Origin: Antricoccus suffuscus
Lineage (GTDB): Bacteria > Actinomycetota > Actinomycetes > Mycobacteriales > Antricoccaceae
Direction of reading: 5' to 3'
Assembly: GCF_003003235.1 (NCBI RefSeq)
Contig: NZ_PVUE01000022.1
Span: 1-64,000, forward strand
DNA length: 64,000 nucleotides
Of this stretch, positions 1 to 64,000 are shown in pieces. The notes below the pieces were generated by a model. The model saw nothing but the letters and a program-made list of their open reading frames with translations. It was not told the DNA's origin and did no database searches. The position numbers and the translations under genes are program-made. How positions within the stretch are numbered: the stretch's first letter is position 1; each line of letters begins with the position of its first letter.

Positions 1-336
1 GGTGTCGTGCTCTACCTCGGCCGGGCGCAACGGCTCGCGACCGCGAGCCAATACATCGCGCTGGTCGCGCGGGACGGCGGCTGCACCTTCCCCGGATGCG
101 ACGTGCCACCGGAATGGTGCCAAATCCACCACGTCACCGCGTGGCGAGACGGCGGCCCGACCGATATCGATGACCTGACTCTCGCGTGTGGCTATCACCA
201 CCGCGAATACGAAGACCGCGGCTGGGAATCAGTCATGATCAGAGGACTACCGCACTGGCGCCCGCCGGCGTGGATCGACCAGACCCGTACCTCGGTCCTG
301 CATCACCGCATCACCCTCAACAACAGACGCGAATAA
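1..336 (+). CDS. HNH endonuclease of the DUF222/13E12 type, C-terminal part
   Basis: The frame is open from base 1, so the gene begins outside the window; about 111 residues are visible. They carry a compact HNH domain: a Cys pair in GCTFPGCD, then QIHHVTAW with the catalytic-type His pair, DIDDLTLAC with the third Cys, and YHHREYE. This arrangement is the C-terminal nuclease domain of the DUF222/13E12 repeat family, which is multicopy in many actinobacterial genomes. The missing N-terminal part would normally hold the long helical DUF222 domain. Target and role are unknown; such genes are often treated as selfish elements. Recognition of the HNH fold is firm, the family name rests on the C-terminal motif only. 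Confidence 0.85.
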   Translation, partial: GVVLYLGRAQRLATASQYIALVARDGGCTFPGCDVPPEWCQIHHVTAWRDGGPTDIDDLTLACGYHHREYEDRGWESVMIRGLPHWRPPAWIDQTRTSVLHHRITLNNRRE

Positions 337-355
337 GTAGCAGACTCACTGCAGC

Positions 356-428
356 GCAGGTGTACGTGCCAGACCAGTACAACGAGCGCGATAAGACCGG
401 GGCCGCTGTGCACGGCAAGTACACCTGC
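356..428. repeat. Imperfect 15-bp inverted repeat bounding a 73-bp segment
   Basis: The arms at 356-370 and 414-428 are reverse complements with one mismatch, separated by 43 bases. The core of the left arm reads CAGGTGTACGTGCC and the right arm GGCAAGTACACCTG. The segment sits between the HNH gene and a short reading frame on the minus strand whose protein-like part stops at the right arm. It could be a small non-autonomous element, a scar, or a transcription hairpin. No flanking target duplication was found by eye. Confidence 0.5.
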
Positions 429-543
429 CCACATGTGGACCGGCCCAGGAGTTGGCGTAGCTGGCAGGGCGCGCGTAGTCGATCAAGAAGGGCTCGACGA
501 TGCCACGTCCGATGAGGTACACGGCGACGAGTAGACCGGTCAT
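429..543 (-). pseudogene. Possible 5' remnant of a small membrane-protein gene
   Basis: A minus-strand frame starts at ATG 543, 21 bases downstream of the methyltransferase stop, and reads MTGLLVAVYLIGRGIVE and then a hydrophobic/aromatic stretch ending SWAGPHVG. About 38 residues look like a normal membrane-associated protein start. After that the frame enters the inverted repeat at 428 and turns into Cys/Arg-rich sequence without protein character, ending at 346. This suggests a truncated gene. The family was not recognised, and a short intact gene of no consequence is also possible. Confidence 0.3.
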
Positions 544-564
544 GGGGGCGCACCACGGGCACGT

Positions 565-1773
565 TCAGGTCGCGACGCGGCGGGCGAGGATCGCGATCGT
601 GTCCGACGTACGCCGACACAAGATAAGCACGATCGGCTCTCCAGCTTGATCGTGCAACGCGGGTAGCAATTCACGGCGTACAGCGCCGGGGTCAAGTCGC
701 AGGCCGCGCATCTTGACGATGAGATCGCGAGCTGAATAGTTGCGCATCGCGGCCTTGACGCGACGTTTAGACCAGTTCAGCACTTCGAGCACCTGGTACG
801 TCGAGGCAAGCGTGCTCGGCAGCGGCGAGTCGCCCGTCACATAGGCGATCTTCGGCTGCAACAATGTGCCACCAGTCGCCCGGACAACCTGCCCCACAAG
901 GTGAGCTTGATTGACGGCACCGTCCGGTTCGTAGACATAACTGGAAACCTCGCCAACCGGCAGGTCGTCATCCGGCCGACCGGCAATGCTCTCCACCGTG
1001 TTGCGTCCGACTACCGTTGCGCGGCATTCCGCGGCGGCGAACGGGGGCGACCACAGGCACGCCTCGACGACCGAGCGACCGGACTCGGTCGCGGTGGACA
1101 CCCACTCGGCCTCCCAGCCGTCCGGTACGGCGTCGTGGTCCAGCCCTGGCGACATCTTCGCGACGACCGGGTTGGTGAACGACGTGATCCAGGACAGCGG
1201 GGGACTGCATAGCTGCGGATCGAACACGCGCCGTCCATCGGTACGCCGAGCCGGGTCGAAGAACAGCACTGTTCGCGCATCGACGCCCCGCAGTGCCTCC
1301 CGCGCTGCGGTTGGAACGACCTCGACGAGCCCGCCGAGCCCCAGGGCCGCGACGTTGAGCCGCAGTGCCTCGCTCACGGCCGGATCGGACTCGATCGCCG
1401 TTACGTCGATCCCAGCGCGCGCGAAGGCGATTGTGTCGCCACCGATTCCCGCCCCGGCATCGACGATGCGTCGCACCCCGGCATCGACGAGCCGGCCCAC
1501 CCGGTGCGCGGAGACCTCGGGCCGGCTCGCCTGTTCGAGACTGTCTGGTAGGAACCACATCTGGGCCGCGTCATCGCCGAACTTCGCGACCGCCCGGCGC
1601 CGTAGCTGAGCCTGACGCAACGCGGCGGTGGCTGTGTCCTGGGTGACGGTACGACGCAGCGACTGCAACATCTGAAGATCCGACTGACCGTCCTCGATCA
1701 TCCGGGTTGCAGCAGCAAGCGCGAACGCTCCTGCGTCCGATGTGAGACGGCCTAGTTCGTGTGGTGCGGGCAT
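565..1773 (-). CDS. Class I SAM-dependent methyltransferase with THUMP-like C-terminal domain
   Basis: 402 residues. The middle of the protein carries SAM-binding motif I, VDAGAGIGGDTIAFA, followed by an acidic strand end AIESDP and motif FFDPARR (a D/NPPY-like position). The C-terminal part (about 310-402), with KRRVKAAMRNYSARDLIV, matches the THUMP-like domain found in this actinobacterial methyltransferase family, which points to an RNA substrate. N-terminal 90 residues are helical. The gene is divergent from groES, its ATG lying 31 bases from the CIRCE operator, so HrcA could affect both. Substrate is not known. The start is the first ATG; no good ribosome site precedes it. Confidence 0.8.
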   Translation of the reverse strand: MPAPHELGRLTSDAGAFALAAATRMIEDGQSDLQMLQSLRRTVTQDTATAALRQAQLRRRAVAKFGDDAAQMWFLPDSLEQASRPEVSAHRVGRLVDAGVRRIVDAGAGIGGDTIAFARAGIDVTAIESDPAVSEALRLNVAALGLGGLVEVVPTAAREALRGVDARTVLFFDPARRTDGRRVFDPQLCSPPLSWITSFTNPVVAKMSPGLDHDAVPDGWEAEWVSTATESGRSVVEACLWSPPFAAAECRATVVGRNTVESIAGRPDDDLPVGEVSSYVYEPDGAVNQAHLVGQVVRATGGTLLQPKIAYVTGDSPLPSTLASTYQVLEVLNWSKRRVKAAMRNYSARDLIVKMRGLRLDPGAVRRELLPALHDQAGEPIVLILCRRTSDTIAILARRVAT

Positions 1774-1803
1774 GAGACATAACTCTGACCCCAGGTGGCG
1801 GAA

Positions 1804-1830
1804 CTAGCACTCGCAGGGTTAGAGTGCTAA
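1804..1830. promoter_or_regulatory. CIRCE operator (HrcA binding site)
   Basis: CTAGCACTC, nine bases, GAGTGCTAA. This matches the CIRCE consensus (TTAGCACTC-N9-GAGTGCTAA) with a single mismatch at the first base. It lies 129 bases before groES and 31 bases before the divergent methyltransferase start. HrcA binding here would repress groES-groEL until heat shock. hrcA itself is not in the window. Confidence 0.95.
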
Positions 1831-1959
1831 TTGCGATTTGAGTCGACCCCCGCGACGGCGGCCCAGAGAGCATTAAGCAGTAGGCAACACCTGTACACAG
1901 CACTCCAATGTGCGCATTCACAAGCCAAACGAGAAACCCCAGAAGGGGGAGGTTAATTC

Positions 1960-2265
1960 ATGGCGAAGGCAAAGGTGGCAATCAAGCCGCTCGAGGACCG
2001 CGTCGTGGTTCAGGCCAACGAGGCGGAAACCACCACTGCGTCCGGTCTTGTTATCCCGGACACCGCTAAGGAAAAGCCCCAGGAGGGCACCGTTATCTCG
2101 GTCGGCCCCGGCCGCATCGACGACAACGGCAACCGCGTACCGCTCGATGTCAACGTCGGTGACGTTGTCATCTACTCCAAGTACGGCGGCACCGAGGTCA
2201 AGTATGCAGGCGAGGAGTACCTCGTCCTCTCCGCGCGCGACCTGCTCGCAGTAGTCGAGAAGTAA
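1960..2265 (+). CDS. groES: Co-chaperonin GroES (Hsp10)
   Basis: 101 residues, the normal GroES length. Starts [11 protein letters not shown] and contains the mobile-loop region (about 18-36) that docks on GroEL, then the typical VGPG and KYGGTEVKY segments near the C-terminus. It forms the heptameric lid of the cytosolic folding chamber. The ATG is preceded by a strong purine-rich ribosome site, AGAAGGGGGAGG, eight bases upstream. It is the first gene of a groES-groEL pair under CIRCE control; a stable hairpin lies between the two genes. Confidence 0.98.
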
Positions 2266-2296
2266 CACCCTCGATAACAACTCATTTTCTGTTCTG

Positions 2297-2329
2297 GCCG
2301 CCCCTCACCGTGTGACGGTGCGGGGCGGC
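2297..2329 (+). terminator. Hairpin between groES and groEL
   Basis: GCCGCCCC, T, CACCG, loop TGTGA, CGGTG, C, GGGGCGGC: 13 paired bases with one internal mismatch, ending 24 bases before groEL. No T-run follows, so it may be an RNA-processing or attenuation element rather than a full terminator. Confidence 0.6.
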
Positions 2330-2347
2330 TGGCGTATAGAGAGGTAA

Positions 2348-3994
<1,647 letters not shown>

Positions 3995-4007
3995 CTCTTC
4001 GGAGTAG

Positions 4008-4050
4008 AAAGGGCGGTCTCATCCATTCCTGGATGCGACCGCCCTTTTCC
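4008..4050 (+). terminator. Rho-independent terminator after groEL
   Basis: AAAGGGCGGTC pairs with GACCGCCCTTT (arms 4008-4018 and 4037-4047), followed by a short T/C run. The loop region contains a further small pairing ATCCA/TGGAT. Ends the groES-groEL transcript. Confidence 0.9.
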
Positions 4051-4096
4051 TTTGCGTTGCTTGACCGCGGGTCACAAGGTGAACCAAAGTAAGCGC

Positions 4097-5920
4097 ATGG
4101 CCGACACTCATGAGGCACCAGTCACCCTTACCCAGGATCAGCGCGACGCATTGCGCGAGCGCTACCGCGAGGAGCGGGACAAGCGGATCAGGCCCGATGG
4201 GATCAACCAGTACGTCGAACCGACCGGCCAGTTCGCCGTGCTCGAAGAGGACCCGTACACGCCGTGGGTCGAGCGCGAGGCGTTGACCGATCACGTCGAG
4301 TTTCTCTTTGTCGGTGGCGGTTTTGCGGGGCTGTCGGTGTGTGCGCGGCTGAAAGAAGCCGGCATCGACGACTTCCGGATCGTTGAGAGCGGCGGCGACT
4401 TCGGCGGCGTGTGGTACTGGAACCGCTACCCGGGCGCGATGTGCGATACGGCCGCCATGGTCTATCTGCCACTGCTCGAGGAGACCGGCCACATGCCGAC
4501 CATGAAGTATGTGCGCGCGCCGGAGATCTGGGGTCACGCCCTGCGCATCGCCACGCATTATGACCTTTATCCACACGCGGTCTTCTCCACCCAGATCCAC
4601 ACGATGACGTGGAACGACGACGCGTCGCACTGGGTGATCGAGACCAATCGTGGCGATCGGATGACAGCGACGTACGTCGCGATGGGTACTGGCCCGCTGA
4701 ACCGGCCCAAACTGCCTGGCGTACCAGGGATCGAGTCCTTCGCGGGCGACGCGTTCCACACCGCGCGGTGGGACTACGAGGTCACTGGCGGTGACTGGAC
4801 GGGTGAGCCGATGACGAAACTCGCCGAGAAGCGGGTCGGGATTGTCGGCACCGGGGCAACGGGAATCCAGATCGTGCCGTCACTCGGACGTGACGCGGGG
4901 GAGTTGTATGTCTTCCAGCGCACGCCATCTGCGGTCGGCGTGCGCGGTAACCACGAGATCGACCCGGACTGGTTTAGTGCACTTGAGCCGGGCTGGCAGT
5001 CGAAATGGCTGCGCAACTTTGCGGTGTTGCAGACGATGGGCGTCGCCGACGAAGACCTTGTGCATGACGGCTGGACGGACATCACGAAGCGCATCTTCGC
5101 CAGGATGATGGCCAATGCGCCTGACCCGTCCGCGATCACGCCGGCCGACTTCGTGGCGGCGTACCACGACAGTGACGACGAGAAGATGGAGGAGATCCGT
5201 GGACGGGTCGACGAAATCGTCGAGGATCCCGAGACGGCCGCAGGCCTGAAGGCCTGGTATCGGCAGTTCTGCAAGCGTCCGTGCTTCCATGACGAATATC
5301 TGCCGACCTTCAACCGACCCAACGTGCACTTGGTCGACACCGATGGCAAGGGGGTCGAACGGATCGACGAGACCGGGGCATGGGTGGGCGACAAGCACTA
5401 CGACCTCGACGTCCTGATCTACGCCTCCGGCTTCGAGTTCAACACCGACTACACGCACCGCTCTGCATTCGAGGTCGTCGGTCGCGGTGGAGTGACCCTT
5501 ACCGACAAATGGGCCAAGGGAATGCAGTCATTCCAGGGAATGCACGTGCACGGCTTCCCCAACATGTTCGTCGTGGGCATCTTCCAGGGCTCTAGTCTGG
5601 CCTCCAACGTCACGAGCAACTACGTCGACACCGGACACACCATCGCCGCCATTCTCACGCACGCGCAGTCCGTCGGCGCCGGACAGGTCGAGGTACTGCC
5701 GGAAGCCGAGACAGACTGGGTCGCGGCGATCGAGAAGGCGCCGAAGGGCATCGTTGGTGGCCCCGACTGCACGCCCGGCTACTACAACAGTGAAGGACAG
5801 GCCGAGGGTCGCAAGGAAAAACTCGACCGCGGCGGCTACCCGCTCGGGCCGGTGCCGTTTTTCGACTACATCGCCGATTGGCGCACCAACGGGAGGTTCG
5901 AGGGACTCGCGTTTCGTTGA
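4097..5920 (+). CDS. Flavin-dependent Baeyer-Villiger monooxygenase
   Basis: 607 residues from the ATG at 4097; an upstream TTG at 4052 would overlap the groEL terminator and is rejected. The protein has two Rossmann motifs, GGGFAGLS (FAD, about residue 75) and VGTGATGIQ (NADPH, about 258), and between them FAGDAFHTARWD, which fits the type I Baeyer-Villiger fingerprint FxGxxxHxxxW(P/D). Such enzymes insert oxygen next to a ketone to give esters or lactones. An extended N-terminus (about 70 residues) resembles the cyclohexanone/phenylacetone monooxygenase group. Its substrate is not shown. A TesB thioesterase follows after 57 bases. In Mycobacterium, the region between groEL1 and guaB2 instead holds regulators. 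Confidence 0.9.
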   Translation: MADTHEAPVTLTQDQRDALRERYREERDKRIRPDGINQYVEPTGQFAVLEEDPYTPWVEREALTDHVEFLFVGGGFAGLSVCARLKEAGIDDFRIVESGGDFGGVWYWNRYPGAMCDTAAMVYLPLLEETGHMPTMKYVRAPEIWGHALRIATHYDLYPHAVFSTQIHTMTWNDDASHWVIETNRGDRMTATYVAMGTGPLNRPKLPGVPGIESFAGDAFHTARWDYEVTGGDWTGEPMTKLAEKRVGIVGTGATGIQIVPSLGRDAGELYVFQRTPSAVGVRGNHEIDPDWFSALEPGWQSKWLRNFAVLQTMGVADEDLVHDGWTDITKRIFARMMANAPDPSAITPADFVAAYHDSDDEKMEEIRGRVDEIVEDPETAAGLKAWYRQFCKRPCFHDEYLPTFNRPNVHLVDTDGKGVERIDETGAWVGDKHYDLDVLIYASGFEFNTDYTHRSAFEVVGRGGVTLTDKWAKGMQSFQGMHVHGFPNMFVVGIFQGSSLASNVTSNYVDTGHTIAAILTHAQSVGAGQVEVLPEAETDWVAAIEKAPKGIVGGPDCTPGYYNSEGQAEGRKEKLDRGGYPLGPVPFFDYIADWRTNGRFEGLAFR

Positions 5921-5977
5921 TAGATAAAGTGAGTTCACCGAACCGAACCTGCGGTGAACTCATGGAAGAAGGTGTCG

Positions 5978-6832
5978 ATGTCCCCGACGTTGCAGCGCAT
6001 CCTGGACCTACAACAGATTGGCGTCGACCGGTTCAGCGTGCCCGTCATTCATGGTGGTGACCGAATCTTCGGCGGCCACCTTCTAGCTCAGGCACTGATG
6101 AGCGCGGCCCGGACCGTCGAGCAGGACCGTCAGCCCAACTCGATCCACGCCAGTTTCCTGCGCGCCGGTGTCGCCGGGACTGACCTGACCTTCGAGGTGC
6201 AGCGGATCAGAGATGGCGGCTCGTTCAGCACCCGGCGGGTGGTCATTCACCAGCAGGGGCGCGAACTGTTGATGGCGACGGTGTCGTTTCATGTCGGCGA
6301 AGCGGGGGAGGACTGGCAGCCGAGCCGGGCCGAATCGACGATGCCGCGTATCGCCGACGCGTCCCCGATACCGAGTGACGCGCGGTTTGGCTCGGTCGGC
6401 TCGTACGAGATACGTACGGTCGCGCCGTGGACCGCTGGCCAACCTAGAGAGGGCCTGCATCCGTACTGGGTTCGCGCGGACAGCAACCTCGGTGAGTCGC
6501 CGGCGTTGCACTACGCTGCTCTGCTTCTGATCAGTGATCTCGGCATCATCCGCGCCGCGCGCAACCCGCACAGTCAGGTCCCGGGCAACGAGTGGGCGGC
6601 GATGAGCCTCGATCACGCTCTGTGGTGGCATCGCGCGCCCCGCGCGGACCAGTGGATGCTGGTCGAAGCGGAACCGACGAGCAACGCGCTGGGCCGCGGA
6701 ATGGCCCATGGCCGGATCCGTGCCGAAGACGGCACGCTACTCGCGACGCTCAATCAAGAGGTACTCCTGCGCATGCCGGCCCGGAAGCCGCGCGCCGAGC
6801 AACCCGCTGTGGCTAAGGCCGCTGATCGGTGA
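5978..6832 (+). CDS. tesB: Acyl-CoA thioesterase II (TesB-like)
   Basis: 284 residues with two hotdog domains. The N-terminal half shows the HGGDRIFGGHLLAQAL segment, the C-terminal half SLDHALWWH and GRGMAHGRI, both typical of TesB. It hydrolyses acyl-CoA to acid and free CoA in the cytosol. ATG 5978 was chosen because GGAAGAAGG lies six bases upstream; a GTG at 5954 is in frame but has no such site. Probably co-transcribed with the preceding monooxygenase. Its 3' end overlaps the convergent DUF5319 gene by 20 bases. Confidence 0.9.
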   Translation: MSPTLQRILDLQQIGVDRFSVPVIHGGDRIFGGHLLAQALMSAARTVEQDRQPNSIHASFLRAGVAGTDLTFEVQRIRDGGSFSTRRVVIHQQGRELLMATVSFHVGEAGEDWQPSRAESTMPRIADASPIPSDARFGSVGSYEIRTVAPWTAGQPREGLHPYWVRADSNLGESPALHYAALLLISDLGIIRAARNPHSQVPGNEWAAMSLDHALWWHRAPRADQWMLVEAEPTSNALGRGMAHGRIRAEDGTLLATLNQEVLLRMPARKPRAEQPAVAKAADR

Positions 6833-7244
6833 TCGCGTCGGCGTATCCCCGGGCGTAGTCCCAGCTGACAAACTCATCAGGATCGGGACTGAACGGTGGC
6901 TCGTGCACGCGGGATTGGTTGTACTGCAGCATATGGACGAGGTTGGCGCGCATGATCGCCCACGCGTAGTAGTGCACCTCGTGGCAGCCGTCGCAATCGA
7001 TTGCAATGCCCTTGATGCCGCGTGGAGCAAGTAGCTCCAGGAAGGCGTCCAACTGGACGAGATCTTCGCGGATCAGAAGCTTTTCTTCCTCGTCGAGTGG
7101 TTCGGGTAGGGGCTCTGCGTCGAGCGCGGTAGCGGGGTCGAAACCGTCCTCCAGGAACGGGTCGAGAGGGGCACCGTCCCACAGAGGATCATGGCGGTTC
7201 GGTTCGTGCCCGGATGAATCATGGCCGTAGGTATCTCTGTGCAC
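6813..7244 (-). CDS. DUF5319 protein (Rv3412-like)
   Basis: 143 residues, acidic, soluble. The conserved part runs from about residue 50: an acidic helix, then APRGIKGIAIDCDGC, HYYAWAIMRANL and a C-terminal WDYARGYADA. This matches the small actinobacterial family DUF5319, whose M. tuberculosis member Rv3412 also lies next to guaB2. Function unknown. The GTG start has no spaced ribosome site but sits six bases after a TACCCT hexamer, which fits leaderless transcription. Divergent from guaB. Confidence 0.85.
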   Translation of the reverse strand: MHRDTYGHDSSGHEPNRHDPLWDGAPLDPFLEDGFDPATALDAEPLPEPLDEEEKLLIREDLVQLDAFLELLAPRGIKGIAIDCDGCHEVHYYAWAIMRANLVHMLQYNQSRVHEPPFSPDPDEFVSWDYARGYADAITDQRP

Positions 7245-7250
7245 ACCTCT

Positions 7251-7256
7251 AGGGTA
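7251..7256 (-). promoter_or_regulatory. -10 element for leaderless DUF5319 transcript
   Basis: On the minus strand TACCCT is followed by six bases and the GTG start, so transcription would begin at or next to the start codon. Actinobacterial -10 boxes follow TANNNT. No -35 box is evident. The rest of the 247-base gap up to guaB presumably holds the guaB promoter, which I could not place. Confidence 0.55.
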
Positions 7257-7257
7257 G

Positions 7258-9027
<1,770 letters not shown>

Positions 9028-9085
9028 CTCGGCGTACCGGCTTGGCGATGATGTACCGGACCTGACGTTCCACAGAAGGAGCCAC

Positions 9086-10222
9086 ATGCGTGACTACGTC
9101 CAGATCGGGATAGGACGCGAAGCGCGTCGCGGATACCACCTGTCCGACATATCCGTCGTACCGACGCGGCGCACGCGCGACGCGGAAGATGTGTCGACCG
9201 CGTGGCGACTCGACGCGTTCAAGTTCGACATCCCGCTCGTCGCGCACCCCAGCGATGCGACCATGAGCCCGGCGTCGGTAGCCGAGGTCGGGGCCGCGGG
9301 TGGGCTCGGCACGCTCAACGCCGAGGGCCTGTGGACTCGATACAGCGATCCTGCCGCGGCGTACGACAAGTTGCTCGCCTCCGATCCGCAGCGCGCGACG
9401 ACAGCACTGCAGCAGCTGTACGCCGAACCGGTCCGCGAAGAGCTGATCACCGAACGCATCGGGCAGCTGCGCGACGCTGGCGGCACCGTGGCGGTGCGCG
9501 TATCTCCGCAGCACACCGAACTGCTCGCACCGGTGATCCTCAAAGCCGGCGTCGACATACTGATCATTCAAGGCACGATCGTCTCGGCCGAGCATGTGAG
9601 CACGGGAGGCGGCGAGCTCAACCTCAAGCAGTTCATCGCCGATCTGGACGTGCCGGTGGTCGTGGGCGGCTGCAACAACTACCAAACCGCGCTGCACCTG
9701 ATGCGCACCGGAGCGGCCGGAATTATCGTCGGCTTCGGTATCGACCGCTCGGCCACCACCGACGACGTGCTCGGGATCCGGGCGCCAATGGCCACAGCGA
9801 TCATCGATGCTGCCGCGGCGCGCCGTGACTACCTCGACGAGACCGGTGGCCGATACGTCCACGTGATCGCCGACGGCGAGCTGCACACCAGCGGTGACAT
9901 CGTGCGGGCGCTCGGCTGCGGCGCCGACGCTGTCATGCTCGGCCGGGCGCTTGCCACCGCGACCGAGGCGCCGGGTAAGGGCGCGTGGTGGGATTTCGCC
10001 GCGAGCCACCCAAAGCTGCCGCGCGGTGTGTTCGACCCGGACGCGGCCGAGGCCCAGCTGCCCATGCAGCAGCTGTTGTCCGGCGACGCGCTGGTCGCGA
10101 ATGGCCGGCACAGCCTCTTCGGCGGCGTACGCCGAGGAATGGCCAAGTGTGGTTATAGCGATCTCAAGGAATTTCAGCGCGTCGAGCTAGCCATGTCCGA
10201 ACCGGTCGCGCACTCTTCTTGA
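9086..10222 (+). CDS. guaB3: GuaB3-family IMP dehydrogenase-related protein
   Basis: 378 residues, an IMPDH-like barrel without CBS domains. Conserved GuaB3 segments are YHLSDISVVPTRRTRD at the N-terminus, VVGGCNNYQTALHLM, MATAII and DYLDETGGRYVHVIADG. Aligned to the neighbouring GuaB, the catalytic-loop Cys (SICTTR) falls on Ala in RSATTDD, so classical IMPDH chemistry is doubtful in this copy. The start has an excellent ribosome site, AGAAGGAG, seven bases upstream. It follows guaB by 58 bases without a terminator and is probably in the same transcript. Some GuaB3 proteins have been reported active, mycobacterial GuaB3 not; the role here is open. Confidence 0.9.
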   Translation: MRDYVQIGIGREARRGYHLSDISVVPTRRTRDAEDVSTAWRLDAFKFDIPLVAHPSDATMSPASVAEVGAAGGLGTLNAEGLWTRYSDPAAAYDKLLASDPQRATTALQQLYAEPVREELITERIGQLRDAGGTVAVRVSPQHTELLAPVILKAGVDILIIQGTIVSAEHVSTGGGELNLKQFIADLDVPVVVGGCNNYQTALHLMRTGAAGIIVGFGIDRSATTDDVLGIRAPMATAIIDAAAARRDYLDETGGRYVHVIADGELHTSGDIVRALGCGADAVMLGRALATATEAPGKGAWWDFAASHPKLPRGVFDPDAAEAQLPMQQLLSGDALVANGRHSLFGGVRRGMAKCGYSDLKEFQRVELAMSEPVAHSS

Positions 10223-10315
10223 CTCTGACCTGCACCACTCCGTCTAGTCCGCACCAGCCGTCGTAGTCAGCCCAGATCTTCCAGTGACGGGCTCCGTTAC
10301 TTAGAAAGAAGTGCG

Positions 10316-11134
10316 ATGCACGCCGAAACTTCCTCCAGCCAGACCCCCGACATCTCCCGAGTGAGCGAGCGCGTCATCGTGCTCGAGGGCGCGTTCAACG
10401 CTCGCGACGCCGGTGGGCTTCCCACCGTCGACGGTCGCGAGGTACGCCGCAACGTCCTGCTGCGGATGGACAGTCCTCAGCGGCTCACCGAGAAGGACGC
10501 CGAAGTGCTGCTCGACGAGCGCGGCGTGCGGACGATCCTCGACCTGCGCTACTCCGACGAGTCTCGCGAACACGGCATCGGGCCGCTGCGCAGGGACGAC
10601 GTCGTACACATCAACGTCCCGGTCAGGAGCAGCGACTCGATGGTGGCGCCGGGACTGCGTGCCGCCGTCGACGCCGAGCCGGAGCGGCCCGTCTGGGAGA
10701 TCACCTACGAGTACTACAAGGGCTATTTTCAGACCAACGACGGTGCCGCGCTCGTCTCTGCGTTGCGCGAGCTGATCCGTCCGGACGCGACGCCGGTGCT
10801 CGTGCACTGCGCCGCGGGCAAGGATCGCACCGGAGTCGTCGTCGCACTTGCGCAGTCGCTGGCCGGCGTCAACAACGACATCATCGCCGCGGACTACGCC
10901 GCTTCAGCGAGCGCCGTACCGAAAATCGTCGCGCGGCTCGCTGAGCTCGGTGGCTACGGCGAGCTCGATCCGCAAGATGTCAGCCGCCAGATGACAAGTG
11001 CCGAGACGATGCTGGCCCTGATGGACTGGGTCGACAAGGAGTACGGCGGCGCCCGCGAGTTTCTGCACCAGCACGGCATGAGCGAGACCGAGCTCGACAA
11101 ACTGGCTGCCGTTCTCGTCACCGAAGGAAACTAG
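10316..11134 (+). CDS. Tyrosine/dual-specificity protein phosphatase (PtpB-like)
   Basis: 272 residues. The phosphatase P-loop is VHCAAGKDRTG, with nucleophile Cys165 and Arg171; the Lys-Asp inside the loop is characteristic of the bacterial MptpB-like family, whose members also hydrolyse phosphoinositides. An N-terminal segment NARDAGGLPT and the DLRYSDE strand fit the same family. No signal peptide was seen, so it is likely cytosolic. It ends three bases before guaA and likely shares a transcript with it, which places a signalling phosphatase inside the GMP-synthesis group. Confidence 0.88.
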   Translation: MHAETSSSQTPDISRVSERVIVLEGAFNARDAGGLPTVDGREVRRNVLLRMDSPQRLTEKDAEVLLDERGVRTILDLRYSDESREHGIGPLRRDDVVHINVPVRSSDSMVAPGLRAAVDAEPERPVWEITYEYYKGYFQTNDGAALVSALRELIRPDATPVLVHCAAGKDRTGVVVALAQSLAGVNNDIIAADYAASASAVPKIVARLAELGGYGELDPQDVSRQMTSAETMLALMDWVDKEYGGAREFLHQHGMSETELDKLAAVLVTEGN

Positions 11135-11137
11135 CGC

Positions 11138-12706
11138 GTGGAAGAACCTGAACTCGTCCTCGTCGTCGATTGCGGCGCCCAATATGCGCAGCTCATCGCG
11201 CGGCGGGTCCGCGAGGCTCGCTGCTACAGCGAGATCGTCCCGCACACGATTACGGCGGCCGACGTCAAGAAGCGTGGCGCGCGCGCACTGATCATCTCGG
11301 GTGGACCGTCGAGCGTGTACGCCGAGGGCGCACCGAGTCTCGACCCCGACCTGTTCACGCTTGACCTGCCTATCTTCGGTATCTGCTATGGCTTCCAAGT
11401 CATGGCGCAGGTACTTGGCGGCACCGTTGCACATACAGGTACCTCCGAGTACGGGCGTACCGACCTTCAGGTCACGGCTCCCGATTCGGCGGTGTTTGCC
11501 GGTACGCCTGACACGCAGCAGGTCTGGATGTCGCATGGTGACGCCGTGACCGCGTGCCCGGCCGGTTTCTCGGTGACCGCGAAGACCGCTGGTGCTCCGG
11601 TCGCCGCGTTCGAGAATGTCGAGCGCAAGCTGTACGGCGTGCAATACCACCCCGAGGTCATGCACACCGCGCATGGACAACAGGCCTTGCAGAGTTTCCT
11701 GCACGACGTGGCGTTACTGCGTTCTGACTGGACGATGGACGCCGTCGTAGACACGCAAGTCGCCGCAATCAAGGCGCAGGTCGGCGGCAGCCACGTCATT
11801 TGTGCACTGTCGGGCGGCGTGGACTCCGCGGTCGCCGCCGCGCTGGTCCAGCGGGCGATCGGCGATCAGCTGCATTGCGTGCTGGTTGATCACGGACTGA
11901 TGCGCCGTGGCGAGGTCGCGCAGGTCACGCGGGACTTTGAATCGTCCACCGGAGCTTCGCTACGGGTAATCGACGCGAGCGCGCGGTTTCTGGATGCGCT
12001 CGCCGGCGTCACCGACCCCGAGCTCAAACGGAAGATCATCGGGCGCGAGTTCATCCGGGTCTTCGAGGGTGCCGCTCGTGACGTCTTGGATGAGGCGACC
12101 GACGCCGGACGCGAGGTCGATTTTCTCGTCCAAGGCACGCTGTACCCCGATGTGGTCGAGTCCGGGGGCGGCGAAGGGGCCGCCAATATCAAGAGCCACC
12201 ACAACGTAGGCGGTCTCCCGGACGACCTGCAGTTCGGGCTGATCGAGCCGCTGAGGGCGCTGTTCAAGGACGAGGTACGCCGCGTCGGCATCGAGCTTGG
12301 GCTGCCTGAGCAGCTTGTCTGGCGTCAGCCGTTCCCCGGTCCTGGTCTTGCGCTGCGGATTATCGGCGAGATCACCCACGAGCGGCTTGAGATCGTGCGT
12401 GCGGCAGATCAGATCGTCCGAGACGAGCTCACCGCGGCCGGGCTGGATCGCGAGATTTGGCAGTGCCCCGTCGTACTGCTCGCTGACGTGCGTTCGGTCG
12501 GCGTACAGGGCGATGGGCGCACTTATGGTCACCCGATCGTATTGCGACCGGTCTCCAGCGAAGACGCGATGACGGCCGACTGGTCGAGGTTGCCGTACGA
12601 CGTGCTTGCGCGCGTCTCCAACCGGATCACTAATGAGGTACGCGAGGTCAATCGGGTCACCCTCGATATCACCAGTAAACCGCCTGGCACCATCGAGTGG
12701 GAGTAG
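11138..12706 (+). CDS. guaA: GMP synthase (glutamine-hydrolysing)
   Basis: 522 residues, normal length. Class I amidotransferase domain first: oxyanion region SGGPSSVY, nucleophile Cys83 in GICYGFQ, and His/Glu in QYHPEV. Then the ATP-pyrophosphatase domain with P-loop LSGGVDSAV (about residue 226) and the dimerisation domain ending [10 protein letters not shown], the usual GuaA C-terminus. It aminates XMP to GMP. GTG start with GAAGGAA eight bases upstream, three bases after the phosphatase stop. Convergent with the next gene, leaving ten bases between stops. Confidence 0.98.
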
Positions 12707-12716
12707 TGCTCGCGGC

Positions 12717-13886
12717 TTAGAGGTCGAGCGGTTCGCAGGCCTTGGCGCTACTGATCGTCTTGTGGAGCGCCGTGTCCAGCTTGGCGACCTCGGACTTGAG
12801 CGTTGACGTTGGCCGCTCTAGCGCTTCTTTAATTTTGTCGCCGAACGTGCCGCCGGACTGTTCCTTGTTGCCCGAGCTGGTTGGATCGATGCTCGCGGCC
12901 GCGTCGTCGGCTGCGGCCGCCACGGCGCCCTGAATCTTGGTGAGGTCGCTGGCGGTCCCGCCGTCGGTGATGTCCGAAAGGTTGGCTCGCAGGTCTGTCA
13001 GCACAGAACTGCTCTTCTCCGCGATCGTGACCAGCTTGGCCTTTGCGACCGCACTGTTGCCCACGCTATCGACGTCCTGTGCAAGGCCCGCGCTCGTCTC
13101 CTGGTAGTCGGCGATCGCGCCGCAGACTTTGGTGGCCCATTTGTCTGGGTCGGCCGGTCGCGGGCTTCCCGGCGCGGGGAGGCCGCCGGTGTTGGGCGGC
13201 AACCGATCCGGAGTTGCGCCGTTGGGTGCCGTGGGAGTGGCCTCGGCAGAATCGCTGGTACGGCTTGACGGCCGGCTGCTTGGGTTGCTGGTGTTGTCCG
13301 CGTCCTGGCGGACGGGATCGTCGCCGAATGGTTTCGCGATGAGGACGAAGGCGGCCAGCAGGATGACGAGCGCGCCGATCCCGGCGGCCCAGAGTGCCTT
13401 CTTCTTGCGCCCTTCGGCGGGCCCGTCGGGTGCGCTCGTGCTTGGCCGTTGGTGGGGTCCGGGAGGCCCTCCAGGTCGGGGGTTCGACGCTATCGGGCTG
13501 GTGTTCGGCGCCCGATCGGCGCCCGCCGTCGTGGGCCTGGGCGATGCAATAGGAAGAGACGGCGGAATGACAGGTCCAGTTGCCGGCTGCGACCGGGACG
13601 GCGCGGTTGTTGGAAACTGCGCGGTTCGCGTCTGCGCGAGGTCGGTCTCGTCAAACTCGTCAGAAACATCATCGAAGTCGAGGAGGGTCGTGTCCTCGGC
13701 GGACGGGTCGTTGACGGGACTGCTGCCCGGCTGCGCCTCATCCGACGCGACGTCGCCCTCGGTATCGCCGTCTCGGGTGGGAATCGGCTCCGGTACCGGA
13801 GCCATCGTGGACCCGTCCGATCCGAGTCGGAACCGACGGAGGTTCGGCAGGTCAGGGTCGTCCCGGTTGTCGGGCCCGCGGGCCAT
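12717..13886 (-). CDS. Single-pass membrane protein with helical extracellular domain, unknown function
   Basis: 389 residues. Residues 1-170 are Pro/Ser/Thr/Asp-rich and probably disordered in the cytosol; one membrane helix follows a KKK stop signal (about 175-195, ALWAAGIGALVILLAAFVLI). An extracellular linker leads to a helical domain of about 145 residues bracketed by two Cys (KVCGAI and KACEPLDL) that could form a disulphide. No family was recognised. The ATG at 13886 is five bases after GGGAGA; a GTG codon sits directly before it. The long charged N-terminal tail could be a phosphorylation or partner-binding region, but that is a guess. Divergent from pcrA. Confidence 0.75.
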   Translation of the reverse strand: MARGPDNRDDPDLPNLRRFRLGSDGSTMAPVPEPIPTRDGDTEGDVASDEAQPGSSPVNDPSAEDTTLLDFDDVSDEFDETDLAQTRTAQFPTTAPSRSQPATGPVIPPSLPIASPRPTTAGADRAPNTSPIASNPRPGGPPGPHQRPSTSAPDGPAEGRKKKALWAAGIGALVILLAAFVLIAKPFGDDPVRQDADNTSNPSSRPSSRTSDSAEATPTAPNGATPDRLPPNTGGLPAPGSPRPADPDKWATKVCGAIADYQETSAGLAQDVDSVGNSAVAKAKLVTIAEKSSSVLTDLRANLSDITDGGTASDLTKIQGAVAAAADDAAASIDPTSSGNKEQSGGTFGDKIKEALERPTSTLKSEVAKLDTALHKTISSAKACEPLDL

Positions 13887-14013
13887 CACGTTCTCCCATG
13901 CGATCGCGTCAAAAGCGTGAGCAGTGAGCGCCCACGTGGTACCGACGTACCCTATGGCGTGCTCGTTCCATAGCGCGCCAAGGTGCCTGCTCGGCGGTGT
14001 CGGTGGTGGGCCG

Positions 14014-14019
14014 TAAAGT
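14014..14019 (+). promoter_or_regulatory. -10 element, leaderless pcrA transcript
   Basis: TAAAGT followed by seven bases and the ATG at 14027. This spacing puts the transcription start on the start codon. There is no ribosome site in front of this ATG, which supports the idea. Confidence 0.45.
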
Positions 14020-14026
14020 GGCGATG

Positions 14027-16339
14027 ATGCCTGAAACCATGCCTGATTCCACTCTCGATCCCGCGCTCGCGGACGACGCTCTGCTGCGCGATCTCAACCC
14101 GCCTCAGCGTGCCGCCGTGGTGCACGAAGGCAGTCCGCTGCTGGTCGTCGCGGGTGCCGGTTCGGGCAAGACGCGGGTGTTGACCAGGCGAATTGCATGG
14201 TTGCTGGACCGACGGAAGGTCGCGCCCGGCGCGATCCTCGCAATTACCTTCACCAACAAGGCCTCCGCCGAGATGAAGGAACGTGTCGCCGCCCTGGCCG
14301 GTGGCCGGGCGCGCAGCATGTGGGTGCTGACTTTCCATGCGGCGTGCGTGCGCATCCTCCGCGCCGAAGCTAAGACCATCGGCATGAAGTCGTCGTTCAC
14401 GATCTACGACCAGGGCGACTCCAAGCGGCTGATGACGTTGGTCGCCCGTGACCTGGACATCGACACCAAGCGGTTCCCGCCGCGGACCCTGTGCAATGTT
14501 GTCAGCAACGCGAAAAACGAACTGATCGATGAGGAGGCGTTCCGCGCCAACGCGAGCAACTCGGTCGAAAAGGTGCAGGGCGAGGCCTACGAGCTCTATC
14601 AGCGTCGGTTGCGTGAGGCCAACGCGTTCGACTTCGACGACCTGATCATGACGACGGTCAACCTGCTGCAGGCTTTCCCGGATACTGCCGAGCATTATCG
14701 GCGGCGGTTCCGGCACATCTTGGTCGACGAATACCAAGACACCAACCACGCGCAGTACATGCTGATTAAAGAGTTGGTCGGTGACGCGGACTCATCCGGT
14801 GCGCACGACATTCCGCCCGCGGAGTTGTGCGTGGTCGGCGACTCGGACCAGTCGATCTACGCCTTCCGGGGTGCGACGATCCGCAACATCGTGGAGTTCG
14901 AACGCGACTACCCCAACGCGCGCACGGTATTGCTGGAGCAAAACTATCGTTCTACCCAGACGATCCTGACCGCCGCCAACGCCGTCATCGCCAAGAACGC
15001 AGAACGCCGCCCCAAACGGCTGTGGACTGAAGCCGGCGAAGGGCGCCGGATCGAGGGGTACGTCGCGGAAAACGAGCACGACGAGGCGGCCTGGGTGGCG
15101 AAGCGGATCGACGAGATGGTCGACGCCAAAGAAGCGGTGCCGTCGGACATCGCGGTCTTCTATCGCACCAACAACTCCTCGCGGGTATTCGAAGAAGTGT
15201 TCATCCGCGTTGGGATGCCCTACAAAGTCGTCGGGGGAGTGCGTTTCTACGAGCGCAAAGAGGTCCGCGACGCGTTGGCCTACCTCAAGTACATCAGCAA
15301 TCCGGACGATGTCGTCGCCGTACGACGCATCCTCAATACTCCGAAGCGTGGCATCGGGGCACGTGCCGAGGCATGCGTCGAGGCGCTCGCCAGCAGGGAG
15401 CGCATCTCGTTTAACGAGGCGCTTCTGCGCGCCGACGAGGCGCCGGCGATCAACCCACGGTCGGTCAAGGCGATCCGCGAGTTCAACGACCTGATCGACG
15501 GCATCCGCACCGATCAAGATGAATCTGGTCCGGCCGGCGTACTCGAGTCGGTGCTGACCCGGACCGCGTACGCCGCGGAGCTCGAGGACAGCGACGACCC
15601 GCAGGACGCGAGCCGTCTGGACAATCTCAACGAGCTCGTCGCGGTGGCCGCCGAGTTCTCTCAACAGGATCCCGACGGCACTCTCGACGACTTCCTGGAA
15701 CGGGTGTCGCTGGTCTCCGACGCCGACCAGATTCCGGACGCCGACGGCGAGTCGGCCGGCGTCGTCACCCTGATGACGCTGCACACGGCGAAGGGACTGG
15801 AGTTTCCGACGATCTTCCTGACGGGCATGGAAGACGGACTGTTTCCACATCTGCGGTCGCTCGCGGATACCAAAGAGCTCGAAGAGGAACGCCGGCTGGC
15901 ATACGTCGGCATCACCCGCGCGCGGCAGCGACTGTTCATGTCGCGGGCCGTCGTACGCGGTCAGTGGGGTCAGCCCAGCTACAACCCGCCGTCACGGTTC
16001 CTCGACGAGATCCCGCCAGAACTGGTCGAGTGGGAGCAAGCCGACACGATTCGGTCGTCCGGTGACGGCTACGGCCGCAGCGTCGTGCCGGCGCAGCGCG
16101 CGGTGGGTCGGCGAATAGAGTCCGGGCTGAGCCGAGGTGGCCTGCGCGGCGGCGCGAAGGCCGGTCCACCCATGGCGCTCGCCGCCGGCGACCGGGTCAC
16201 TCATGACTCGTTCGGGCTCGGCACAGTGGTCGGCACCCGCGGCAACGCCGATAACGCGCAGGCCGAAGTTGACTTCGGGACCTCGGGCAAGAAGTGGCTG
16301 GTGCTGCGCTACGCCTCTGGCGTGATGCAGAAGCTCTGA
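14027..16339 (+). CDS. pcrA: ATP-dependent DNA helicase PcrA/UvrD
   Basis: 770 residues, superfamily 1A 3'-5' helicase for repair and replication restart. Motifs in order: Q-motif LNPPQRAAV, Walker A AGAGSGKTR, motif Ia ITFTNKAS, Walker B DEYQDTN, motif III GDSDQSIYAFRG, motif IV LEQNYRST, motif V LHTAKGLEF and motif VI GITRARQRL. The last 50 residues (GDRVTHDSFGLGTVVG onward) form the Tudor-like domain that contacts RNA polymerase in PcrA. ATG 14024 and 14027 are adjacent candidates; 14027 was chosen from the spacing to a TAAAGT box. The uvrD1 - M23 peptidase - sucCD order is known from mycobacteria. Confidence 0.96.
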   Translation: MPETMPDSTLDPALADDALLRDLNPPQRAAVVHEGSPLLVVAGAGSGKTRVLTRRIAWLLDRRKVAPGAILAITFTNKASAEMKERVAALAGGRARSMWVLTFHAACVRILRAEAKTIGMKSSFTIYDQGDSKRLMTLVARDLDIDTKRFPPRTLCNVVSNAKNELIDEEAFRANASNSVEKVQGEAYELYQRRLREANAFDFDDLIMTTVNLLQAFPDTAEHYRRRFRHILVDEYQDTNHAQYMLIKELVGDADSSGAHDIPPAELCVVGDSDQSIYAFRGATIRNIVEFERDYPNARTVLLEQNYRSTQTILTAANAVIAKNAERRPKRLWTEAGEGRRIEGYVAENEHDEAAWVAKRIDEMVDAKEAVPSDIAVFYRTNNSSRVFEEVFIRVGMPYKVVGGVRFYERKEVRDALAYLKYISNPDDVVAVRRILNTPKRGIGARAEACVEALASRERISFNEALLRADEAPAINPRSVKAIREFNDLIDGIRTDQDESGPAGVLESVLTRTAYAAELEDSDDPQDASRLDNLNELVAVAAEFSQQDPDGTLDDFLERVSLVSDADQIPDADGESAGVVTLMTLHTAKGLEFPTIFLTGMEDGLFPHLRSLADTKELEEERRLAYVGITRARQRLFMSRAVVRGQWGQPSYNPPSRFLDEIPPELVEWEQADTIRSSGDGYGRSVVPAQRAVGRRIESGLSRGGLRGGAKAGPPMALAAGDRVTHDSFGLGTVVGTRGNADNAQAEVDFGTSGKKWLVLRYASGVMQKL

Positions 16340-16360
16340 CGCAATCCATAGCAAGGTCCG

Positions 16361-16391
16361 GCGCGATCCGCGGGAAATTTGCCCCGCGATC
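16361..16391 (+). terminator. Hairpin after pcrA
   Basis: GATC-C-GCGGG pairs with CCCGC-GATC around an A/T loop (AAATTTG), nine pairs and one bulge, 22 bases after the pcrA stop. There is no T-run. It lies between convergent genes and may serve both directions. The remaining bases to 16568 show nothing I can assign. Confidence 0.5.
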
Positions 16392-16568
16392 CGAGTTTGA
16401 ACCCTCGACGTTACTTGTCCCGCCCGCCTACTGCATACACATGTGCCGTTCCGTAGCGCCGATGACGAGATCTTGCTGCCAAACAGCACAAATGTACGAT
16501 CGGTGCCCGACGGGTGCGGGACAGGCTCGCGGATCGCGCGGGCGAGCGTTACTTAGGACGAGCGGGCG

Positions 16569-17357
16569 CTACGAGATGATGATTCCGCGGGCGGCCAGCC
16601 AGGGAATCGGGTCGACCTTCTGGCCGCTAATCCCGCCGATGTGCACCTCGAGATGCAAGTGCGGACCGGTCGACTGCCCGTTGCTGCCGACTTCGGCTAT
16701 CTGCTGCCCGGCGTGCACAATGTCCCCGGTCTTGACGTCCATGACGTACATGTGGCCGTAGACGGTGACATCGCCGTTCTCGTGCAAGATATAGATGGCC
16801 AGCCCGAATCCGCTGGCCGGCCCCGCCTTCAGCACGACACCGTCGCCGACGGCGCCGATCGGCGTACCCAGCGGTGCGGCGAGGTCGATCCCGGCATGCA
16901 TGGTGCCCCAACGCTCACAGAAACAGCTGGTGTAGCGCGCAGACGGCACCGGGTTGACCCAGGCGGCCGATCCGGTCGCCAAACGTTCGGTTCGCGACGT
17001 ACGCAACTGGTCGAGGCGCTTGGCCGCCTCGGCCGCGCTGAGCTCGCTGGCCGCGTTTTCGGTGCCGCCATCGCTGAGACCGGCGCCGGACTCGCCGCCG
17101 ATGCCGTCACTCGAGGAGTACGCCGAGGCGGCGGACGTCGTGGAGGCCGGTGGGTGGATCCCGAACACGAGCAGCAGTACGCCGCCAATCGCCAGCCCGG
17201 CGAGCCACGCCGTGGTGCGGTGGAAGGGGAGGGATCGGGTCGCACCGTCGAGAGCGTCTTCATCGCGCTCGGCCATGGTCACTGGCGCGGGGTCTGCAGG
17301 TGCTGCGTGTTTATTGCTGCTGGCGGAATGTGCTTCGTCGAGTCGATGTCGCGACAC
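16569..17357 (-). CDS. M23 family metallopeptidase (LytM-type cell-wall hydrolase)
   Basis: 262 residues from GTG 17357. A cytosolic N-terminus is followed by one membrane helix (TTAWLAGLAIGGVLLLVFGI) and a Ser/Gly-rich linker with a short helix rich in Ala/Glu. The catalytic domain shows the LytM zinc motifs HAGIDLAAPLG (His, Asp) and HLHLEVH (His pair), so an active peptidoglycan endopeptidase is likely, outside the membrane. GTG 17357 has AAGGGG seven bases upstream; an ATG at 17402 and an ATG at 17276 are in-frame alternatives. Rv0950c, at the equivalent place between uvrD1 and sucC in M. tuberculosis, is of the same family. Confidence 0.9.
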   Translation of the reverse strand: MSRHRLDEAHSASSNKHAAPADPAPVTMAERDEDALDGATRSLPFHRTTAWLAGLAIGGVLLLVFGIHPPASTTSAASAYSSSDGIGGESGAGLSDGGTENAASELSAAEAAKRLDQLRTSRTERLATGSAAWVNPVPSARYTSCFCERWGTMHAGIDLAAPLGTPIGAVGDGVVLKAGPASGFGLAIYILHENGDVTVYGHMYVMDVKTGDIVHAGQQIAEVGSNGQSTGPHLHLEVHIGGISGQKVDPIPWLAARGIIIS

Positions 17358-17703
17358 GCAGGAGCCCCTTACGCCGCTAAAAACGGCATCAACGAAAAAC
17401 ATCGCACGGCAGCGCGGGCGCTCTCATCCTTCCCCGGACGAAGCGACCCAGACACGTGCGTCATGGGACACACGTCGGCAACCATGTGATGTTTACTGGC
17501 GTGAACGGCTCAAGCACGCGGCGCACTATGACGCCAAGTCTTGCGTTCGAGATCCAACCGTAATTATTCGTTTGCCTGCGCGCAACCACCGTGTGGGGCA
17601 TGTAACCGCCAAATACCCCGGATGTACGTGACGATCGACACCCGTGAGTAGCGCCGCGGCCGGTTGGGACGGTTTCGTTGTTACCGTTATTGATCGCCGC
17701 GAA
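17358..17703. other. Divergent intergenic region, no gene seen
   Basis: About 350 bases between the M23 peptidase and the next membrane-protein gene. I looked for a c-di-AMP (ydaO) riboswitch, because these often precede actinobacterial wall hydrolases, but did not find its conserved blocks. Both promoters must lie here; neither could be placed. Confidence 0.5.
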
Positions 17704-17735
17704 CACTTAGATGCCAATGCACTTAGATACCAATG
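17704..17735 (+). repeat. Two tandem 16-bp repeats before a membrane-protein gene
   Basis: CACTTAGATGCCAATG at 17704-17719 is followed directly by CACTTAGATACCAATG at 17720-17735, one base different. The second copy ends in an ATG (17733) that is an alternative start for the downstream gene. A regulator site or a recent small duplication would both fit. Confidence 0.75.
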
Positions 17736-17759
17736 AGCGGCGAACGGAGGGTCCCATCG

Positions 17760-18875
17760 GTGGCGAGCACGACACCCCGCGCAGGCAAGCAGGCCGCGAA
17801 GGCTAAGTCTGCTGGCGCGCGACCCACCGGGCGCAAGTCCGCGAAGGGACGTCCCGCCGGCGCGGTACGGCGTACCCCGCCCCGCCCAAAGCAAAGCGCG
17901 CCCGAGCTGACGTTCGGGACGCTGATCGCTCCGGACCGTTCGGGCGGCTGGGCGCCGATGGTGATGCGGGCCGCCGGTGCACTGGCTGTCGTCGGCGCAG
18001 TGGCGCTCGTCGTCGGCCAGTACACGCCTTACGCCGACCTCAGCGGACAAACGGTCACCGCGCCCGTCTCAGTGTTGTCGGTACTCGCGCAGCTCGTCCT
18101 CCTGACTGTCGTCGCGGGGGCCGGTGTCTTGCTGGCGATCGGTCGAGCCGGGCGTGCGGCTATGTCAGCGCTCCTCGCGTTTGGTGCGACGGCGGTCGGC
18201 TCGCTGATGCTTGCGATTTTCCAGACGTCCAGCATCCCAGAGCACCCCACGACGGATTTCTACTTCGGCAAGGGCTACGAGACAACCTCGATCACGGGAC
18301 TCACCGGGCACACCCTGACCGTCGCCGGCCAGGGCGCGCTGGTCGTGGCGTTGATCCTCTGCGCGATCTGCTGGCCCCGCATCGAGGACAACGACCCGGT
18401 ACCGCTGGAGGGTGCTCGCGTCGGAGTCGCGCTTGCGTCCGTCGGCGCTGGGATCATCGGCTTGATCGCGTTCTACAACCCGCCGGTCTTCCCGGCAGTG
18501 CGAGTCACCAAACCGGACGGGATCACCGAGGTGCCCGTAGATGTGCAGGTACCTGCAGGCCCGGGCGGCATGCTCGGCCTGGGTCGAGCCGGCGGCATCA
18601 CCTTTATGGTGACCGTCCTGATCGTCGGCGTACTGATCGCGTTTCTCTTGGCTCGTACGTCGGTCATCGGCGGCCTGGTCGGGTTGAGCGGCTTTTTCGC
18701 CTACGAGGCATTGCTGAACTTCCGTGACGTCATTGGTAATCCGGACTTTGTGGCCGGGGTCCGCTCGTACCTTCTAGCCGCGGCCACGGTCATCACAGCA
18801 GCCGGCGCCGTCTACGCAACGCTGACTCGGCGCCGTCGTACCGGACCGCTCGGCGCGGAAACCGACGAGATATGA
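17760..18875 (+). CDS. Eight-helix membrane protein, unknown function
   Basis: 371 residues from GTG 17760, which has CGGAGG nine bases upstream; ATG 17733 is in frame but within the tandem repeat. A basic, Ala/Pro/Lys-rich cytosolic tail of about 55 residues precedes eight predicted membrane helices. They fall into two sets of four: each set begins with a helix ending in an aromatic-Pro turn (VVGQYTPY, GLIAFYNPP), so the protein may be an internal duplication. A proline-rich extracellular loop separates helices 5 and 6. No family name can be given. It stands alone between the M23 peptidase and the B12-binding gene. Confidence 0.75.
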   Translation: MASTTPRAGKQAAKAKSAGARPTGRKSAKGRPAGAVRRTPPRPKQSAPELTFGTLIAPDRSGGWAPMVMRAAGALAVVGAVALVVGQYTPYADLSGQTVTAPVSVLSVLAQLVLLTVVAGAGVLLAIGRAGRAAMSALLAFGATAVGSLMLAIFQTSSIPEHPTTDFYFGKGYETTSITGLTGHTLTVAGQGALVVALILCAICWPRIEDNDPVPLEGARVGVALASVGAGIIGLIAFYNPPVFPAVRVTKPDGITEVPVDVQVPAGPGGMLGLGRAGGITFMVTVLIVGVLIAFLLARTSVIGGLVGLSGFFAYEALLNFRDVIGNPDFVAGVRSYLLAAATVITAAGAVYATLTRRRRTGPLGAETDEI

Positions 18876-19003
18876 CCGTCGACGGGTTTGGTCCGCGCAT
18901 TGTGATCCTGGCGGGTATGTACGCTCGTGGGTGATCGAGAAGTATCGGTGTTGTCCAGTAACGACGGGGTGCCAACCCCTCTGGCAAGTGAGGGAATGAG
19001 CAG

Positions 19004-19402
19004 ATGAGTTCTCGAATTCGGGTGGTTGTGGCTAAACCCGGCCTGGACGGACACGACCGAGGTGCCAAGGTCGTTGCGCGCGCATTGCGCGATGCAGGCA
19101 TGGAAGTGATCTACACAGGCTTGCACCAGACCCCCGAGCAGATTGTCGAGACGGTCCTGCAGGAGGACGCCGACTGCGTCGGGCTTTCGGTGCTGTCCGG
19201 CGCGCATATGACTCAGTTTGCGCGCGTCGCCGAGCTACTCAAGGAACGCGACGCGTCCGACGTGGTGATCTTCGGCGGCGGAATCATTCCGGAAGACGAC
19301 AAGGTCGAACTCGCAAAGATAGGCGTAGCGAAGGTCTTCACCCCCGGGGCCACGACAGAATCCATCGCCGCCTGGGTCAAAGAAAATGTGACCCGCGACT
19401 GA
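19004..19402 (+). CDS. Stand-alone cobalamin-binding protein (IcmB-like mutase small subunit)
   Basis: 132 residues, consisting only of a B12-binding Rossmann domain. The DxHxxG signature is present as GLDGHDRG (residues 14-21), with His as lower cobalt ligand, followed by the LSVLSGAH and FGGGIIP segments that cradle the nucleotide tail. Length and sequence match the small subunit of isobutyryl-CoA mutase and the C-terminal domain of methylmalonyl-CoA mutase. In Streptomyces coelicolor icmB is likewise far from icmA and lies near sucCD. The catalytic large subunit must be elsewhere. Start ATG has GAGGGA about nine bases upstream. Confidence 0.88.
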
Positions 19403-19427
19403 TCCCGCGACTATAGAAATCAGATAT

Positions 19428-20147
19428 ATGAACCAGCCTCCGCAATTTCCCCAGCAAACGCCGCCAAACGGACCGTACGGCGGGCCGCCGCCGCGACAGT
19501 TCCCGCAAAGTGGCGCGCCGCAATTTGGCAACGGTCCCGCGCCGTCGCAGCAGCCGATGCAGCCACAGCAACCGGTGCAGCCCGTCGGCGGACCGCCGGC
19601 GCCGGTCGCGCCGATCAAGCCGCCGGATGACGGACGCGTTGTGGTGGAGGTCAATCGGACGATGGCGGCGGTGATCGCGATCGCGTGCGTTGCGGTCGCA
19701 ATCGCCATCGTTCTATGGCTGCAGTACGACGGCTCGCTGTTTGAGTTCGACAACGGCGCCGGGCGGGTCACCAGGGGCAGCATCTTGATCCACATCCTGC
19801 CGATCGTTCTCATCGTTGTCGCGGTCATACAGCTGGTCAAGCTTCTCGACAAACAGCCGAAGATCGTCTTCGAAGGCGGCGGAGTCCAGGTGCGCGACAA
19901 GACAAATACGGAGGGCGTCGCGCGCATCCCGTGGTCGGCGATCGGCCGGGTCTATGTCCACGAAACGATCGCGTTGGACAAAAAGGGCAAGCCGCGCAAG
20001 AACCAGCGTCCGTCGAAGAAGTGGGTCGTTGAAGGCCGCGACGGAGCGCAGCTAGCGAGTATTCCAACCTCGGGGCACAAGCCAGACCCAGATATCGGTC
20101 TCGGGCAGGTCGCCTCGATCGCGCATGGCAGGGCGCTGGTCGGCTAG
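19428..20147 (+). CDS. Two-helix membrane protein with Pro/Gln-rich N-terminus and PH-like tail
   Basis: 239 residues. Residues 1-68 are Pro/Gln/Gly-rich and disordered (PQQ, GPP repeats). Two membrane helices follow (about 78-98 [20 protein letters not shown] and 116-136). The cytosolic C-terminal 100 residues, with [12 protein letters not shown] and [13 protein letters not shown], have the beta-strand pattern of bacterial PH-like domains. Function unknown. It begins 26 bases after the B12-binding gene with no good ribosome site. Confidence 0.7.
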
Positions 20148-20260
20148 CGACCTGGGAGCGATACGCTCGCTCACGGCCAGAATATTGCAGGACCCGCCTG
20201 CCAGATGACAGGTGTTCGAACATTCAAAAGCGCCGCGGCGCGACAAGGAATGGATGCATA

Positions 20261-21424
20261 GTGGATCTTTTCGAGTATCAGGCTCGTGAGCTCTTCGCCA
20301 AGCACGACGTACCGGTGCTTGGTGGAGGCGTTGCCGAGACGGCAGAGCAGGCGAAGGAAATCGCGACCAAAATCGGTGGTCAGGTTGTCGTCAAGGCGCA
20401 GGTAAAAACCGGCGGCCGCGGCAAGGCCGGCGGCGTCAAGCTCGCCGACGACCCCGATGATGCGAAGGAAAAGGCCGAGGCCATCCTGGGTATGGACATC
20501 AAGGGCCATACCGTTCACCAGGTGATGGTGGCCGCCGCGTCCGACATCGCCGAGGAGTACTACATCTCCTTCTTGCTTGATCGGTCGAACCGCACCTTCC
20601 TTGCGATGGCATCTGTCGAAGGTGGCGTCGAGATCGAAGAGGTAGCCGAAACCCGCCCGGAGGCGCTGGCGAGGGTGTCTATCGACGCCAATGTCGGTGT
20701 CGACGACGCTAAGGCGCGGGAGATCGTGGAAGCGGCGAAGTTCCCGGCCGATGTTGCCGACCAGATCGCCGAAGTGGCCAAGAAACTGTGGGACGTGTTC
20801 GTCAAGGAAGACGCCACCCTGGTCGAGGTCAACCCGTTGGTCAAGGACCCTGCCGGCAAGATTATCGCGCTCGACGGCAAGGTCACCATCGATGAGAACG
20901 CTAGTTTCCGGCATCCGGAGCAGGCAGCGCTCGCGGACAAGTCAGCGGCCGATCCCCTTGAGCAGAAGGCCAAGGAGCTCTCGCTCAACTACGTCAAGCT
21001 CGACGGGGAGGTCGGCATTATCGGCAACGGCGCCGGGCTGGTCATGTCTACGCTCGACGTGGTTGCGTATGCCGGGGAGCAGTACAGCGTGCGACCGGCG
21101 AACTTCCTGGACCTCGGGGGCGGCTCGTCCGCTGAGGTTATGGCCAACGGTCTCGGGCTGATCCTGTCCGATCCCTCGGTGCGCAGCGTGTTCGTCAACG
21201 TCTTTGGCGGCATCACCTCGTGCGACACGGTCGCGACGGGCATTGTCACTGCGCTCGGACAGCTTGGTGACAAGGCGACCAAGCCGCTCGTCGTACGCCT
21301 CGACGGCAACAACGTTGAAGAGGGTCGCAAGATCCTCAACGATGCAAACCACCCGTTGGTACAGCAGGTCGACACGATGGACGGCGCAGCGGCCAAGGCC
21401 GCCGAGCTCGCCGCTGCGAAATAA
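20261..21424 (+). CDS. sucC: Succinyl-CoA synthetase beta subunit
   Basis: 387 residues, standard length. N-terminal ATP-grasp domain begins [30 protein letters not shown] binds nucleotide; VEVNPLV carries the metal-binding Glu/Asn. The C-terminal CoA-ligase domain has [11 protein letters not shown] and [11 protein letters not shown], which holds the phosphohistidine-interacting power helix. It forms the alpha/beta enzyme with SucD and makes ATP or GTP from succinyl-CoA in the TCA cycle. GTG start with AAGGA upstream. sucD follows after 15 bases. Confidence 0.98.
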
Positions 21425-21439
21425 GGGACGGACACTCCA

Positions 21440-22321
21440 GTGGCAATTTTTCTCAATGAAAACAGCAAGATCATCGTGCAGGGCATGACCGGTTCGGAGG
21501 GTATGAAGCACACCCGCCGGATGATCGCCTACGGCAGCAAGGTCGTCGGCGGCGTGACCCCGGGCAAGGGCGGCCAGAAGGTCGACTTCGATGGCACCGA
21601 GGTCCCGGTTTTCGGTTCGGTTCAGGAAGCCAAGGATGCGACCGGCGCCGACGTGACGGTCATCTTCGTCCCACCGAAATTTGCTAAGGCCGCGGCCATC
21701 GAAGCCATCGACGCCGAGATCGAGCTCGCGGTCGTAATCACCGAGGGCATTCCGGTGCATGACGCGACCGCGTTCTGGGCGTACGCCCAGGGCAAGAAGA
21801 CCCGTTTCATCGGGCCGAACTGTCCGGGCCTGCAGAGCCCGGGACTATCAAGCGCTGGCATCATTCCGACCAATATCTCCGGCCCGGGCAAGATCGGCCT
21901 GGTCTCGAAGTCCGGCACGCTGACCTACCAGATGATGTACGAGTTGCGGGACATCGGCTTCTCGACCGCGGTCGGCATCGGTGGCGATCCGGTCATCGGT
22001 ACGACCCACATCGACTGCCTCGAGGCGTTTGAGAACGATCCCGAGACTGTTGCTGTCGTGATGATCGGCGAGATCGGCGGCGACGCCGAGGAACGTGCGG
22101 CCGACTACATCAAGGCCAACATCACCAAGCCGGTTGTCGGCTACGTTGCAGGATTCACGGCGCCCGAAGGCAAGACCATGGGTCACGCGGGCGCGATCGT
22201 GTCCGGTTCGTCGGGTACGGCGCAGGCCAAGAAGGAAGCGCTTGAGGCGGCCGGCGTGAAGGTCGGTAAGACGCCGTCCGAGGCCGCCGCTCTGATGCGT
22301 GAGATCGTCAACGCGCTTTGA
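21440..22321 (+). CDS. sucD: Succinyl-CoA synthetase alpha subunit
   Basis: 293 residues. CoA-binding Rossmann domain at the N-terminus ([16 protein letters not shown]), then [10 protein letters not shown] and the active-site His249 in GHAGAIVSG, which is phosphorylated in catalysis. GTG start, 15 bases after sucC, so translation may be coupled. A GC-rich hairpin after the stop probably ends the sucCD transcript. Confidence 0.98.
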
Positions 22322-22347
22322 TCGTGCGCTAGAAGTCCTATAGTGAT

Positions 22348-22388
22348 GCGGCCCGCGGACCCGTCGAAAGATGGTCTTCGCGGGTCGC
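22348..22388 (+). terminator. GC-rich hairpin after sucD
   Basis: GCGGCCCGCG (22348-22357) pairs with CGCGGGTCGC (22379-22388) with one G-T pair; inside it GACC pairs with GGTC. No T-run, which is common in actinobacterial terminators. Confidence 0.65.
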
Positions 22389-22483
22389 GTCACGTATCAG
22401 GCATTTAACGAATCGCGCCTCGTGCTGCCTGTTTGGGTCGCGATGGCTTATTGTAGGCGCGGAACCTAGAACTGCTAATTATT

Positions 22484-22501
22484 GTCTACGTCTGCGTAGA
22501 C
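22484..22501. promoter_or_regulatory. Small inverted repeat in the leader of the DUF5336-like gene
   Basis: GTCTACG, four bases, CGTAGAC: perfect seven-base arms, 30 bases before the ATG at 22532. It directly follows an A/T-rich CTAATTATT that could hold a -10 box. It may be an operator or a leader hairpin. Confidence 0.4.
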
Positions 22502-22531
22502 CAATGTGAAGTACTCAATCAAGGGGTCGGA

Positions 22532-23443
22532 ATGTCGTATCCGCAGGGTCCGCCGACAGGTGGCTTTGGCCAGCCTGAAGGACAACAGCCGCAGGGACCG
22601 CCGTCGGGCGGTTTCGCTGCGCCGCAGCAGCCACAGGGACCGCCATCCGGTGGCTTCGCTCAGCCGCAACCTCAGCAGCCATATGGCCAGCCACAGGGCC
22701 AGGCATACGGCCAGCCGCAGGGCCAGCAGCATGGTCAGCCAGGCCAGCCGCAAGGGCAACCGACGTGGGGCCAGTCACTAGGCCAGTCGATGGGCCAGTC
22801 CAGCGCGGTCAAGAAATTCAACGCGGCCACGATCCGTCCCGGTCAGTGGGGCGGCTTGGGGATGTGGCTTTTCAGCATCCTGGCAATCTCGCTGAACTTT
22901 GTTGCCGGCGCGAGCGAGACCTACTATGGCCAGACCTACAGCTACTCCGGCGCGTCGGGCTGGAACCTGACTCTGAACATCTTCATGTTCATCTTCTTCC
23001 TCATTGCCGCTGCTGCAGCGGCCGTGGACATATTCCTTAACCTGTCGCTGCCGTTCCCGCTCGCATTCGCGACCGGTGGCGCCCTTGCCATCGGCGGCCT
23101 GTTCGGGGTGCTCGAATTCCTGGTCAATATCTCCCATATCGACCAGTACGGCGTGGGCGCGTACTTCGTCCTCGTCGCTGGTATCGCCGGACTGGCACTC
23201 GGCGCACTTGAGATTATGTGGGCGATCAAGCAGCCCAAGACGCCGTCCAGCACCGGCGGACAGTGGGGTCAGCCCGCAGCCGGCCAGTGGGGCCAGCCTG
23301 CCGGTGGACAGCCGCAGCAGGGTTGGGGTCAGCCGGCGCCGGGCCAGCAGGCACCGGGCCAGCAGGCGCCGGGACAGCCCGGACCTGGTGCCCCGGGCGG
23401 CTATCCGCCGCCGCAGCAGGGTTGGGGCTCGCCACAGGGCTAG
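22532..23443 (+). CDS. Four-helix membrane protein with Gln/Pro/Gly repeats (DUF5336/Rv0954-like)
   Basis: 303 residues. The N-terminal 95 residues carry PQGPPxGGF three times (about 4-12, 20-28, 34-42) and then GQPQGQ repeats. Four membrane helices follow (about 108-235), the last reading YFVLVAGIAGLALGALEIMW. The C-terminus is again Gln/Pro/Gly-rich (WGQPA and PGQQA repeats). Architecture and position after sucCD match Rv0954, the 34-kDa antigen homologue of M. tuberculosis, which has been linked to septal/polar growth factors. Function unproven. ATG start; ribosome site AAGGGG is seven bases upstream. Confidence 0.8.
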   Translation: MSYPQGPPTGGFGQPEGQQPQGPPSGGFAAPQQPQGPPSGGFAQPQPQQPYGQPQGQAYGQPQGQQHGQPGQPQGQPTWGQSLGQSMGQSSAVKKFNAATIRPGQWGGLGMWLFSILAISLNFVAGASETYYGQTYSYSGASGWNLTLNIFMFIFFLIAAAAAAVDIFLNLSLPFPLAFATGGALAIGGLFGVLEFLVNISHIDQYGVGAYFVLVAGIAGLALGALEIMWAIKQPKTPSSTGGQWGQPAAGQWGQPAGGQPQQGWGQPAPGQQAPGQQAPGQPGPGAPGGYPPPQQGWGSPQG

Positions 23444-23473
23444 TCGGCAACAGCACAGACATCGGCAGCTAAC

Positions 23474-23501
23474 GAAGGGCCCGCGATCACGCGGGCCCTT
23501 C
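23474..23501 (+). terminator. Strong terminator hairpin
   Basis: GAAGGGCCCGCG, loop ATCA, CGCGGGCCCTTC: a perfect 12-base stem, 30 bases after the stop of the four-helix protein gene. Confidence 0.9.
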
Positions 23502-23603
23502 GGCTTTGAAACTTGATCGGGATAGATGGCACCGCGCGGCTTGTCGTTGCGTCCGTGTGAGTACCGAATAGGGCGCGCGCAGAGCCGGGGCAAGGAGTCG
23601 TAG

Positions 23604-24788
23604 GTGACAGGGGAGAAGCAGCCGCCGGCGTACGACGGACCGCCGGTAGATCCGGAGCCGCGGAGGCCGGCACCGAACTACGTCGTCACACCCGCGCCGC
23701 ATCGACCGCCGCCGGTCGGGTGGACGCAGCATCAGATGTCCTGGGGGGAGTCCCTCGCCGCGCGAGGCGGGTTCAAGAACGCTCAGGTTCCGCCGTCGCG
23801 CTGGGCGATCCTGGTACTACTGGTTGCGCAGATCGTCACCAACTCGCTACCGATCCTCAAGCTGTCCGGCGCGGCCACCGAGCAGGGCATGTCTACGCTG
23901 GTGCTGTGGAGCCGTCCGGCGTACGCCTGGAGCTTTGCGTTCCTCACCGTCGCGGTCGTGATCTTTGCGCTGTCTGTATTCCTGCCGCTCTCTCGCCGTT
24001 TGCGGGTCGGCGTACTCGTCGGTGGATTCACCGGCGCAGCCGGCCTGCTGTCGGTTCTCGGGTTCTTCGACATCTTGCTGCGCACCAGCGGGTCGAAAGG
24101 GACCGCGTCGCTCGCCGTCGGACCGATCGTGGCGGTGATCGTCGGCGCCGTGACGCTCCTGATCGGGGTACTGGAATTCCTGCAGCTGCCGACCGTGCAG
24201 CACAAGCGCCCGCATGCCGGTCCGATGCGGTATGCCGTGTTCTTCACGCCGGTCGCGGCCGCCGCGGCGTTCAGCGTGATCGCTTTAGACATCAGCTTCG
24301 CAGGTAAGCCGGCCACGATCCCAGTGGGACTGGTGGCCGTGAACGAGTCGTCGTCGGTCAGCACGGCGCTCACCCAGTACGAGCAAGCCGGCGTCGCCGT
24401 GGACGGCTGGTGGTCGGCGCTGACCGTCTGGTCATTCGTCCTGCTGGTGATTGCCGCAGTGCTCGCGCTGATCATGCTGTGCCGCCGCGCGCCTACCCGA
24501 ATCCCTGGCGGGTTCGCAATCGGACCGTTGCTGGGGCTCGCGGGACTGTTTGCAGTCATGTGGTTCTTTATCGCCCTCGGCACTCTCACGAGTCGCGAAA
24601 TCGCGCTCGCGTCAGTGACGAAGCTCGACGCGGCGCAGTTCAGCGCGCACCTGTCTCTCGGTGGCTACCTGATCCTCGCCGTCGGCGCGGTGTTGATGTC
24701 GCTGTCTGCGTTTGAGGTGGCCGACGCGCTACAGACGCCCCGCATCGCACCCCGGCCCCGAACCAAAGACAGACCACCGTCGCGCTGA
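23604..24788 (+). CDS. Eight-helix membrane protein, tandem four-helix architecture
   Basis: 394 residues. A Pro-rich cytosolic tail (1-65) precedes eight predicted helices in two sets of four. The fourth helix of each set (VAVIVGAVTLLIGVLEFL and YLILAVGAVLMSLSAFEV) resembles the fourth helix of the upstream DUF5336-like protein, so this looks like a doubled relative of it. A long extracellular segment of about 40 residues (VNESSSVSTAL) lies between the halves. GTG start with AAGGAG seven bases upstream. No function known; the neighbourhood of PerM suggests an envelope role. Confidence 0.75.
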   Translation: MTGEKQPPAYDGPPVDPEPRRPAPNYVVTPAPHRPPPVGWTQHQMSWGESLAARGGFKNAQVPPSRWAILVLLVAQIVTNSLPILKLSGAATEQGMSTLVLWSRPAYAWSFAFLTVAVVIFALSVFLPLSRRLRVGVLVGGFTGAAGLLSVLGFFDILLRTSGSKGTASLAVGPIVAVIVGAVTLLIGVLEFLQLPTVQHKRPHAGPMRYAVFFTPVAAAAAFSVIALDISFAGKPATIPVGLVAVNESSSVSTALTQYEQAGVAVDGWWSALTVWSFVLLVIAAVLALIMLCRRAPTRIPGGFAIGPLLGLAGLFAVMWFFIALGTLTSREIALASVTKLDAAQFSAHLSLGGYLILAVGAVLMSLSAFEVADALQTPRIAPRPRTKDRPPSR

Positions 24789-24873
24789 TTCGCGTGAGTG
24801 GTGATGCAGCAGATGCAGGTGGTGTGCGGCGTGCCTTCACCACACTGGCCGACGACTCTGTGACTCTTGACGA

Positions 24874-26385
24874 GTGAGTGCCCCGACCAAAGAGTTGACG
24901 AAGGCTGGCGAGCAAGAGACACGTACACCATCGCGGGCGTTTAACAATGGCCGGGCCGTGCTGTGGTCGGCCCTGTCGGCCTTAGGCGTTGTGCTCGCTG
25001 GGCTCACGATGATGATCGCGCTCGCGCTGGTCGCCTGGTCACTGGATCATCCCGCCGGCGCGACAACCTACAGCGCGGCGATTGTGGGCGTGCAATCCTG
25101 GCTGTTGGCCAACGGCGGGGGACTCAGCTTCGGCGGCGGTGCACTTTCGTTGCCACCGCTAGCGGTGACCGCACTGATCGGCTACCTCTTCTACCGTTCT
25201 GGGCGCAGTCTCGCGCGGCGGTGCGATATCGGGACCTACCTGGGGATCCTTGAAGCGCTGATCGCCGTCGGGTTGACCTACGTGACCACCGCGTTCGTGC
25301 TCACTGCGGTCGGTACGACCTCCGCGGTCACCATCGGCCTGCTCAAACTCGGCCTGGTCAGCGGCGCGCTATCAGTTTTGCCTACCGCACTGGGCATGCT
25401 CGCCGAATCGGGGCTCGGTCAGCAGTTACTCGGTCGGCTGCCGGGCCCCTCACATGCCTATCTGCGCGGTGCATTGGCCGGCGTACTCGCGCTCATCGGC
25501 ATGTCGGCGTTGCTGTTCATCGCCTCTCTGATTATCAACTTCAGTGCCGCTAGCGCGATGATCGCGGCACTCGGTCCAAGCGGCACGTCCGGCTTGACGA
25601 TCGCCGTCGTGGCGATGCTCTTCCTGCCCAATGCGTTGCTATGCATTGCCGCATTCAGTCTGGGAGCGGGGTTCTCGGTCGGGGCAGGCACGCATGTCGG
25701 GCTGCTGTCGGTGCACCTCGGACCGCTGCCGGCCTTCCCGCTCTTCGCGGTCATGCCTGATCACCCGAGCGCGCTGACCTGGTCGTCACTTATCGCGCCG
25801 ATTGCTGCGGCCGTTGTCGCCGCGCTGGTGTTTGTGCGGCATCTCGAGCCTGACGAGCGTTCGGTCGCCCGGCTCGCCGGGGGCGTCGGCGCCATGGCCC
25901 TCACCATCGGACTCATGCTGAGTGCGTTCGCGCTACTCGGCTCCGGCGGAATCGGAGCCGACCGGCTCGCATCTCTCGGCGCATCTCCGTTGCGGCTGTT
26001 TCTGTTCGGCGTCGTCGGGATGGCGGTGCTGATGGCGATCACGACCTACACCGTCAACCTGAAGGGTGTCGTCGCCATCGTGGCCGAGCGGCTGGAGAAG
26101 CGGCGTACGAAGGATCAGATCGTTGAGGATGCCGAACCTGACGATGCCGACGAGCCCGAGACTGACGAATCTGGGACCGATGATCCGGACCCAGCGGACG
26201 CAGCGGACGAAACAGACACCGCGGACGAGGACACGAAGGACGCACCCGAAACCGACGGCGATGCCTCCGAAGCGATCGCTCCCGACGAGGTGCCGGAGGC
26301 GGTCGACCAATGCGACACCGGCCGTATCGATACCGCCGCGATCGCCGCTCAACTGGTCCAGGACCGTCAGCGTAAGGCGAGCTAA
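24874..26385 (+). CDS. DUF6350 membrane protein (PerM/Rv0955-like)
   Basis: 503 residues, about ten membrane helices up to residue 400 followed by an acidic cytosolic tail (about 415-490, mostly Asp/Glu/Thr). Position between the Rv0954-like gene and purN, and the length, match M. tuberculosis Rv0955 (PerM), which supports cell division through FtsB. The segment SWLLANGGGLSFGGGALSLPPLAVT is a typical feature of the family. GTG start without an obvious ribosome site. The acidic tail is unusually long and low in complexity. Confidence 0.85.
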   Translation: MSAPTKELTKAGEQETRTPSRAFNNGRAVLWSALSALGVVLAGLTMMIALALVAWSLDHPAGATTYSAAIVGVQSWLLANGGGLSFGGGALSLPPLAVTALIGYLFYRSGRSLARRCDIGTYLGILEALIAVGLTYVTTAFVLTAVGTTSAVTIGLLKLGLVSGALSVLPTALGMLAESGLGQQLLGRLPGPSHAYLRGALAGVLALIGMSALLFIASLIINFSAASAMIAALGPSGTSGLTIAVVAMLFLPNALLCIAAFSLGAGFSVGAGTHVGLLSVHLGPLPAFPLFAVMPDHPSALTWSSLIAPIAAAVVAALVFVRHLEPDERSVARLAGGVGAMALTIGLMLSAFALLGSGGIGADRLASLGASPLRLFLFGVVGMAVLMAITTYTVNLKGVVAIVAERLEKRRTKDQIVEDAEPDDADEPETDESGTDDPDPADAADETDTADEDTKDAPETDGDASEAIAPDEVPEAVDQCDTGRIDTAAIAAQLVQDRQRKAS

Positions 26386-26440
26386 ACGATCGATACGGAG
26401 GCCGGACGCATCGTGCGCTCGCCCACAGTGCGCGCTGCAC

Positions 26441-26446
26441 TACGAT
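26441..26446 (+). promoter_or_regulatory. -10 element for a leaderless purN transcript
   Basis: TACGAT followed by seven bases and the GTG of purN at 26454. No ribosome site is present, so a leaderless mRNA is likely. Confidence 0.6.
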
Positions 26447-26453
26447 TTGTCAC

Positions 26454-27050
26454 GTGCCCGTTCGCCTCGTCGTACTCATCTCCGGTAGCGGGACACTGCT
26501 GCAGTCTTTAATCGATGCCTGCGTCGATCCCGCGTTCGATGCGCAGATCGTTGCCGTCGGGGCCGACCGCGACGCGATCGTCGGACTCGACCGTGCCCGC
26601 GCCGCTGGTCTGGCGACGTTTGTCTGCAAGGTGGGTCAGTACGCCGACCGAGCCGAATGGAACGAAGCGCTCGCTAACGAAGTCGCGGCGTATGAGCCGG
26701 ACTGGGTGATCAGCGCCGGATTCATGAAGATCGTCGGTGCCGGATTCCTCGCGCGGTACGGCGGTCGGATGCTCAACACGCATCCCGCGCTGCTGCCCAG
26801 CTTTCCCGGTGCGCATGCCGTCCGCGACGCGCTGGCGCACGGGGTGAAGGTCACTGGCTGCACGCTGTTCACGGTCGACGAAGGCATCGACACCGGGCCG
26901 ATCATTGCCCAGCGTGCGGTCGACGTACTCGACGGCGACACCGAAGAGTCCTTGCACGAACGAATCAAGGTCGTTGAGCGACAGATGCTCATCGATGCCA
27001 TACAACATCTAGTCGCCCGGCAACGCACAGCGGAAGGTGAATATTCATGA
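26454..27050 (+). CDS. purN: Phosphoribosylglycinamide formyltransferase
   Basis: 198 residues, normal length. It transfers formyl from 10-formyl-THF to GAR in purine synthesis. N-terminal phosphate-binding loop [10 protein letters not shown]; catalytic Asn and His in [16 protein letters not shown]; catalytic Asp in [10 protein letters not shown]. The GTG start follows a TACGAT box at leaderless spacing. The stop overlaps the purH start (ATGA), so the two are translated together. The purN-purH order after the DUF6350 gene is as in mycobacteria. Confidence 0.96.
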
Positions 27051-28594
27051 CCAAGGTCGCGATTACGCGCGCATTGATCAGTGTCTACGACAAGACCGGG
27101 CTCGAGGAGCTCGTCAAGGGGCTCGCCGCCGCCGGCGTAGAGATCGTCTCCACCGGCTCGACCGCCAAGCAGATCGCTGCGGCCGGCGCGAAGGTCACTG
27201 AGGTTGCTGACCTCACGGGGTTCCCCGAGTGCCTCGATGGGCGCGTCAAGACGCTGCACCCGAAGGTCCACGCCGGACTGCTCGCCGATGTGCGAAACCC
27301 TGACCACACAACGCAGCTCGCCGACCTCGGCGTCGAGGCTTTTCAACTGCTGGTCAGCAACTTGTACCCGTTCACCGAGACTGTCGCAAGCGGTGCCTCG
27401 GCCGACGAGTGCATCGAACAGATCGACATCGGCGGTCCGTCGATGGTGCGCGGCGCCGCTAAGAACCACGCCAACGTCGCCGTCGTGACCTCGCCCTCGG
27501 CGTACGCCGACGTGCTAGAAGCTTTGCAGAACGGCGGTTTTGACCTCGACCAACGCAAACACCTTGCGGCGCAGGCATTCGCGCATACCGCGGCGTACGA
27601 CGCGGCCGTGTCTTCGTGGTTTGCCTCGACCTACGCGCCGGACGGCGACAGCGGATTCCCGGCATTCACTGCCAAGACGTGGGACCGGGGCGCGGTGTTG
27701 CGGTATGGCGAGAACCCCCATCAGAAGGCGGCCGTGTACCGAGGCCCAGAAGCCGGTATCGCGCATGCAGAAGTGCTGCACGGCAAGGAAATGTCCTACA
27801 ACAACTACGTCGACGCGGACGCCGCGCGACGTGCGGCATACGACTTCAGCGGTCCGGCGGTCGCGGTTATCAAGCACGCCAATCCCTGCGGTATTGCCGT
27901 GGGATCGGATATTGCGCAGGCGCATCGTAAGGCGCATGCCTGTGACCCGCTGTCGGCGTACGGCGGCGTAATCGCGACAAACCGGCCGGTCTCGGTCGAG
28001 ATGGCCAAGCAGGTCGCAGAGATCTTCACTGAAGTGCTCATCGCGCCGGGCTACGACGATGGCGCGCTGGAAGTGCTCAAAGCCAAGAAGAACATCCGCC
28101 TGCTCGCGCTCGAACCGGTCGAATCCGCTGGCATTGAGATGCGGCCGATCTCGGGTGGCGCCCTGGTGCAGCAGCAGGACCGGATCGACGCCGAGGGTGA
28201 CTCGCCGGCGAACTGGACGCTCGCTTGCGGTGCGGCGGCCGATGATAAGACGTTAGCGGACCTTGAGTTTGCATGGCGCGCGATTCGCGCGGTCAAGTCC
28301 AACGCGATTCTGTTGGCCAACGACGGCGCCACGATCGGCGTGGGTATGGGGCAGGTCAACCGTGTTGACTCGGCGCGACTCGCGGTGAACCGCGCCGGCG
28401 ACCGGGTTGTCGGCACAGTCGCCGCGTCGGACGCGTTCTTCCCGTTCGCCGACGGACTTGAGGTGCTGCTCGAGGCCGGTGTTCGAGCCGTCGTACAGCC
28501 TGGTGGGTCGATCCGAGATGAAGAAGTCGTCGCGGCGGCGACCAAAGCCGGTGTCACGATGTACTTCAGCGGCACTCGTCACTTTTATCACTAG
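27047..28594 (+). CDS. purH: Bifunctional AICAR formyltransferase / IMP cyclohydrolase
   Basis: 515 residues. N-terminal MGS-like IMP cyclohydrolase domain ([33 protein letters not shown]) and C-terminal AICAR transformylase domain with [11 protein letters not shown], whose Lys-His pair is catalytic, and the C-terminal GGSIRDEE. Performs the last two steps of IMP synthesis. ATGA overlap with purN. IMP feeds the GuaB/GuaA enzymes encoded upstream in the window. Confidence 0.98.
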
Positions 28595-28676
28595 CGATCC
28601 GCGAGCGTCGGATATATCGCAGGAGTCGGATAGATAGAGTGCTCCCAAGGATCGTCACCAGACCCCAGGGGTAGCA

Positions 28677-29744
28677 ATGGCGCAGTTGAGCGGTATCGAG
28701 AGCAAGATCTTCGCCACCGGCGAGTTTCCGCTCGAGAGTGGACAGTCGCTGCCGGCATTGCAGCTCGCCTACGAGACGTACGGCGAACTGGCGCCGGGGC
28801 GAGACAACGCGATATTAGTCGTGCACGGCTACACCTCGAGCCATCACGCGGCCGGTCGTTACGCGCCCGGCAAGAGTGCGCGAGGCGTGCGGCCCGACGC
28901 GGTTGGTTGGTACGACGCCCTGATCGGCCCCGGCAAGGCCGTCGACACCGATCGATACTTCGTCATATCGGTTAACGCACTCGGGTCCGCGCATGGCAGC
29001 ACCGGGCCCAACAGCACCGACCCGCGCACCGAGAAGCCATACGGGCCGACGTTTCCCGACATCACGATGCGAGACATGGTCGCCGCCGAGAAACAGTTAG
29101 TCGACTCGTTGGGGATCGAAAGCCTCGTCGCCGTCGTCGGACCGTCGATGGGTGGCTTTCAGTCCTTCCAATGGGCGGCGTCATACCCGGGATTCATGAA
29201 GGGGATTGCCGCAGCGGTGACGGCGCCGCGGTCGCCGACCGGTCTGGGTCAGCTCGAACCGCTGCAGCGACGGCTTTCCGCTGACCCTAACTGGAATGAC
29301 GGTTGGTACTACGACAACGGCGGGATCGGCGCGACCCTACAGAAAATGCGTTTCGAAACCTTGATGAACTACGGCATGAACGAGATCCTGGCGCAGGCAA
29401 TCCCAGACCCCGCCGACCGCGAGGCGGCTATTCGTGCAGACGCGGAGGCCTGGGCTCAGGTCTACGACGGTCACTCGCTCATGGTGTTACGACGGGCAAT
29501 CGGCACGTTCGACATCACCGATGACTACGCCGCCTTAAAATCCACCAAGGTCCTCTACGTGCAGTCACCGTCGGATACCGTGTTCGATATCGCGCAGAGC
29601 CCTGGCTACGTCGCCGACATGCGTGCGGCCGGAGTCGACATCACCTACGTCGAACTACCGACCGACAAGGGACATATGGCCAGCCACGCGGACGCGGCGT
29701 TATGGGCACCGATCCTCGGCGCATTCCTTACCCGCCTCGAGTAG
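28677..29744 (+). CDS. Alpha/beta hydrolase of the MetX (homoserine acetyltransferase) family
   Basis: 355 residues. Nucleophile elbow GPSMGGFQSFQWA, catalytic Asp in SPSDTVFDI and His in GHMASHAD. The N-terminal YETYGEL and HGYTSSHHAAG, together with NALGSAHGSTGP, are typical of the MetX-like superfamily, where acetyl or succinyl transfer to homoserine or serine occurs. The C-terminal His motif differs from the usual GHDAFL of true MetX, so the substrate is uncertain; a hydrolase or serine acyltransferase role is possible. No metY-like partner is adjacent. Confidence 0.75.
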   Translation: MAQLSGIESKIFATGEFPLESGQSLPALQLAYETYGELAPGRDNAILVVHGYTSSHHAAGRYAPGKSARGVRPDAVGWYDALIGPGKAVDTDRYFVISVNALGSAHGSTGPNSTDPRTEKPYGPTFPDITMRDMVAAEKQLVDSLGIESLVAVVGPSMGGFQSFQWAASYPGFMKGIAAAVTAPRSPTGLGQLEPLQRRLSADPNWNDGWYYDNGGIGATLQKMRFETLMNYGMNEILAQAIPDPADREAAIRADAEAWAQVYDGHSLMVLRRAIGTFDITDDYAALKSTKVLYVQSPSDTVFDIAQSPGYVADMRAAGVDITYVELPTDKGHMASHADAALWAPILGAFLTRLE

Positions 29745-29768
29745 GTGAACCTGGCCACCGTCTCGCCT

Positions 29769-29797
29769 ACCCCTAGAGGACGTCACACGTCGGGGGT
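29769..29797. terminator. Possible hairpin between convergent genes
   Basis: ACCCC and GACG on the left pair with CGTC and GGGGT on the right, with a five-base bulge. It separates the MetX-like gene from the convergent PRPP synthetase gene. Weak. Confidence 0.3.
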
Positions 29798-29835
29798 CTG
29801 GTGTTGCAGCCAGAGCGCATGACGTAGCGGGCTCG

Positions 29836-30816
29836 CTAGTGAAAAGGAAGCTTGGGCTGGGGTGGCGCGTACGTCGGGTCGACGCCGTCGAACAGACTGC
29901 TCACCGACTCGCCGGCATGAATGCGAGCGATTGCCTGGGCAAAAAGCGCGGACACTGAACGGGTCTTGAGCTCTGGCCACCCGGTCGGCGCCGGCACAGT
30001 ATCGGTCGTGATGACCTCGCGGATCATCGGATGCCCGCGCAGCCTCTCGACGGCTTTGCCGACGAAAAGGCCATGCGTCGTGGCGACCTGAGCCTCGGTG
30101 CAACCGAGATCCTTGAGTCGGTCGAGCAGCTCGACGATAGATCCGCCAGTCGCGATCTCGTCGTCGAGGATGATCGCTTTCTTGCCTTGCACATCTCCCA
30201 CGATCGAGTCGATGACGACCGTGTCGTCGGCGAGCCGTTGTTTACTTCCGGCCGCGACAGGAAGCCCAAGTAGGCGAGCGAACTGGGTCGCTGTCTTTGC
30301 GTTGCCAAGATCGGGGGAGATGACGATTGTGTCGCTCAGGTCCTGCCCGCGAAACTCGTCGGCGAGCTCGCCGATGGCGGTCAGATGGTCGACCGGCACG
30401 CTGAAGAAGCCGTGCACCTGAGGGGCATGCAGCGCCATAGTGAGCACCCTGTGCACGCCGGCGGCCGAAAGCATATCGGCGACGAGCCGTCCGCCGAGCG
30501 AGATCCGTGAGGCGTCCTTCTTGTCCGAGCGCGCGTAGGAGAAATGTGGGATAACCGCGGTGATCTGTGCCGCCGATGCTCCTCGGGCCGCGTCGATCAT
30601 CATGAGCAGCTCCATCAGGTGCTCCTGGGTCGGCGGCACCAGCGGCTGGATCAAGTAGACGTCGCGCTGGCGGCAGTTGGCCATCAGTTGCGCCTGCAGG
30701 CAATCGTTGCTGAATCTCTTGATATCGACTGGTGAGAGCGGTACGCCGAGCCCCTCGCAGATACGTTCTGCGAGCTTGTGGTGGGCGCTACCGGAAAAGA
30801 CAACGATTTCACGCAC
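29836..30816 (-). CDS. Ribose-phosphate pyrophosphokinase (divergent PRPP synthetase)
   Basis: 326 residues, two phosphoribosyltransferase-type folds. Recognisable: FSGSAHHKLA at the N-terminus, MMIDAARGASAAQITAVIPHFSYARSDKK and the PRPP loop ILDDEIATGGS. Compared with canonical synthetases it has SDKKDASRIS in the flexible loop, MALH in place of the metal-binding VDLH, and ATGGS for DTGGT. This could be a specialised or secondary enzyme. It makes PRPP from ribose-5-phosphate and ATP if active. GTG start with AGGAG eight bases upstream. Divergent from folD. Confidence 0.82.
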   Translation of the reverse strand: MREIVVFSGSAHHKLAERICEGLGVPLSPVDIKRFSNDCLQAQLMANCRQRDVYLIQPLVPPTQEHLMELLMMIDAARGASAAQITAVIPHFSYARSDKKDASRISLGGRLVADMLSAAGVHRVLTMALHAPQVHGFFSVPVDHLTAIGELADEFRGQDLSDTIVISPDLGNAKTATQFARLLGLPVAAGSKQRLADDTVVIDSIVGDVQGKKAIILDDEIATGGSIVELLDRLKDLGCTEAQVATTHGLFVGKAVERLRGHPMIREVITTDTVPAPTGWPELKTRSVSALFAQAIARIHAGESVSSLFDGVDPTYAPPQPKLPFH

Positions 30817-30942
30817 TAATAAGGCTCCTGCGGTTGCTTGGCCTGTGTCGCTAAGACCCTAACCTGTGGTCGTGCCGATGCAAAAGCGCGCACTCATCGG
30901 CGTGGGTCGAGACCCGCGGGCGTCGCGTGAAAAGATGACGCC

Positions 30943-31800
30943 ATGTCTGCGACGATTCTGGACGGTAAAGCGACCGCGACCGCCATCAAAGAAGAGCTGA
31001 AGTCTCGGGTTGCGCGGCTGCGCGAACAGGGGATAGCACCGGGTCTGGGGACGGTCTTGGTTGGCGATGATCCGGGTAGCCGGTCGTACGTCGCCGGCAA
31101 GCACCGGGACTGCGAGCAGGTCGGCATCACCAGTATCCGCCGCGATCTGCCCGCGACCGCGACGCAAGGTGAGGTGGAAACCGCGATCGCCGAGTTGAAC
31201 GCGGATCCGGCCTGCACCGGCTACATCGTCCAGCTTCCACTGCCCAAGGGTCTCGACGGCGAGGCGGCGCTCGAGCTGATCGATCCCCTCAAAGACGCTG
31301 ACGGGTTGCATCCGGTCAGCCTCGGCCGTCTCGTTCTCGGCGTACCGGCGCCATTGCCGTGTACGCCGCGGGGCATCGTCGAGTTGCTGCGCCGCTACGA
31401 CGTGCCGATCGCCGGCACTCATGTCGCGGTCGTCGGCCGTGGCATCACGGTCGGCCGCCCACTTGGGCTGCTGCTGACCCGTAAGAGCGAAAACGCGACT
31501 GTTACTACGTGCCACACCGGCACCAGGGACCTCGCCGCCCACCTGCGACAGGCAGACATCGTGGTAGCCGCGGCCGGGTCACCAGGACTCGTTACCGGCG
31601 ACATGATCAAGCCCGGCGCCGCCGTACTCGACGTGGCATTGAGCCGCACCCCGGACGGCATCGTCGGCGATACCACCCCCGATGTGCGCGAGGTCGCGGC
31701 GTACCTCGCGCCGATGCCCGGTGGCGTCGGACCGATGACCCGCGCGATGTTACTGACGAATGTGGTCGAGGCCGCCGAACGGCGGGCGCAGGGGGCCTGA
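30943..31800 (+). CDS. folD: Methylenetetrahydrofolate dehydrogenase / cyclohydrolase
   Basis: 285 residues, normal length. Catalytic Lys53 in SYVAGKHRD, substrate residues in VQLPLPKG, the PLKDADG loop, and the Rossmann motif [13 protein letters not shown] for NADP; C-terminal PGGVGPMT is the usual signature. It interconverts methylene-, methenyl- and formyl-THF and so feeds PurN and PurH. The DUF3017 gene follows after nine bases, a pairing common in actinobacteria. Confidence 0.98.
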
Positions 31801-31809
31801 CGGGCAGCG

Positions 31810-32106
31810 GTGAACATCTTCCGATCGATCCCGCCGGCGAGCTGGGCCGGGCGTATCAAGCGCCAGTTGCCGATTCTTGCGGTGTGGGTCGCCCTAGCCG
31901 TGGGAATGGCGCTGGTCGCCACCGAGTATTGGCGTAAAGGTCTGGTCGTGATGGCCTTCGCCGTGGCCGTCGCCGGTGTCATTCGGCTCACGATGCCGCC
32001 CAAGGTGACCGGCTGGCTGGTGGTGCGGGGGCGGGTCACGGACACGATCTTGTGCTTAGCCCTAGCCGTGGGCCTCGGGGTGCTGGCGGTGAGTGTCCCC
32101 GGTTGA
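31810..32106 (+). CDS. DUF3017 small membrane protein
   Basis: 98 residues with three predicted membrane helices (LPILAVWVALAVGMALVA, GLVVMAFAVAVAGVIRL and ILCLALAVGLGVLAVSV). The RLTMPP turn after helix 2 is a hallmark of DUF3017, which regularly sits beside folD in actinobacteria. Function unknown. GTG start nine bases after folD; likely translationally coupled. Confidence 0.85.
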   Translation: MNIFRSIPPASWAGRIKRQLPILAVWVALAVGMALVATEYWRKGLVVMAFAVAVAGVIRLTMPPKVTGWLVVRGRVTDTILCLALAVGLGVLAVSVPG

Positions 32107-32235
32107 GCCGCAGGTGCAGCAAAGATCACCACGCCGCGAGTTCGTCGCAGACCTGCCCGGCGGTAGCCTCGGATGTATAGGCGGACGCCCTCCACAAGAT
32201 TGGGGTGTCCAGTATTGCGGAGGTAGCGACAAAAC

Positions 32236-33192
32236 ATGAGTCGTTCGGGCAAGGTAACCGTCGTCGGCGCTGGGTTCTACGGGTCAACTACCGCACAGCG
32301 GTTGGCGGAGTACGACGTATTCGAGACGGTCGTGCTGACCGATATTGTCGAAGGCAAGTCTGAGGGCCTCGCGCTCGACATGAACCAGTCGCGCCCCATC
32401 GAAGGGTTCGAGACCGAGATCGTCGGCGGCACCACGGGCGTCGACGGCAGTGGCTACGAGGTGACCGCCGGATCGGACATCGTCGTGATCACGGCCGGTC
32501 TGCCGCGCAAGCCTGGCATGAGCCGCATGGACCTGATCGAGACCAACGCCAAGATCGTTCGCGGCGTGGCTGAGCAGGTTGCCAAGCACTCGCCCAACGC
32601 CGTAGTCATCGTCGTGTCCAACCCACTTGACGAGATGACCACGCTTGCGCAGATCGCCACCGGCTTCCCGCACAACCGGGTCATCGGTCAGGCCGGCATG
32701 CTCGACACCGCGCGATTCACCAACAACGTAGCCACGACCCTCGGCGTACCGGTCGCGTCGGTCAAGACCCTCACGCTCGGCTCGCACGGCGACACGATGG
32801 TGCCGGTACCGTCACGCTGCACCGTTGACGGCAAGCCGCTGTCCGAGGTTATGGACGCGGACAAGATCGAGGAGCTCGTCGTACGCACCCGTAACGGTGG
32901 CGCCGAGGTCGTCGCGTTGCTCAAGACCGGCTCGGCGTACTACGCCCCGTCCGCGGCGGCGGCCCGGATGGCACGCGCGGTCGCGACCGACTCCGGCGAC
33001 GTCATGCCGGTCTGCGCCTGGGTCGACGGCGAGTATGGCATCTCGGGTGTCTACCTCGGCGTCGAAGCCGAAATCGGCAAGGGCGGCGTACGCAAGGTCG
33101 TCGAGGGCGACCTCACCGAGTCCGAGATCGCCGGGCTCAAGGAGGCGGCCGAAGCCGTCAAGGCCAAGGCAGCCGACGTGGGCAGCCTGTAA
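32236..33192 (+). CDS. mdh: Malate dehydrogenase (LDH-like type)
   Basis: 318 residues. VVGAGFYGST binds the dinucleotide and Asp36 at the end of the second strand favours NAD. The specificity loop has Arg91 (LPRKPGMSR), which selects malate over lactate. VSNPLD and the catalytic His184 in GSHGDTMVP complete the active site. It belongs to the LDH-like (type 3) malate dehydrogenases, unlike the longer type found in mycobacteria. TCA cycle enzyme. A GGAGG lies 13 bases before ATG. A hairpin (32183-32210) precedes the gene, a strong terminator follows. Confidence 0.95.
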   Translation: MSRSGKVTVVGAGFYGSTTAQRLAEYDVFETVVLTDIVEGKSEGLALDMNQSRPIEGFETEIVGGTTGVDGSGYEVTAGSDIVVITAGLPRKPGMSRMDLIETNAKIVRGVAEQVAKHSPNAVVIVVSNPLDEMTTLAQIATGFPHNRVIGQAGMLDTARFTNNVATTLGVPVASVKTLTLGSHGDTMVPVPSRCTVDGKPLSEVMDADKIEELVVRTRNGGAEVVALLKTGSAYYAPSAAAARMARAVATDSGDVMPVCAWVDGEYGISGVYLGVEAEIGKGGVRKVVEGDLTESEIAGLKEAAEAVKAKAADVGSL

Positions 33193-33207
33193 GAAGTAGT
33201 TTCGTCA

Positions 33208-33250
33208 GGGGCGGATTCGGTCGCATAGTCGCGGCCCAATCCGCCCTTTT
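33208..33250 (+). terminator. Terminator after mdh
   Basis: GGGCGGATT (33209-33217) pairs with AATCCGCCC (33238-33246), followed by TTTT. Confidence 0.88.
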
Positions 33251-33289
33251 GGCGTTTTACTGGCCGTCGTTAGCGTGCCAATATCGCGG

Positions 33290-33318
33290 CAACTGGACAT
33301 TACGTCGACAACTGGACA
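33290..33318 (+). repeat. Direct repeat CAACTGGACA, 19-bp spacing
   Basis: CAACTGGACA occurs at 33290-33299 and 33309-33318. The second copy overlaps a CAATAT that lies six bases before the GTG at 33329. The repeat could be a regulator site. Confidence 0.5.
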
Positions 33319-33328
33319 ATATTCAGGT

Positions 33329-34369
33329 GTGACCGACGAACCAGCGAGCCTGCCGATCGATGCCACATCCACGCAACGCTGGCGGCGGGTCGCGTTGGTT
33401 GCCGCGAAGATCCTGGTCGTTCTGTTGGGGATATGGCTAGCCATCGCGGCGCTGCGCCAAGTCAACTGGGCGCAAGTCGGCGACGGGCTAGGCAGGCTGG
33501 TGTGGTGGGAAATCCTCGTCGTGGCGTTGATAGTGATGGCGCGGCAGGTGGTGAATGCTTCGACGTTGTTGATCCTCCTGCCTGGTCTCCGGTTTTCGAG
33601 CGCCTTATCGACCGCCCTATCGGGCACGCTGATCCAGACATTGTCCCCGCCGCCAGCGGATACGGTGCTCCGGCTGTCCATCTTGCGGTCCTACAACATC
33701 GAGACCACCCGTGGCGCCGCGGTCCTGGTGCTCGACACTGTCGTTTTCTACATAGCCCGGTTCGTCGCGCCCATCGTTGGATTAGTGCTGGCGCTGTGGG
33801 CGCTGCCCCTTGAGCCGATTCAGATCTGGATGGCCGTAGGCGGGGCGGCCGCGGCGGCCGTGCTGATCGGCTCGCTGGCGGTGATTTCGAAGGGCGAACA
33901 GATCGCCGGTCGCTTTGGGCGCCGCGTCGGCGAGCTTGTCAAACGACTGAGATCCTCCATCGACCCCGAAGCGTGGGCCGTGGCGATGACTCGGTTCCAA
34001 CGAGAATCCGCTACGGGGATGGCGCGACGCATAGGGTTGGCCACGCCGACGATGCTCGGCTTCGTCGCGGTCGACTGCGCGGTATTGGTCGCTTGTCTGC
34101 GGTTCGTCGGAGTCCCGGGCTCCGATATCGGATACCTGGCCGTTCTGGCCGCATTGCTCTGCTTGTACCCGTTGACGGTGTTTCCATTCGCCGGGCTCGG
34201 AGTGCTGGATGCCAGCCTCATCGTGCTGATCAACGCCGAAGGGATCGTCGCTCAACCGGACCTGGTTGCGGCGTTGGTGATTTGGCGGGCCGCGACATTG
34301 CTACTGCCACTCATACCGGGCCTCGTCGCGCTGATCTACTGGCGTACTCGGCAAGGCACATCGGCGTAA
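33329..34369 (+). CDS. Lysylphosphatidylglycerol-synthase-type (UPF0104) membrane protein
   Basis: 346 residues with about seven to eight membrane helices. It matches the LPG-synthase TM/UPF0104 family: the segment [23 protein letters not shown] corresponds to the family's conserved re-entrant motif, and [13 protein letters not shown] near the C-terminus. These domains flip or synthesise lipids; there is no C-terminal aminoacyl-transfer domain here, so flipping or another envelope role is more likely. GTG 33329 chosen because the alternative frame start at 33275 includes the direct repeat and shows no conserved sequence. Confidence 0.75.
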
Positions 34370-34457
34370 TAATGACGCCGGGGGTGGCCTTCCGAACGCC
34401 ATCGGCGAGGATGAGAGGGAATTGTCGATTCAGCCCTCTACAGAGAGAGTGAGCACC

Positions 34458-35657
34458 ATGAGAGAAGCAGTAATCGTTTCGACCGCGCGAACGCCTATCG
34501 GTAAGGCCTACCGCGGGGCATTCAACGACACGCAAGGTCAGCATCTGGCCGCGCATGCGATCTCCGCGGCCGTTGAGCGGGCGGGGGTCGAGCCCGGAGA
34601 GATCGAGGACGTGGTGTTCGGCTGTGCGATGCAGCAGGGCTCCACCGGCGGAAACGTCGGCCGGCAAGGTGCACTGCGCGCCGGCCTTCCGGTTACCGTC
34701 CCGGCGATGACGATTGATCGCCAGTGTTCCTCCGGCCTGATGGCGATCGCGACCGCGGCGAAGCAAATTATCAGTGACGGCATGGAGATCACGCTCGGTG
34801 GTGGTGTCGAATCGATTTCGCTGGTGCAGAACGAGCACCAGAACGGTTTCCGTGCGAGGGATCCTTGGCTCGTGGAGAACCTGCCCACGACGTACATGCC
34901 GATGCTTGAAACGGCGGAGATCGTCGCCGAACGATACGACGTCAGCCGCGAGCGCCAAGACGAGATGGCCCTTCTGTCACAGCAACGAGTGGCAGTGGCG
35001 CAACAGAACGGTCTCTACAAGCACGAGATCGTGCCATTCACCACGACCAAGATTGTGACCGACAAGGCGACTGGCGAGACTCGCCAGGAGACAGTCACCC
35101 TCGAACTGGACGAGGGCAACCGTCCCTCAACCACGCTGGAAAGTCTTGCGTCGCTCAAGCCAGTGCTCCCGGACGGCAAAGTCAGCGCGCACGCATCGAT
35201 CACGGCAGGCAACGCGTCACAGTTGTCGGACGGTGCAGCCGCCGTCGTGCTCATGGAGGCGAAGGAAGCCGAGAAGCGTGGCGCGACGCCCCTTGGCATC
35301 TATCGCGGGATGGCCGTCGCGGGCTGCGAACCGGACGAGATGGGTATCGGGCCGGTCTTCGCCATTCCCAAGCTGTTGGAGAAGCACAACCTGAAAATCG
35401 ACGATATCGACCTCTGGGAGCTCAACGAGGCGTTCGCCTCGCAGGCGGTGTACTGCCGTGACTTCCTCGGAATCGATCCGGAGCGCTACAACGTCAACGG
35501 TGGCGCCATTTCGGTCGGTCATCCCTACGGAATGACCGGAGCACGTCTGGTCGGGCACGCCCTCCTTGAGGGTCAGCGCCGCAAGGCCAAGTACGTCGTC
35601 GTCACAATGTGCATCGGCGGCGGCATGGGCGCTGCAGGACTCTTCGAGGTCGCGTAG
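34458..35657 (+). CDS. Acetyl-CoA acyltransferase (thiolase)
   Basis: 399 residues, full-length thiolase with all catalytic residues: nucleophile Cys in [10 protein letters not shown], His in GHPYGMTG (GGAISVGHP) and the second Cys in [24 protein letters not shown] is the usual start. It cleaves or forms beta-ketoacyl-CoA. ATG 34458 has a purine-rich AGAGAGAG upstream and is preferred to GTG 34422. Ends in a perfect terminator, so it is a single-gene unit at the head of an acyl-CoA-metabolism segment. Confidence 0.93.
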
Positions 35658-35660
35658 CAA

Positions 35661-35692
35661 AAGGACCCGTCTCCATTAGGAGACGGGTCCTT
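35661..35692 (+). terminator. Terminator after the thiolase gene
   Basis: AAGGACCCGTCTCC, loop ATTA, GGAGACGGGTCCTT: perfect 14-base stem ending in TT, starting three bases after the stop. Confidence 0.95.
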
Positions 35693-35791
35693 CCCGCGCG
35701 TTCCCGATCTTTTTGCGACTGCCTACTCGGGCAGCCGGGATTCCGGCTGGTCGCAGGTAGCGTGACCATCACGGCGACAGGGAGATCATTG

Positions 35792-36934
35792 ATGGTGGCA
35801 GGTGGAGCGGTTTTAGACGGTGTTCGGGTAATCGAGCTGACGCATGCGATTGCTGGTCCGCAATGCGGCCAGATTCTTGCCGATCACGGCGCGGACGTCA
35901 TCAAGGTAGAGCCGCCGACGGGCGAGCGTGCCCGTAATGCCTACCCGCACCGCAATGACGAGAGCATCTACTTTGCCTGCCACAACAGGGGAAAGCGCAG
36001 CGTCGTTCTCGATCTTAAGAATGCCGACGATATGGCGAAGTTCCGCCAGCTGCTCGCCGGAGCAGACGTAATCCTGACGAACTACACGGTCGACGTACCC
36101 AAGAAGCTCGGCTGGGATTATGAGACCGTCACGAAGTTCAACCCGTCTATCGTGATGGCGCACATCACCGGCTTTGGCGCAACTGGGCCAGATCGTGGAC
36201 TACGTGCATACGACGGCATCATCCAGGCGATGAGCGGTATTGCAGAGATGTCCGGTACGACCGACTCAGGACCAATGTTCGCCAATGCCTGGATCGCCGA
36301 CCACATCGCGAGCTATCAGGCCGCGCTGGGAATCATGTTCGCGCTCTACCGCCGCAAGCTCACGGGGCAAGGCGAGCTCGTCGATATTGGCATGCTTGAG
36401 TCGTACGCCGCGACGTCCGCGCACGCTATCGAGGCGTCGCTCATGGGCGAGCCGGTTCGGCCGATGGGCAATAAATTGGAGATGTCGTACGCGGACACGT
36501 TTGCCGCGAGCGATGGTTCGATCTTTTTGTCCCCGCTTGGTCAGGAAACGTGGGAGCGGTTCTGCCGCGCAATTGGCGAGCCGTCCTGGATTGACGACAT
36601 CTCTTACGAGGCAGCGACTTTTGACCGACGCGACGAGACTTCCAAGGTCGTGGCCGCGTGGTGCGAACGGCGTACCAGAGCGCAGATCGCCGACGTGATG
36701 GCCGAGTACGGGATTCCCTGTGGGCCTGTGCAGTCCTCGAAGGAGTACGCCGAACATGCGCTGCAGACCGGTTCGCGCTCGGTCGCGGAGGTGACAACAC
36801 CGAGCGGTCAACGACTCAGAGTGCCCGGTCCCATCGCGCCGGTCGGGCTAAGCCAGAGCGCGCGGCGCTGGCAGGTGCCCGGACTCGGCGAGCACACTGA
36901 AGAGGTGCTCGCCGAGCTCGACGGTCAAGCGTGA
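35792..36934 (+). CDS. CaiB/BaiF family (class III) CoA-transferase
   Basis: 380 residues. Typical features: LDGVRVIELTHAIAGPQCGQILADHGADVIKVEPP, the GYETVTKFNPSIV-like segment, catalytic Asp in NAWIADHIA (the aspartate that forms the glutamyl/aspartyl-CoA anhydride), and KLTGQGELVDIGM. It moves CoA between acids. Start ATG 35792 has CAGGGAG seven bases upstream; the longer frame overlaps the terminator of the preceding gene. Its last ten bases overlap the convergent reductase gene. Confidence 0.92.
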   Translation: MVAGGAVLDGVRVIELTHAIAGPQCGQILADHGADVIKVEPPTGERARNAYPHRNDESIYFACHNRGKRSVVLDLKNADDMAKFRQLLAGADVILTNYTVDVPKKLGWDYETVTKFNPSIVMAHITGFGATGPDRGLRAYDGIIQAMSGIAEMSGTTDSGPMFANAWIADHIASYQAALGIMFALYRRKLTGQGELVDIGMLESYAATSAHAIEASLMGEPVRPMGNKLEMSYADTFAASDGSIFLSPLGQETWERFCRAIGEPSWIDDISYEAATFDRRDETSKVVAAWCERRTRAQIADVMAEYGIPCGPVQSSKEYAEHALQTGSRSVAEVTTPSGQRLRVPGPIAPVGLSQSARRWQVPGLGEHTEEVLAELDGQA

Positions 36935-38046
36935 ACGGTCAGCTCCGGCTCCATCACAAGCCCGAAGCTGCGTAGTACGCCAAGAAGTTCGCGGTGCCCG
37001 AACGCCTGGCACGCAGAGGCGAACCCGGCGCGCTTCGGCGCCTGCTGCAGCAGCGAGTACGCCGCGTAGGCCTGAAGCAGGCCGGTCTGTTTGTAGTTGG
37101 AATTGCCGTGGATCACGCAGTGTGCCCGGCCGAGTGGGCCTGAAGCATAGACGGAATCCAGCGAGGTGTTGATCCTAGGATTTTCGCGCGGCGGCATATC
37201 GGCCTGCACCGAACCGGCGACCTCCGCCAGCGCCGCCTCTTGTTCGGCGGGCCCCAGCGGTTTGATCTGCTCCTCGAACATCGTCGTGGTCGCGACCACC
37301 GTGTCCATCACGGTCCGGTCAAACACGCCGCCGGCAACCTTCACGTTGGCCACCCGCGGATCGTTCTTAAACCAGACCGGGTGCGACGTACCACCCCATG
37401 GAACGGCGAGCGCGGTCGCGTGCTGACCGGGAACGCTGACCTCGAAGGTGGTGTCGGCGGGCCATTGCTTGTATTGGTTTTGCTCGAGGTAGAACCAGTC
37501 TGCCTTGAGGATAGTGAAGATCGTCTGCATCGAGGCGTACGTCGGAAATCCCTTCCACAGCACGAGAATGTCGAGAGTGTCGAGACCGGGAGTCTCGAGG
37601 CAGATATTCGCAGCGATCTCGCCGGTGGTGTACATCTGCGCGACGCCGGGGGACAACAAGAGACCCTTGTCGGCGTACTTCTCGCCCCACTTGGACTGCG
37701 CATCTAAGACCCAGTCCTGCTCGCCGGTCGTGTCCATGTAATGGCAGCCGGCCGCGAGGCTGGCATCAACGACCTCGTGACCAAACTTAATGAATGGGCC
37801 GACCATATTGCTGACGACCGAGGCGCCGGAGAACAGCTCTGTCAGCGCGCCCACGTCATGTTCGACTTCGACAACTTCGTGCTCGACCGTGTCTATGCCG
37901 GGAACCTTATCGATAACCTCCTGGACTCGCCGTTTATCGCGGCCCGCGGCGATAAACGGGACGTTGAACTCGCGGAGGTACTCACACACGAGTCGTCCGG
38001 TGTAGCCCGAGACCCCATATACGACGACCGGTTTATCGGTGCTCAT
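36925..38046 (-). CDS. Saccharopine-dehydrogenase-like NAD(P)-binding protein
   Basis: 373 residues. Rossmann start VVVYGVSGYTGRLVCEYL with an atypical glycine pattern (GxxGxxG), as in saccharopine-dehydrogenase-like and trans-acting enoyl reductase proteins. VVSNMVGPFIKFG and ACHYMDTTGEQ-type segment (GCHYMDTTGEQDW) fit this family. The C-terminal two thirds have mixed alpha/beta character, no membrane helix. The substrate is unknown; in related clusters such proteins act in lipid or polyketide reduction. The SDR gene ends two bases upstream, so the two are one operon facing a TetR gene. Confidence 0.75.
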   Translation of the reverse strand: MSTDKPVVVYGVSGYTGRLVCEYLREFNVPFIAAGRDKRRVQEVIDKVPGIDTVEHEVVEVEHDVGALTELFSGASVVSNMVGPFIKFGHEVVDASLAAGCHYMDTTGEQDWVLDAQSKWGEKYADKGLLLSPGVAQMYTTGEIAANICLETPGLDTLDILVLWKGFPTYASMQTIFTILKADWFYLEQNQYKQWPADTTFEVSVPGQHATALAVPWGGTSHPVWFKNDPRVANVKVAGGVFDRTVMDTVVATTTMFEEQIKPLGPAEQEAALAEVAGSVQADMPPRENPRINTSLDSVYASGPLGRAHCVIHGNSNYKQTGLLQAYAAYSLLQQAPKRAGFASACQAFGHRELLGVLRSFGLVMEPELTVHA

Positions 38047-38048
38047 CG

Positions 38049-38852
38049 TTACATCCCCATCCCGCCGTCGACCGGGAGCGCAGCCCCGGTGATGAATCGT
38101 GCCGCGTCCGAGGCGAGGAACACCGCGGCGTCGGCCATGTCGGCGACCTCGCCGAGGCGACCGAGGGGTGTGAGCCCGACGACGCCCCCGATTGCCTCAT
38201 CCACGCTTGGAAAAAGTCCGAGCTCGACGACGTCCTGGGCGAGCTTGACACCCATCTCGGTCGCGACAAGGCCGGGATAGAGGCAGTTGACTCGCACGCC
38301 GTATCCGAGCTTGCCTGACTCCATCGCGGCAACCCTGGTGAGTCGGTCGACCGCCGACTTTGTCGCGGAGTATGCGGCGATGCCGGGGAAGGCGATGGTG
38401 GCGGCTACCGAGGACATGCTGATCACGGCACCGCCAGCACCGGCCGGGCCGTCTGGTCGCATGGCCCGAAAGGCATGCTTGATGCCGAGTCCGACACCGA
38501 GGATGTTGACTTCGAGCATCCGTCGTACGTCGTCCGGATCGAGATCGACCAGCAGGGCCGACAACTCGACGCCGGCGTTATTGATCAGGATGTCGAAACC
38601 GCCCAGTTCGCTGACGGTCTGCCCGACCGCTGCCTCCCAACTACTGTCCTCCCGGACGTCGAGTTCTACGAAACCCGCGGTAGCGCCCGAATCGCGGAGC
38701 GCTGCCGCCGTCGCTTTACCGGTCTCGGTGTTGATATCACCGATCATCACCGCGGCGCCGGCCCGCGCAAGTGCTCGCGCTATGCCTTCGCCTAGACCTT
38801 GTCCGCCGCCGCTGACCAGGGCTTTTCGTCCATCTAGCTCGTACACGCCCAT
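38049..38852 (-). CDS. Short-chain dehydrogenase/reductase
   Basis: 267 residues, classical SDR. Cofactor motif SGGGQGLGEG (TGxxxGxG type), DV strand at LDVRED, NNAG at INNAGVE, Ser in SMSSVA and catalytic YSATK. GDIN at the end of strand 2 (Asp) suggests NAD. C-terminal PVDGGMGM is the usual end. Divergent from the TetR gene with palindromic sites between them; probably repressed by it together with the downstream reductase. Substrate unknown. Confidence 0.93.
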   Translation of the reverse strand: MGVYELDGRKALVSGGGQGLGEGIARALARAGAAVMIGDINTETGKATAAALRDSGATAGFVELDVREDSSWEAAVGQTVSELGGFDILINNAGVELSALLVDLDPDDVRRMLEVNILGVGLGIKHAFRAMRPDGPAGAGGAVISMSSVAATIAFPGIAAYSATKSAVDRLTRVAAMESGKLGYGVRVNCLYPGLVATEMGVKLAQDVVELGLFPSVDEAIGGVVGLTPLGRLGEVADMADAAVFLASDAARFITGAALPVDGGMGM

Positions 38853-38898
38853 CTGCGAGTCCTTTCAATGTGACGTCGGGCATAGCATCTACCGGTTC

Positions 38899-38936
38899 CT
38901 TGACAGTTGTCAAGAAAAGTTTGGGCAGTCGTCCAA
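38899..38936. promoter_or_regulatory. Probable TetR operators (two related sites, 22 bp apart)
   Basis: CTTGACAGTTGTCAAG (38899-38914) is a palindrome with perfect seven-base arms. A weaker copy, TTGGGCAGTCGTCCAA, follows, its CAGTCGTC aligned with CAGTTGTC at a distance of 22 bases, two helix turns. The first palindrome contains TTGACA on both strands and so overlaps -35 boxes of both divergent genes. Confidence 0.65.
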
Positions 38937-39008
38937 ATTAGTGGCCGGATGCCCGCTAAACTGACAGATATCTCCTCGCGCCCCGGCGCGTGACAAGGGA
39001 AGGGACTT

Positions 39009-39644
39009 ATGACGCAGACGGCTCAGGACAAGATCGACCGGATCTCGCGCGGTTCGGTCGACAAGTTTGCCGAGCGCCGCGACCAGCTTGCGGAGTCGGC
39101 GCTGCTGACCCTCTCCGAGCTTGGATATGCGCGCACGAGTCTGCGTGAGATAGCCCAAAACTCGGACTTCTCGCACGGCGTGCTGCATTACTACTTCCGC
39201 GACAAGGTCGATCTGATTACCCACTGCGTACGGCGGTACAAGGCCGTGTGCGTGCAGCGCTACGACGAAATCGTCGCTACCGCGCAAACCGCAGAGGAGC
39301 TGCGTGAGGGGTTTGCTGCCGGTCTCGCACAGACCCTCGTCGAGGACGCGACGATGCACCGGCTCTGGTACGACCTGCGAGCTCAGAGTCTCTTCGAAGA
39401 ATCGTTTCGACCGGACGTGCACGATATCGATCAGAGCCTCGAGCGGATGATCTGGCGGATCGTCAGTCGCTATGCTGAGCTCTCCGGCACGACGCCGTAC
39501 CTCACCTCCGCGCCGACCTACGCGCTGTTAGACGGGCTGTTTCAGCAGAGCCTGCTAACCCAGCTCTCCGGACAGGCAGACAGCGCGAAGCGGCTGCGCG
39601 CACATGTCCGGCCGGTCATGGGCCGGCTGATTCACGACCAGTAG
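39009..39644 (+). CDS. TetR family transcriptional regulator (BetI-like)
   Basis: 211 residues. N-terminal helix-turn-helix at about 43-70: TSLREIAQNSDFSHGVLHYYF, with the usual FRDKVDLI after it. The ligand-binding part holds Trp/Tyr-rich helices (HRLWYDLRAQSLF, MIWRIVSRYAEL), similar to the BetI C-terminal domain. ATG follows AAGGGAAGGGA. It most likely controls itself and the divergent SDR-reductase operon through the palindromes between them; the ligand may be an acyl-CoA or pathway intermediate. Confidence 0.9.
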   Translation: MTQTAQDKIDRISRGSVDKFAERRDQLAESALLTLSELGYARTSLREIAQNSDFSHGVLHYYFRDKVDLITHCVRRYKAVCVQRYDEIVATAQTAEELREGFAAGLAQTLVEDATMHRLWYDLRAQSLFEESFRPDVHDIDQSLERMIWRIVSRYAELSGTTPYLTSAPTYALLDGLFQQSLLTQLSGQADSAKRLRAHVRPVMGRLIHDQ

Positions 39645-39653
39645 AACGCCTGC

Positions 39654-39683
39654 CGTATCCACAACCCGATTTGCGTATCCACA
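39654..39683 (+). repeat. Two CGTATCCACA repeats, 20-bp spacing
   Basis: CGTATCCACA occurs at 39654-39663 and 39674-39683. The TATCCACA core resembles a DnaA box (TTATCCACA) with one change. There is no other sign of an origin. They lie just after the TetR gene and before the small-protein pair. Confidence 0.5.
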
Positions 39684-39785
39684 GGCAATTCCGACTCAAA
39701 CGGATCGATGCCGAACTTCGTGTGACTCTTGGGTACGTCGATTCGCCAACCCCCAGGCGGATCGACATGACACTAAGGAGGCACC

Positions 39786-40109
39786 ATGGCAGGACCAAAG
39801 ATCGACATCGACGCCGTCCAGTCGGCGATGAGCGCGGTCGACGACGGACAGGCGCAGATGGAAGCGGTGACGCAGCAGATACTTGCCTCGTCGGGACTCT
39901 CACTACAGGCGATGAAGGCCCCGGCTGGTCAGGTCGCGGCGAACACGTTCGGGCAGCTAGGCGGTGGCGGTAAGGCGCTCGCCGAGCAGCTGGCTGCGTT
40001 GCGCGACGACCTCGGCAAGCTTGTGCAGGTCGCACTGGCCGGGTCGGACGACGCCACAGCGGCCGCGAAGTCCGGGATTGCCATGACGACCAGCGCCGGA
40101 ATGGCCTAG
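39786..40109 (+). CDS. Small helical protein A of a two-gene unit
   Basis: 107 residues, no Cys, no signal peptide, Ala/Gln-rich. Predicted helices at about 8-36 (VQSAMSAVDDGQAQMEAVTQQIL) and 60-85, separated by NTFGQLGGGGK. The size and helix-loop-helix form recall WXG100-type proteins exported by type VII systems, but there is no WxG motif. The ribosome site AAGGAGG is perfect and six bases from the ATG, so expression may be high. Partner gene follows after nine bases. Function unknown. Confidence 0.75.
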   Translation: MAGPKIDIDAVQSAMSAVDDGQAQMEAVTQQILASSGLSLQAMKAPAGQVAANTFGQLGGGGKALAEQLAALRDDLGKLVQVALAGSDDATAAAKSGIAMTTSAGMA

Positions 40110-40118
40110 GAGATCGCC

Positions 40119-40412
40119 ATGGGACTGATTGCCTTTGACACCAACGGAATCGCCGACATCGCGGCACAGACGATCGCTCGGCAACAGCAGTGGGACGACA
40201 TCTGGAGCTCCGTCAAGAGCCGGATTGGAGCCACGGTCGCGGGCGACCTCGATGCGCTGACGGGCATGAGCCTGGAGGAACGGTCTGCCGCGTATGCCGC
40301 CAAGACCGCGCAGTACACGATCCAACTACAGGCACAGGCGCAGGCGACGGCAAAGATCGGCAGCATTGCCGCGGAAACCAACCAGGCGATGGCGCGGGTG
40401 ATCGCCGGATAA
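40119..40412 (+). CDS. Small helical protein B of a two-gene unit
   Basis: 97 residues, no Cys. A first helix (about 8-45) contains two close Trp (QWDDIWSSV); a turn near LTGMSLEE leads to a long second helix (52-92) rich in Gln/Ala (TIQLQAQAQATAKI). This is the size and helical hairpin form of ESAT-6/WXG100 proteins, without a clear WxG or a C-terminal YxxxD/E signal. TAGGAGA lies seven bases before ATG. It starts nine bases after its partner; they probably form a heterodimer. No secretion genes are nearby. Confidence 0.75.
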   Translation: MGLIAFDTNGIADIAAQTIARQQQWDDIWSSVKSRIGATVAGDLDALTGMSLEERSAAYAAKTAQYTIQLQAQAQATAKIGSIAAETNQAMARVIAG

Positions 40413-40413
40413 C

Positions 40414-42525
40414 TCAGCCGACGAAGACGGCGGCGTCGACCGCCACAATGCCGCTTTCGTTGAGAATCAGCGGATTGACATCGAGGCTCTGCACGTCGTG
40501 ATTTGCCGTCATCAGATCGCCCACGGCGCACACCGCATCCGCCCACGCATCCACCGCGGCCGGTGGCTCGCCACGTAGCCCAGTGAGAATCGAGGTGACC
40601 CGAAGCCCCGCCATCGCGTGCCGCACATCGTCGCGAGAGAACGGCGGCGGCAGCAGCGCAGCGTCGTCGAGAGCCTCGACATACTTGCCTCCGGCGCCGA
40701 ACACGACGACCGGGCCAAACGTCTTGTCGCGGTGCGCGCCGACCATCACCTCGTGGCCGCGACTGGCCATCGCGGCGACGAGTACGCCGTCGAAGGCGAG
40801 ATTGGCTGACTTCATCCGCTCGCACAGTCGCTCGTACGCGGCGACCGCGTCGTTCGTGGTCTGGATGTCGAGCGCGACCAGCCCGAGCTCCGACTTATGC
40901 GGTGCGTCCGCCGAACAGCCCTTGACGGCTACCGGCGTACCGAGGTTGGCTACGGCCTCACGTACGTCACTTTCGTTGCGGCACAGCCGAAAGGGGATCG
41001 TTGGTACGCCGGACGCCGCTAGGCGGAGCAAGCTGTCAGCCTCGCTGAGACTCGTGCTCGACGCTGCCGCCCCGCTCGGCGCGTCCACGAGCGGCGAGCG
41101 GAAGGACTCAGGGCGTGAGCGCGCAATCAGCGCGTGATGACTGGCGTAGCGGTCCAGCGAGTCGACGGCCGTTGCCTCGTCGCCAAACACGACAAGGCCC
41201 TTCTTCTTGAACTCGGCGGCGACGGATTGCTGCGGCGCGACGATCACCACCGGCTTACCGGTCTGGTCGCTCACGGCGGCGGCATCGCGGGCGAACCGCG
41301 GTACGTCGTACCCCTTGCCGGCCACTGGCACCGCGAGGATGAAAATGTCCGCTGACGTGTCGCGGGCGATGACCGGAAGCGACCGACCGAAAAGCCCACT
41401 GTCCGACAGCAGCGCGGCGGTGACGTCCACCGGGTTCGTGGAGGTGGCGAACCCGGGCAGGATCTCGCGCAATTCGGCCTCGATGTCAGGGGCGAAGGTC
41501 GTGAGCGGCATGCCGCGGTCGGTCGCGGCATCGGCCGTCAGCACGCACAGCGCACCAGAATTGCTCATAATCACGAGGTTCCGGCCTTCGGGTGTCCACC
41601 CCTTCAAGTACAGCTCGGCGGTGTCGACCATTTCGCGCATGCTGCGGACCCGCCAGATACCCAGTTTCTCGAAGTACGCGTTGACTACGGCGTCCTCGTT
41701 GGCAATCGCGCCGGTATGCGATTTCGCGGCGCGCTGCCCGTCGGCGCTGCGCCCGCCCATGATGGCCACGATCGGTACGCCGCGTTGTTTGGCGGTGGCC
41801 GCCGCCCCGGCCAATGAGTCCGGATCGGCGAGATTCTCTAGGTATAGAAGCAGAAGTTTGACGTCAGGGTCTTGTACGACGGCCTCGCTCAGCTCGCCGA
41901 CGTTGATGTCGGCGTCGTTGCCGGTGGCGTGCACGTGGCGGATGCCCAGCCCGCGAGCCCGCAATAGACCATAGGGCACGGACGACATCGCACCGCTCTG
42001 GCTGATGATCGCGATCTCGCCGTCCATCGGCTCTTGCTCGGTGAACAACGTCGAGAAGTTCAAGATCGCGCCGTTGCCGAAGTTGGCGACGCCTTGAGAG
42101 TTGGGCCCGATCATGCGCATTCCTGCAGCACGCGCCGTCGCGACCATTTCACGTTGCTGCGCCTGGCCCGTGGGATCGGGGACTTCGCCGAAGCCCGAGG
42201 CCATGACGACGACCGCCTTGACGCCGCGGGCGGCGCACTCGGCGACTGCCTTGACGGTGCGGTCGCCGGCGACCGCGATGATCACTGCGTCTGGGATGAC
42301 CGGCAGCGCCTCGAGGCTGGGAAACGCGGGGAGATCCTGCACGGTCTCGCGGCTCGGATTGATCGGGTAGATGTCTCCGGTGTACCCGAACTGTTTCATG
42401 TACTTGATCGGCCGGCCACCGATCTTGTCTGGATCAGACGATGCGCCGATGATCGCCACGGATCGTGGAGCCAGCAGCGCGGCTATTCCTGACGGCGAAC
42501 GTGCCGGCTGCGGTCCAGTGGTCAT
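40414..42525 (-). CDS. NDP-forming acyl-CoA synthetase (fused alpha and beta domains)
   Basis: 703 residues. Domain order: CoA-binding (PRSVAIIGASSDPDKIGGRP), succinyl-CoA-ligase-like flavodoxin domains with IISQSGAMSS and the catalytic His in KSHTGAIANEDAV, then a C-terminal ATP-grasp domain (SGVPTIPFRLC onward, PVAVKGCS, FGAGGKYVE, VNPLILNE). This is the ADP-forming acetyl/acyl-CoA synthetase family, single-chain. It activates an acid to its CoA ester. No acetyltransferase domain is present. Divergent from the thiolase-like gene with 80 bases between starts, suggesting joint function. Confidence 0.92.
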   Translation of the reverse strand: MTTGPQPARSPSGIAALLAPRSVAIIGASSDPDKIGGRPIKYMKQFGYTGDIYPINPSRETVQDLPAFPSLEALPVIPDAVIIAVAGDRTVKAVAECAARGVKAVVVMASGFGEVPDPTGQAQQREMVATARAAGMRMIGPNSQGVANFGNGAILNFSTLFTEQEPMDGEIAIISQSGAMSSVPYGLLRARGLGIRHVHATGNDADINVGELSEAVVQDPDVKLLLLYLENLADPDSLAGAAATAKQRGVPIVAIMGGRSADGQRAAKSHTGAIANEDAVVNAYFEKLGIWRVRSMREMVDTAELYLKGWTPEGRNLVIMSNSGALCVLTADAATDRGMPLTTFAPDIEAELREILPGFATSTNPVDVTAALLSDSGLFGRSLPVIARDTSADIFILAVPVAGKGYDVPRFARDAAAVSDQTGKPVVIVAPQQSVAAEFKKKGLVVFGDEATAVDSLDRYASHHALIARSRPESFRSPLVDAPSGAAASSTSLSEADSLLRLAASGVPTIPFRLCRNESDVREAVANLGTPVAVKGCSADAPHKSELGLVALDIQTTNDAVAAYERLCERMKSANLAFDGVLVAAMASRGHEVMVGAHRDKTFGPVVVFGAGGKYVEALDDAALLPPPFSRDDVRHAMAGLRVTSILTGLRGEPPAAVDAWADAVCAVGDLMTANHDVQSLDVNPLILNESGIVAVDAAVFVG

Positions 42526-42605
42526 ATGCCTGTTCCATCCTGTTCGGGAGGTCGCGCTACCGTGCGAAGGTCGATAGCAAGACTAACCATACGAGGCAGG
42601 GGCAT

Positions 42606-43742
42606 ATGGCCTGGATTAGCGGGATCGGACTCACGCCGTACGGCAAACAACCAGGACCGGGCGCGGTCGACTGGCAGAGTCTTGCGGCACGCGCGGCGAT
42701 GCACGACGCCGGGCTCGGCTCGTCCGTAATTGACGGAGTACTCGCCGGCTACGCGACAACCATCGGGCACATCATGCCGTCGGACTTACTCGCTGAGCGG
42801 CTCGGTATCCGCCCGCGGGTTGCTTCCGGCATGAGCGTCGGCGGCGCGACGGGGCTGTCGATGGTTGCGCAGGCCGCCCGGACGGTCGACACGGGTGCCG
42901 CCGACCACGTGCTCGTAGCCGGCGGTGAGGACCGGGCGAGCGGACAGAGCACCGAGACCTCCACTCGAACGCTCGCACAGGTCGGGCACGCGGCGTACGA
43001 GGTGCCGACCGGTTGCACCGTGCCCGGCTACTACGCGCTGCTGGCATCTGAGTACTTGCATAAGCACGGCCTCGACCGAGAGGCGCTCGCGCCGTTCGCG
43101 GTGCATATGCGGACCAACGCGCTTCGGCATCCTGGCGCGCAGTTCTCAAAACCGATCACCATCGACGACGTACTCGCCGCGCGGCCTATCGCCGAACCGC
43201 TGCACCTGCTGGACTGCTGCCCGACGTCAGATGGGGGAGCGGCGTTCGTGGTGACCGCGCAGCCGAGGGACAAGCGCAGCATCAGAATCAGCGGAATCGG
43301 CGAAGGCCATATGCACCAGCACATCAGCGAGGCCGACAGCGATAACTTTGGCGCGCGGATTGCCGCGGAGCGGGCGTTTGAATCGTCGGGGCGTCGTCGC
43401 GACGAAATCGACATCCTCGGCGTTTACGACTCGTTCACGATCACTATCGCCTTGCTGCTTGAGGAGATCGGCTTCTCGGCCGCGGGCCGCAGTGGTGCCG
43501 ACGTACTTGACGGCAGGTATGCCGCGGACGGCGAGTTTCCCCTCAACCTGCACGGTGGACTGCTGTCATACGGGCACTGTGGGGTCGCGGGTGGGATGGC
43601 GCACTTGGCCGAGGTCGTCACGCAGTTGCGCGGCGAGGCCGGTGATCGTGCCATTGCGAGACAACCGTCGACCGGTTTCGTGCATGCCGACGGTGGCGTG
43701 ATGTCCGCACACGTCAGCCTTGTTGTGGAGGCAGCGGCATGA
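42606..43742 (+). CDS. Thiolase-superfamily protein lacking the nucleophilic Cys (SCP-x/Ltp-like)
   Basis: 378 residues from ATG 42606. Overall similar to the SCP-x/lipid-transfer thiolases: LLDCCPTSDGGAAFVV and the C-terminal GGLLSYGHCGVAGG. The nucleophile position is Gly80 (SVGGATGL for the usual C-S/A-S-G-L), and the His of the HDCF motif is Tyr274 (YDSF); only the His of the GHP motif remains (GHC). Classical thiolysis is therefore unlikely. The same loss occurs in Ltp2-type retro-aldolases of steroid side-chain degradation, which need a DUF35 partner; a DUF35 gene overlaps the 3' end here by four bases (ATGA). Confidence 0.85.
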   Translation: MAWISGIGLTPYGKQPGPGAVDWQSLAARAAMHDAGLGSSVIDGVLAGYATTIGHIMPSDLLAERLGIRPRVASGMSVGGATGLSMVAQAARTVDTGAADHVLVAGGEDRASGQSTETSTRTLAQVGHAAYEVPTGCTVPGYYALLASEYLHKHGLDREALAPFAVHMRTNALRHPGAQFSKPITIDDVLAARPIAEPLHLLDCCPTSDGGAAFVVTAQPRDKRSIRISGIGEGHMHQHISEADSDNFGARIAAERAFESSGRRRDEIDILGVYDSFTITIALLLEEIGFSAAGRSGADVLDGRYAADGEFPLNLHGGLLSYGHCGVAGGMAHLAEVVTQLRGEAGDRAIARQPSTGFVHADGGVMSAHVSLVVEAAA

Positions 43743-44047
43743 GCGAGGAAGCGATGATTGTGGTGCGTGCTTGCGCAGACTGTGGCGCCGTCTGGTATCT
43801 GCCGCGCGACCTCTGTCCCGGGTGTGGTTCCGAGACCGTGACCGCGCGTCCCAGCGAAGGCGTGGGGACGTGCGCGGCTGTCACTCGGTACGCCGCTACC
43901 GAAGATCAGCCGCGCCGCGCGTTCTGCTTGATCGACCTCGATGAGGGGGCTCGAATGATGGCACGTTGCGAGCCGTCGCTCAATCCAGGCGATCGTGTGA
44001 CCGCGACGTACGTCGACGGCATGCCGCATTTCATCGGCAGCAGGTAG
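43739..44047 (+). CDS. DUF35 OB-fold/zinc-ribbon protein (acyl-CoA-binding partner)
   Basis: 102 residues. Zinc ribbon with two Cys pairs (CADC and CPGC, residues 13-30), then a DUF35 OB-fold: GVGTCAAVTRYA and GDRVTATYVDGMPHF. DUF35 proteins stabilise or complete thiolase-like enzymes; with Ltp2 the DUF35 domain of ChsH2 is required for aldolase activity. The ATGA overlap with the thiolase-like gene shows tight coupling. Convergent with the FMN-oxidase gene. Confidence 0.9.
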   Translation: MSEEAMIVVRACADCGAVWYLPRDLCPGCGSETVTARPSEGVGTCAAVTRYAATEDQPRRAFCLIDLDEGARMMARCEPSLNPGDRVTATYVDGMPHFIGSR

Positions 44048-44054
44048 GAAACAC

Positions 44055-45236
44055 TCAGTCGTCTGCGCGGACCAGGCAGGTGCGATCAATATCAGCAACG
44101 TTACCGATCCCCGACAGCACCATGTTGAGCTCGAAGTCCGCCTGCAGGCACTGCAGCACGTGTTCGACGCCCTCGGCGCCACCGAGCGCGAGCCCGTAGA
44201 CCATCGGCCGACCGATGAGCACGGCGTCGGCGCCAAGCGCTAACGCCTTCATGATGTCTGCGCCGCAGCGCACACCTGAGTCGAACAAGATCGTGGAGCC
44301 GCCAATTGCCGAGACGATGTCCGGCAGACAGTCGAGCGAGGCACGTGCGCCATCGACTTGGCGACCGCCGTGGTTCGAAACGACGACACCATCCGCGCCC
44401 GCGTCGATACACGCGGTCGCGTCGTCGGGATGCTGGATGCCCTTGACGAGGATGGGCAGGCTCGTCTGCTCGCGCAGCCAGGCGATGTCGTCAAATGTCA
44501 GGGCCGGGTTGCCGAAGATCGACCCCCACAGTCGAATTGCCGCTTCCGGGTCCTCTTGCGGAGACTTCTCGAGCCGGGACTGAAACACCGGGTCGCTCAG
44601 GAAGTTCGCGACGCCCTCTCCCCGAAGAAACGGCAGGAACGCCTGCACCAGGTCGCGTGGTCGCCACGCAAGCTGCCAGGTGTCCACGGTGACGACGATT
44701 GCCTCGAAACCCGCGGCCTCGGCGCGTCTCACGAACGACAGTGCGACGTCACGATCGGAAGACCAGTACAGCTGATACCACCCACGTCCGGACGTCTCGT
44801 TGCCGGAAGTGTCATGTAATGCGGCCGCGATTTCTTCCATCGGCTTGGCGGCCGCGGTAGAGGCGATCATCGGTACGCCGCGCCGACTCGCGCCCCGGGC
44901 AACCGCTACTTCGCCTTCCTCATGGGCGATTGTCATGACGCCGATCGGGGCGAGGGCAATCGGGGCGTCCCATCGCTTGCCGAGAATTTCCACGCTGGTG
45001 TCTCGCTTCGAGGTGTCGCGCAGCATCCGCGGGATGATCTCCCAGCGTGCGAACGCCGCCCGGTTGGCATGTGCCGTCGTTTCGAGGCCGGCGGAACCAG
45101 CGATGTAGCCGTACGCCTCCGGGGTCAGCTTCTGATGTGCGGCCTCGTGCCATCCATCAAACTCGGTGGGATACGCCGGCCGAACGCCGCCGAGCATCCC
45201 TTTTGCGTAGATATCGTTCTGGAAGTTTGAGTACAT
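44055..45236 (-). CDS. FMN-dependent alpha-hydroxy-acid oxidase (lactate 2-monooxygenase-like)
   Basis: 393 residues, a TIM-barrel FMN enzyme. Early PIALAPIGVMTIAHEEGE, the FMN/substrate residues in WYQLYWSSDRD and VVTVDTW, the catalytic Lys in ILVKGIQHP, and the active-site SNHGGRQVDGA with its His and Arg. C-terminal DSGVRCGADIMKALALGADAV is typical. The insert and length fit lactate 2-monooxygenase-like members; the substrate may be another 2-hydroxy acid. The cupin gene lies 44 bases upstream on the same strand. Confidence 0.9.
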   Translation of the reverse strand: MYSNFQNDIYAKGMLGGVRPAYPTEFDGWHEAAHQKLTPEAYGYIAGSAGLETTAHANRAAFARWEIIPRMLRDTSKRDTSVEILGKRWDAPIALAPIGVMTIAHEEGEVAVARGASRRGVPMIASTAAAKPMEEIAAALHDTSGNETSGRGWYQLYWSSDRDVALSFVRRAEAAGFEAIVVTVDTWQLAWRPRDLVQAFLPFLRGEGVANFLSDPVFQSRLEKSPQEDPEAAIRLWGSIFGNPALTFDDIAWLREQTSLPILVKGIQHPDDATACIDAGADGVVVSNHGGRQVDGARASLDCLPDIVSAIGGSTILFDSGVRCGADIMKALALGADAVLIGRPMVYGLALGGAEGVEHVLQCLQADFELNMVLSGIGNVADIDRTCLVRADD

Positions 45237-45280
45237 TTCCGCAGCCTAGATGCCGCCGAATACGGCGCGCAACGGCACTG

Positions 45281-45610
45281 CTAGCGGTTGATCAGGGTCA
45301 GCAGCACGGCGGAGTCCGTGACTGCCCGCAGCTCGTGGCGCATCTGAGGGATCGCGATCAAGTTGCCGGGGAACAGCTCCCACGACTCGTCGCCTGCGGA
45401 GAGAGTGACGTGTCCGGTGATCGACTGGACAACTGCTTCTCCGGGATTTTCGTGTTCGCTGAGGGCGGAGCCGGCGCGTAGCGCGACGACCAGCTGTCGC
45501 AGATCTTTCGTGGCGTCGGACTTCAGCGGCAGCACAGACCGGCCGCTAGATTCGCTCGTGGCTTTGGCGATTTGTTGTTCGGCGGTCAGGGTGAGGCTGA
45601 GCGGTTCCAT
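45281..45610 (-). CDS. Cupin-domain protein
   Basis: 109 residues from ATG 45610, which has GGAGG five bases upstream on the minus strand. The single cupin barrel shows the glycine-rich GSALSEHENPGEAVVQSITGHV and the second motif PGNLIAIPQMRHEL. Metal ligands may be His and Glu of HENPGE and His of MRHEL; the first cupin motif is incomplete (one His only). Related small cupins act as stress or sensor proteins. Between galE and the FMN-oxidase gene, same strand. Confidence 0.8.
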   Translation of the reverse strand: MEPLSLTLTAEQQIAKATSESSGRSVLPLKSDATKDLRQLVVALRAGSALSEHENPGEAVVQSITGHVTLSAGDESWELFPGNLIAIPQMRHELRAVTDSAVLLTLINR

Positions 45611-45653
45611 GCGATCCTCCGTATTTGCGGGCACACCTAGACCATAGGGCGCT

Positions 45654-46598
45654 TCATCGCTGAGCGAACTGCCAGGCGTCTGTGACGATGTCGTCGAGCC
45701 CGCGGGTGGGTGCCCACCCGAGCCGATCCTTGGCCTTGGCGTTACTCGCAACCAGTACGGCGGGGTCTCCAGGCCGGCGTTCGGCCAGTCGCGCCGGGAC
45801 CTCGTGTCCGGTGCCGCGGCGTACCGCGTCGAGTACGTCGTTGACGGTGTAGCCGGTGCCGGTGCCCAGGTTGATGACCTGGTGCATACCGGGTGTCGCC
45901 GCGTCGAGCGCCAGGCCGTGCGCATCGCTGAGGTCGACGACGTGCAGGTAGTCGCGGACGCAGGTGCCGTCGCGGGTGGGGTAGTCGTTGCCGAAGATCG
46001 CGGCTTCATTGCGTTCGCCAGTGGCGACCTTGAGCAGGTTTGGCACCAGATGCGTCTCGGTCGCGTGCCGTTCGCCGAATACGCCGTACGCGCCGCCCAC
46101 ATTGAAGTAGCGCAATGAAACGGCCGCGAGCCCATGTGCTTGCGCTTGCGCGGTCAGCATCATGTCGACGGCGAGCTTTGACATGCCGTAAGGATTGACT
46201 GGCATCGTGGGGCACGACTCGTCGATCAGCGTGCGGTCCGGTGCGCCGTACGTCGCGGCGGTAGAGGAGAAGATCATCGTGCCGACGCCGGCTGCGGTTA
46301 CGGCGTTAATCAGCTGTAGTGAGCCGACGACATTGTTTTCCCAATACAGTTCGGGTTTTTCGACTGACTCGCCAACCAGCGATTTTGCCGCGAAGTGCAA
46401 CACCGCGTCGTACGACCCGTCGACATGATCGGCAGCATCGTGCACTCGCGCTTCGATGAATCTGGCGTCGGGGTGGACCGCGTCGCGGTGACCGGTCGAC
46501 AAGTCGTCGAGCACGGTCACGTGGTGCCCCGCCTCGACCAGCCGGGCGGTACACACAGATCCGATATATCCGGCTCCGCCGGTCACTAACAACTTCAT
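45654..46598 (-). CDS. galE: UDP-glucose 4-epimerase
   Basis: 314 residues, extended SDR. TGGAGYIGS (6-14) binds NAD; catalytic Tyr137 and Lys141 in YGMSK; SSTAATYG and RYFNVGGA are family signatures; the C-terminal AKAKDRLGW is usual. It interconverts UDP-glucose and UDP-galactose for cell-wall galactan. ATG 46598 lies seven bases after TACGCT, so the mRNA is probably leaderless; longer frames extend into the lipoprotein gene and are rejected. Divergent from the lipoprotein gene. Confidence 0.95.
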   Translation of the reverse strand: MKLLVTGGAGYIGSVCTARLVEAGHHVTVLDDLSTGHRDAVHPDARFIEARVHDAADHVDGSYDAVLHFAAKSLVGESVEKPELYWENNVVGSLQLINAVTAAGVGTMIFSSTAATYGAPDRTLIDESCPTMPVNPYGMSKLAVDMMLTAQAQAHGLAAVSLRYFNVGGAYGVFGERHATETHLVPNLLKVATGERNEAAIFGNDYPTRDGTCVRDYLHVVDLSDAHGLALDAATPGMHQVINLGTGTGYTVNDVLDAVRRGTGHEVPARLAERRPGDPAVLVASNAKAKDRLGWAPTRGLDDIVTDAWQFAQR

Positions 46599-46605
46599 GC
46601 GCCAC

Positions 46606-46611
46606 AGCGTA
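46606..46611 (-). promoter_or_regulatory. -10 element for a leaderless galE transcript
   Basis: TACGCT on the minus strand, seven bases before the galE ATG. No ribosome site is present. Confidence 0.55.
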
Positions 46612-46670
46612 ATGTGCGAGCGGTGGGGGACGGTGGGAACGGATCGCCCGTTGGTGTGCGTCAGTCGAGT

Positions 46671-47333
46671 ATGTCCAGACGCATCGCACTCGTGACGTCC
46701 ATAGTCGCGATGACGATGTTCGCTGCCGGATGCGCAAGCGGCGGAGGTACGTCGGTCGACGCCAACGTATCGAGCGGGATAAACGCCGGCGCCGGGACCG
46801 GGACGACAAATGGTTCCTCGGGCTCGACCGATAGCCGGGCTAAAACGTCGACGTCCGACGCGCCCAGCAGCACCAAAGCAACGACGCCGGACACGCCGAC
46901 CAGCACCGCGCCGGCAACGGGCCAAGCAGGCGGAGGCAGTACGCCGGCGCCTGGGATGTACCCGACCGTTCATATCGATCATTTTCAGTCGCCGTCGGGC
47001 AACCTCGCCTGCATGATCATCGACGACGGCAGCGCGCCGTCCAGCGTCCGGTGCGACGTACTTTCGCACACGTTCACGCCGCCGCAGGAGCCACCCGGTG
47101 GTTGCGGGGCGACCGGGTTCGGTAGCTCGATTGCGCTCGCGCCCGGCGTGCCTGCGCGCTTCATCTGTGCCGGGGACACTGTCGCTGATCCGTCGCTTCC
47201 GGTCCTTGCCTACGGTACGACGTCGGTGGTCGGGACGTTCAGCTGCGACAGCAAGGAAGACGGGATCGTCTGCGCGGACCTGGGCTCGGGGCACTGGTTC
47301 CGGATCGCCAAGGCGTCGTACTCACTGAACTAA
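46671..47333 (+). CDS. Putative lipoprotein, unknown function
   Basis: 220 residues from ATG 46671. Signal peptide with basic start (MSRRIALV) and lipobox MFAAGC, Cys21. A Gly/Ser/Thr/Ala-rich linker of about 90 residues leads to a compact C-terminal domain of about 105 residues with six Cys (NLACMI, VRCDV, GGCGA, FICAG, FSCDS, IVCAD), likely disulphide-bonded. A threonine-rich linker of this type is common for extracellular actinobacterial lipoproteins. No family was recognised. Confidence 0.8.
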   Translation: MSRRIALVTSIVAMTMFAAGCASGGGTSVDANVSSGINAGAGTGTTNGSSGSTDSRAKTSTSDAPSSTKATTPDTPTSTAPATGQAGGGSTPAPGMYPTVHIDHFQSPSGNLACMIIDDGSAPSSVRCDVLSHTFTPPQEPPGGCGATGFGSSIALAPGVPARFICAGDTVADPSLPVLAYGTTSVVGTFSCDSKEDGIVCADLGSGHWFRIAKASYSLN

Positions 47334-47351
47334 ACGGGCCAGAAATTGGCG

Positions 47352-47387
47352 ATGCCCACCACCCGTGTAATCACGAGTGGCGGGCAT
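47352..47387. terminator. Terminator hairpin after the lipoprotein gene
   Basis: ATGCCCACCAC pairs with GTGGCGGGCAT with one mismatch; inside, CGTG pairs with CACG around TAAT. It lies between convergent genes and could act in both directions. Confidence 0.75.
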
Positions 47388-47439
47388 TCGGTGCTTACTT
47401 AGAATACATCTTGAGTTAATAAACTTTAACCCAAAGTGA

Positions 47440-47468
47440 TTGACAACTACGTCACATAGTCGTAATGA
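47440..47468 (+). promoter_or_regulatory. Promoter-like TTGACA-17-TAATGA in an A/T-rich patch
   Basis: TTGACA at 47440-47445 and TAATGA at 47463-47468 with exactly 17 bases between them. The surrounding 47396-47500 is the most A/T-rich patch noticed in the window. It points into the 3' end of the convergent hydrolase gene, so its transcript would be antisense. Confidence 0.4.
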
Positions 47469-47501
47469 GCCTCAGTCGGCTCTCAGTAAGCGCTAAAGGC
47501 A

Positions 47502-48329
47502 TTACTGACCTGCAACGATGTCCGTCAGCTCGGCGATGAACTTGTCCGGATCGTCCCATAACGGCATGTGGCCGGCGCCGTCGTACGCCGAAAAGGTCGC
47601 GCGTTGTGCGGTCTTGGCCAGGTGCTCGCCGAGCGCCAAAGTGAACATCTGGTCGTCGGTCCCGTGTGTGATCAAGGCCCGGCCGCCGAATGCCGCGACG
47701 GCTTCGTCATTGTCGACCGTACGACGCAGCATCGAGTTGCGAACGTGAGCCGGGCACTTTAGCGCACCGGCGAGCAGTTCTTCGCGGCGTGCCTTCGGCA
47801 GCGGCTTCCCCGCGCACATGTCGAGCAGTTCTCCGGCGACGACGCCAGAGTCGTCGGTCATGATCGCTTTGGTCAGCGCAGCGAAGCCCGGCTGCACGAA
47901 CGGGCCCACAGGCGCGCCGAGCTTGTCGGTCGCGCCGAGAGTCACGATGGCGTCGACTATCGCGTCGCCGTACTTGGCTAGATAGTCGGTGAGTACCGTG
48001 CCGCCGTACGACCAGCCGAGCAGTGTTGCCTTGCGTTCTGCGCAGGCCCCCGCTGCCTCGAGTACTGCGGCGACATCGTCGGCCCACAGGGCAGAGTCGC
48101 CGTACGCGTCTTCGGGCTTCTCGGAGTCGCCGTGACCGCGAAGGTCGACGGACACGAACCGCCAGCCCTTCTCATCGGCAATATCGGCCAGCTGAGACCA
48201 CGCGAGCGCGGTCTGGCCAATTCCGTGTAGGCCCACGATAAGGGCACCATCTTGGGGCCCGGCGGCGTACGCCGTGAGCGTGCACCCGCCGCCGCCGGTC
48301 ACCTGAAATGTCGTCTGAGCGTTCGTCAT
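47502..48329 (-). CDS. Alpha/beta hydrolase
   Basis: 275 residues. Oxyanion strand GLHGIGQTALAW, then VDLRGHGDSEKP, nucleophile elbow GWSYGGTVL (Ser), Asp in HGTDDQMF and His in GAGHMPLW. A standard soluble hydrolase; acyl or ester substrate not known. ATG 48329 chosen over a GTG nine codons... upstream at 48353, which enters the 28-bp palindrome. Divergent from citrate synthase. Confidence 0.88.
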   Translation of the reverse strand: MTNAQTTFQVTGGGGCTLTAYAAGPQDGALIVGLHGIGQTALAWSQLADIADEKGWRFVSVDLRGHGDSEKPEDAYGDSALWADDVAAVLEAAGACAERKATLLGWSYGGTVLTDYLAKYGDAIVDAIVTLGATDKLGAPVGPFVQPGFAALTKAIMTDDSGVVAGELLDMCAGKPLPKARREELLAGALKCPAHVRNSMLRRTVDNDEAVAAFGGRALITHGTDDQMFTLALGEHLAKTAQRATFSAYDGAGHMPLWDDPDKFIAELTDIVAGQ

Positions 48330-48347
48330 GCTCTGAGTCTGACATAT

Positions 48348-48375
48348 CACCAACGCCCCGGCCGGGGCGTTGGTG
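48348..48375. repeat. Perfect 28-bp palindrome between hydrolase and gltA
   Basis: Two 14-base arms (CACCAACGCCCCGG and its exact complement) meet without a spacer. It starts 19 bases upstream of the hydrolase ATG, in a divergent promoter region, so it is not placed like a terminator. It could be an operator or form a cruciform/leader hairpin. Confidence 0.8.
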
Positions 48376-48486
48376 TGGTGAGTAACGAGACATGAAATAT
48401 GCCCGAGACGGGTATGGTTGCTAGTCGCTATCCACGACAGAATAGGTTGTTAGTGCACGCGACCAGATCGTCGCGACTGACATACA

Positions 48487-48505
48487 CACTGCGCACCACG
48501 CAGTG
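48487..48505 (+). promoter_or_regulatory. Inverted repeat in the gltA leader
   Basis: CACTGCG, loop CACCA, CGCAGTG with perfect seven-base arms, 25 bases before the GTG at 48531. A second small inverted repeat, CGCGAC-N6-GTCGCG, lies at 48458-48475. Confidence 0.5.
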
Positions 48506-48530
48506 ACGTCTCATTAGTTAGGTGAACTAC

Positions 48531-49808
48531 GTGTCCGATTACGCGCTGAAACACCCCGAAGGTGTACTCGATCTCGCGACAATCCCAGCCACTGAGGGTT
48601 CCGACGGGCTCGACGTCTCGAAGCTGCTCGCCACGACCGGAAAAGTTGGGCTCGACGTTGGTTTCGTCAATACCGCGTCCTGCGAGTCGTCCATCACTTA
48701 CATCGATGGTGACCAGGGGATCCTGCGTTACCGCGGTTACCCCATCGAGCAGCTTGCGGAGAAGTCATCATTCCTCGAGACTTCCTGGCTGCTGATCTAC
48801 GGCGAGCTGCCCACGAAGGCCCAGCTCGAGGAGTTCCAAAACTCCATCACTCGCCACACGCTGCTGCATGAGGAGATGCGCCGCTTCTTCGAGGCCTTCC
48901 CCCGCGAGGCTCATCCGATGGCCGTGCTGTCCTCGGGCGTCAGCGCCATCTCGACGTTCTACCAGGACAGCCTCGACCCGTTCGACGAGGAACACGTCGA
49001 ACTGTCCACCATCCGCCTAATGGCCAAGCTGCCGACGATCGCGTCGTACGCGTACAAGAAGTCGGTCGGTCAGCCGTTCCTCTACCCGGACAACACCCTC
49101 GGGTACGTCGAGAACTTCCTGCGGATGACCTTCGGCGTACCGGCCGAGCAGTTCGAGATCGACCCGGTCATGTCTAAGGTCCTCGACATGCTGTTCATCC
49201 TGCACGCCGATCACGAGCAGAACTGCTCGACCTCGACGGTCCGCCTCGTCGGCTCCGCGCAGGCCAACCTGTTCGCGTCGATCAGCGCCGGTGTCAACGC
49301 ACTCTTCGGTCCGCTGCACGGCGGCGCCAACCAGGCCGTCCTGGAAATGCTCGAAGACATTCACCAAAACCATGGCGGCGACGTCACTGACTTCGTCAAG
49401 AAGGTCAAGAACAAAGAAGACGGCGTCAAGCTCATGGGCTTCGGACACCGCGTCTACAAGAACTACGACCCGCGCGCGGCCATCGTCAAGACTGCCGTCC
49501 GCGACGTACTCGAGCGGATGAACAAGCCCGACCCGCTGCTCGATATCGCGATGAAGCTTGAAGAGATCGCCCTTTCGGACGACTACTTCACCGAGCGCAA
49601 GCTGTACCCCAACGTCGACTTCTACACCGGCCTGATCTACAAGGCGATGGGCTTCCCGACGCCGATGTTCACGGTGCTGTTCGCGCTCGGCCGGCTGCCC
49701 GGCTGGATCGCGCAGTGGCGCGAGATGATCAACGACCCTAAGGGCAAGATTGGCCGGCCCCGTCAGGTCTACACAGGGGCGCCTGCGCGGGACTTCCCGA
49801 GCAAGTAA
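48531..49808 (+). CDS. gltA: Citrate synthase
   Basis: 425 residues, type II hexameric citrate synthase length. Catalytic residues: His in LHADHEQNCSTS, His in GFGHRVYKNYDPRA and Asp in NVDFYTGLIY. Condenses acetyl-CoA and oxaloacetate at the entry of the TCA cycle. GTG 48531 has AGGTGA about six bases upstream; GTG 48522 is in frame nine bases earlier. The leader carries two inverted repeats, and a T-rich terminator follows. Confidence 0.97.
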   Translation: MSDYALKHPEGVLDLATIPATEGSDGLDVSKLLATTGKVGLDVGFVNTASCESSITYIDGDQGILRYRGYPIEQLAEKSSFLETSWLLIYGELPTKAQLEEFQNSITRHTLLHEEMRRFFEAFPREAHPMAVLSSGVSAISTFYQDSLDPFDEEHVELSTIRLMAKLPTIASYAYKKSVGQPFLYPDNTLGYVENFLRMTFGVPAEQFEIDPVMSKVLDMLFILHADHEQNCSTSTVRLVGSAQANLFASISAGVNALFGPLHGGANQAVLEMLEDIHQNHGGDVTDFVKKVKNKEDGVKLMGFGHRVYKNYDPRAAIVKTAVRDVLERMNKPDPLLDIAMKLEEIALSDDYFTERKLYPNVDFYTGLIYKAMGFPTPMFTVLFALGRLPGWIAQWREMINDPKGKIGRPRQVYTGAPARDFPSK

Positions 49809-49839
49809 CCACCAGCACCACGCACCACCAGCACAACCA

Positions 49840-49890
49840 CGCGTCCGAGCAACCGCGGCCCAGGGCCCGGTCGCTCGGACGCGAGTTTTT
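49840..49890 (+). terminator. Rho-independent terminator after gltA
   Basis: CGCGTCCGAGC (49840-49850) pairs with GCTCGGACGCG (49873-49883), followed by AGTTTTT. Confidence 0.95.
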
Positions 49891-49929
49891 GCGGGGCGAC
49901 GTACCTAGCTCAGTGACTGAGGAGCCGAC

Positions 49930-50967
49930 ATGAACACCCACCCAATCGACCGCATCGCGGCGCTGCCGGCGTACGTCCCGGGCAAACCCGCCAAAGTCAA
50001 ACTCGCCAGCAACGAGAACCCGTTTCCGCCGCTGCCGTCGGTCATCGAGGCGATCACGGTTGCGGCGGGCGAGATTAATCGCTACCCCGACACCGCGTCG
50101 CTCGAGCTACGCGAGCAGGTAGCCCGAAAGTACGACGTACCGCCCGAGCAAGTGGCCATCGGTGCCGGCTCGTTGACGATCGGCGAACAGATCCTGCAGG
50201 CGTTCACCCATGAGGGCGACGAGATCGTCTACGGATGGCGTTCATTCGAGGCCTACCCGCTCGTCAGTGCCGTCGTCGGGGTTCGCGCGATTCAGGTGCC
50301 GTTACGAGAGCACATGTACGACCTCGACGCGATGCTCGCCGCGATCACCGACCGCACGCGGGTGATCATCGTCTGCAATCCCAACAACCCCACCGGTACG
50401 GCCGTGCAGCGCGATCGCCTGGTCGCGTTTCTTGACGCCGTACCGTCAGAGGTGCTGGTAATCATCGATGAGGCGTATGGCGAGTACATCGACGACCCGC
50501 AGATCGCATCGGGGGTCGACCTCATCAAGGGGCGCCAGAACGCGTGCCTGCTCAAGACGTTCTCCAAGGCGTACGGTCTAGCCGCGCTGCGGATCGGCTA
50601 CGTCGTCTCTGAAAACCTCGACATCGCCGCGTCGGTCGGCAAGACCGCGATGCCGTTCAGTGTCTCGACGATCGCCCAGGCGGCGGCGATCGCGAGCCTC
50701 CACGCGGAGGGCGAGTTGCGTGACCGCGTCGCGCAGACCACCAGCGAGCGTGTCCGACTCACGACCGAGCTCAGGGCGCTCGGCTGGACGGTGCCCGACT
50801 CGCAGGCCAACTTCGTGTGGATCGACTCGGGCACCGACACGCCCGAACTGGTACGCCGGCTCGGTGCGGTCGGCATCAGCGGGCGCGCGTTCGGCGAGGA
50901 AGGTATCCGAGTCACCGTCGGTACGCCGGACGAGAACGATTTGTTCTTGAGCGCCGTACGCGGCTGA
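49930..50967 (+). CDS. Histidinol-phosphate / aromatic aminotransferase
   Basis: 345 residues, PLP-dependent fold type I, HisC-like. [10 protein letters not shown] at the start, [17 protein letters not shown] and the PLP lysine in [16 protein letters not shown]. The short form with this N-terminus matches the aromatic (phenylalanine) aminotransferase/HisC2 group of actinobacteria; the true hisC usually sits in the histidine operon. There are no his genes nearby, so the aromatic role is preferred. Start ATG is eight bases after GAGGAG. Confidence 0.88.
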
Positions 50968-50999
50968 ATCGCTCGTGCCCGACACGACAACATGGAAAG

Positions 51000-52079
51000 A
51001 TGACCAAGACCCGCGACAGCCATGAAGGGCAGCATCCAGCAGTGACCGCATCGCCACGAGTGTTTTCCGGCATCCAGCCGACGTCCGACTCGTTCCACCT
51101 GGGCAACTATCTCGGCGCGCTGCGTCACTGGGTGGCGCTGCAACAGACGCATGATCCGATCTACTGCGTGGTCAACCAGCACGCGCTCACCGTGGACCCG
51201 AGCCCCGCCGATCTGCATCGGCGCACGCGGGCCAGCCTCGCTCAGCTCGTCGCGCTCGGCGTGGACCCGGACCGTTCGGTGCTGTTCGTGCAAAGCGACG
51301 TACCTGAGCATGCCCAACTCACATGGGTCTTGGAGTGTCTTACTGGATTCGGTGAGGCGAGCCGGATGACCCAGTTCAAGGACAAGAGCGCCAAAGGCGG
51401 CGCGGATCGGTCGTCGGTGGGTCTCTTTACCTACCCGATGCTGATGGCCGCCGACATCCTGCTCTACCAGACACACGTCGTCCCGGTGGGCGAGGATCAG
51501 CGCCAGCACTTGGAGCTCACCCGCGACCTCGCGGCCCGGTTCAATGCGAAGTACGGCGAGACCTTCGTCGTACCCGAGCCGCATATCGTCAAGGAAACCG
51601 GCCGAATCGTCGACTTGCAAAACCCGACCGGCAAGATGAGCAAGTCGACGGCCACCGAAAACTCCCTCGTCAACGTGCTCGATACGCCCAAGCAAATGAG
51701 CAAGAAGATCAAGAGCGCGATGACCGACTCGATCGGCGTGGTCAGCTTCGATCCGGACAACCAGCCTGGTGTCGCAAACCTGCTCACGATCCTCGGATCG
51801 ATCACCGATCGCGACCCTGAGAGCCTCGTCGCCGATTACGCCGGCAAGGGTTATGGGGCACTCAAGGTGGATACGGCGGACGCGGTCGTCGCCGTCTTCG
51901 AACCGATCGGCAACAGGACCCGTGAGCTCCTCGACGATCCGGCGGAACTCGACAAGATCATGGACCGCGGTGCCGAGCGAGCGCGGGTAATTGCCGCAGA
52001 CACCCTTGCGAAGGTCTATCGGGCTATCGGATTTGATGGCCGTGACGCTGGTCGCCCGGCTGTATCGAGTCGCGAGTAA
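51000..52079 (+). CDS. trpS: Tryptophanyl-tRNA synthetase
   Basis: 359 residues from ATG 51000. Class I synthetase: [19 protein letters not shown] with the HIGH-like HLGN (33-36), [25 protein letters not shown] and KMSKS (212-216). The 20 residues before the conserved [10 protein letters not shown] are unusual, so a later start is possible (GTG 51042). The frame is open far upstream into the aminotransferase gene; that part is shadow. First gene of a co-directional run with an RNA-ligase-like gene, YihY and a kinase. Confidence 0.95.
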
Positions 52080-52088
52080 GGCGGCTAG

Positions 52089-52685
52089 ATGTCGACACCG
52101 ATCAGCCATACGCCGGAGCCTCCGGTGGATGATGAGGACGGCGAAATCACGCTTGGCGTGTCGATCACGGTGCCGGAGCCGCACGCGTCCGAGCTGACGC
52201 ACTGGCGGGTCAAGATCGGTGATCCGCTCGCCAATCTGGTCGAACCGCACATCACGCTGATCCCGCCGACAGCGATACCAGTGGCGCAGCTGTCCGACGT
52301 ACTGGACCGGTTGCGATGGCACGCGGCGCGGCACCACGACTTCACGCTGCATTTGCGTGGCACCGGCACCTTCCGGCCGATTTCGGACGTCGTGTTCGTC
52401 GCGGTCTCACAAGGTATCTCCGCGTGCGAGATCCTCGCCGACGACCTGCGTTTCGGTCCACTCGAGGTGCCGCTGCAGTTTCCCTACCATCCACATGTCA
52501 CCGTTGCGCACAACGTCTCGGAGGACTATCTCGACGAGGCCTACGAAGGTCTGGAGGGTTTTCGTGCCAACCTGGTCGTCGACCAGGTAGCAGTACATCG
52601 CCAGAACGACAACGGTTCATGGGACCGGATCGCCACCTATCCGCTAGCGAAGGGTAGTTTGCGCAATGCCACAAGCACGCGCTGA
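52089..52685 (+). CDS. 2'-5' RNA ligase family protein (2H phosphoesterase)
   Basis: 198 residues with both HxT/S motifs of the 2H superfamily: EPHITLIPPT (about residues 56-65) and YHPHVTVAHN (about 136-145). Such proteins hydrolyse 2',3'-cyclic phosphates or ligate RNA with 2'-5' bonds. Position nine bases after trpS suggests one transcript and perhaps an RNA-linked role, but substrates of this family vary. The 3' end overlaps the YihY gene by 20 bases. Confidence 0.9.
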   Translation: MSTPISHTPEPPVDDEDGEITLGVSITVPEPHASELTHWRVKIGDPLANLVEPHITLIPPTAIPVAQLSDVLDRLRWHAARHHDFTLHLRGTGTFRPISDVVFVAVSQGISACEILADDLRFGPLEVPLQFPYHPHVTVAHNVSEDYLDEAYEGLEGFRANLVVDQVAVHRQNDNGSWDRIATYPLAKGSLRNATSTR

Positions 52686-53823
52686 CGAAGTTGAGTTCGA
52701 CGAAATCACTACTCGAGAGGCAGATGCTGAGCCTGACGAGCAGAAGGGCAAGCTCGGTCAGAAGCTCGACGAGCTGAAGGCGAAGTATCCCTGGCTCGAC
52801 CACCTGATGCGCGCGGGGGAGCGATACACCGAGCGCAACGGTGACATGTACGCCGCCAGCATCACTTATCTGACCTTCCTCGCGCTGTTCCCGATCCTGC
52901 TGCTGGCGGTCGCCGTCTTCGGGTTCGTCATGCGCGGCAACCCCCAGATGTTCGACGACATCAACAAGTCCCTCGCGGAAAGCGTGCCTGGCGGCGCAGG
53001 AGACCTGATCGCCAACGCGTTGACTGCGGCCCGTGACCAGGCCACAGGTATCGGAATCATTTCGCTTGTGCTGGTTGCCTACACCGGGACTGGCTGGGTG
53101 AGCAACCTCCGCAAGGCGACACAGGAGATGTGGGGGCAGCCCCACGAGAAACAGCCATTTGTCAAACAGTTTCTGGGTGACCTCGGTACCCTGGTCGGTC
53201 TTGGACTAGCGCTCGTCGTCTCGATTGGTCTGTCAACAGTTGCCGGCGACGTGACGACCTACCTCGTCAAGTTGATCGGACTGGATCATCTTCCGGGGGC
53301 GTTCGTGCTGATGAAGATCATCGCGATCGCGGCAGCGTTGATCGCCGACGTGCTGCTGTTCCTCTACATCATCGTGACACTGCCGCGACAGAAGCTGCCG
53401 TTTCGCGCGGTGTTGCGTGGAGCGCTCTTTGGCGCGATCGGGTTCGAGATTCTCAAGGTCGTCGGCACGATCTACATCCCCCGTGTGGCAGCGAGTCCGG
53501 CGGCCGGCGTCTTTGGCGCCGTGCTTGGACTTCTCGTGTGGATCAATTTGATGTCCCGACTAATGCTCGTCACGATCACCTGGACGGCGACCTCGAGACC
53601 AGTGCTGGAGATACGCCGGGCGGAGGCCGAGGCGTTGGGCATCGGTAGCGAGCGGACCCAGCAGGAATCCGAGCTTGCCCGCCTCCAGGCGATCGAAGAG
53701 CATCGACGCAACGCGCCGTACTCCCCAGGTGTCGTGCTTGGGGTGCTGCTCGCGGCCGGTGCCGTCGTCGGCTCGCTGATACCTGGATTCATTCGGCGCT
53801 GGTGGGACGCCGAGCGGACATAG
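52666..53823 (+). CDS. YihY/BrkB family membrane protein
   Basis: 385 residues. A charged cytosolic N-terminus (about 50 residues) precedes six or so membrane helices. Family features are YAASITYLTFLALFPILLL, TGWVSNLRKATQEMWG, and the SPAAGVFGAVLGLLVWINLMSRLML segment. YihY proteins were once called RNase BN; they are membrane proteins of uncertain transport function. A C-terminal helix (VVLGVLLAAGAVVGSLIP) follows a charged loop. Overlaps genes on both sides, so tightly linked to the ligase-like and kinase genes. Confidence 0.92.
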   Translation: MPQARADEVEFDEITTREADAEPDEQKGKLGQKLDELKAKYPWLDHLMRAGERYTERNGDMYAASITYLTFLALFPILLLAVAVFGFVMRGNPQMFDDINKSLAESVPGGAGDLIANALTAARDQATGIGIISLVLVAYTGTGWVSNLRKATQEMWGQPHEKQPFVKQFLGDLGTLVGLGLALVVSIGLSTVAGDVTTYLVKLIGLDHLPGAFVLMKIIAIAAALIADVLLFLYIIVTLPRQKLPFRAVLRGALFGAIGFEILKVVGTIYIPRVAASPAAGVFGAVLGLLVWINLMSRLMLVTITWTATSRPVLEIRRAEAEALGIGSERTQQESELARLQAIEEHRRNAPYSPGVVLGVLLAAGAVVGSLIPGFIRRWWDAERT

Positions 53824-54746
53824 CCCCCCGACAGATCCCGTCCGGGCTGCGCGCCCAAGAAAGACTCGGACCGACCTGGGCGGACTGGCTGGCGCGCTTG
53901 CCGAGGCTCGCCGACGAGATGCTGCGCGAATGGGACCTGACCGAGGACGGGGCGCCGATGCACGGCTTCTGCTCGCTGGTGATCCCGGTGCGGGCGGCTG
54001 CCGGACAGCGGGCCGTACTCAAGCTTGGGTACGACGGTGACGATGAGTCTCAGTTCGAGCACCTCGCGCTGCAAGGATGGCACGGGAGCGGCGCCGTACA
54101 ACTGCTGCGCGCGGAGCCGGGCCGACGCGTGATGCTGCTGGAACGACTAAAGGCCAGGGATCTTCGTTCGGTCTCCGAGTCAGAGGCGTGCGATGTCGTC
54201 GCAGGTCTGTATCCGCGGCTGCACGTGCCGGCGCACCCGCAGCTGCGCTCGCTCACGTCGTACGTCGAGCGGTGGGCCAATGCGCTCAACACCTTGCCGT
54301 CCGATGCCCCGGTCCCACGGCGGCTGGTGGGTCAGGCCGTTGCGTTGGCCGGCGACTTCGTGGGCGACGAGAGGAGCACGGGTACAACGATCCACGGTGA
54401 CCTGCATTTCGAAAATGTGCTCGCCGGTGATCGTGAACCGTGGCTAGCCATCGACCCCAAGCCGATGTCTGGTGACCCGCACTACGAGGTCGCGCCGATG
54501 CTGTGGAACCGCTGGGACGAGCTGGTCGCCTCCGGCGATGTGAGGTCCGCGGTACAAAGGCGGTTCTATCGGCTGGTCGACGGCGCCGGGCTAGACCCGG
54601 ACCGGGCCCGCGACTGGGTGGTCGTGCGCATGGTGCTCAACGCGTACTGGGCGATCGAAGATGCTGGCCGAGCCCGGACCTCGCTTAGCAATGACGATCA
54701 GCGATGGATCACTCGCTGCATCGCGATCGCCAAGGCAGTCCAGTAG
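53802..54746 (+). CDS. APH(6)-type aminoglycoside/hydroxyurea kinase family protein
   Basis: 314 residues, kinase-like fold of the APH(6)/hydroxyurea phosphotransferase family. VLKLGYDGDDE holds the ATP-binding Lys; the catalytic loop is HGDLHFENVL and the metal-binding Asp is in AIDPKPMSGDP. Members inactivate streptomycin, but many chromosomal homologues have no known resistance role. GTG start overlaps the YihY gene by 22 bases. No resistance cassette or mobile context is seen, so it is likely a resident gene. Confidence 0.88.
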   Translation: MGRRADIAPRQIPSGLRAQERLGPTWADWLARLPRLADEMLREWDLTEDGAPMHGFCSLVIPVRAAAGQRAVLKLGYDGDDESQFEHLALQGWHGSGAVQLLRAEPGRRVMLLERLKARDLRSVSESEACDVVAGLYPRLHVPAHPQLRSLTSYVERWANALNTLPSDAPVPRRLVGQAVALAGDFVGDERSTGTTIHGDLHFENVLAGDREPWLAIDPKPMSGDPHYEVAPMLWNRWDELVASGDVRSAVQRRFYRLVDGAGLDPDRARDWVVVRMVLNAYWAIEDAGRARTSLSNDDQRWITRCIAIAKAVQ

Positions 54747-54768
54747 GGCTGATCTGTCCTCGGCCGCG

Positions 54769-54852
54769 GACATTCGTGACGGACAGGCGGACATTCGTGA
54801 CGGACGGGCGGACATTCGTGACGGACGGGCGGAATTTCGTGACGGATCGCGC
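54769..54852. repeat. Tandem repeat, four copies of a 21-bp unit
   Basis: Units at 54769-54789, 54790-54810, 54811-54831 and 54832-54852. They begin GACATTCGTGACGGAC; units 2 and 3 are identical, unit 1 differs by one base, unit 4 has drifted. CGTGACG in each unit is a small near-palindrome. The array fills the gap between the convergent kinase and carboxypeptidase genes. In one plus-strand frame it would read a seven-residue repeat (DIRDGRA), but that frame has no start signal. Confidence 0.95.
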
Positions 54853-54909
54853 TGGGTGGCGTACGGGGTCTCGGTTCGCAGATCAATAGCGGCGTCCCCC
54901 GATCATCGC

Positions 54910-56181
54910 CTAGTGGCGGCGGTCCTTGGGCTTCTTCTTGTTCTTGGAGTGCACCGGTGCGGCGATCCAGATCGCCCCGCCGACGAGCAGGACCAGGATC
55001 GGGATCGCCGGCCACAGCGGCACGCCATGGCTTCGGGGAGTGGTCTCGGCGACCGGTGTGCCGGCTCCATCGCTGAGCGCGGGCGCCGATGATCCGATCG
55101 ATTCCGACACGGAGGCCGGTTGTTCGGAGACCTCGCCGGGTACGACGAGTTTGCCGAGGCCGCTGGTCGTCGCCGGCGTGCTGAATCCCCAGTCGAGAAG
55201 CGCGGCCGCCTGCTGCCACGTCTGTACCGGAGTCTGCTCGGCCTGCATGAGGCTCACGATCAGCGTGCGACCGTTTTGTGCCGCAGCGCCCACGAACGTG
55301 TGCCGGGCGGCGTCGGTAAATCCGGTCTTCCCGCCTAATGCGCCCGGGTACTGGTGGGTGAGCAGCTTGTCTTGAGTGCTGTAGTTGAGCGGGCCGTACT
55401 TCGGCGGCACCGGCGGCAGCTGGCCGGTGAGCTCACCGGCGATCTTGAGTGTCGCGGGGTTACTGATGATTTCACGTAGGAAGATGCATAGGTCGTACGG
55501 CGACGAGCTCTGCCCGCTGACATCCAGGCCAGAAACGGTTCCGGCGATCGTGTCGTATGCCTGGAGCTCCTTTGCTTTTGCGTTCATCAGGGACAGCGAC
55601 TTGGAGACTCCGCCGGCGCCTTCGGCCAGCATCTGGGCTGCGTCGTTGCCGGATTGCAGGACAAGCGCATTCCAGAGTTGGGCGACGGTGTATTGGCCGT
55701 TCTCGACGATTCCGACCCGGCTCCCTTCGACACTGGCGTCTTCGTGAGTCGCGGTCAGGATCTGGTTTGGGTCCAGCAGGGGGTAGAGCGTCGTCATGGT
55801 GAGCAGCTTGAGGGTGCTGGCGGGGTAGTAGCGCCCATGCGGATCTTGAGCGGCCAGGATCTGACCGGAAGTAGCATCGGCGATGACCCACCCCTTGGCG
55901 TCGATCCCGCCCGGCAGGGCGGGTGTGCCGGGTGCTTGTACGCGGGCGCGCGTGTCGAGTCCGGGGCCGCCGATCGTAATTCCATCTGGCCCGAATCCCT
56001 GTGGTGGTCCGGCAGGATACGGCGCGGTTGGGGTCGGTGCTGACGCGTCGATGGATGGCGATGGCGGACTCGATGGGTCTGCGGAGGCCACTGGTCCGCC
56101 GGTGATGAGCATGCCGAGGGTGGCTACCGTCGCGAGTATTCTGGGCGCCTTTGGGCGGCGTCCTGCGCGGCGGTGGAACAT
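54910..56181 (-). CDS. D-alanyl-D-alanine carboxypeptidase (PBP5/DacA-like)
   Basis: 423 residues. Signal peptide (LATVATLGMLITGGPVASA), a Pro/Ser-rich linker, then the S11 peptidase domain: STLK with nucleophile Ser122 and Lys125, SGN at 177-179, KTG at 285-287. A C-terminal membrane helix (LWPAIPILVLLVGGAIWIA) and basic tail anchor it. It trims the terminal D-Ala of peptidoglycan stem peptides outside the membrane. The 21-bp repeat array lies 57 bases beyond its stop. Confidence 0.95.
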   Translation of the reverse strand: MFHRRAGRRPKAPRILATVATLGMLITGGPVASADPSSPPSPSIDASAPTPTAPYPAGPPQGFGPDGITIGGPGLDTRARVQAPGTPALPGGIDAKGWVIADATSGQILAAQDPHGRYYPASTLKLLTMTTLYPLLDPNQILTATHEDASVEGSRVGIVENGQYTVAQLWNALVLQSGNDAAQMLAEGAGGVSKSLSLMNAKAKELQAYDTIAGTVSGLDVSGQSSSPYDLCIFLREIISNPATLKIAGELTGQLPPVPPKYGPLNYSTQDKLLTHQYPGALGGKTGFTDAARHTFVGAAAQNGRTLIVSLMQAEQTPVQTWQQAAALLDWGFSTPATTSGLGKLVVPGEVSEQPASVSESIGSSAPALSDGAGTPVAETTPRSHGVPLWPAIPILVLLVGGAIWIAAPVHSKNKKKPKDRRH

Positions 56182-56288
56182 CCCTCGACTCTAACGAGGC
56201 AGCGGGTAAAACCGCCGTACGATCGGGGTGTGGCGAATCCGGCAAAGATCCCTGCGTGACCTGCGTTTCAGGTGGGTTAGCAGGACTA

Positions 56289-57206
56289 TTACTTGATCGC
56301 CCCGGGTCCCACCGCGGCTAGTGCCGGGTCTTTCAGCGGTGACAGTTTGGTCTTACGCTGCTGCCGGTTGGACAGATACTGCGCGAACTTCGATAGCGAG
56401 TAGTTGATCAGCACGTAGACGGTGCCGAGGATCAATGCCATCGGGATGTAGTTGCGCAGCGTCGGATTGGCCGCGATCAGTTGACCGGACCGGACGAACT
56501 CTTCGAATGCCACGATGAAGCCCAGCGACGTGTCCTTGAGCGCTACGACGCTTTGACTGACGATCGCCGGCAGCATGGTGCGGATCGCCTGGGGGGCAAG
56601 AATCATTCGCAGCGTCTGTGTCGGCCGCAGACCGATCGAGTACGCCGCTTCGCGTTGGCCGGTGGGCACCGAGTTGACCCCGGCCCGCAGGATCTCGGCA
56701 AGCACCGACCCGTTATACAGCGTGAGGCCGAGAATCAGGCTGGCCAGCGCGCCCTGGCTGCGTCCGAGACCGAGATTGTCCATGACGTCCGTGACGCCGA
56801 TGCTGTCGAAGAAGCCCTGCATCGCGTGCGCATAGCGCAGGAAGATAAACAGGATCAGCAGCACGAGGGGTACGGCGCGGAAGAACTCCACCACAATCGT
56901 GCCGATCCACCGAATGGGAGCGATCGTGGATAGGCGCATGGATCCGAAGATCGCGCCGAAAATCAGTGCCAGGATAATCGAGAATACGGCCGCGATGAGC
57001 GTGTTGAGCAGACCGTTGGCGAGTGTGCGAATGACATTGGGATTGACGAACGGATCCCACATTTTCGACTCGAACTGGCCGCTCTGGTTGAACTTGTAGA
57101 CGATGAATCCAAGGAAGGCGACGATGATCACGACACCGACGGTGCCGAACACCCGCTGCCGTGCGCGACCCTTGGGCCCGGGCGCGTCGAACAGGACGTT
57201 GCTCAT
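56289..57206 (-). CDS. gluD: Glutamate ABC transporter permease GluD
   Basis: 305 residues, polar-amino-acid permease (HisM/GlnP type). Five or so helices; an N-terminal helix (FGTVGVVIIVAFLGFIVY) with an extracellular loop, then the BPD domain with FFRAVPLVLLILFIFL and the EAA-loop REAAYSIGLRPTQTLRMILAPQAIR that docks on the ATPase. It overlaps gluC by four bases (ATGA). With GluC it forms the membrane channel. Gene order gluA-B-C-D matches the corynebacterial glutamate uptake system. Confidence 0.92.
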   Translation of the reverse strand: MSNVLFDAPGPKGRARQRVFGTVGVVIIVAFLGFIVYKFNQSGQFESKMWDPFVNPNVIRTLANGLLNTLIAAVFSIILALIFGAIFGSMRLSTIAPIRWIGTIVVEFFRAVPLVLLILFIFLRYAHAMQGFFDSIGVTDVMDNLGLGRSQGALASLILGLTLYNGSVLAEILRAGVNSVPTGQREAAYSIGLRPTQTLRMILAPQAIRTMLPAIVSQSVVALKDTSLGFIVAFEEFVRSGQLIAANPTLRNYIPMALILGTVYVLINYSLSKFAQYLSNRQQRKTKLSPLKDPALAAVGPGAIK

Positions 57207-57853
57207 CGCTTGACCTCCAGCTTGCGCTCCAGCAATCGTGCCGCCCCTGATATTGCGAAGACGATGATGATGTAGCCGGCCGCCGTACCGGCGAATACGG
57301 CGTAGATGGACTGCGGATGGTCACGCACGAGGCTATCCATTTGGTACGCCGCCTCCGTGATGCCGAAGGCCTCGACGATCGCGGTGTTCTTGACGAGCGC
57401 GATGAAGACGCTGGCCAACGGCGGAATGACTGCCCGAAACGCCTGCGGCAGGATTACTAGTGACAGGTTTTGCTGGAAGGTCAGTCCGATGGAACGCGCT
57501 GCCTCGGCCTGCCCGACGTTGACCGAGTTGATGCCCGATCGCAGCGCCTCGCACACGAACGCGGCGGTGTAGATGGACATTGCGGCTGCCGCGAAGGCGA
57601 AGAGGTGGTCGCCGGTGATACCGAGCTGGGGTAGGCCGAAGATGAAAAGTACGAACAGCAGCACCAACGGGGTGTTGCGGAAGATGTTGACGTACGACGT
57701 ACCGATTGCCCGGAAGACCGGTACCGGTGACACCCGGAAACTCGCGAGTATAGTGCCGAGGATCAGGGCGCAGACCCCCGCGATCGCGCTGAGCGCGAGA
57801 GTCTTACCGAACCCGCTGAGCAGGTCCGGCAAGTTGTCGATCAGTACGTTCAC
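57203..57853 (-). CDS. gluC: Glutamate ABC transporter permease GluC
   Basis: 216 residues, five membrane helices, no N-terminal extension. NIFRNTPLVLLFVLFIFGLP and the EAA loop EAARSIGLTFQQNLSLVILPQAFR are typical. GTG start with GAAGGA eight bases upstream. A stable hairpin lies between gluB and this gene and probably lowers its expression relative to the binding protein. Confidence 0.92.
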   Translation of the reverse strand: MNVLIDNLPDLLSGFGKTLALSAIAGVCALILGTILASFRVSPVPVFRAIGTSYVNIFRNTPLVLLFVLFIFGLPQLGITGDHLFAFAAAAMSIYTAAFVCEALRSGINSVNVGQAEAARSIGLTFQQNLSLVILPQAFRAVIPPLASVFIALVKNTAIVEAFGITEAAYQMDSLVRDHPQSIYAVFAGTAAGYIIIVFAISGAARLLERKLEVKR

Positions 57854-57891
57854 GTACGACGTCCTTCCATCTGCCTATCGACATGAGCCCG

Positions 57892-57926
57892 GTGGGGCGT
57901 GACCGCCGACGGCGATCACGCCCCAC
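57892..57926 (-). terminator. Hairpin between gluB and gluC
   Basis: GTGGGGCGTGA pairs with TCACGCCCCAC (11 bases) around a GC-rich loop that can pair further (CGCC/GGCG). No T-run; likely a partial terminator or mRNA-stabilising stem for the gluB message. Confidence 0.7.
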
Positions 57927-57934
57927 GCCTGGGA

Positions 57935-58810
57935 CTATGCGCAGGCGTCAACCGTCGGTGGCTTCGGCGCGTCAACCTTGGCCTTGCCGAGGGTGTCCTT
58001 GAAGGCCTGCTCCCACGATCCGTCTTTGAACGAGTCTTTGATCGTCGTGGACAGGAACTCGCAGAACTTGGTGTCGCCCTTAGCGAAGCCGATGCCGTAG
58101 CGCTCCTCGCTGAACGTGTCGCCTACAACCTTGAGCTTGTCGGGGTCCTGAGCGGCGTAGCCGAGCAGGATCGGGCCGTCGGTGGTGACCGCGTCAACGG
58201 TCTTGTTCAACAGTGCCTGCACGCACTCGGAGTAGGTGCCGAACGGTTTCGGTGTGGCGCCGTACTTCTCCTCGACGGTTTTGATCGAGGTCGAGCCGGT
58301 GACCGAGCAGACGCCCTTGCCGGTGAGGTCATCCGGGCCCTTGATCGAGTCGTCGTCCGAACGCACCAGCAGCTGCTGGCCGGTGACGTAGTAGGGGCCT
58401 GCCATGCCGACGATCTGCTTGCGTTCGTCGGTGATCGAGTACGACGCGACGACGATGTCGACGGTGCCGTTCTGTAGGAACGGTTCGCGGTTCTTCGAGA
58501 CGGTCTCGACCCACTGGATCTTGTCCGCCGGAATACCGAGCTTTGCTGCGACGATCTTGGCGATCTCGATGTCGAAGCCCACGGGCCCGGACTTGGATGG
58601 GTCTTTGTAGCCGAGGCCGGGCTGATCGAATTTCACGCCGATCTTGATGGACTGCGCCTTGTTGAGCGCCTCCATCTTCGTGCCGGCGTCAAACGAAACC
58701 GACTTGTCGACTTTGGGCTGGTTGCTGCTGTCGTCTTTGGCCTTGCCGCAGCCGGTGATAGCCAGCGCGAGCGCGGCAATTGCCGCAACTGCCGCAATCT
58801 TGGTCCGCAT
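57935..58810 (-). CDS. gluB: Glutamate-binding lipoprotein GluB
   Basis: 291 residues from ATG 58810, which has GAGAGGGA five bases upstream. Signal peptide and lipobox AITGC with Cys21, then a family 3 solute-binding domain: GFDIEIAKIVAAKLGI, DIVVASYSITDERKQIV, YYVTGQQLLVR and YGIGFAKGDT. Anchored outside the membrane, it hands glutamate or a similar amino acid to GluCD. The longer frame to 58906 has no signal-peptide sense. gluA lies 122 bases upstream. Confidence 0.93.
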   Translation of the reverse strand: MRTKIAAVAAIAALALAITGCGKAKDDSSNQPKVDKSVSFDAGTKMEALNKAQSIKIGVKFDQPGLGYKDPSKSGPVGFDIEIAKIVAAKLGIPADKIQWVETVSKNREPFLQNGTVDIVVASYSITDERKQIVGMAGPYYVTGQQLLVRSDDDSIKGPDDLTGKGVCSVTGSTSIKTVEEKYGATPKPFGTYSECVQALLNKTVDAVTTDGPILLGYAAQDPDKLKVVGDTFSEERYGIGFAKGDTKFCEFLSTTIKDSFKDGSWEQAFKDTLGKAKVDAPKPPTVDACA

Positions 58811-58932
58811 GGGGGTCCCTCTCATCTTTTGGTTGGTTAGCGGATTACTGGAGGTGGGGACGCGGACGTGGGGCGTCCGGTCTGGTTGGTTACCGATCTG
58901 CGTCATCGTGACGGGACCTGGACGTTGGGGCT

Positions 58933-59697
58933 CTAGTGGTTGAGGATCTTTCCGAGGAAGTCCCGGGCACGATCGGACTTCGGGTTGCTGAAGAACTCGT
59001 CCGGCGGCGCCTGCTCGACGATTTGTCCGTCGGCCATGAAGATGACGCGATCGGCCGCCTTGTGGGCGAAACCCATCTCGTGGGTGACCACGACCATGGT
59101 CATGCCCTCCTTCGCCAGCTGCACGATGACGTCGAGGACCTCCTGAACCATCTCAGGGTCGAGCGCTGAGGTGGGCTCGTCGAACAGCATGACCTTGGGA
59201 TGCATCGCCAGCGAGCGGGCGATGGCGACCCGTTGCTGCTGCCCACCGGACAGCTGTGCGGGCATCTTGGATGCCTGGTTTCCGATGCCGACTCGGTCGA
59301 GCAGCTTCATGCCCTCTTCCTCGGCGTCCTTCTTCGACATCTTCTTGACCTTGATCGGCCCGAGCGTGACGTTGTCGAGGATCGACTTGTGTGCAAATAG
59401 ATTGAAGCTCTGGAAAACCATGCCGACCTCGGCCCGCAACGCCGCCAGTTCCTTACCCTCTTCGGGAAGTATCTTGCCGTCGATGACGATCTCGCCCTCA
59501 CCGATCGTCTCGAGTCGGTTGATGCAGCGGCACAGCGTGGACTTACCGGACCCTGATGGGCCGAGTACGACGACTACCTCGCCACGATTGACGTCGAGGT
59601 TGACGTCTTTGAGGACATGCAAGTCGCCGTACCACTTGTTAACGCCCTTGATCTGCACAAGCGCAGATGGCGGTGCGCTCACGTTCGCTTCGCTCAT
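58933..59697 (-). CDS. gluA: Glutamate ABC transporter ATPase GluA
   Basis: 254 residues. Walker [11 protein letters not shown]-loop VFQSFNLF, signature [16 protein letters not shown], Walker [14 protein letters not shown] and switch His in VVVTHEMGF. The polar amino acid uptake (GlnQ/ArtP) type. ATG 59697 has no ribosome site but sits eight bases after TAGTGT, so a leaderless start is possible; an earlier GTG-type frame start at 59748 overlaps no conserved sequence. First gene of gluABCD. Confidence 0.93.
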
Positions 59698-59705
59698 GGG
59701 GGAAA

Positions 59706-59711
59706 ACACTA
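59706..59711 (-). promoter_or_regulatory. Possible -10 element of the gluABCD operon
   Basis: TAGTGT on the minus strand, eight bases before the gluA ATG, which lacks a ribosome site. No -35 box was recognised. Confidence 0.4.
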
Positions 59712-59769
59712 CTTGTGATTGGCGCAAAATCTGGGTATCTGCGGTCACAGACGTGTTACAGATGTGTGA

Positions 59770-61704
59770 TCAAAATACGGACCGCCGGCCGCCCGGCTCC
59801 GGTTGCAGATCGAAGACGTCGAGGTAGAACGACAGCTCGGCCTCGTAGGTGCGTTTGATCGACGATGCGAACCGAAATCCATGGCCCTCGTCGGCGAACT
59901 CGACGAGCTCTACCGTCCCGCCTCGCTCCTCAATTGCGTGGACCATGGCTTGTGCTTGGTTTGGCGGCACAACCTTGTCCTCCAGGCCCTGCAGCAGCAG
60001 GATCGGCGCGGTGATCTCGGCCGCGTTGTGCAGGGGAGAGCGCTCCCGGAAAGTGGCGGCCGCGCGGGGATACGGCCCGATGAGACCGTCGAGGTACGAC
60101 GACTCGAACTTATGGGTGTCCTTGGCTAGCAGCTCGAGGTCGGCGACGCCGAAGTGGCTCGCGCCTGCCGCGAATGTCTCGGTGGTCGACAGCGCGCGCA
60201 ACACGGTGTAGCCGCCCGCGCTCGAGCCGCGAATCGCGATGCGATGCCGATCAACCTGACCGCCATCGGCGAGTGACAGCGCGCCGCTCACGCAGTCGGC
60301 GACGTCGACCAACCCCCAGTTGCCGCGCAGCTTCTCTCGGTAGGCCCGACCGTAACCGGAGCTTCCGCGGTAATTGACGTCGAGCAACGCGAACCCGCGG
60401 CTGGTCCAGAATTGAGCATGCAGGCTGTAGGCGGGTAGCGCGGCGGCCGTCGGCCCGCCGTGCACATTCACAAGCAGTGGTGGTGGTGGGGCCTGCGGCG
60501 CTTCTGTCTGGCGCTCCCCGGCCGGCGGGTAGAAGTAGCCGTGGCAGATTTCGTTGTCGGTGGTCACCCATTCGACCGGTTGTGCGCGCGATACGGGTGC
60601 GGTTGGTGCAGGGCCGGCCCTCTGCAGGTCCACCGTGCGACCGTCGACCGGGTCGAGGGAGGTGACCGCGGATGGTCGGTCGTGGAAAGCCAGCACCGCG
60701 ACAATGCGTCCGGCGCCGGCGGCGAGGTGCGTCGCGTCGGCGATGTCGAGGCCGAGGTCGCGTAGCTCGCGAGTATCGGTGTCCAGTACGCCGAGCCGCG
60801 CGGTGCCCGCCTCCGACCAATGGCAGGCGATCGTGCGTTCGTCGAGGACGGCGAAGCTGGCCATGCCGAGCGACCATTGCGGTGCCGCGAACTCGGCATC
60901 CAGCGGATGAAGTGGCTCGACCTCGTCATCGTTGAATAGGTAGAGGTTGGACCATCCGGTGCGGTCGCTGACGAATACGAGGCGCCCGTCCGGCAGCCAC
61001 CGCGGTTGTCCGGCCGCTTCGTCGGGGCCGCCCGCGACGACCGTTCGACCGCTGATCATGGACCCACGGTGGTAGGCGGCTACTTGAACCCGGCTGGTGT
61101 CCCAGGGCATGTCTGGGTGGTCCCATGCGACCCAGGCCAGCCGTGATCGGTCCGGTGACAGCGACGGCCCGGACACGAAGTCACTCGCCGGTGTGATGAC
61201 GGTGCCGGGGTCGGGGTTGTCGCCGTACAAGGGAATTTCGACGATCTCGTTGAGCGGCTCGCGGGTTGAGGTGAGGTGGTTTTCGCGCACGGCCAGTACG
61301 ACGCCGAGGTCCGGGTAGACCTGGATGTCGGCGTACCGGGCCTTATGCGTGAGCGTCGCGGCCGGCGTGATCGCGACCGGTTCGGTGTCTCCAGGGCCGA
61401 ACCGCCACAGTCGCGCGTCGGGGAAGTTGGAGAAGACCACAACGCCGTCGCGTACGCCGTACGCGCCGCCGCCGTACTCATGTACGCCCGTCATTAGGGC
61501 GAACGTGGACGCGAGGACCGGTCGGGCGGGGCCGCCCGCTGTTCGCCGGACCAACGCCGGCCGGCCATTGTTGTCCGACCGGCTCTCAAGCCAGTAGACG
61601 GTGTCTCCGTCGCAGTTCACGGACGACAGCTTTACCGAGTCACCGGCAAGACGCTCAGGGGTGATCGATGAGGGCCAGGTGCCGTAAGGCGTGGGTGTGA
61701 TCAC
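59770..61704 (-). CDS. S9 family prolyl-oligopeptidase-like peptidase
   Basis: 644 residues. The N-terminal 370 residues have beta-propeller character (repeated strands such as PRWLPDGRLVFVSDRTG and GPSLSPDRSRLAWVAWD). The C-terminal hydrolase domain carries the nucleophile Ser495 in RGSSAGGYT, Asp in GLEDKVVPP and His in DEGHGF. No signal peptide, so a cytosolic peptidase or aminoacyl-peptidase. The GTG start is six bases after TAGCCT, a leaderless arrangement. Located 72 bases upstream of gluA on the same strand. Confidence 0.93.
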   Translation of the reverse strand: MITPTPYGTWPSSITPERLAGDSVKLSSVNCDGDTVYWLESRSDNNGRPALVRRTAGGPARPVLASTFALMTGVHEYGGGAYGVRDGVVVFSNFPDARLWRFGPGDTEPVAITPAATLTHKARYADIQVYPDLGVVLAVRENHLTSTREPLNEIVEIPLYGDNPDPGTVITPASDFVSGPSLSPDRSRLAWVAWDHPDMPWDTSRVQVAAYHRGSMISGRTVVAGGPDEAAGQPRWLPDGRLVFVSDRTGWSNLYLFNDDEVEPLHPLDAEFAAPQWSLGMASFAVLDERTIACHWSEAGTARLGVLDTDTRELRDLGLDIADATHLAAGAGRIVAVLAFHDRPSAVTSLDPVDGRTVDLQRAGPAPTAPVSRAQPVEWVTTDNEICHGYFYPPAGERQTEAPQAPPPPLLVNVHGGPTAAALPAYSLHAQFWTSRGFALLDVNYRGSSGYGRAYREKLRGNWGLVDVADCVSGALSLADGGQVDRHRIAIRGSSAGGYTVLRALSTTETFAAGASHFGVADLELLAKDTHKFESSYLDGLIGPYPRAAATFRERSPLHNAAEITAPILLLQGLEDKVVPPNQAQAMVHAIEERGGTVELVEFADEGHGFRFASSIKRTYEAELSFYLDVFDLQPEPGGRRSVF

Positions 61705-61710
61705 CGCGCC

Positions 61711-61716
61711 AGGCTA
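61711..61716 (-). promoter_or_regulatory. -10 element for a leaderless S9 peptidase transcript
   Basis: TAGCCT on the minus strand, six bases before the GTG start at 61704, with no ribosome site between. Confidence 0.55.
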
Positions 61717-61907
61717 TCGGACACGACCGACATGCGGTCCGTACGGCGGGGCGCCAAGTCATTGGTTGCAACGCTTTGGTTTCGGCGCGTCGATTCCGGT
61801 GTATTCGTGTGAGTTCTCGGTCTACTCTGGGCGCCTGTTGAAATTTGCGGTTGCAAAACGGTCGGTGCGTACCGTCACCGGCAGCCGCCGTCTGAAAGGA
61901 GACGGTC

Positions 61908-62966
61908 TTGCGCCGTCAACGTGGAATCCGTGGAGGCGCGGTTATCGCCTCACTTCTTGCCGGAGCTCTCGTACTTGGCGGATGTGGTTCTAGTAGCAAC
62001 GACAAATCGAGCTCTGAATCGGGTAACTCGTCCGGCGTCAAGGTAGGCGTCGCCTTCGATGTCGGTGGCCGTGGAGACAAATCGTTCAACGACTCCGCAT
62101 CAACCGGTATCGATAAGGCCGTCAAGGACTTCGGCCTAGCCAAGCCAACGGAGCTGTCCGGTAAGCCGGATGAAACCGATGCGGATAAGGAAGATCGCCT
62201 GCGCCAGCTCGCAGACGGCGGCGCCACCGCCATCATTTGTGTCGGCTTCTCGTACGCCCCGGCGCTTGAGGTTGTCGCCCCGGACTACCCGGATGTGAAG
62301 TTCGAGATCCTCGACAACGGCACCGTCAAGGCCGACAACGTTGCCGGCTACACGTTTAAGGACAACGAGAACGCCTACCTCGTCGGCACACTTGCCGCGC
62401 TTGCCTCCAAGACCGGCACCATCGGGTTCGTCGGCGGCGTCAACGAGACCCTGATCAACAACTTCGAGGTCGGCTTCGATGCTGGAGCCAAGGCCGCCAA
62501 GTCCGACATCGTGATCGAGAAGCAGTACCTCACCGAAGCCGGTGACTATTCCGGATACAGCTCGCCAGACAAGGGCAAGATCGCGGCTGAGGGTATCTAC
62601 GACAAGGGCGCCGACATCATTTACGCGGCAGCGGGCCTGTCCAACAACGGCGTCTTCGAGGCCGCAGCCGAGAAGAAGAAGTTCGCGATCGGCACGGACT
62701 CCGACCAGTACCTCACGGCTGACCCGTCGTACAAGGAACAGATCATCGGTTCGGCGCTGAAGCGTCTGGACACGGCGGCGTACAAGTTCATCGAGTCGGT
62801 TAAGGACGACAAGTTCAAGCCCGGCAACTTCTCGCTCGGCCTGAAGGAAGACGGTGTCGACTACGTCATCAACAACGCGGAGATCAAGAGCGCGGTTGGT
62901 GCGAAGGTGGACGAGGCCAAGAAGTCGATCGTCGACGGCGACGTCAAGGTCCCGTCGAAGTCGTAA
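61908..62966 (+). CDS. BMP family (PnrA-like) nucleoside-binding lipoprotein
   Basis: 352 residues. TTG start at 61908, supported by AAAGGAGA five bases upstream. Signal peptide with lipobox VLGGC (Cys26), a Ser/Asn-rich spacer, then the BMP domain: VAFDVGGRGDKSFNDSA, ICVGFSYAPAL, GFVGGVNETLINNFEVGF and IGTDSDQYL. BMP/PnrA proteins bind purine nucleosides and feed ABC importers; the next gene encodes the matching ATPase. TTG start and upstream TACTCT (about 61820) are the only regulatory hints. Confidence 0.92.
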   Translation: MRRQRGIRGGAVIASLLAGALVLGGCGSSSNDKSSSESGNSSGVKVGVAFDVGGRGDKSFNDSASTGIDKAVKDFGLAKPTELSGKPDETDADKEDRLRQLADGGATAIICVGFSYAPALEVVAPDYPDVKFEILDNGTVKADNVAGYTFKDNENAYLVGTLAALASKTGTIGFVGGVNETLINNFEVGFDAGAKAAKSDIVIEKQYLTEAGDYSGYSSPDKGKIAAEGIYDKGADIIYAAAGLSNNGVFEAAAEKKKFAIGTDSDQYLTADPSYKEQIIGSALKRLDTAAYKFIESVKDDKFKPGNFSLGLKEDGVDYVINNAEIKSAVGAKVDEAKKSIVDGDVKVPSKS

Positions 62967-63002
62967 CATCTTGGCGCACGCAGATCGATAAGCAAGGATG
63001 GT

Positions 63003-63040
63003 TCGGCGGGTGTTCCCACAATGTTGGGGACACCCGCCGA
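63003..63040 (+). terminator. Hairpin between the BMP lipoprotein and ABC ATPase genes
   Basis: TCGGCGGGTGT pairs with ACACCCGCCGA (11 bases), and CCC/GGG can extend it inside. It lies 36 bases after the lipoprotein stop and 28 before the ATPase start, the same placement as the stem after gluB. Confidence 0.75.
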
Positions 63041-63068
63041 GCCGGGTTTAACCAATCCTCGAGGTGTG

Positions 63069-64000
63069 AATGACCAAGCAAGCCGAGTCGGGCCTGGCCG
63101 TCGAGCTGATCGGCATCACGAAACGTTTTCCGGGCGTCGTGGCAAACAAAGACATCTTCCTGAAGGTGCGCACGGGCACCGTGCACGCGATCGTCGGGGA
63201 GAACGGCGCCGGCAAGTCGACTCTGATGAAAACGCTTTACGGTATGCAGCGGCCCGATGAGGGAGAGATCCTGATCGACGGCCAGCCGGTCAAGTTCACG
63301 ACCCCGCTCGATGCGATCAAGGCCGGCATCGGGATGGTGCACCAGCACTTCATGCTCGCCGACAACCTCACGGTGCTCGAAAACATCGTGCTCGGTGCCG
63401 AGAACTTGCACGGCATCGGCACGGCGGCGAAGAAGAAGATCCGCGAGATCTCCAGCAGTTATGGCATGGACCTTGACCCGGATTCCCTTGTTGAAGAGCT
63501 CGGGGTCGGTGATCGTCAGCGGGTGGAGATCGTCAAGGTTCTTTACCGCGGCGCGAAGATCATCATCCTGGATGAGCCGACCGCCGTCCTGGTTCCGCAG
63601 GAAGTGGACGAGCTTTTCGACAACTTGCGCGAACTGAAGAGTGAAGGTCTCACGGTCATCTTCATTTCCCACAAACTCGACGAGGTGCTGTCGGTCGCGG
63701 ACGACGTTACTGTCATCCGACGCGGTACGACGGTCGCGGCCGTCGACCCCAAAGTCACGACCGCGAAGCAGTTGGCCGAGCTGATGGTCGGCAACGAACT
63801 ACCGGAACCAACCACGCGCGGCAACACGATCCAGCCGGACGTCGTCGTACTGAACATCGCCGGGATGACGGTCAACGGGGCCGGCGGGCGCCCGACCGTC
63901 AACGACGTCAGTCTCAAGATCCGAGCGGGCGAGATTCTTGGCATTGCCGGTGTCGAGGGCAACGGGCAGGCCGAGCTCGTCGAGGCGATTATGGGCCTGC
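63069..64000 (+). CDS. ABC transporter ATPase, nucleoside/sugar (BMP-associated) type, partial
   Basis: 310 residues from ATG 63069 to the window end; the gene runs on. Walker A GENGAGKST (43-51), the VHQHFML Q-loop, Walker B IIILDEPTAVL and switch His in IFISHKLDEV lie in the first nucleotide-binding domain. Its signature is degenerate (LGVGDRQRVEI) as in the RbsA/YufO class, which has two fused ATPase domains. The second domain begins near residue 258 (VLNIAGMTV). Downstream genes are expected to encode two permeases of a nucleoside importer. No ribosome site beyond GAGGTGTGA. Confidence 0.93.

Follow-up and report, generated by a model that had tools for sequence, protein, structure and literature searches.

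A Cys-less thiolase-fold protein of Antricoccus suffuscus, here called Thl, is probably a CoA-dependent retro-aldolase that works with a DUF35 partner on a beta-hydroxyacyl-CoA, with Tyr274 as base and His324 as probable acid. Its substrate is probably not a steroid. Both the nucleophilic Cys and the HDxF His of thiolases are lost in Thl and in 19 relatives, which together form a clade of their own with a conserved gene order. From analogy to characterized relatives we infer retro-aldol chemistry, a complex of Thl with the DUF35 protein, and the class of substrate. The clade is probably a branch of a known kind of enzyme: among the matches listed in the open-licence literature, no study of this branch was found, no title dealt with the clade or with a module of thiolase, DUF35 protein and ADP-forming synthetase, and no measured activity was found for any member. 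A search of the same literature for 'YDSF' with 'thiolase' gave 0 papers.

All coordinates refer to the window, the 64,000-nt A. suffuscus stretch analyzed here (contig NZ_PVUE01000022.1, positions 1 to 64,000). Thl (378 aa; 42606..43742, + strand) matches Pfam Thiolase_N with 45 bits (cut-off 26.4) and Thiolase_C_1 with 139 bits (cut-off 28). Its 102-aa partner (43739..44047, + strand) consists of a C4 zinc ribbon and a predicted OB fold behind a short N-terminus, and matches Pfam zf-ChsH2 with 29.8 bits (cut-off 23.2). The Thl stop and the DUF35 start share an ATGA (43739..43742, + strand), a 4-bp overlap that suggests translational coupling. Open reading frames and Pfam matches thus agree with the first-pass annotation on two overlapping genes, one thiolase-fold and one DUF35; its phrase 'fused by translation' was too strong, as the genes overlap and the proteins are separate. 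It was also right that no hydratase is fused here, the partner being a stand-alone protein. The G+C content of the two genes (66% and 65%) equals that of the window (64%), so base composition gives no sign of recent arrival. Upstream, across an 80-bp divergent intergenic region (42526..42605) that by position is a probable shared promoter region, lies a 703-aa ADP(NDP)-forming acyl-CoA synthetase (Acs; 40414..42525, - strand). Downstream is a convergent gene for an FMN-dependent dehydrogenase-family protein (PF01070; 44055-45236).

Alignment with solved relatives places Gly80 (codon 42843..42845, + strand) at the Cys of 'ACASG' in 7yvy and 6esq, Tyr274 at their HDxF His, and His324 (codon 43575..43577, + strand) at their GHx His. 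Tyr274 opens the motif YDSF (Tyr274-Asp-Ser276-Phe277; 43425..43436, + strand), which stands at the HDCF place of SCP2-thiolases; the place of Ser276 is held by Cys or Ala in the Cys thiolases of the alignment set. Residues G79, G80, Y274, D275, S276, F277 and H324 are each present in 20/20 members of the clade, in which 95 of 378 columns are invariant. Such conservation argues that both losses, which had been read from the single sequence at first and hold throughout the clade, are more than chance. With Cys80 absent, the ordinary thiolase mechanism is not available to Thl. Loss of the thiolase residues at both places would also fit a catalytically dead thiolase retained to bind CoA, or to act as a scaffold, for the DUF35 protein or another enzyme. 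We regard this as very unlikely, since a dead site would not need Y274, S276, H324 and other pocket residues, which are kept in 20/20, and relatives that share these losses have activity (PMC12329534). The clear constraint on the site instead favors an aldolase.

The likely roles of individual residues follow from relatives with the same losses. In TcLtp2, Tyr294 is the base and Tyr344 the acid, while CtSal uses Tyr302 and Cys304 and has Gln352 at the place of Tyr344 (PMC12329534). His324 of Thl stands at this same place. Thus, with Tyr/Tyr in Ltp2 and Tyr/Cys in Sal, the Tyr/His of Thl would be a third combination. Ser276 is unlikely to fill the Cys304 role of Sal. Counting against the aldolase reading, a change of the YDC Cys of Sal to Ser or His gives a dead enzyme (PMC12329534). 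Tyr322, which the first-pass annotation had noted beside the remaining active His, was rejected as a catalytic residue: it is found in 18/20 clade rows, is Phe in two (L052, L053), and is replaced by other letters in neighboring groups. Judged by the alignment, the second catalytic residue is likelier His324 than Tyr322. His324 is, however, the ordinary thiolase His, so its retention alone is no sign of a new role.

A wider alignment of 99 rows, from which proteins of <300 aa or identical ones were excluded, shows the two losses to be joint: all 5 rows with Cys80 have His274, and all 94 without Cys80 (including L125, with a gap at this position) have Tyr274. Position 324 in the 94 Cys-less rows is His or Tyr in 82, Gln in 8, Arg in 3 and a gap in 1, and Cys276 is present in all 9 rows with Gln or a gap at 324. 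The three Arg324 rows (L105, L106, L029_4240) have Gly276 and fall outside any acid rule. The rows are related, some are one gene twice (e.g. L087/L039, L120/L037), and L137 is badly aligned in the 324 loop; furthermore, the Gln324-Cys276 rows are a single, Sal-like lineage and the gap row (L031) is one more. A rule of 'acid at 324 or Cys at 276' for Cys-less rows is therefore a lead, not proof. For the change from a thiolase to an aldolase site, the rows suggest a constant Tyr274, with a proton donor that may sit at 324 (His/Tyr) or at 276 (Cys).

The phylogeny (59 rows, IQ-TREE, LG+C20) separated all 54 Cys-less rows from the 5 Cys thiolases by a 100/100 branch; a BbsB fragment (7pxp) and L027, which is the L043 gene, had been removed beforehand. 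Grouping with Cys thiolases had been named in the first-pass annotation as a test of its reading, and Thl falls on the Cys-less side. The aldolases Ltp2 and Sal, both proven, and IpfD lie on this same side, which argues for an aldolase. Thl and its 19 relatives form one clade at 100/100, outside the Ltp2, Sal and IpfD groups. The rows of these three are in supported groups of their own, with Ltp2 and IpfD together at 98/96, and deeper forks between groups are weak (89/53, 88/56). The nearest row to Thl is L054. L063 and L066 are supported sisters of the clade, whereas L028, L064, L065 and L067 are attached only at 89/53. AU tests that joined the clade to the Ltp2 or the Sal group, minus the clade's neighboring rows, rejected those exact groupings only, with p 3e-5 for Ltp2 and p 1e-54 for Sal. 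Membership of Thl in either the Ltp2 or the Sal group, in the sense of these exact groupings, was ruled out by motif, tree and AU tests combined. On sequence grounds, Thl is a relative of Ltp2, Sal and IpfD and a member of none of these groups. The link to Ltp2 drawn in the first-pass annotation therefore stands for the two losses, which alignment confirms for Ltp2 and for Sal, but not for identity with Ltp2, given the distinct clade and YDSF/His324 as against YDHF/Tyr. A lipid-transfer model of NCBIfam, PRK07855, which we take to represent Ltp2, gives Thl 174.5 bits, under its cut-off of 469.

Predicted structure is less discriminating. The AlphaFold model of Thl (18-row alignment, pLDDT 82.6, with residues 111-137 poorly predicted) has a thiolase fold, matching 7yvy with Z 49.9 (354 aligned, 1.9 A), 6esq with 49.7, TbSLP with 48.9-49.4, Sal with 47.8, 4u4e with 45.7 and Ltp2 with 45.6. 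As the nearest folds are those of Cys thiolases and TbSLP, the fold does not favor an aldolase over a thiolase, and the two would be told apart by residues and tree. A true thiolase with another nucleophile would suit both this fold and the best NCBIfam model for Thl, which is named acetyl-CoA acetyltransferase, though the match is far below cut-off (253 vs 421 bits). It is highly improbable, however, as neither Cys nor Ser stands at position 80 and Thl is split from the five Cys thiolases at 100/100. Of the features of Cys thiolases, Thl has the fold and lacks both the nucleophilic Cys and the HDxF His; it has those of the wider Cys-less kind, namely the joint Cys-to-Gly and His-to-Tyr change, a place in the tree apart from Cys thiolases, and a DUF35 gene alongside.

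The T. brucei SCP2-thiolase-like protein (TbSLP) among these best structural matches raises another reading, in which Thl acts on malonyl-type CoA esters as a decarboxylase that needs no Cys, or forms an enolate from them in some other way. The T. brucei protein has none of the five SCP2-thiolase Cys, and its decarboxylation of malonyl-CoA has a very low turnover of 0.005 per second (PMC12329534). A biotin-dependent acyl-CoA carboxylase, of fused type, is encoded divergently from Thl in L050 and L051 and at a distance of 2.7 kb in L055. We find this reading quite unlikely: CtSal, with the same losses as Thl, shows no malonyl-CoA decarboxylation (PMC12329534), and the carboxylase occurs in 3/20 loci only.

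A zinc-ribbon/DUF35 gene directly follows Thl in 20/20 clade loci, as detected by a motif search of the directly downstream side in 19 and by annotation and Pfam in L059. Taking the first possible start, the DUF35 gene can begin 4 bp before the Thl stop in 18/20 loci (ATG in 11, GTG in 7), and the start is at -1 bp in the other two, L047 and (from its annotation) L059; the L061 record instead annotates a start 5 bp past the Thl stop. Outside the clade, DUF35 lies upstream in several rows (L028, L032), and L065 and L067, two of the six neighboring rows, have no DUF35 gene annotated beside Thl. The ribbon of the window partner (C-x2-C-x10-C-x2-C; 43772..43825, + strand) is of the canonical type, whereas Shy has C3H1 (PMC12329534). 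The OB half had no Pfam match to PF01796. Nonetheless, the partner model (pLDDT 95) predicts an OB fold after the ribbon, with Z 11.6 over 101 residues to 6ok1_D. Matches comprised the translation factor Trf (Z 14.1), the DUF35 partners of MucABC, Ltp2, archaeal thiolase/HMG-CoA synthase, Sal, PhlABC and kin, and BbsAB (Z 10.7-11.8), and the DUF35 protein 3irb (Z 9.1); the next began at Z 6.7. Only 11 residues precede the first Cys, making the N-terminus shorter than in most relatives. Since the Sal-Shy contact involves an N-terminal helix (PMC12329534), the contact between Thl and its partner may differ. The requirement for DUF35 that the first-pass annotation took from Ltp2 is disputed: PMC12502768 calls DUF35 essential in its abstract, and a passage of PMC11321319 gives it no apparent importance for activity.

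Acs was overlooked in the first-pass annotation, as was the MaoC hydratase of relatives described below. The synthetase has CoA_binding_2, Succ_CoA_lig and ATP-grasp_5 domains and an HTG motif at His270, presumably catalytic, and in these features corresponds to ADP-forming acyl-CoA synthetases. In a survey of up to 10 kb per side (shorter in L043, L047, L052 and L053), Acs was found near Thl in 15/20 clade loci including the window. Thirteen of the linked copies are 49-61% identical to the window Acs and that of L060 33%, while the six other matches in the 4.68-Mb A. suffuscus genome reach at most 35%. We estimate from these 7 copies that a 20-kb stretch would hold an Acs by chance in about 3% of cases. 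Furthermore, the best 3 of 171 plasmid records matched by the window Acs (1e-60) are Thl-linked copies, from Methylobacterium, Comamonas and Cnuibacter. In L045, from Pseudonocardia dioxanivorans CB1190, the genes for Thl, DUF35 and Acs all run in one direction. The clusters of L045, L046, L048 and L056 are closely similar, so the 20 loci are not 20 independent cases.

A MaoC hydratase gene is directly upstream of Thl in 5/20 loci (L042, L044, L054, L055, L060), was confirmed by Pfam in all four of the five that were run, and overlaps Thl by 4 bp, with the chosen Thl start, in L042, L044, L054 and L055. Three loci have MaoC without Acs (L042, L054, L055), and neither gene adjoins Thl in L050 and L051. 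In two neighboring groups (L063 and L066; L028, L064, L065 and L067), MaoC is <=1 kb from Thl in 6/6 rows. No hydratase adjoins Thl in the window, and the best match of the genome to the L054 MaoC is elsewhere (42%). A hydratase paired with a cleaving enzyme is likewise found in ChsH1/H2-Ltp2 and Shy-Sal (PMC11321319, PMC12329534). An aldehyde dehydrogenase, which an aldehyde product would need, is near Thl in L043, L047, L049 and L059 (65-100% identical to that of L043), accompanied in the first three by an alcohol dehydrogenase and an AMP ligase. Neighbors in L045 and kin include BVMO, mycofactocin-coupled SDR, SnoaL-like and luciferase-like proteins, and AtuA is near Thl in L061 and L062. 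This variety speaks for a catabolic module serving several substrates, or one substrate by several routes.

Linkage to Acs, MaoC and aldehyde dehydrogenase supports the assignment as a retro-aldolase. Against it count that MaoC and Acs would also suit thiolytic beta-oxidation, that several clusters contain SDR dehydrogenases unneeded by a purely aldol route, and that the window lacks a hydratase beside Thl. Retro-aldol steps are also reversible, and Thl could work in the opposite direction, condensing acetyl-CoA or propionyl-CoA with an aldehyde or ketone in an aldol-type reaction, with Acs supplying acyl-CoA for synthesis. This is unlikely, as the neighbors are mostly catabolic (transporters, aldehyde and alcohol dehydrogenases, BVMO, acyl-CoA dehydrogenases) and the characterized relatives work in degradation.

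As a retro-aldolase, Thl would form a complex with DUF35 that holds two copies of either protein, like the Sal-Shy and Ltp2-ChsH2 complexes. The divergently encoded Acs, to judge from its linkage, would make the CoA thioester of an acid. If that acid is not already beta-hydroxy, a MaoC hydratase, unlinked in the window though next to Thl in its nearest relatives, would generate the beta-hydroxyacyl-CoA. Tyr274 would then take the proton of the beta-hydroxyl, the C2-C3 bond would break, and His324 would return a proton to the enolate, roles suggested by position from Ltp2 and Sal mutants. Cleavage would release either acetyl-CoA or propionyl-CoA, together with a carbonyl product (aldehyde or ketone). 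From the neighbors, our guess is a branched or cyclic (terpenoid-like) acid as substrate. More speculatively, and less likely than not, a third aldolase design (Tyr-His, with the old thiolase His as donor) and its own synthetase may make up a compact module for terpenoid-like acids, branched or cyclic, in which oxidation of the beta-carbon to a ketone, and with it ordinary thiolysis, is impossible.

Comparison with known systems brings out both kinship and distance. Sal of the Comamonas testosteroni bile-acid side-chain aldolase Sal-Shy (PDB 9myr) shares with Thl 31% identity, the thiolase fold, Gly for Cys, Tyr for His, a DUF35 partner and an equal-length loop around 324, and differs in YDCY, Gln352 and clade. 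Shy has its DUF35 fused to MaoC (PMC12329534), unlike the window partner. In Ltp2-ChsH2, the Thermomonospora curvata cholesterol side-chain aldolase (PDB 6ok1), Ltp2 has the same two losses but YDHF, Tyr344 in a shorter loop and a separate clade. ChsH2 DUF35 has the C4 ribbon spacing of the window partner (spacing from PMC12329534) but is fused to MaoC (PMC11321319). IpfD-IpfE, of ibuprofen side-chain removal (plasmid pIBU218), offers a non-steroid precedent: IpfD is a Cys-less thiolase-like protein with YDAF, encoded beside an OB-fold gene and a CoA ligase, and ibuprofen no longer supports growth once ipfD carries an insertion (PMC9195938). Unlike Thl, IpfD resembles Ltp2 in having a Tyr within a short loop, falls with the Ltp2 group, and is accompanied by AMP-binding ligase and ring dioxygenase genes. 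The best solved sequence match to Thl (5e-59), the Sphaerobacter thermophilus putative thiolase 4u4e, has GG, YDSF and the loop His in common with it but a loop one residue shorter and a place in another clade; no open-licence paper was found on 4U4E with thiolase or Sphaerobacter.

That the substrate need not be a steroid, as the first-pass annotation held, is supported, and the main idea of that annotation probably holds once corrected as above. No KstR-type regulator over cut-off was found in the genome, a weak negative from a single marker that was also 0/14 in control genomes. Thl has 8 matches in its own genome: itself, one weak fragment (L008, left out of the tree) and six others placed in it, all outside the Ltp2 group; one of the six, L037, belongs to the IpfD side of the branch that joins Ltp2 and IpfD.

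Close copies of Thl are patchily distributed. Among the genomes of 101 relatives, matches at 1e-60 were its own and one other (41% identical); at 1e-55, 18/394 genomes of the class had a match including its own, 16 of them at 37-41% and one at 62%. A genome scan with two peptide patterns, derived from Thl and a single relative, gave 17 loci, of which 15 fall in the clade and two archaeal ones (31-32%) were kept out of the tree. The 15 are from Pseudonocardia and kin, Actinomycetospora, Nocardioidaceae, a Frankiaceae MAG and two alphaproteobacterial MAGs. From plasmids, 9 (H1-H7, H14, H15) of 40 listed rows (573 records) were sampled, and 4 are in the clade (Cnuibacter, Paracoccaceae, Comamonas, Methylobacterium). 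The clade is surely larger than 20 members. In public records, proteins of this sort are entered as thiolase, acetyl-CoA acetyltransferase or hypothetical protein. Should they prove to be aldolases, some of what is annotated as 'thiolases' in soil and marine bacteria serves another chemistry, and enzyme engineers would have a small self-contained module for cutting hydroxyacyl-CoA.

In the ferulate route of FerA-FerB type, an ADP-forming synthetase likewise feeds hydration and retro-aldol cleavage, and the cleaving enzyme is a crotonase, not a thiolase fold. One relative of Acs (L144, 45.7%) occurs without Thl, in an operon that also encodes an aldehyde dehydrogenase and two proteins of enoyl-CoA hydratase type. 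NCBIfam names one of the two hydratase-type genes 'enoyl-CoA hydratase' and gave nothing at 1e-60 for the other. This operon, which we do not count as evidence, resembles a ferulate-type route.

The cluster at L031 encodes kinds of neighbours shared with the window clade, which comprises the window's Cys-less thiolase-fold protein (Thl) and 19 relatives: an ADP-forming acyl-CoA synthetase (Acs; 54%), an aldehyde dehydrogenase (60%), a Zn alcohol dehydrogenase (51%) and an AMP ligase (54%). Its Thl-type protein (9653-10786; 36%), however, belongs to another lineage by alignment and tree, with YDCF and a loop without His324 (window Thl numbering). L031 looks like the exchange of one Cys-less protein for another within the same pathway.

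The window's own genome carries a paralogue at L037 (contig C1, 9262-10452), which the tree groups (100/99) with an IpfD-like protein encoded on a plasmid of Rhodococcus qingshengii; the paralogue's motif reads YDCY, and Tyr stands where Thl has His324. Three further Cys-less proteins (L105, L106 and L029:4240-5421) align with YDGF and Arg at that place, two have Met at position 80, and their residues match no known acid-base pair.

Small proteins of 126-127 aa adjoin MaoC at L060 (9229-9609) and L066 (9592-9975). Neither had a Pfam match at 0.01, and one is 39% similar to an L063 protein annotated as MaoC. By analogy with ChsH1-ChsH2, they are perhaps non-catalytic hydratase subunits.

Within the window, a DUF5938 protein (36925-38046, minus strand), whose NADP domain is of the saccharopine-dehydrogenase type, adjoins an SDR and matched no NCBIfam model at 1e-3. 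The FMN_dh-family protein (44055-45236, minus strand) matched L-lactate oxidase, LldD and MftD models, all far below cut-off. Between a TetR regulator and Acs, two small plus-strand ORFs (39786-40412; 107 and 97 aa) read like a WXG100/ESX-type pair, as judged by eye only.
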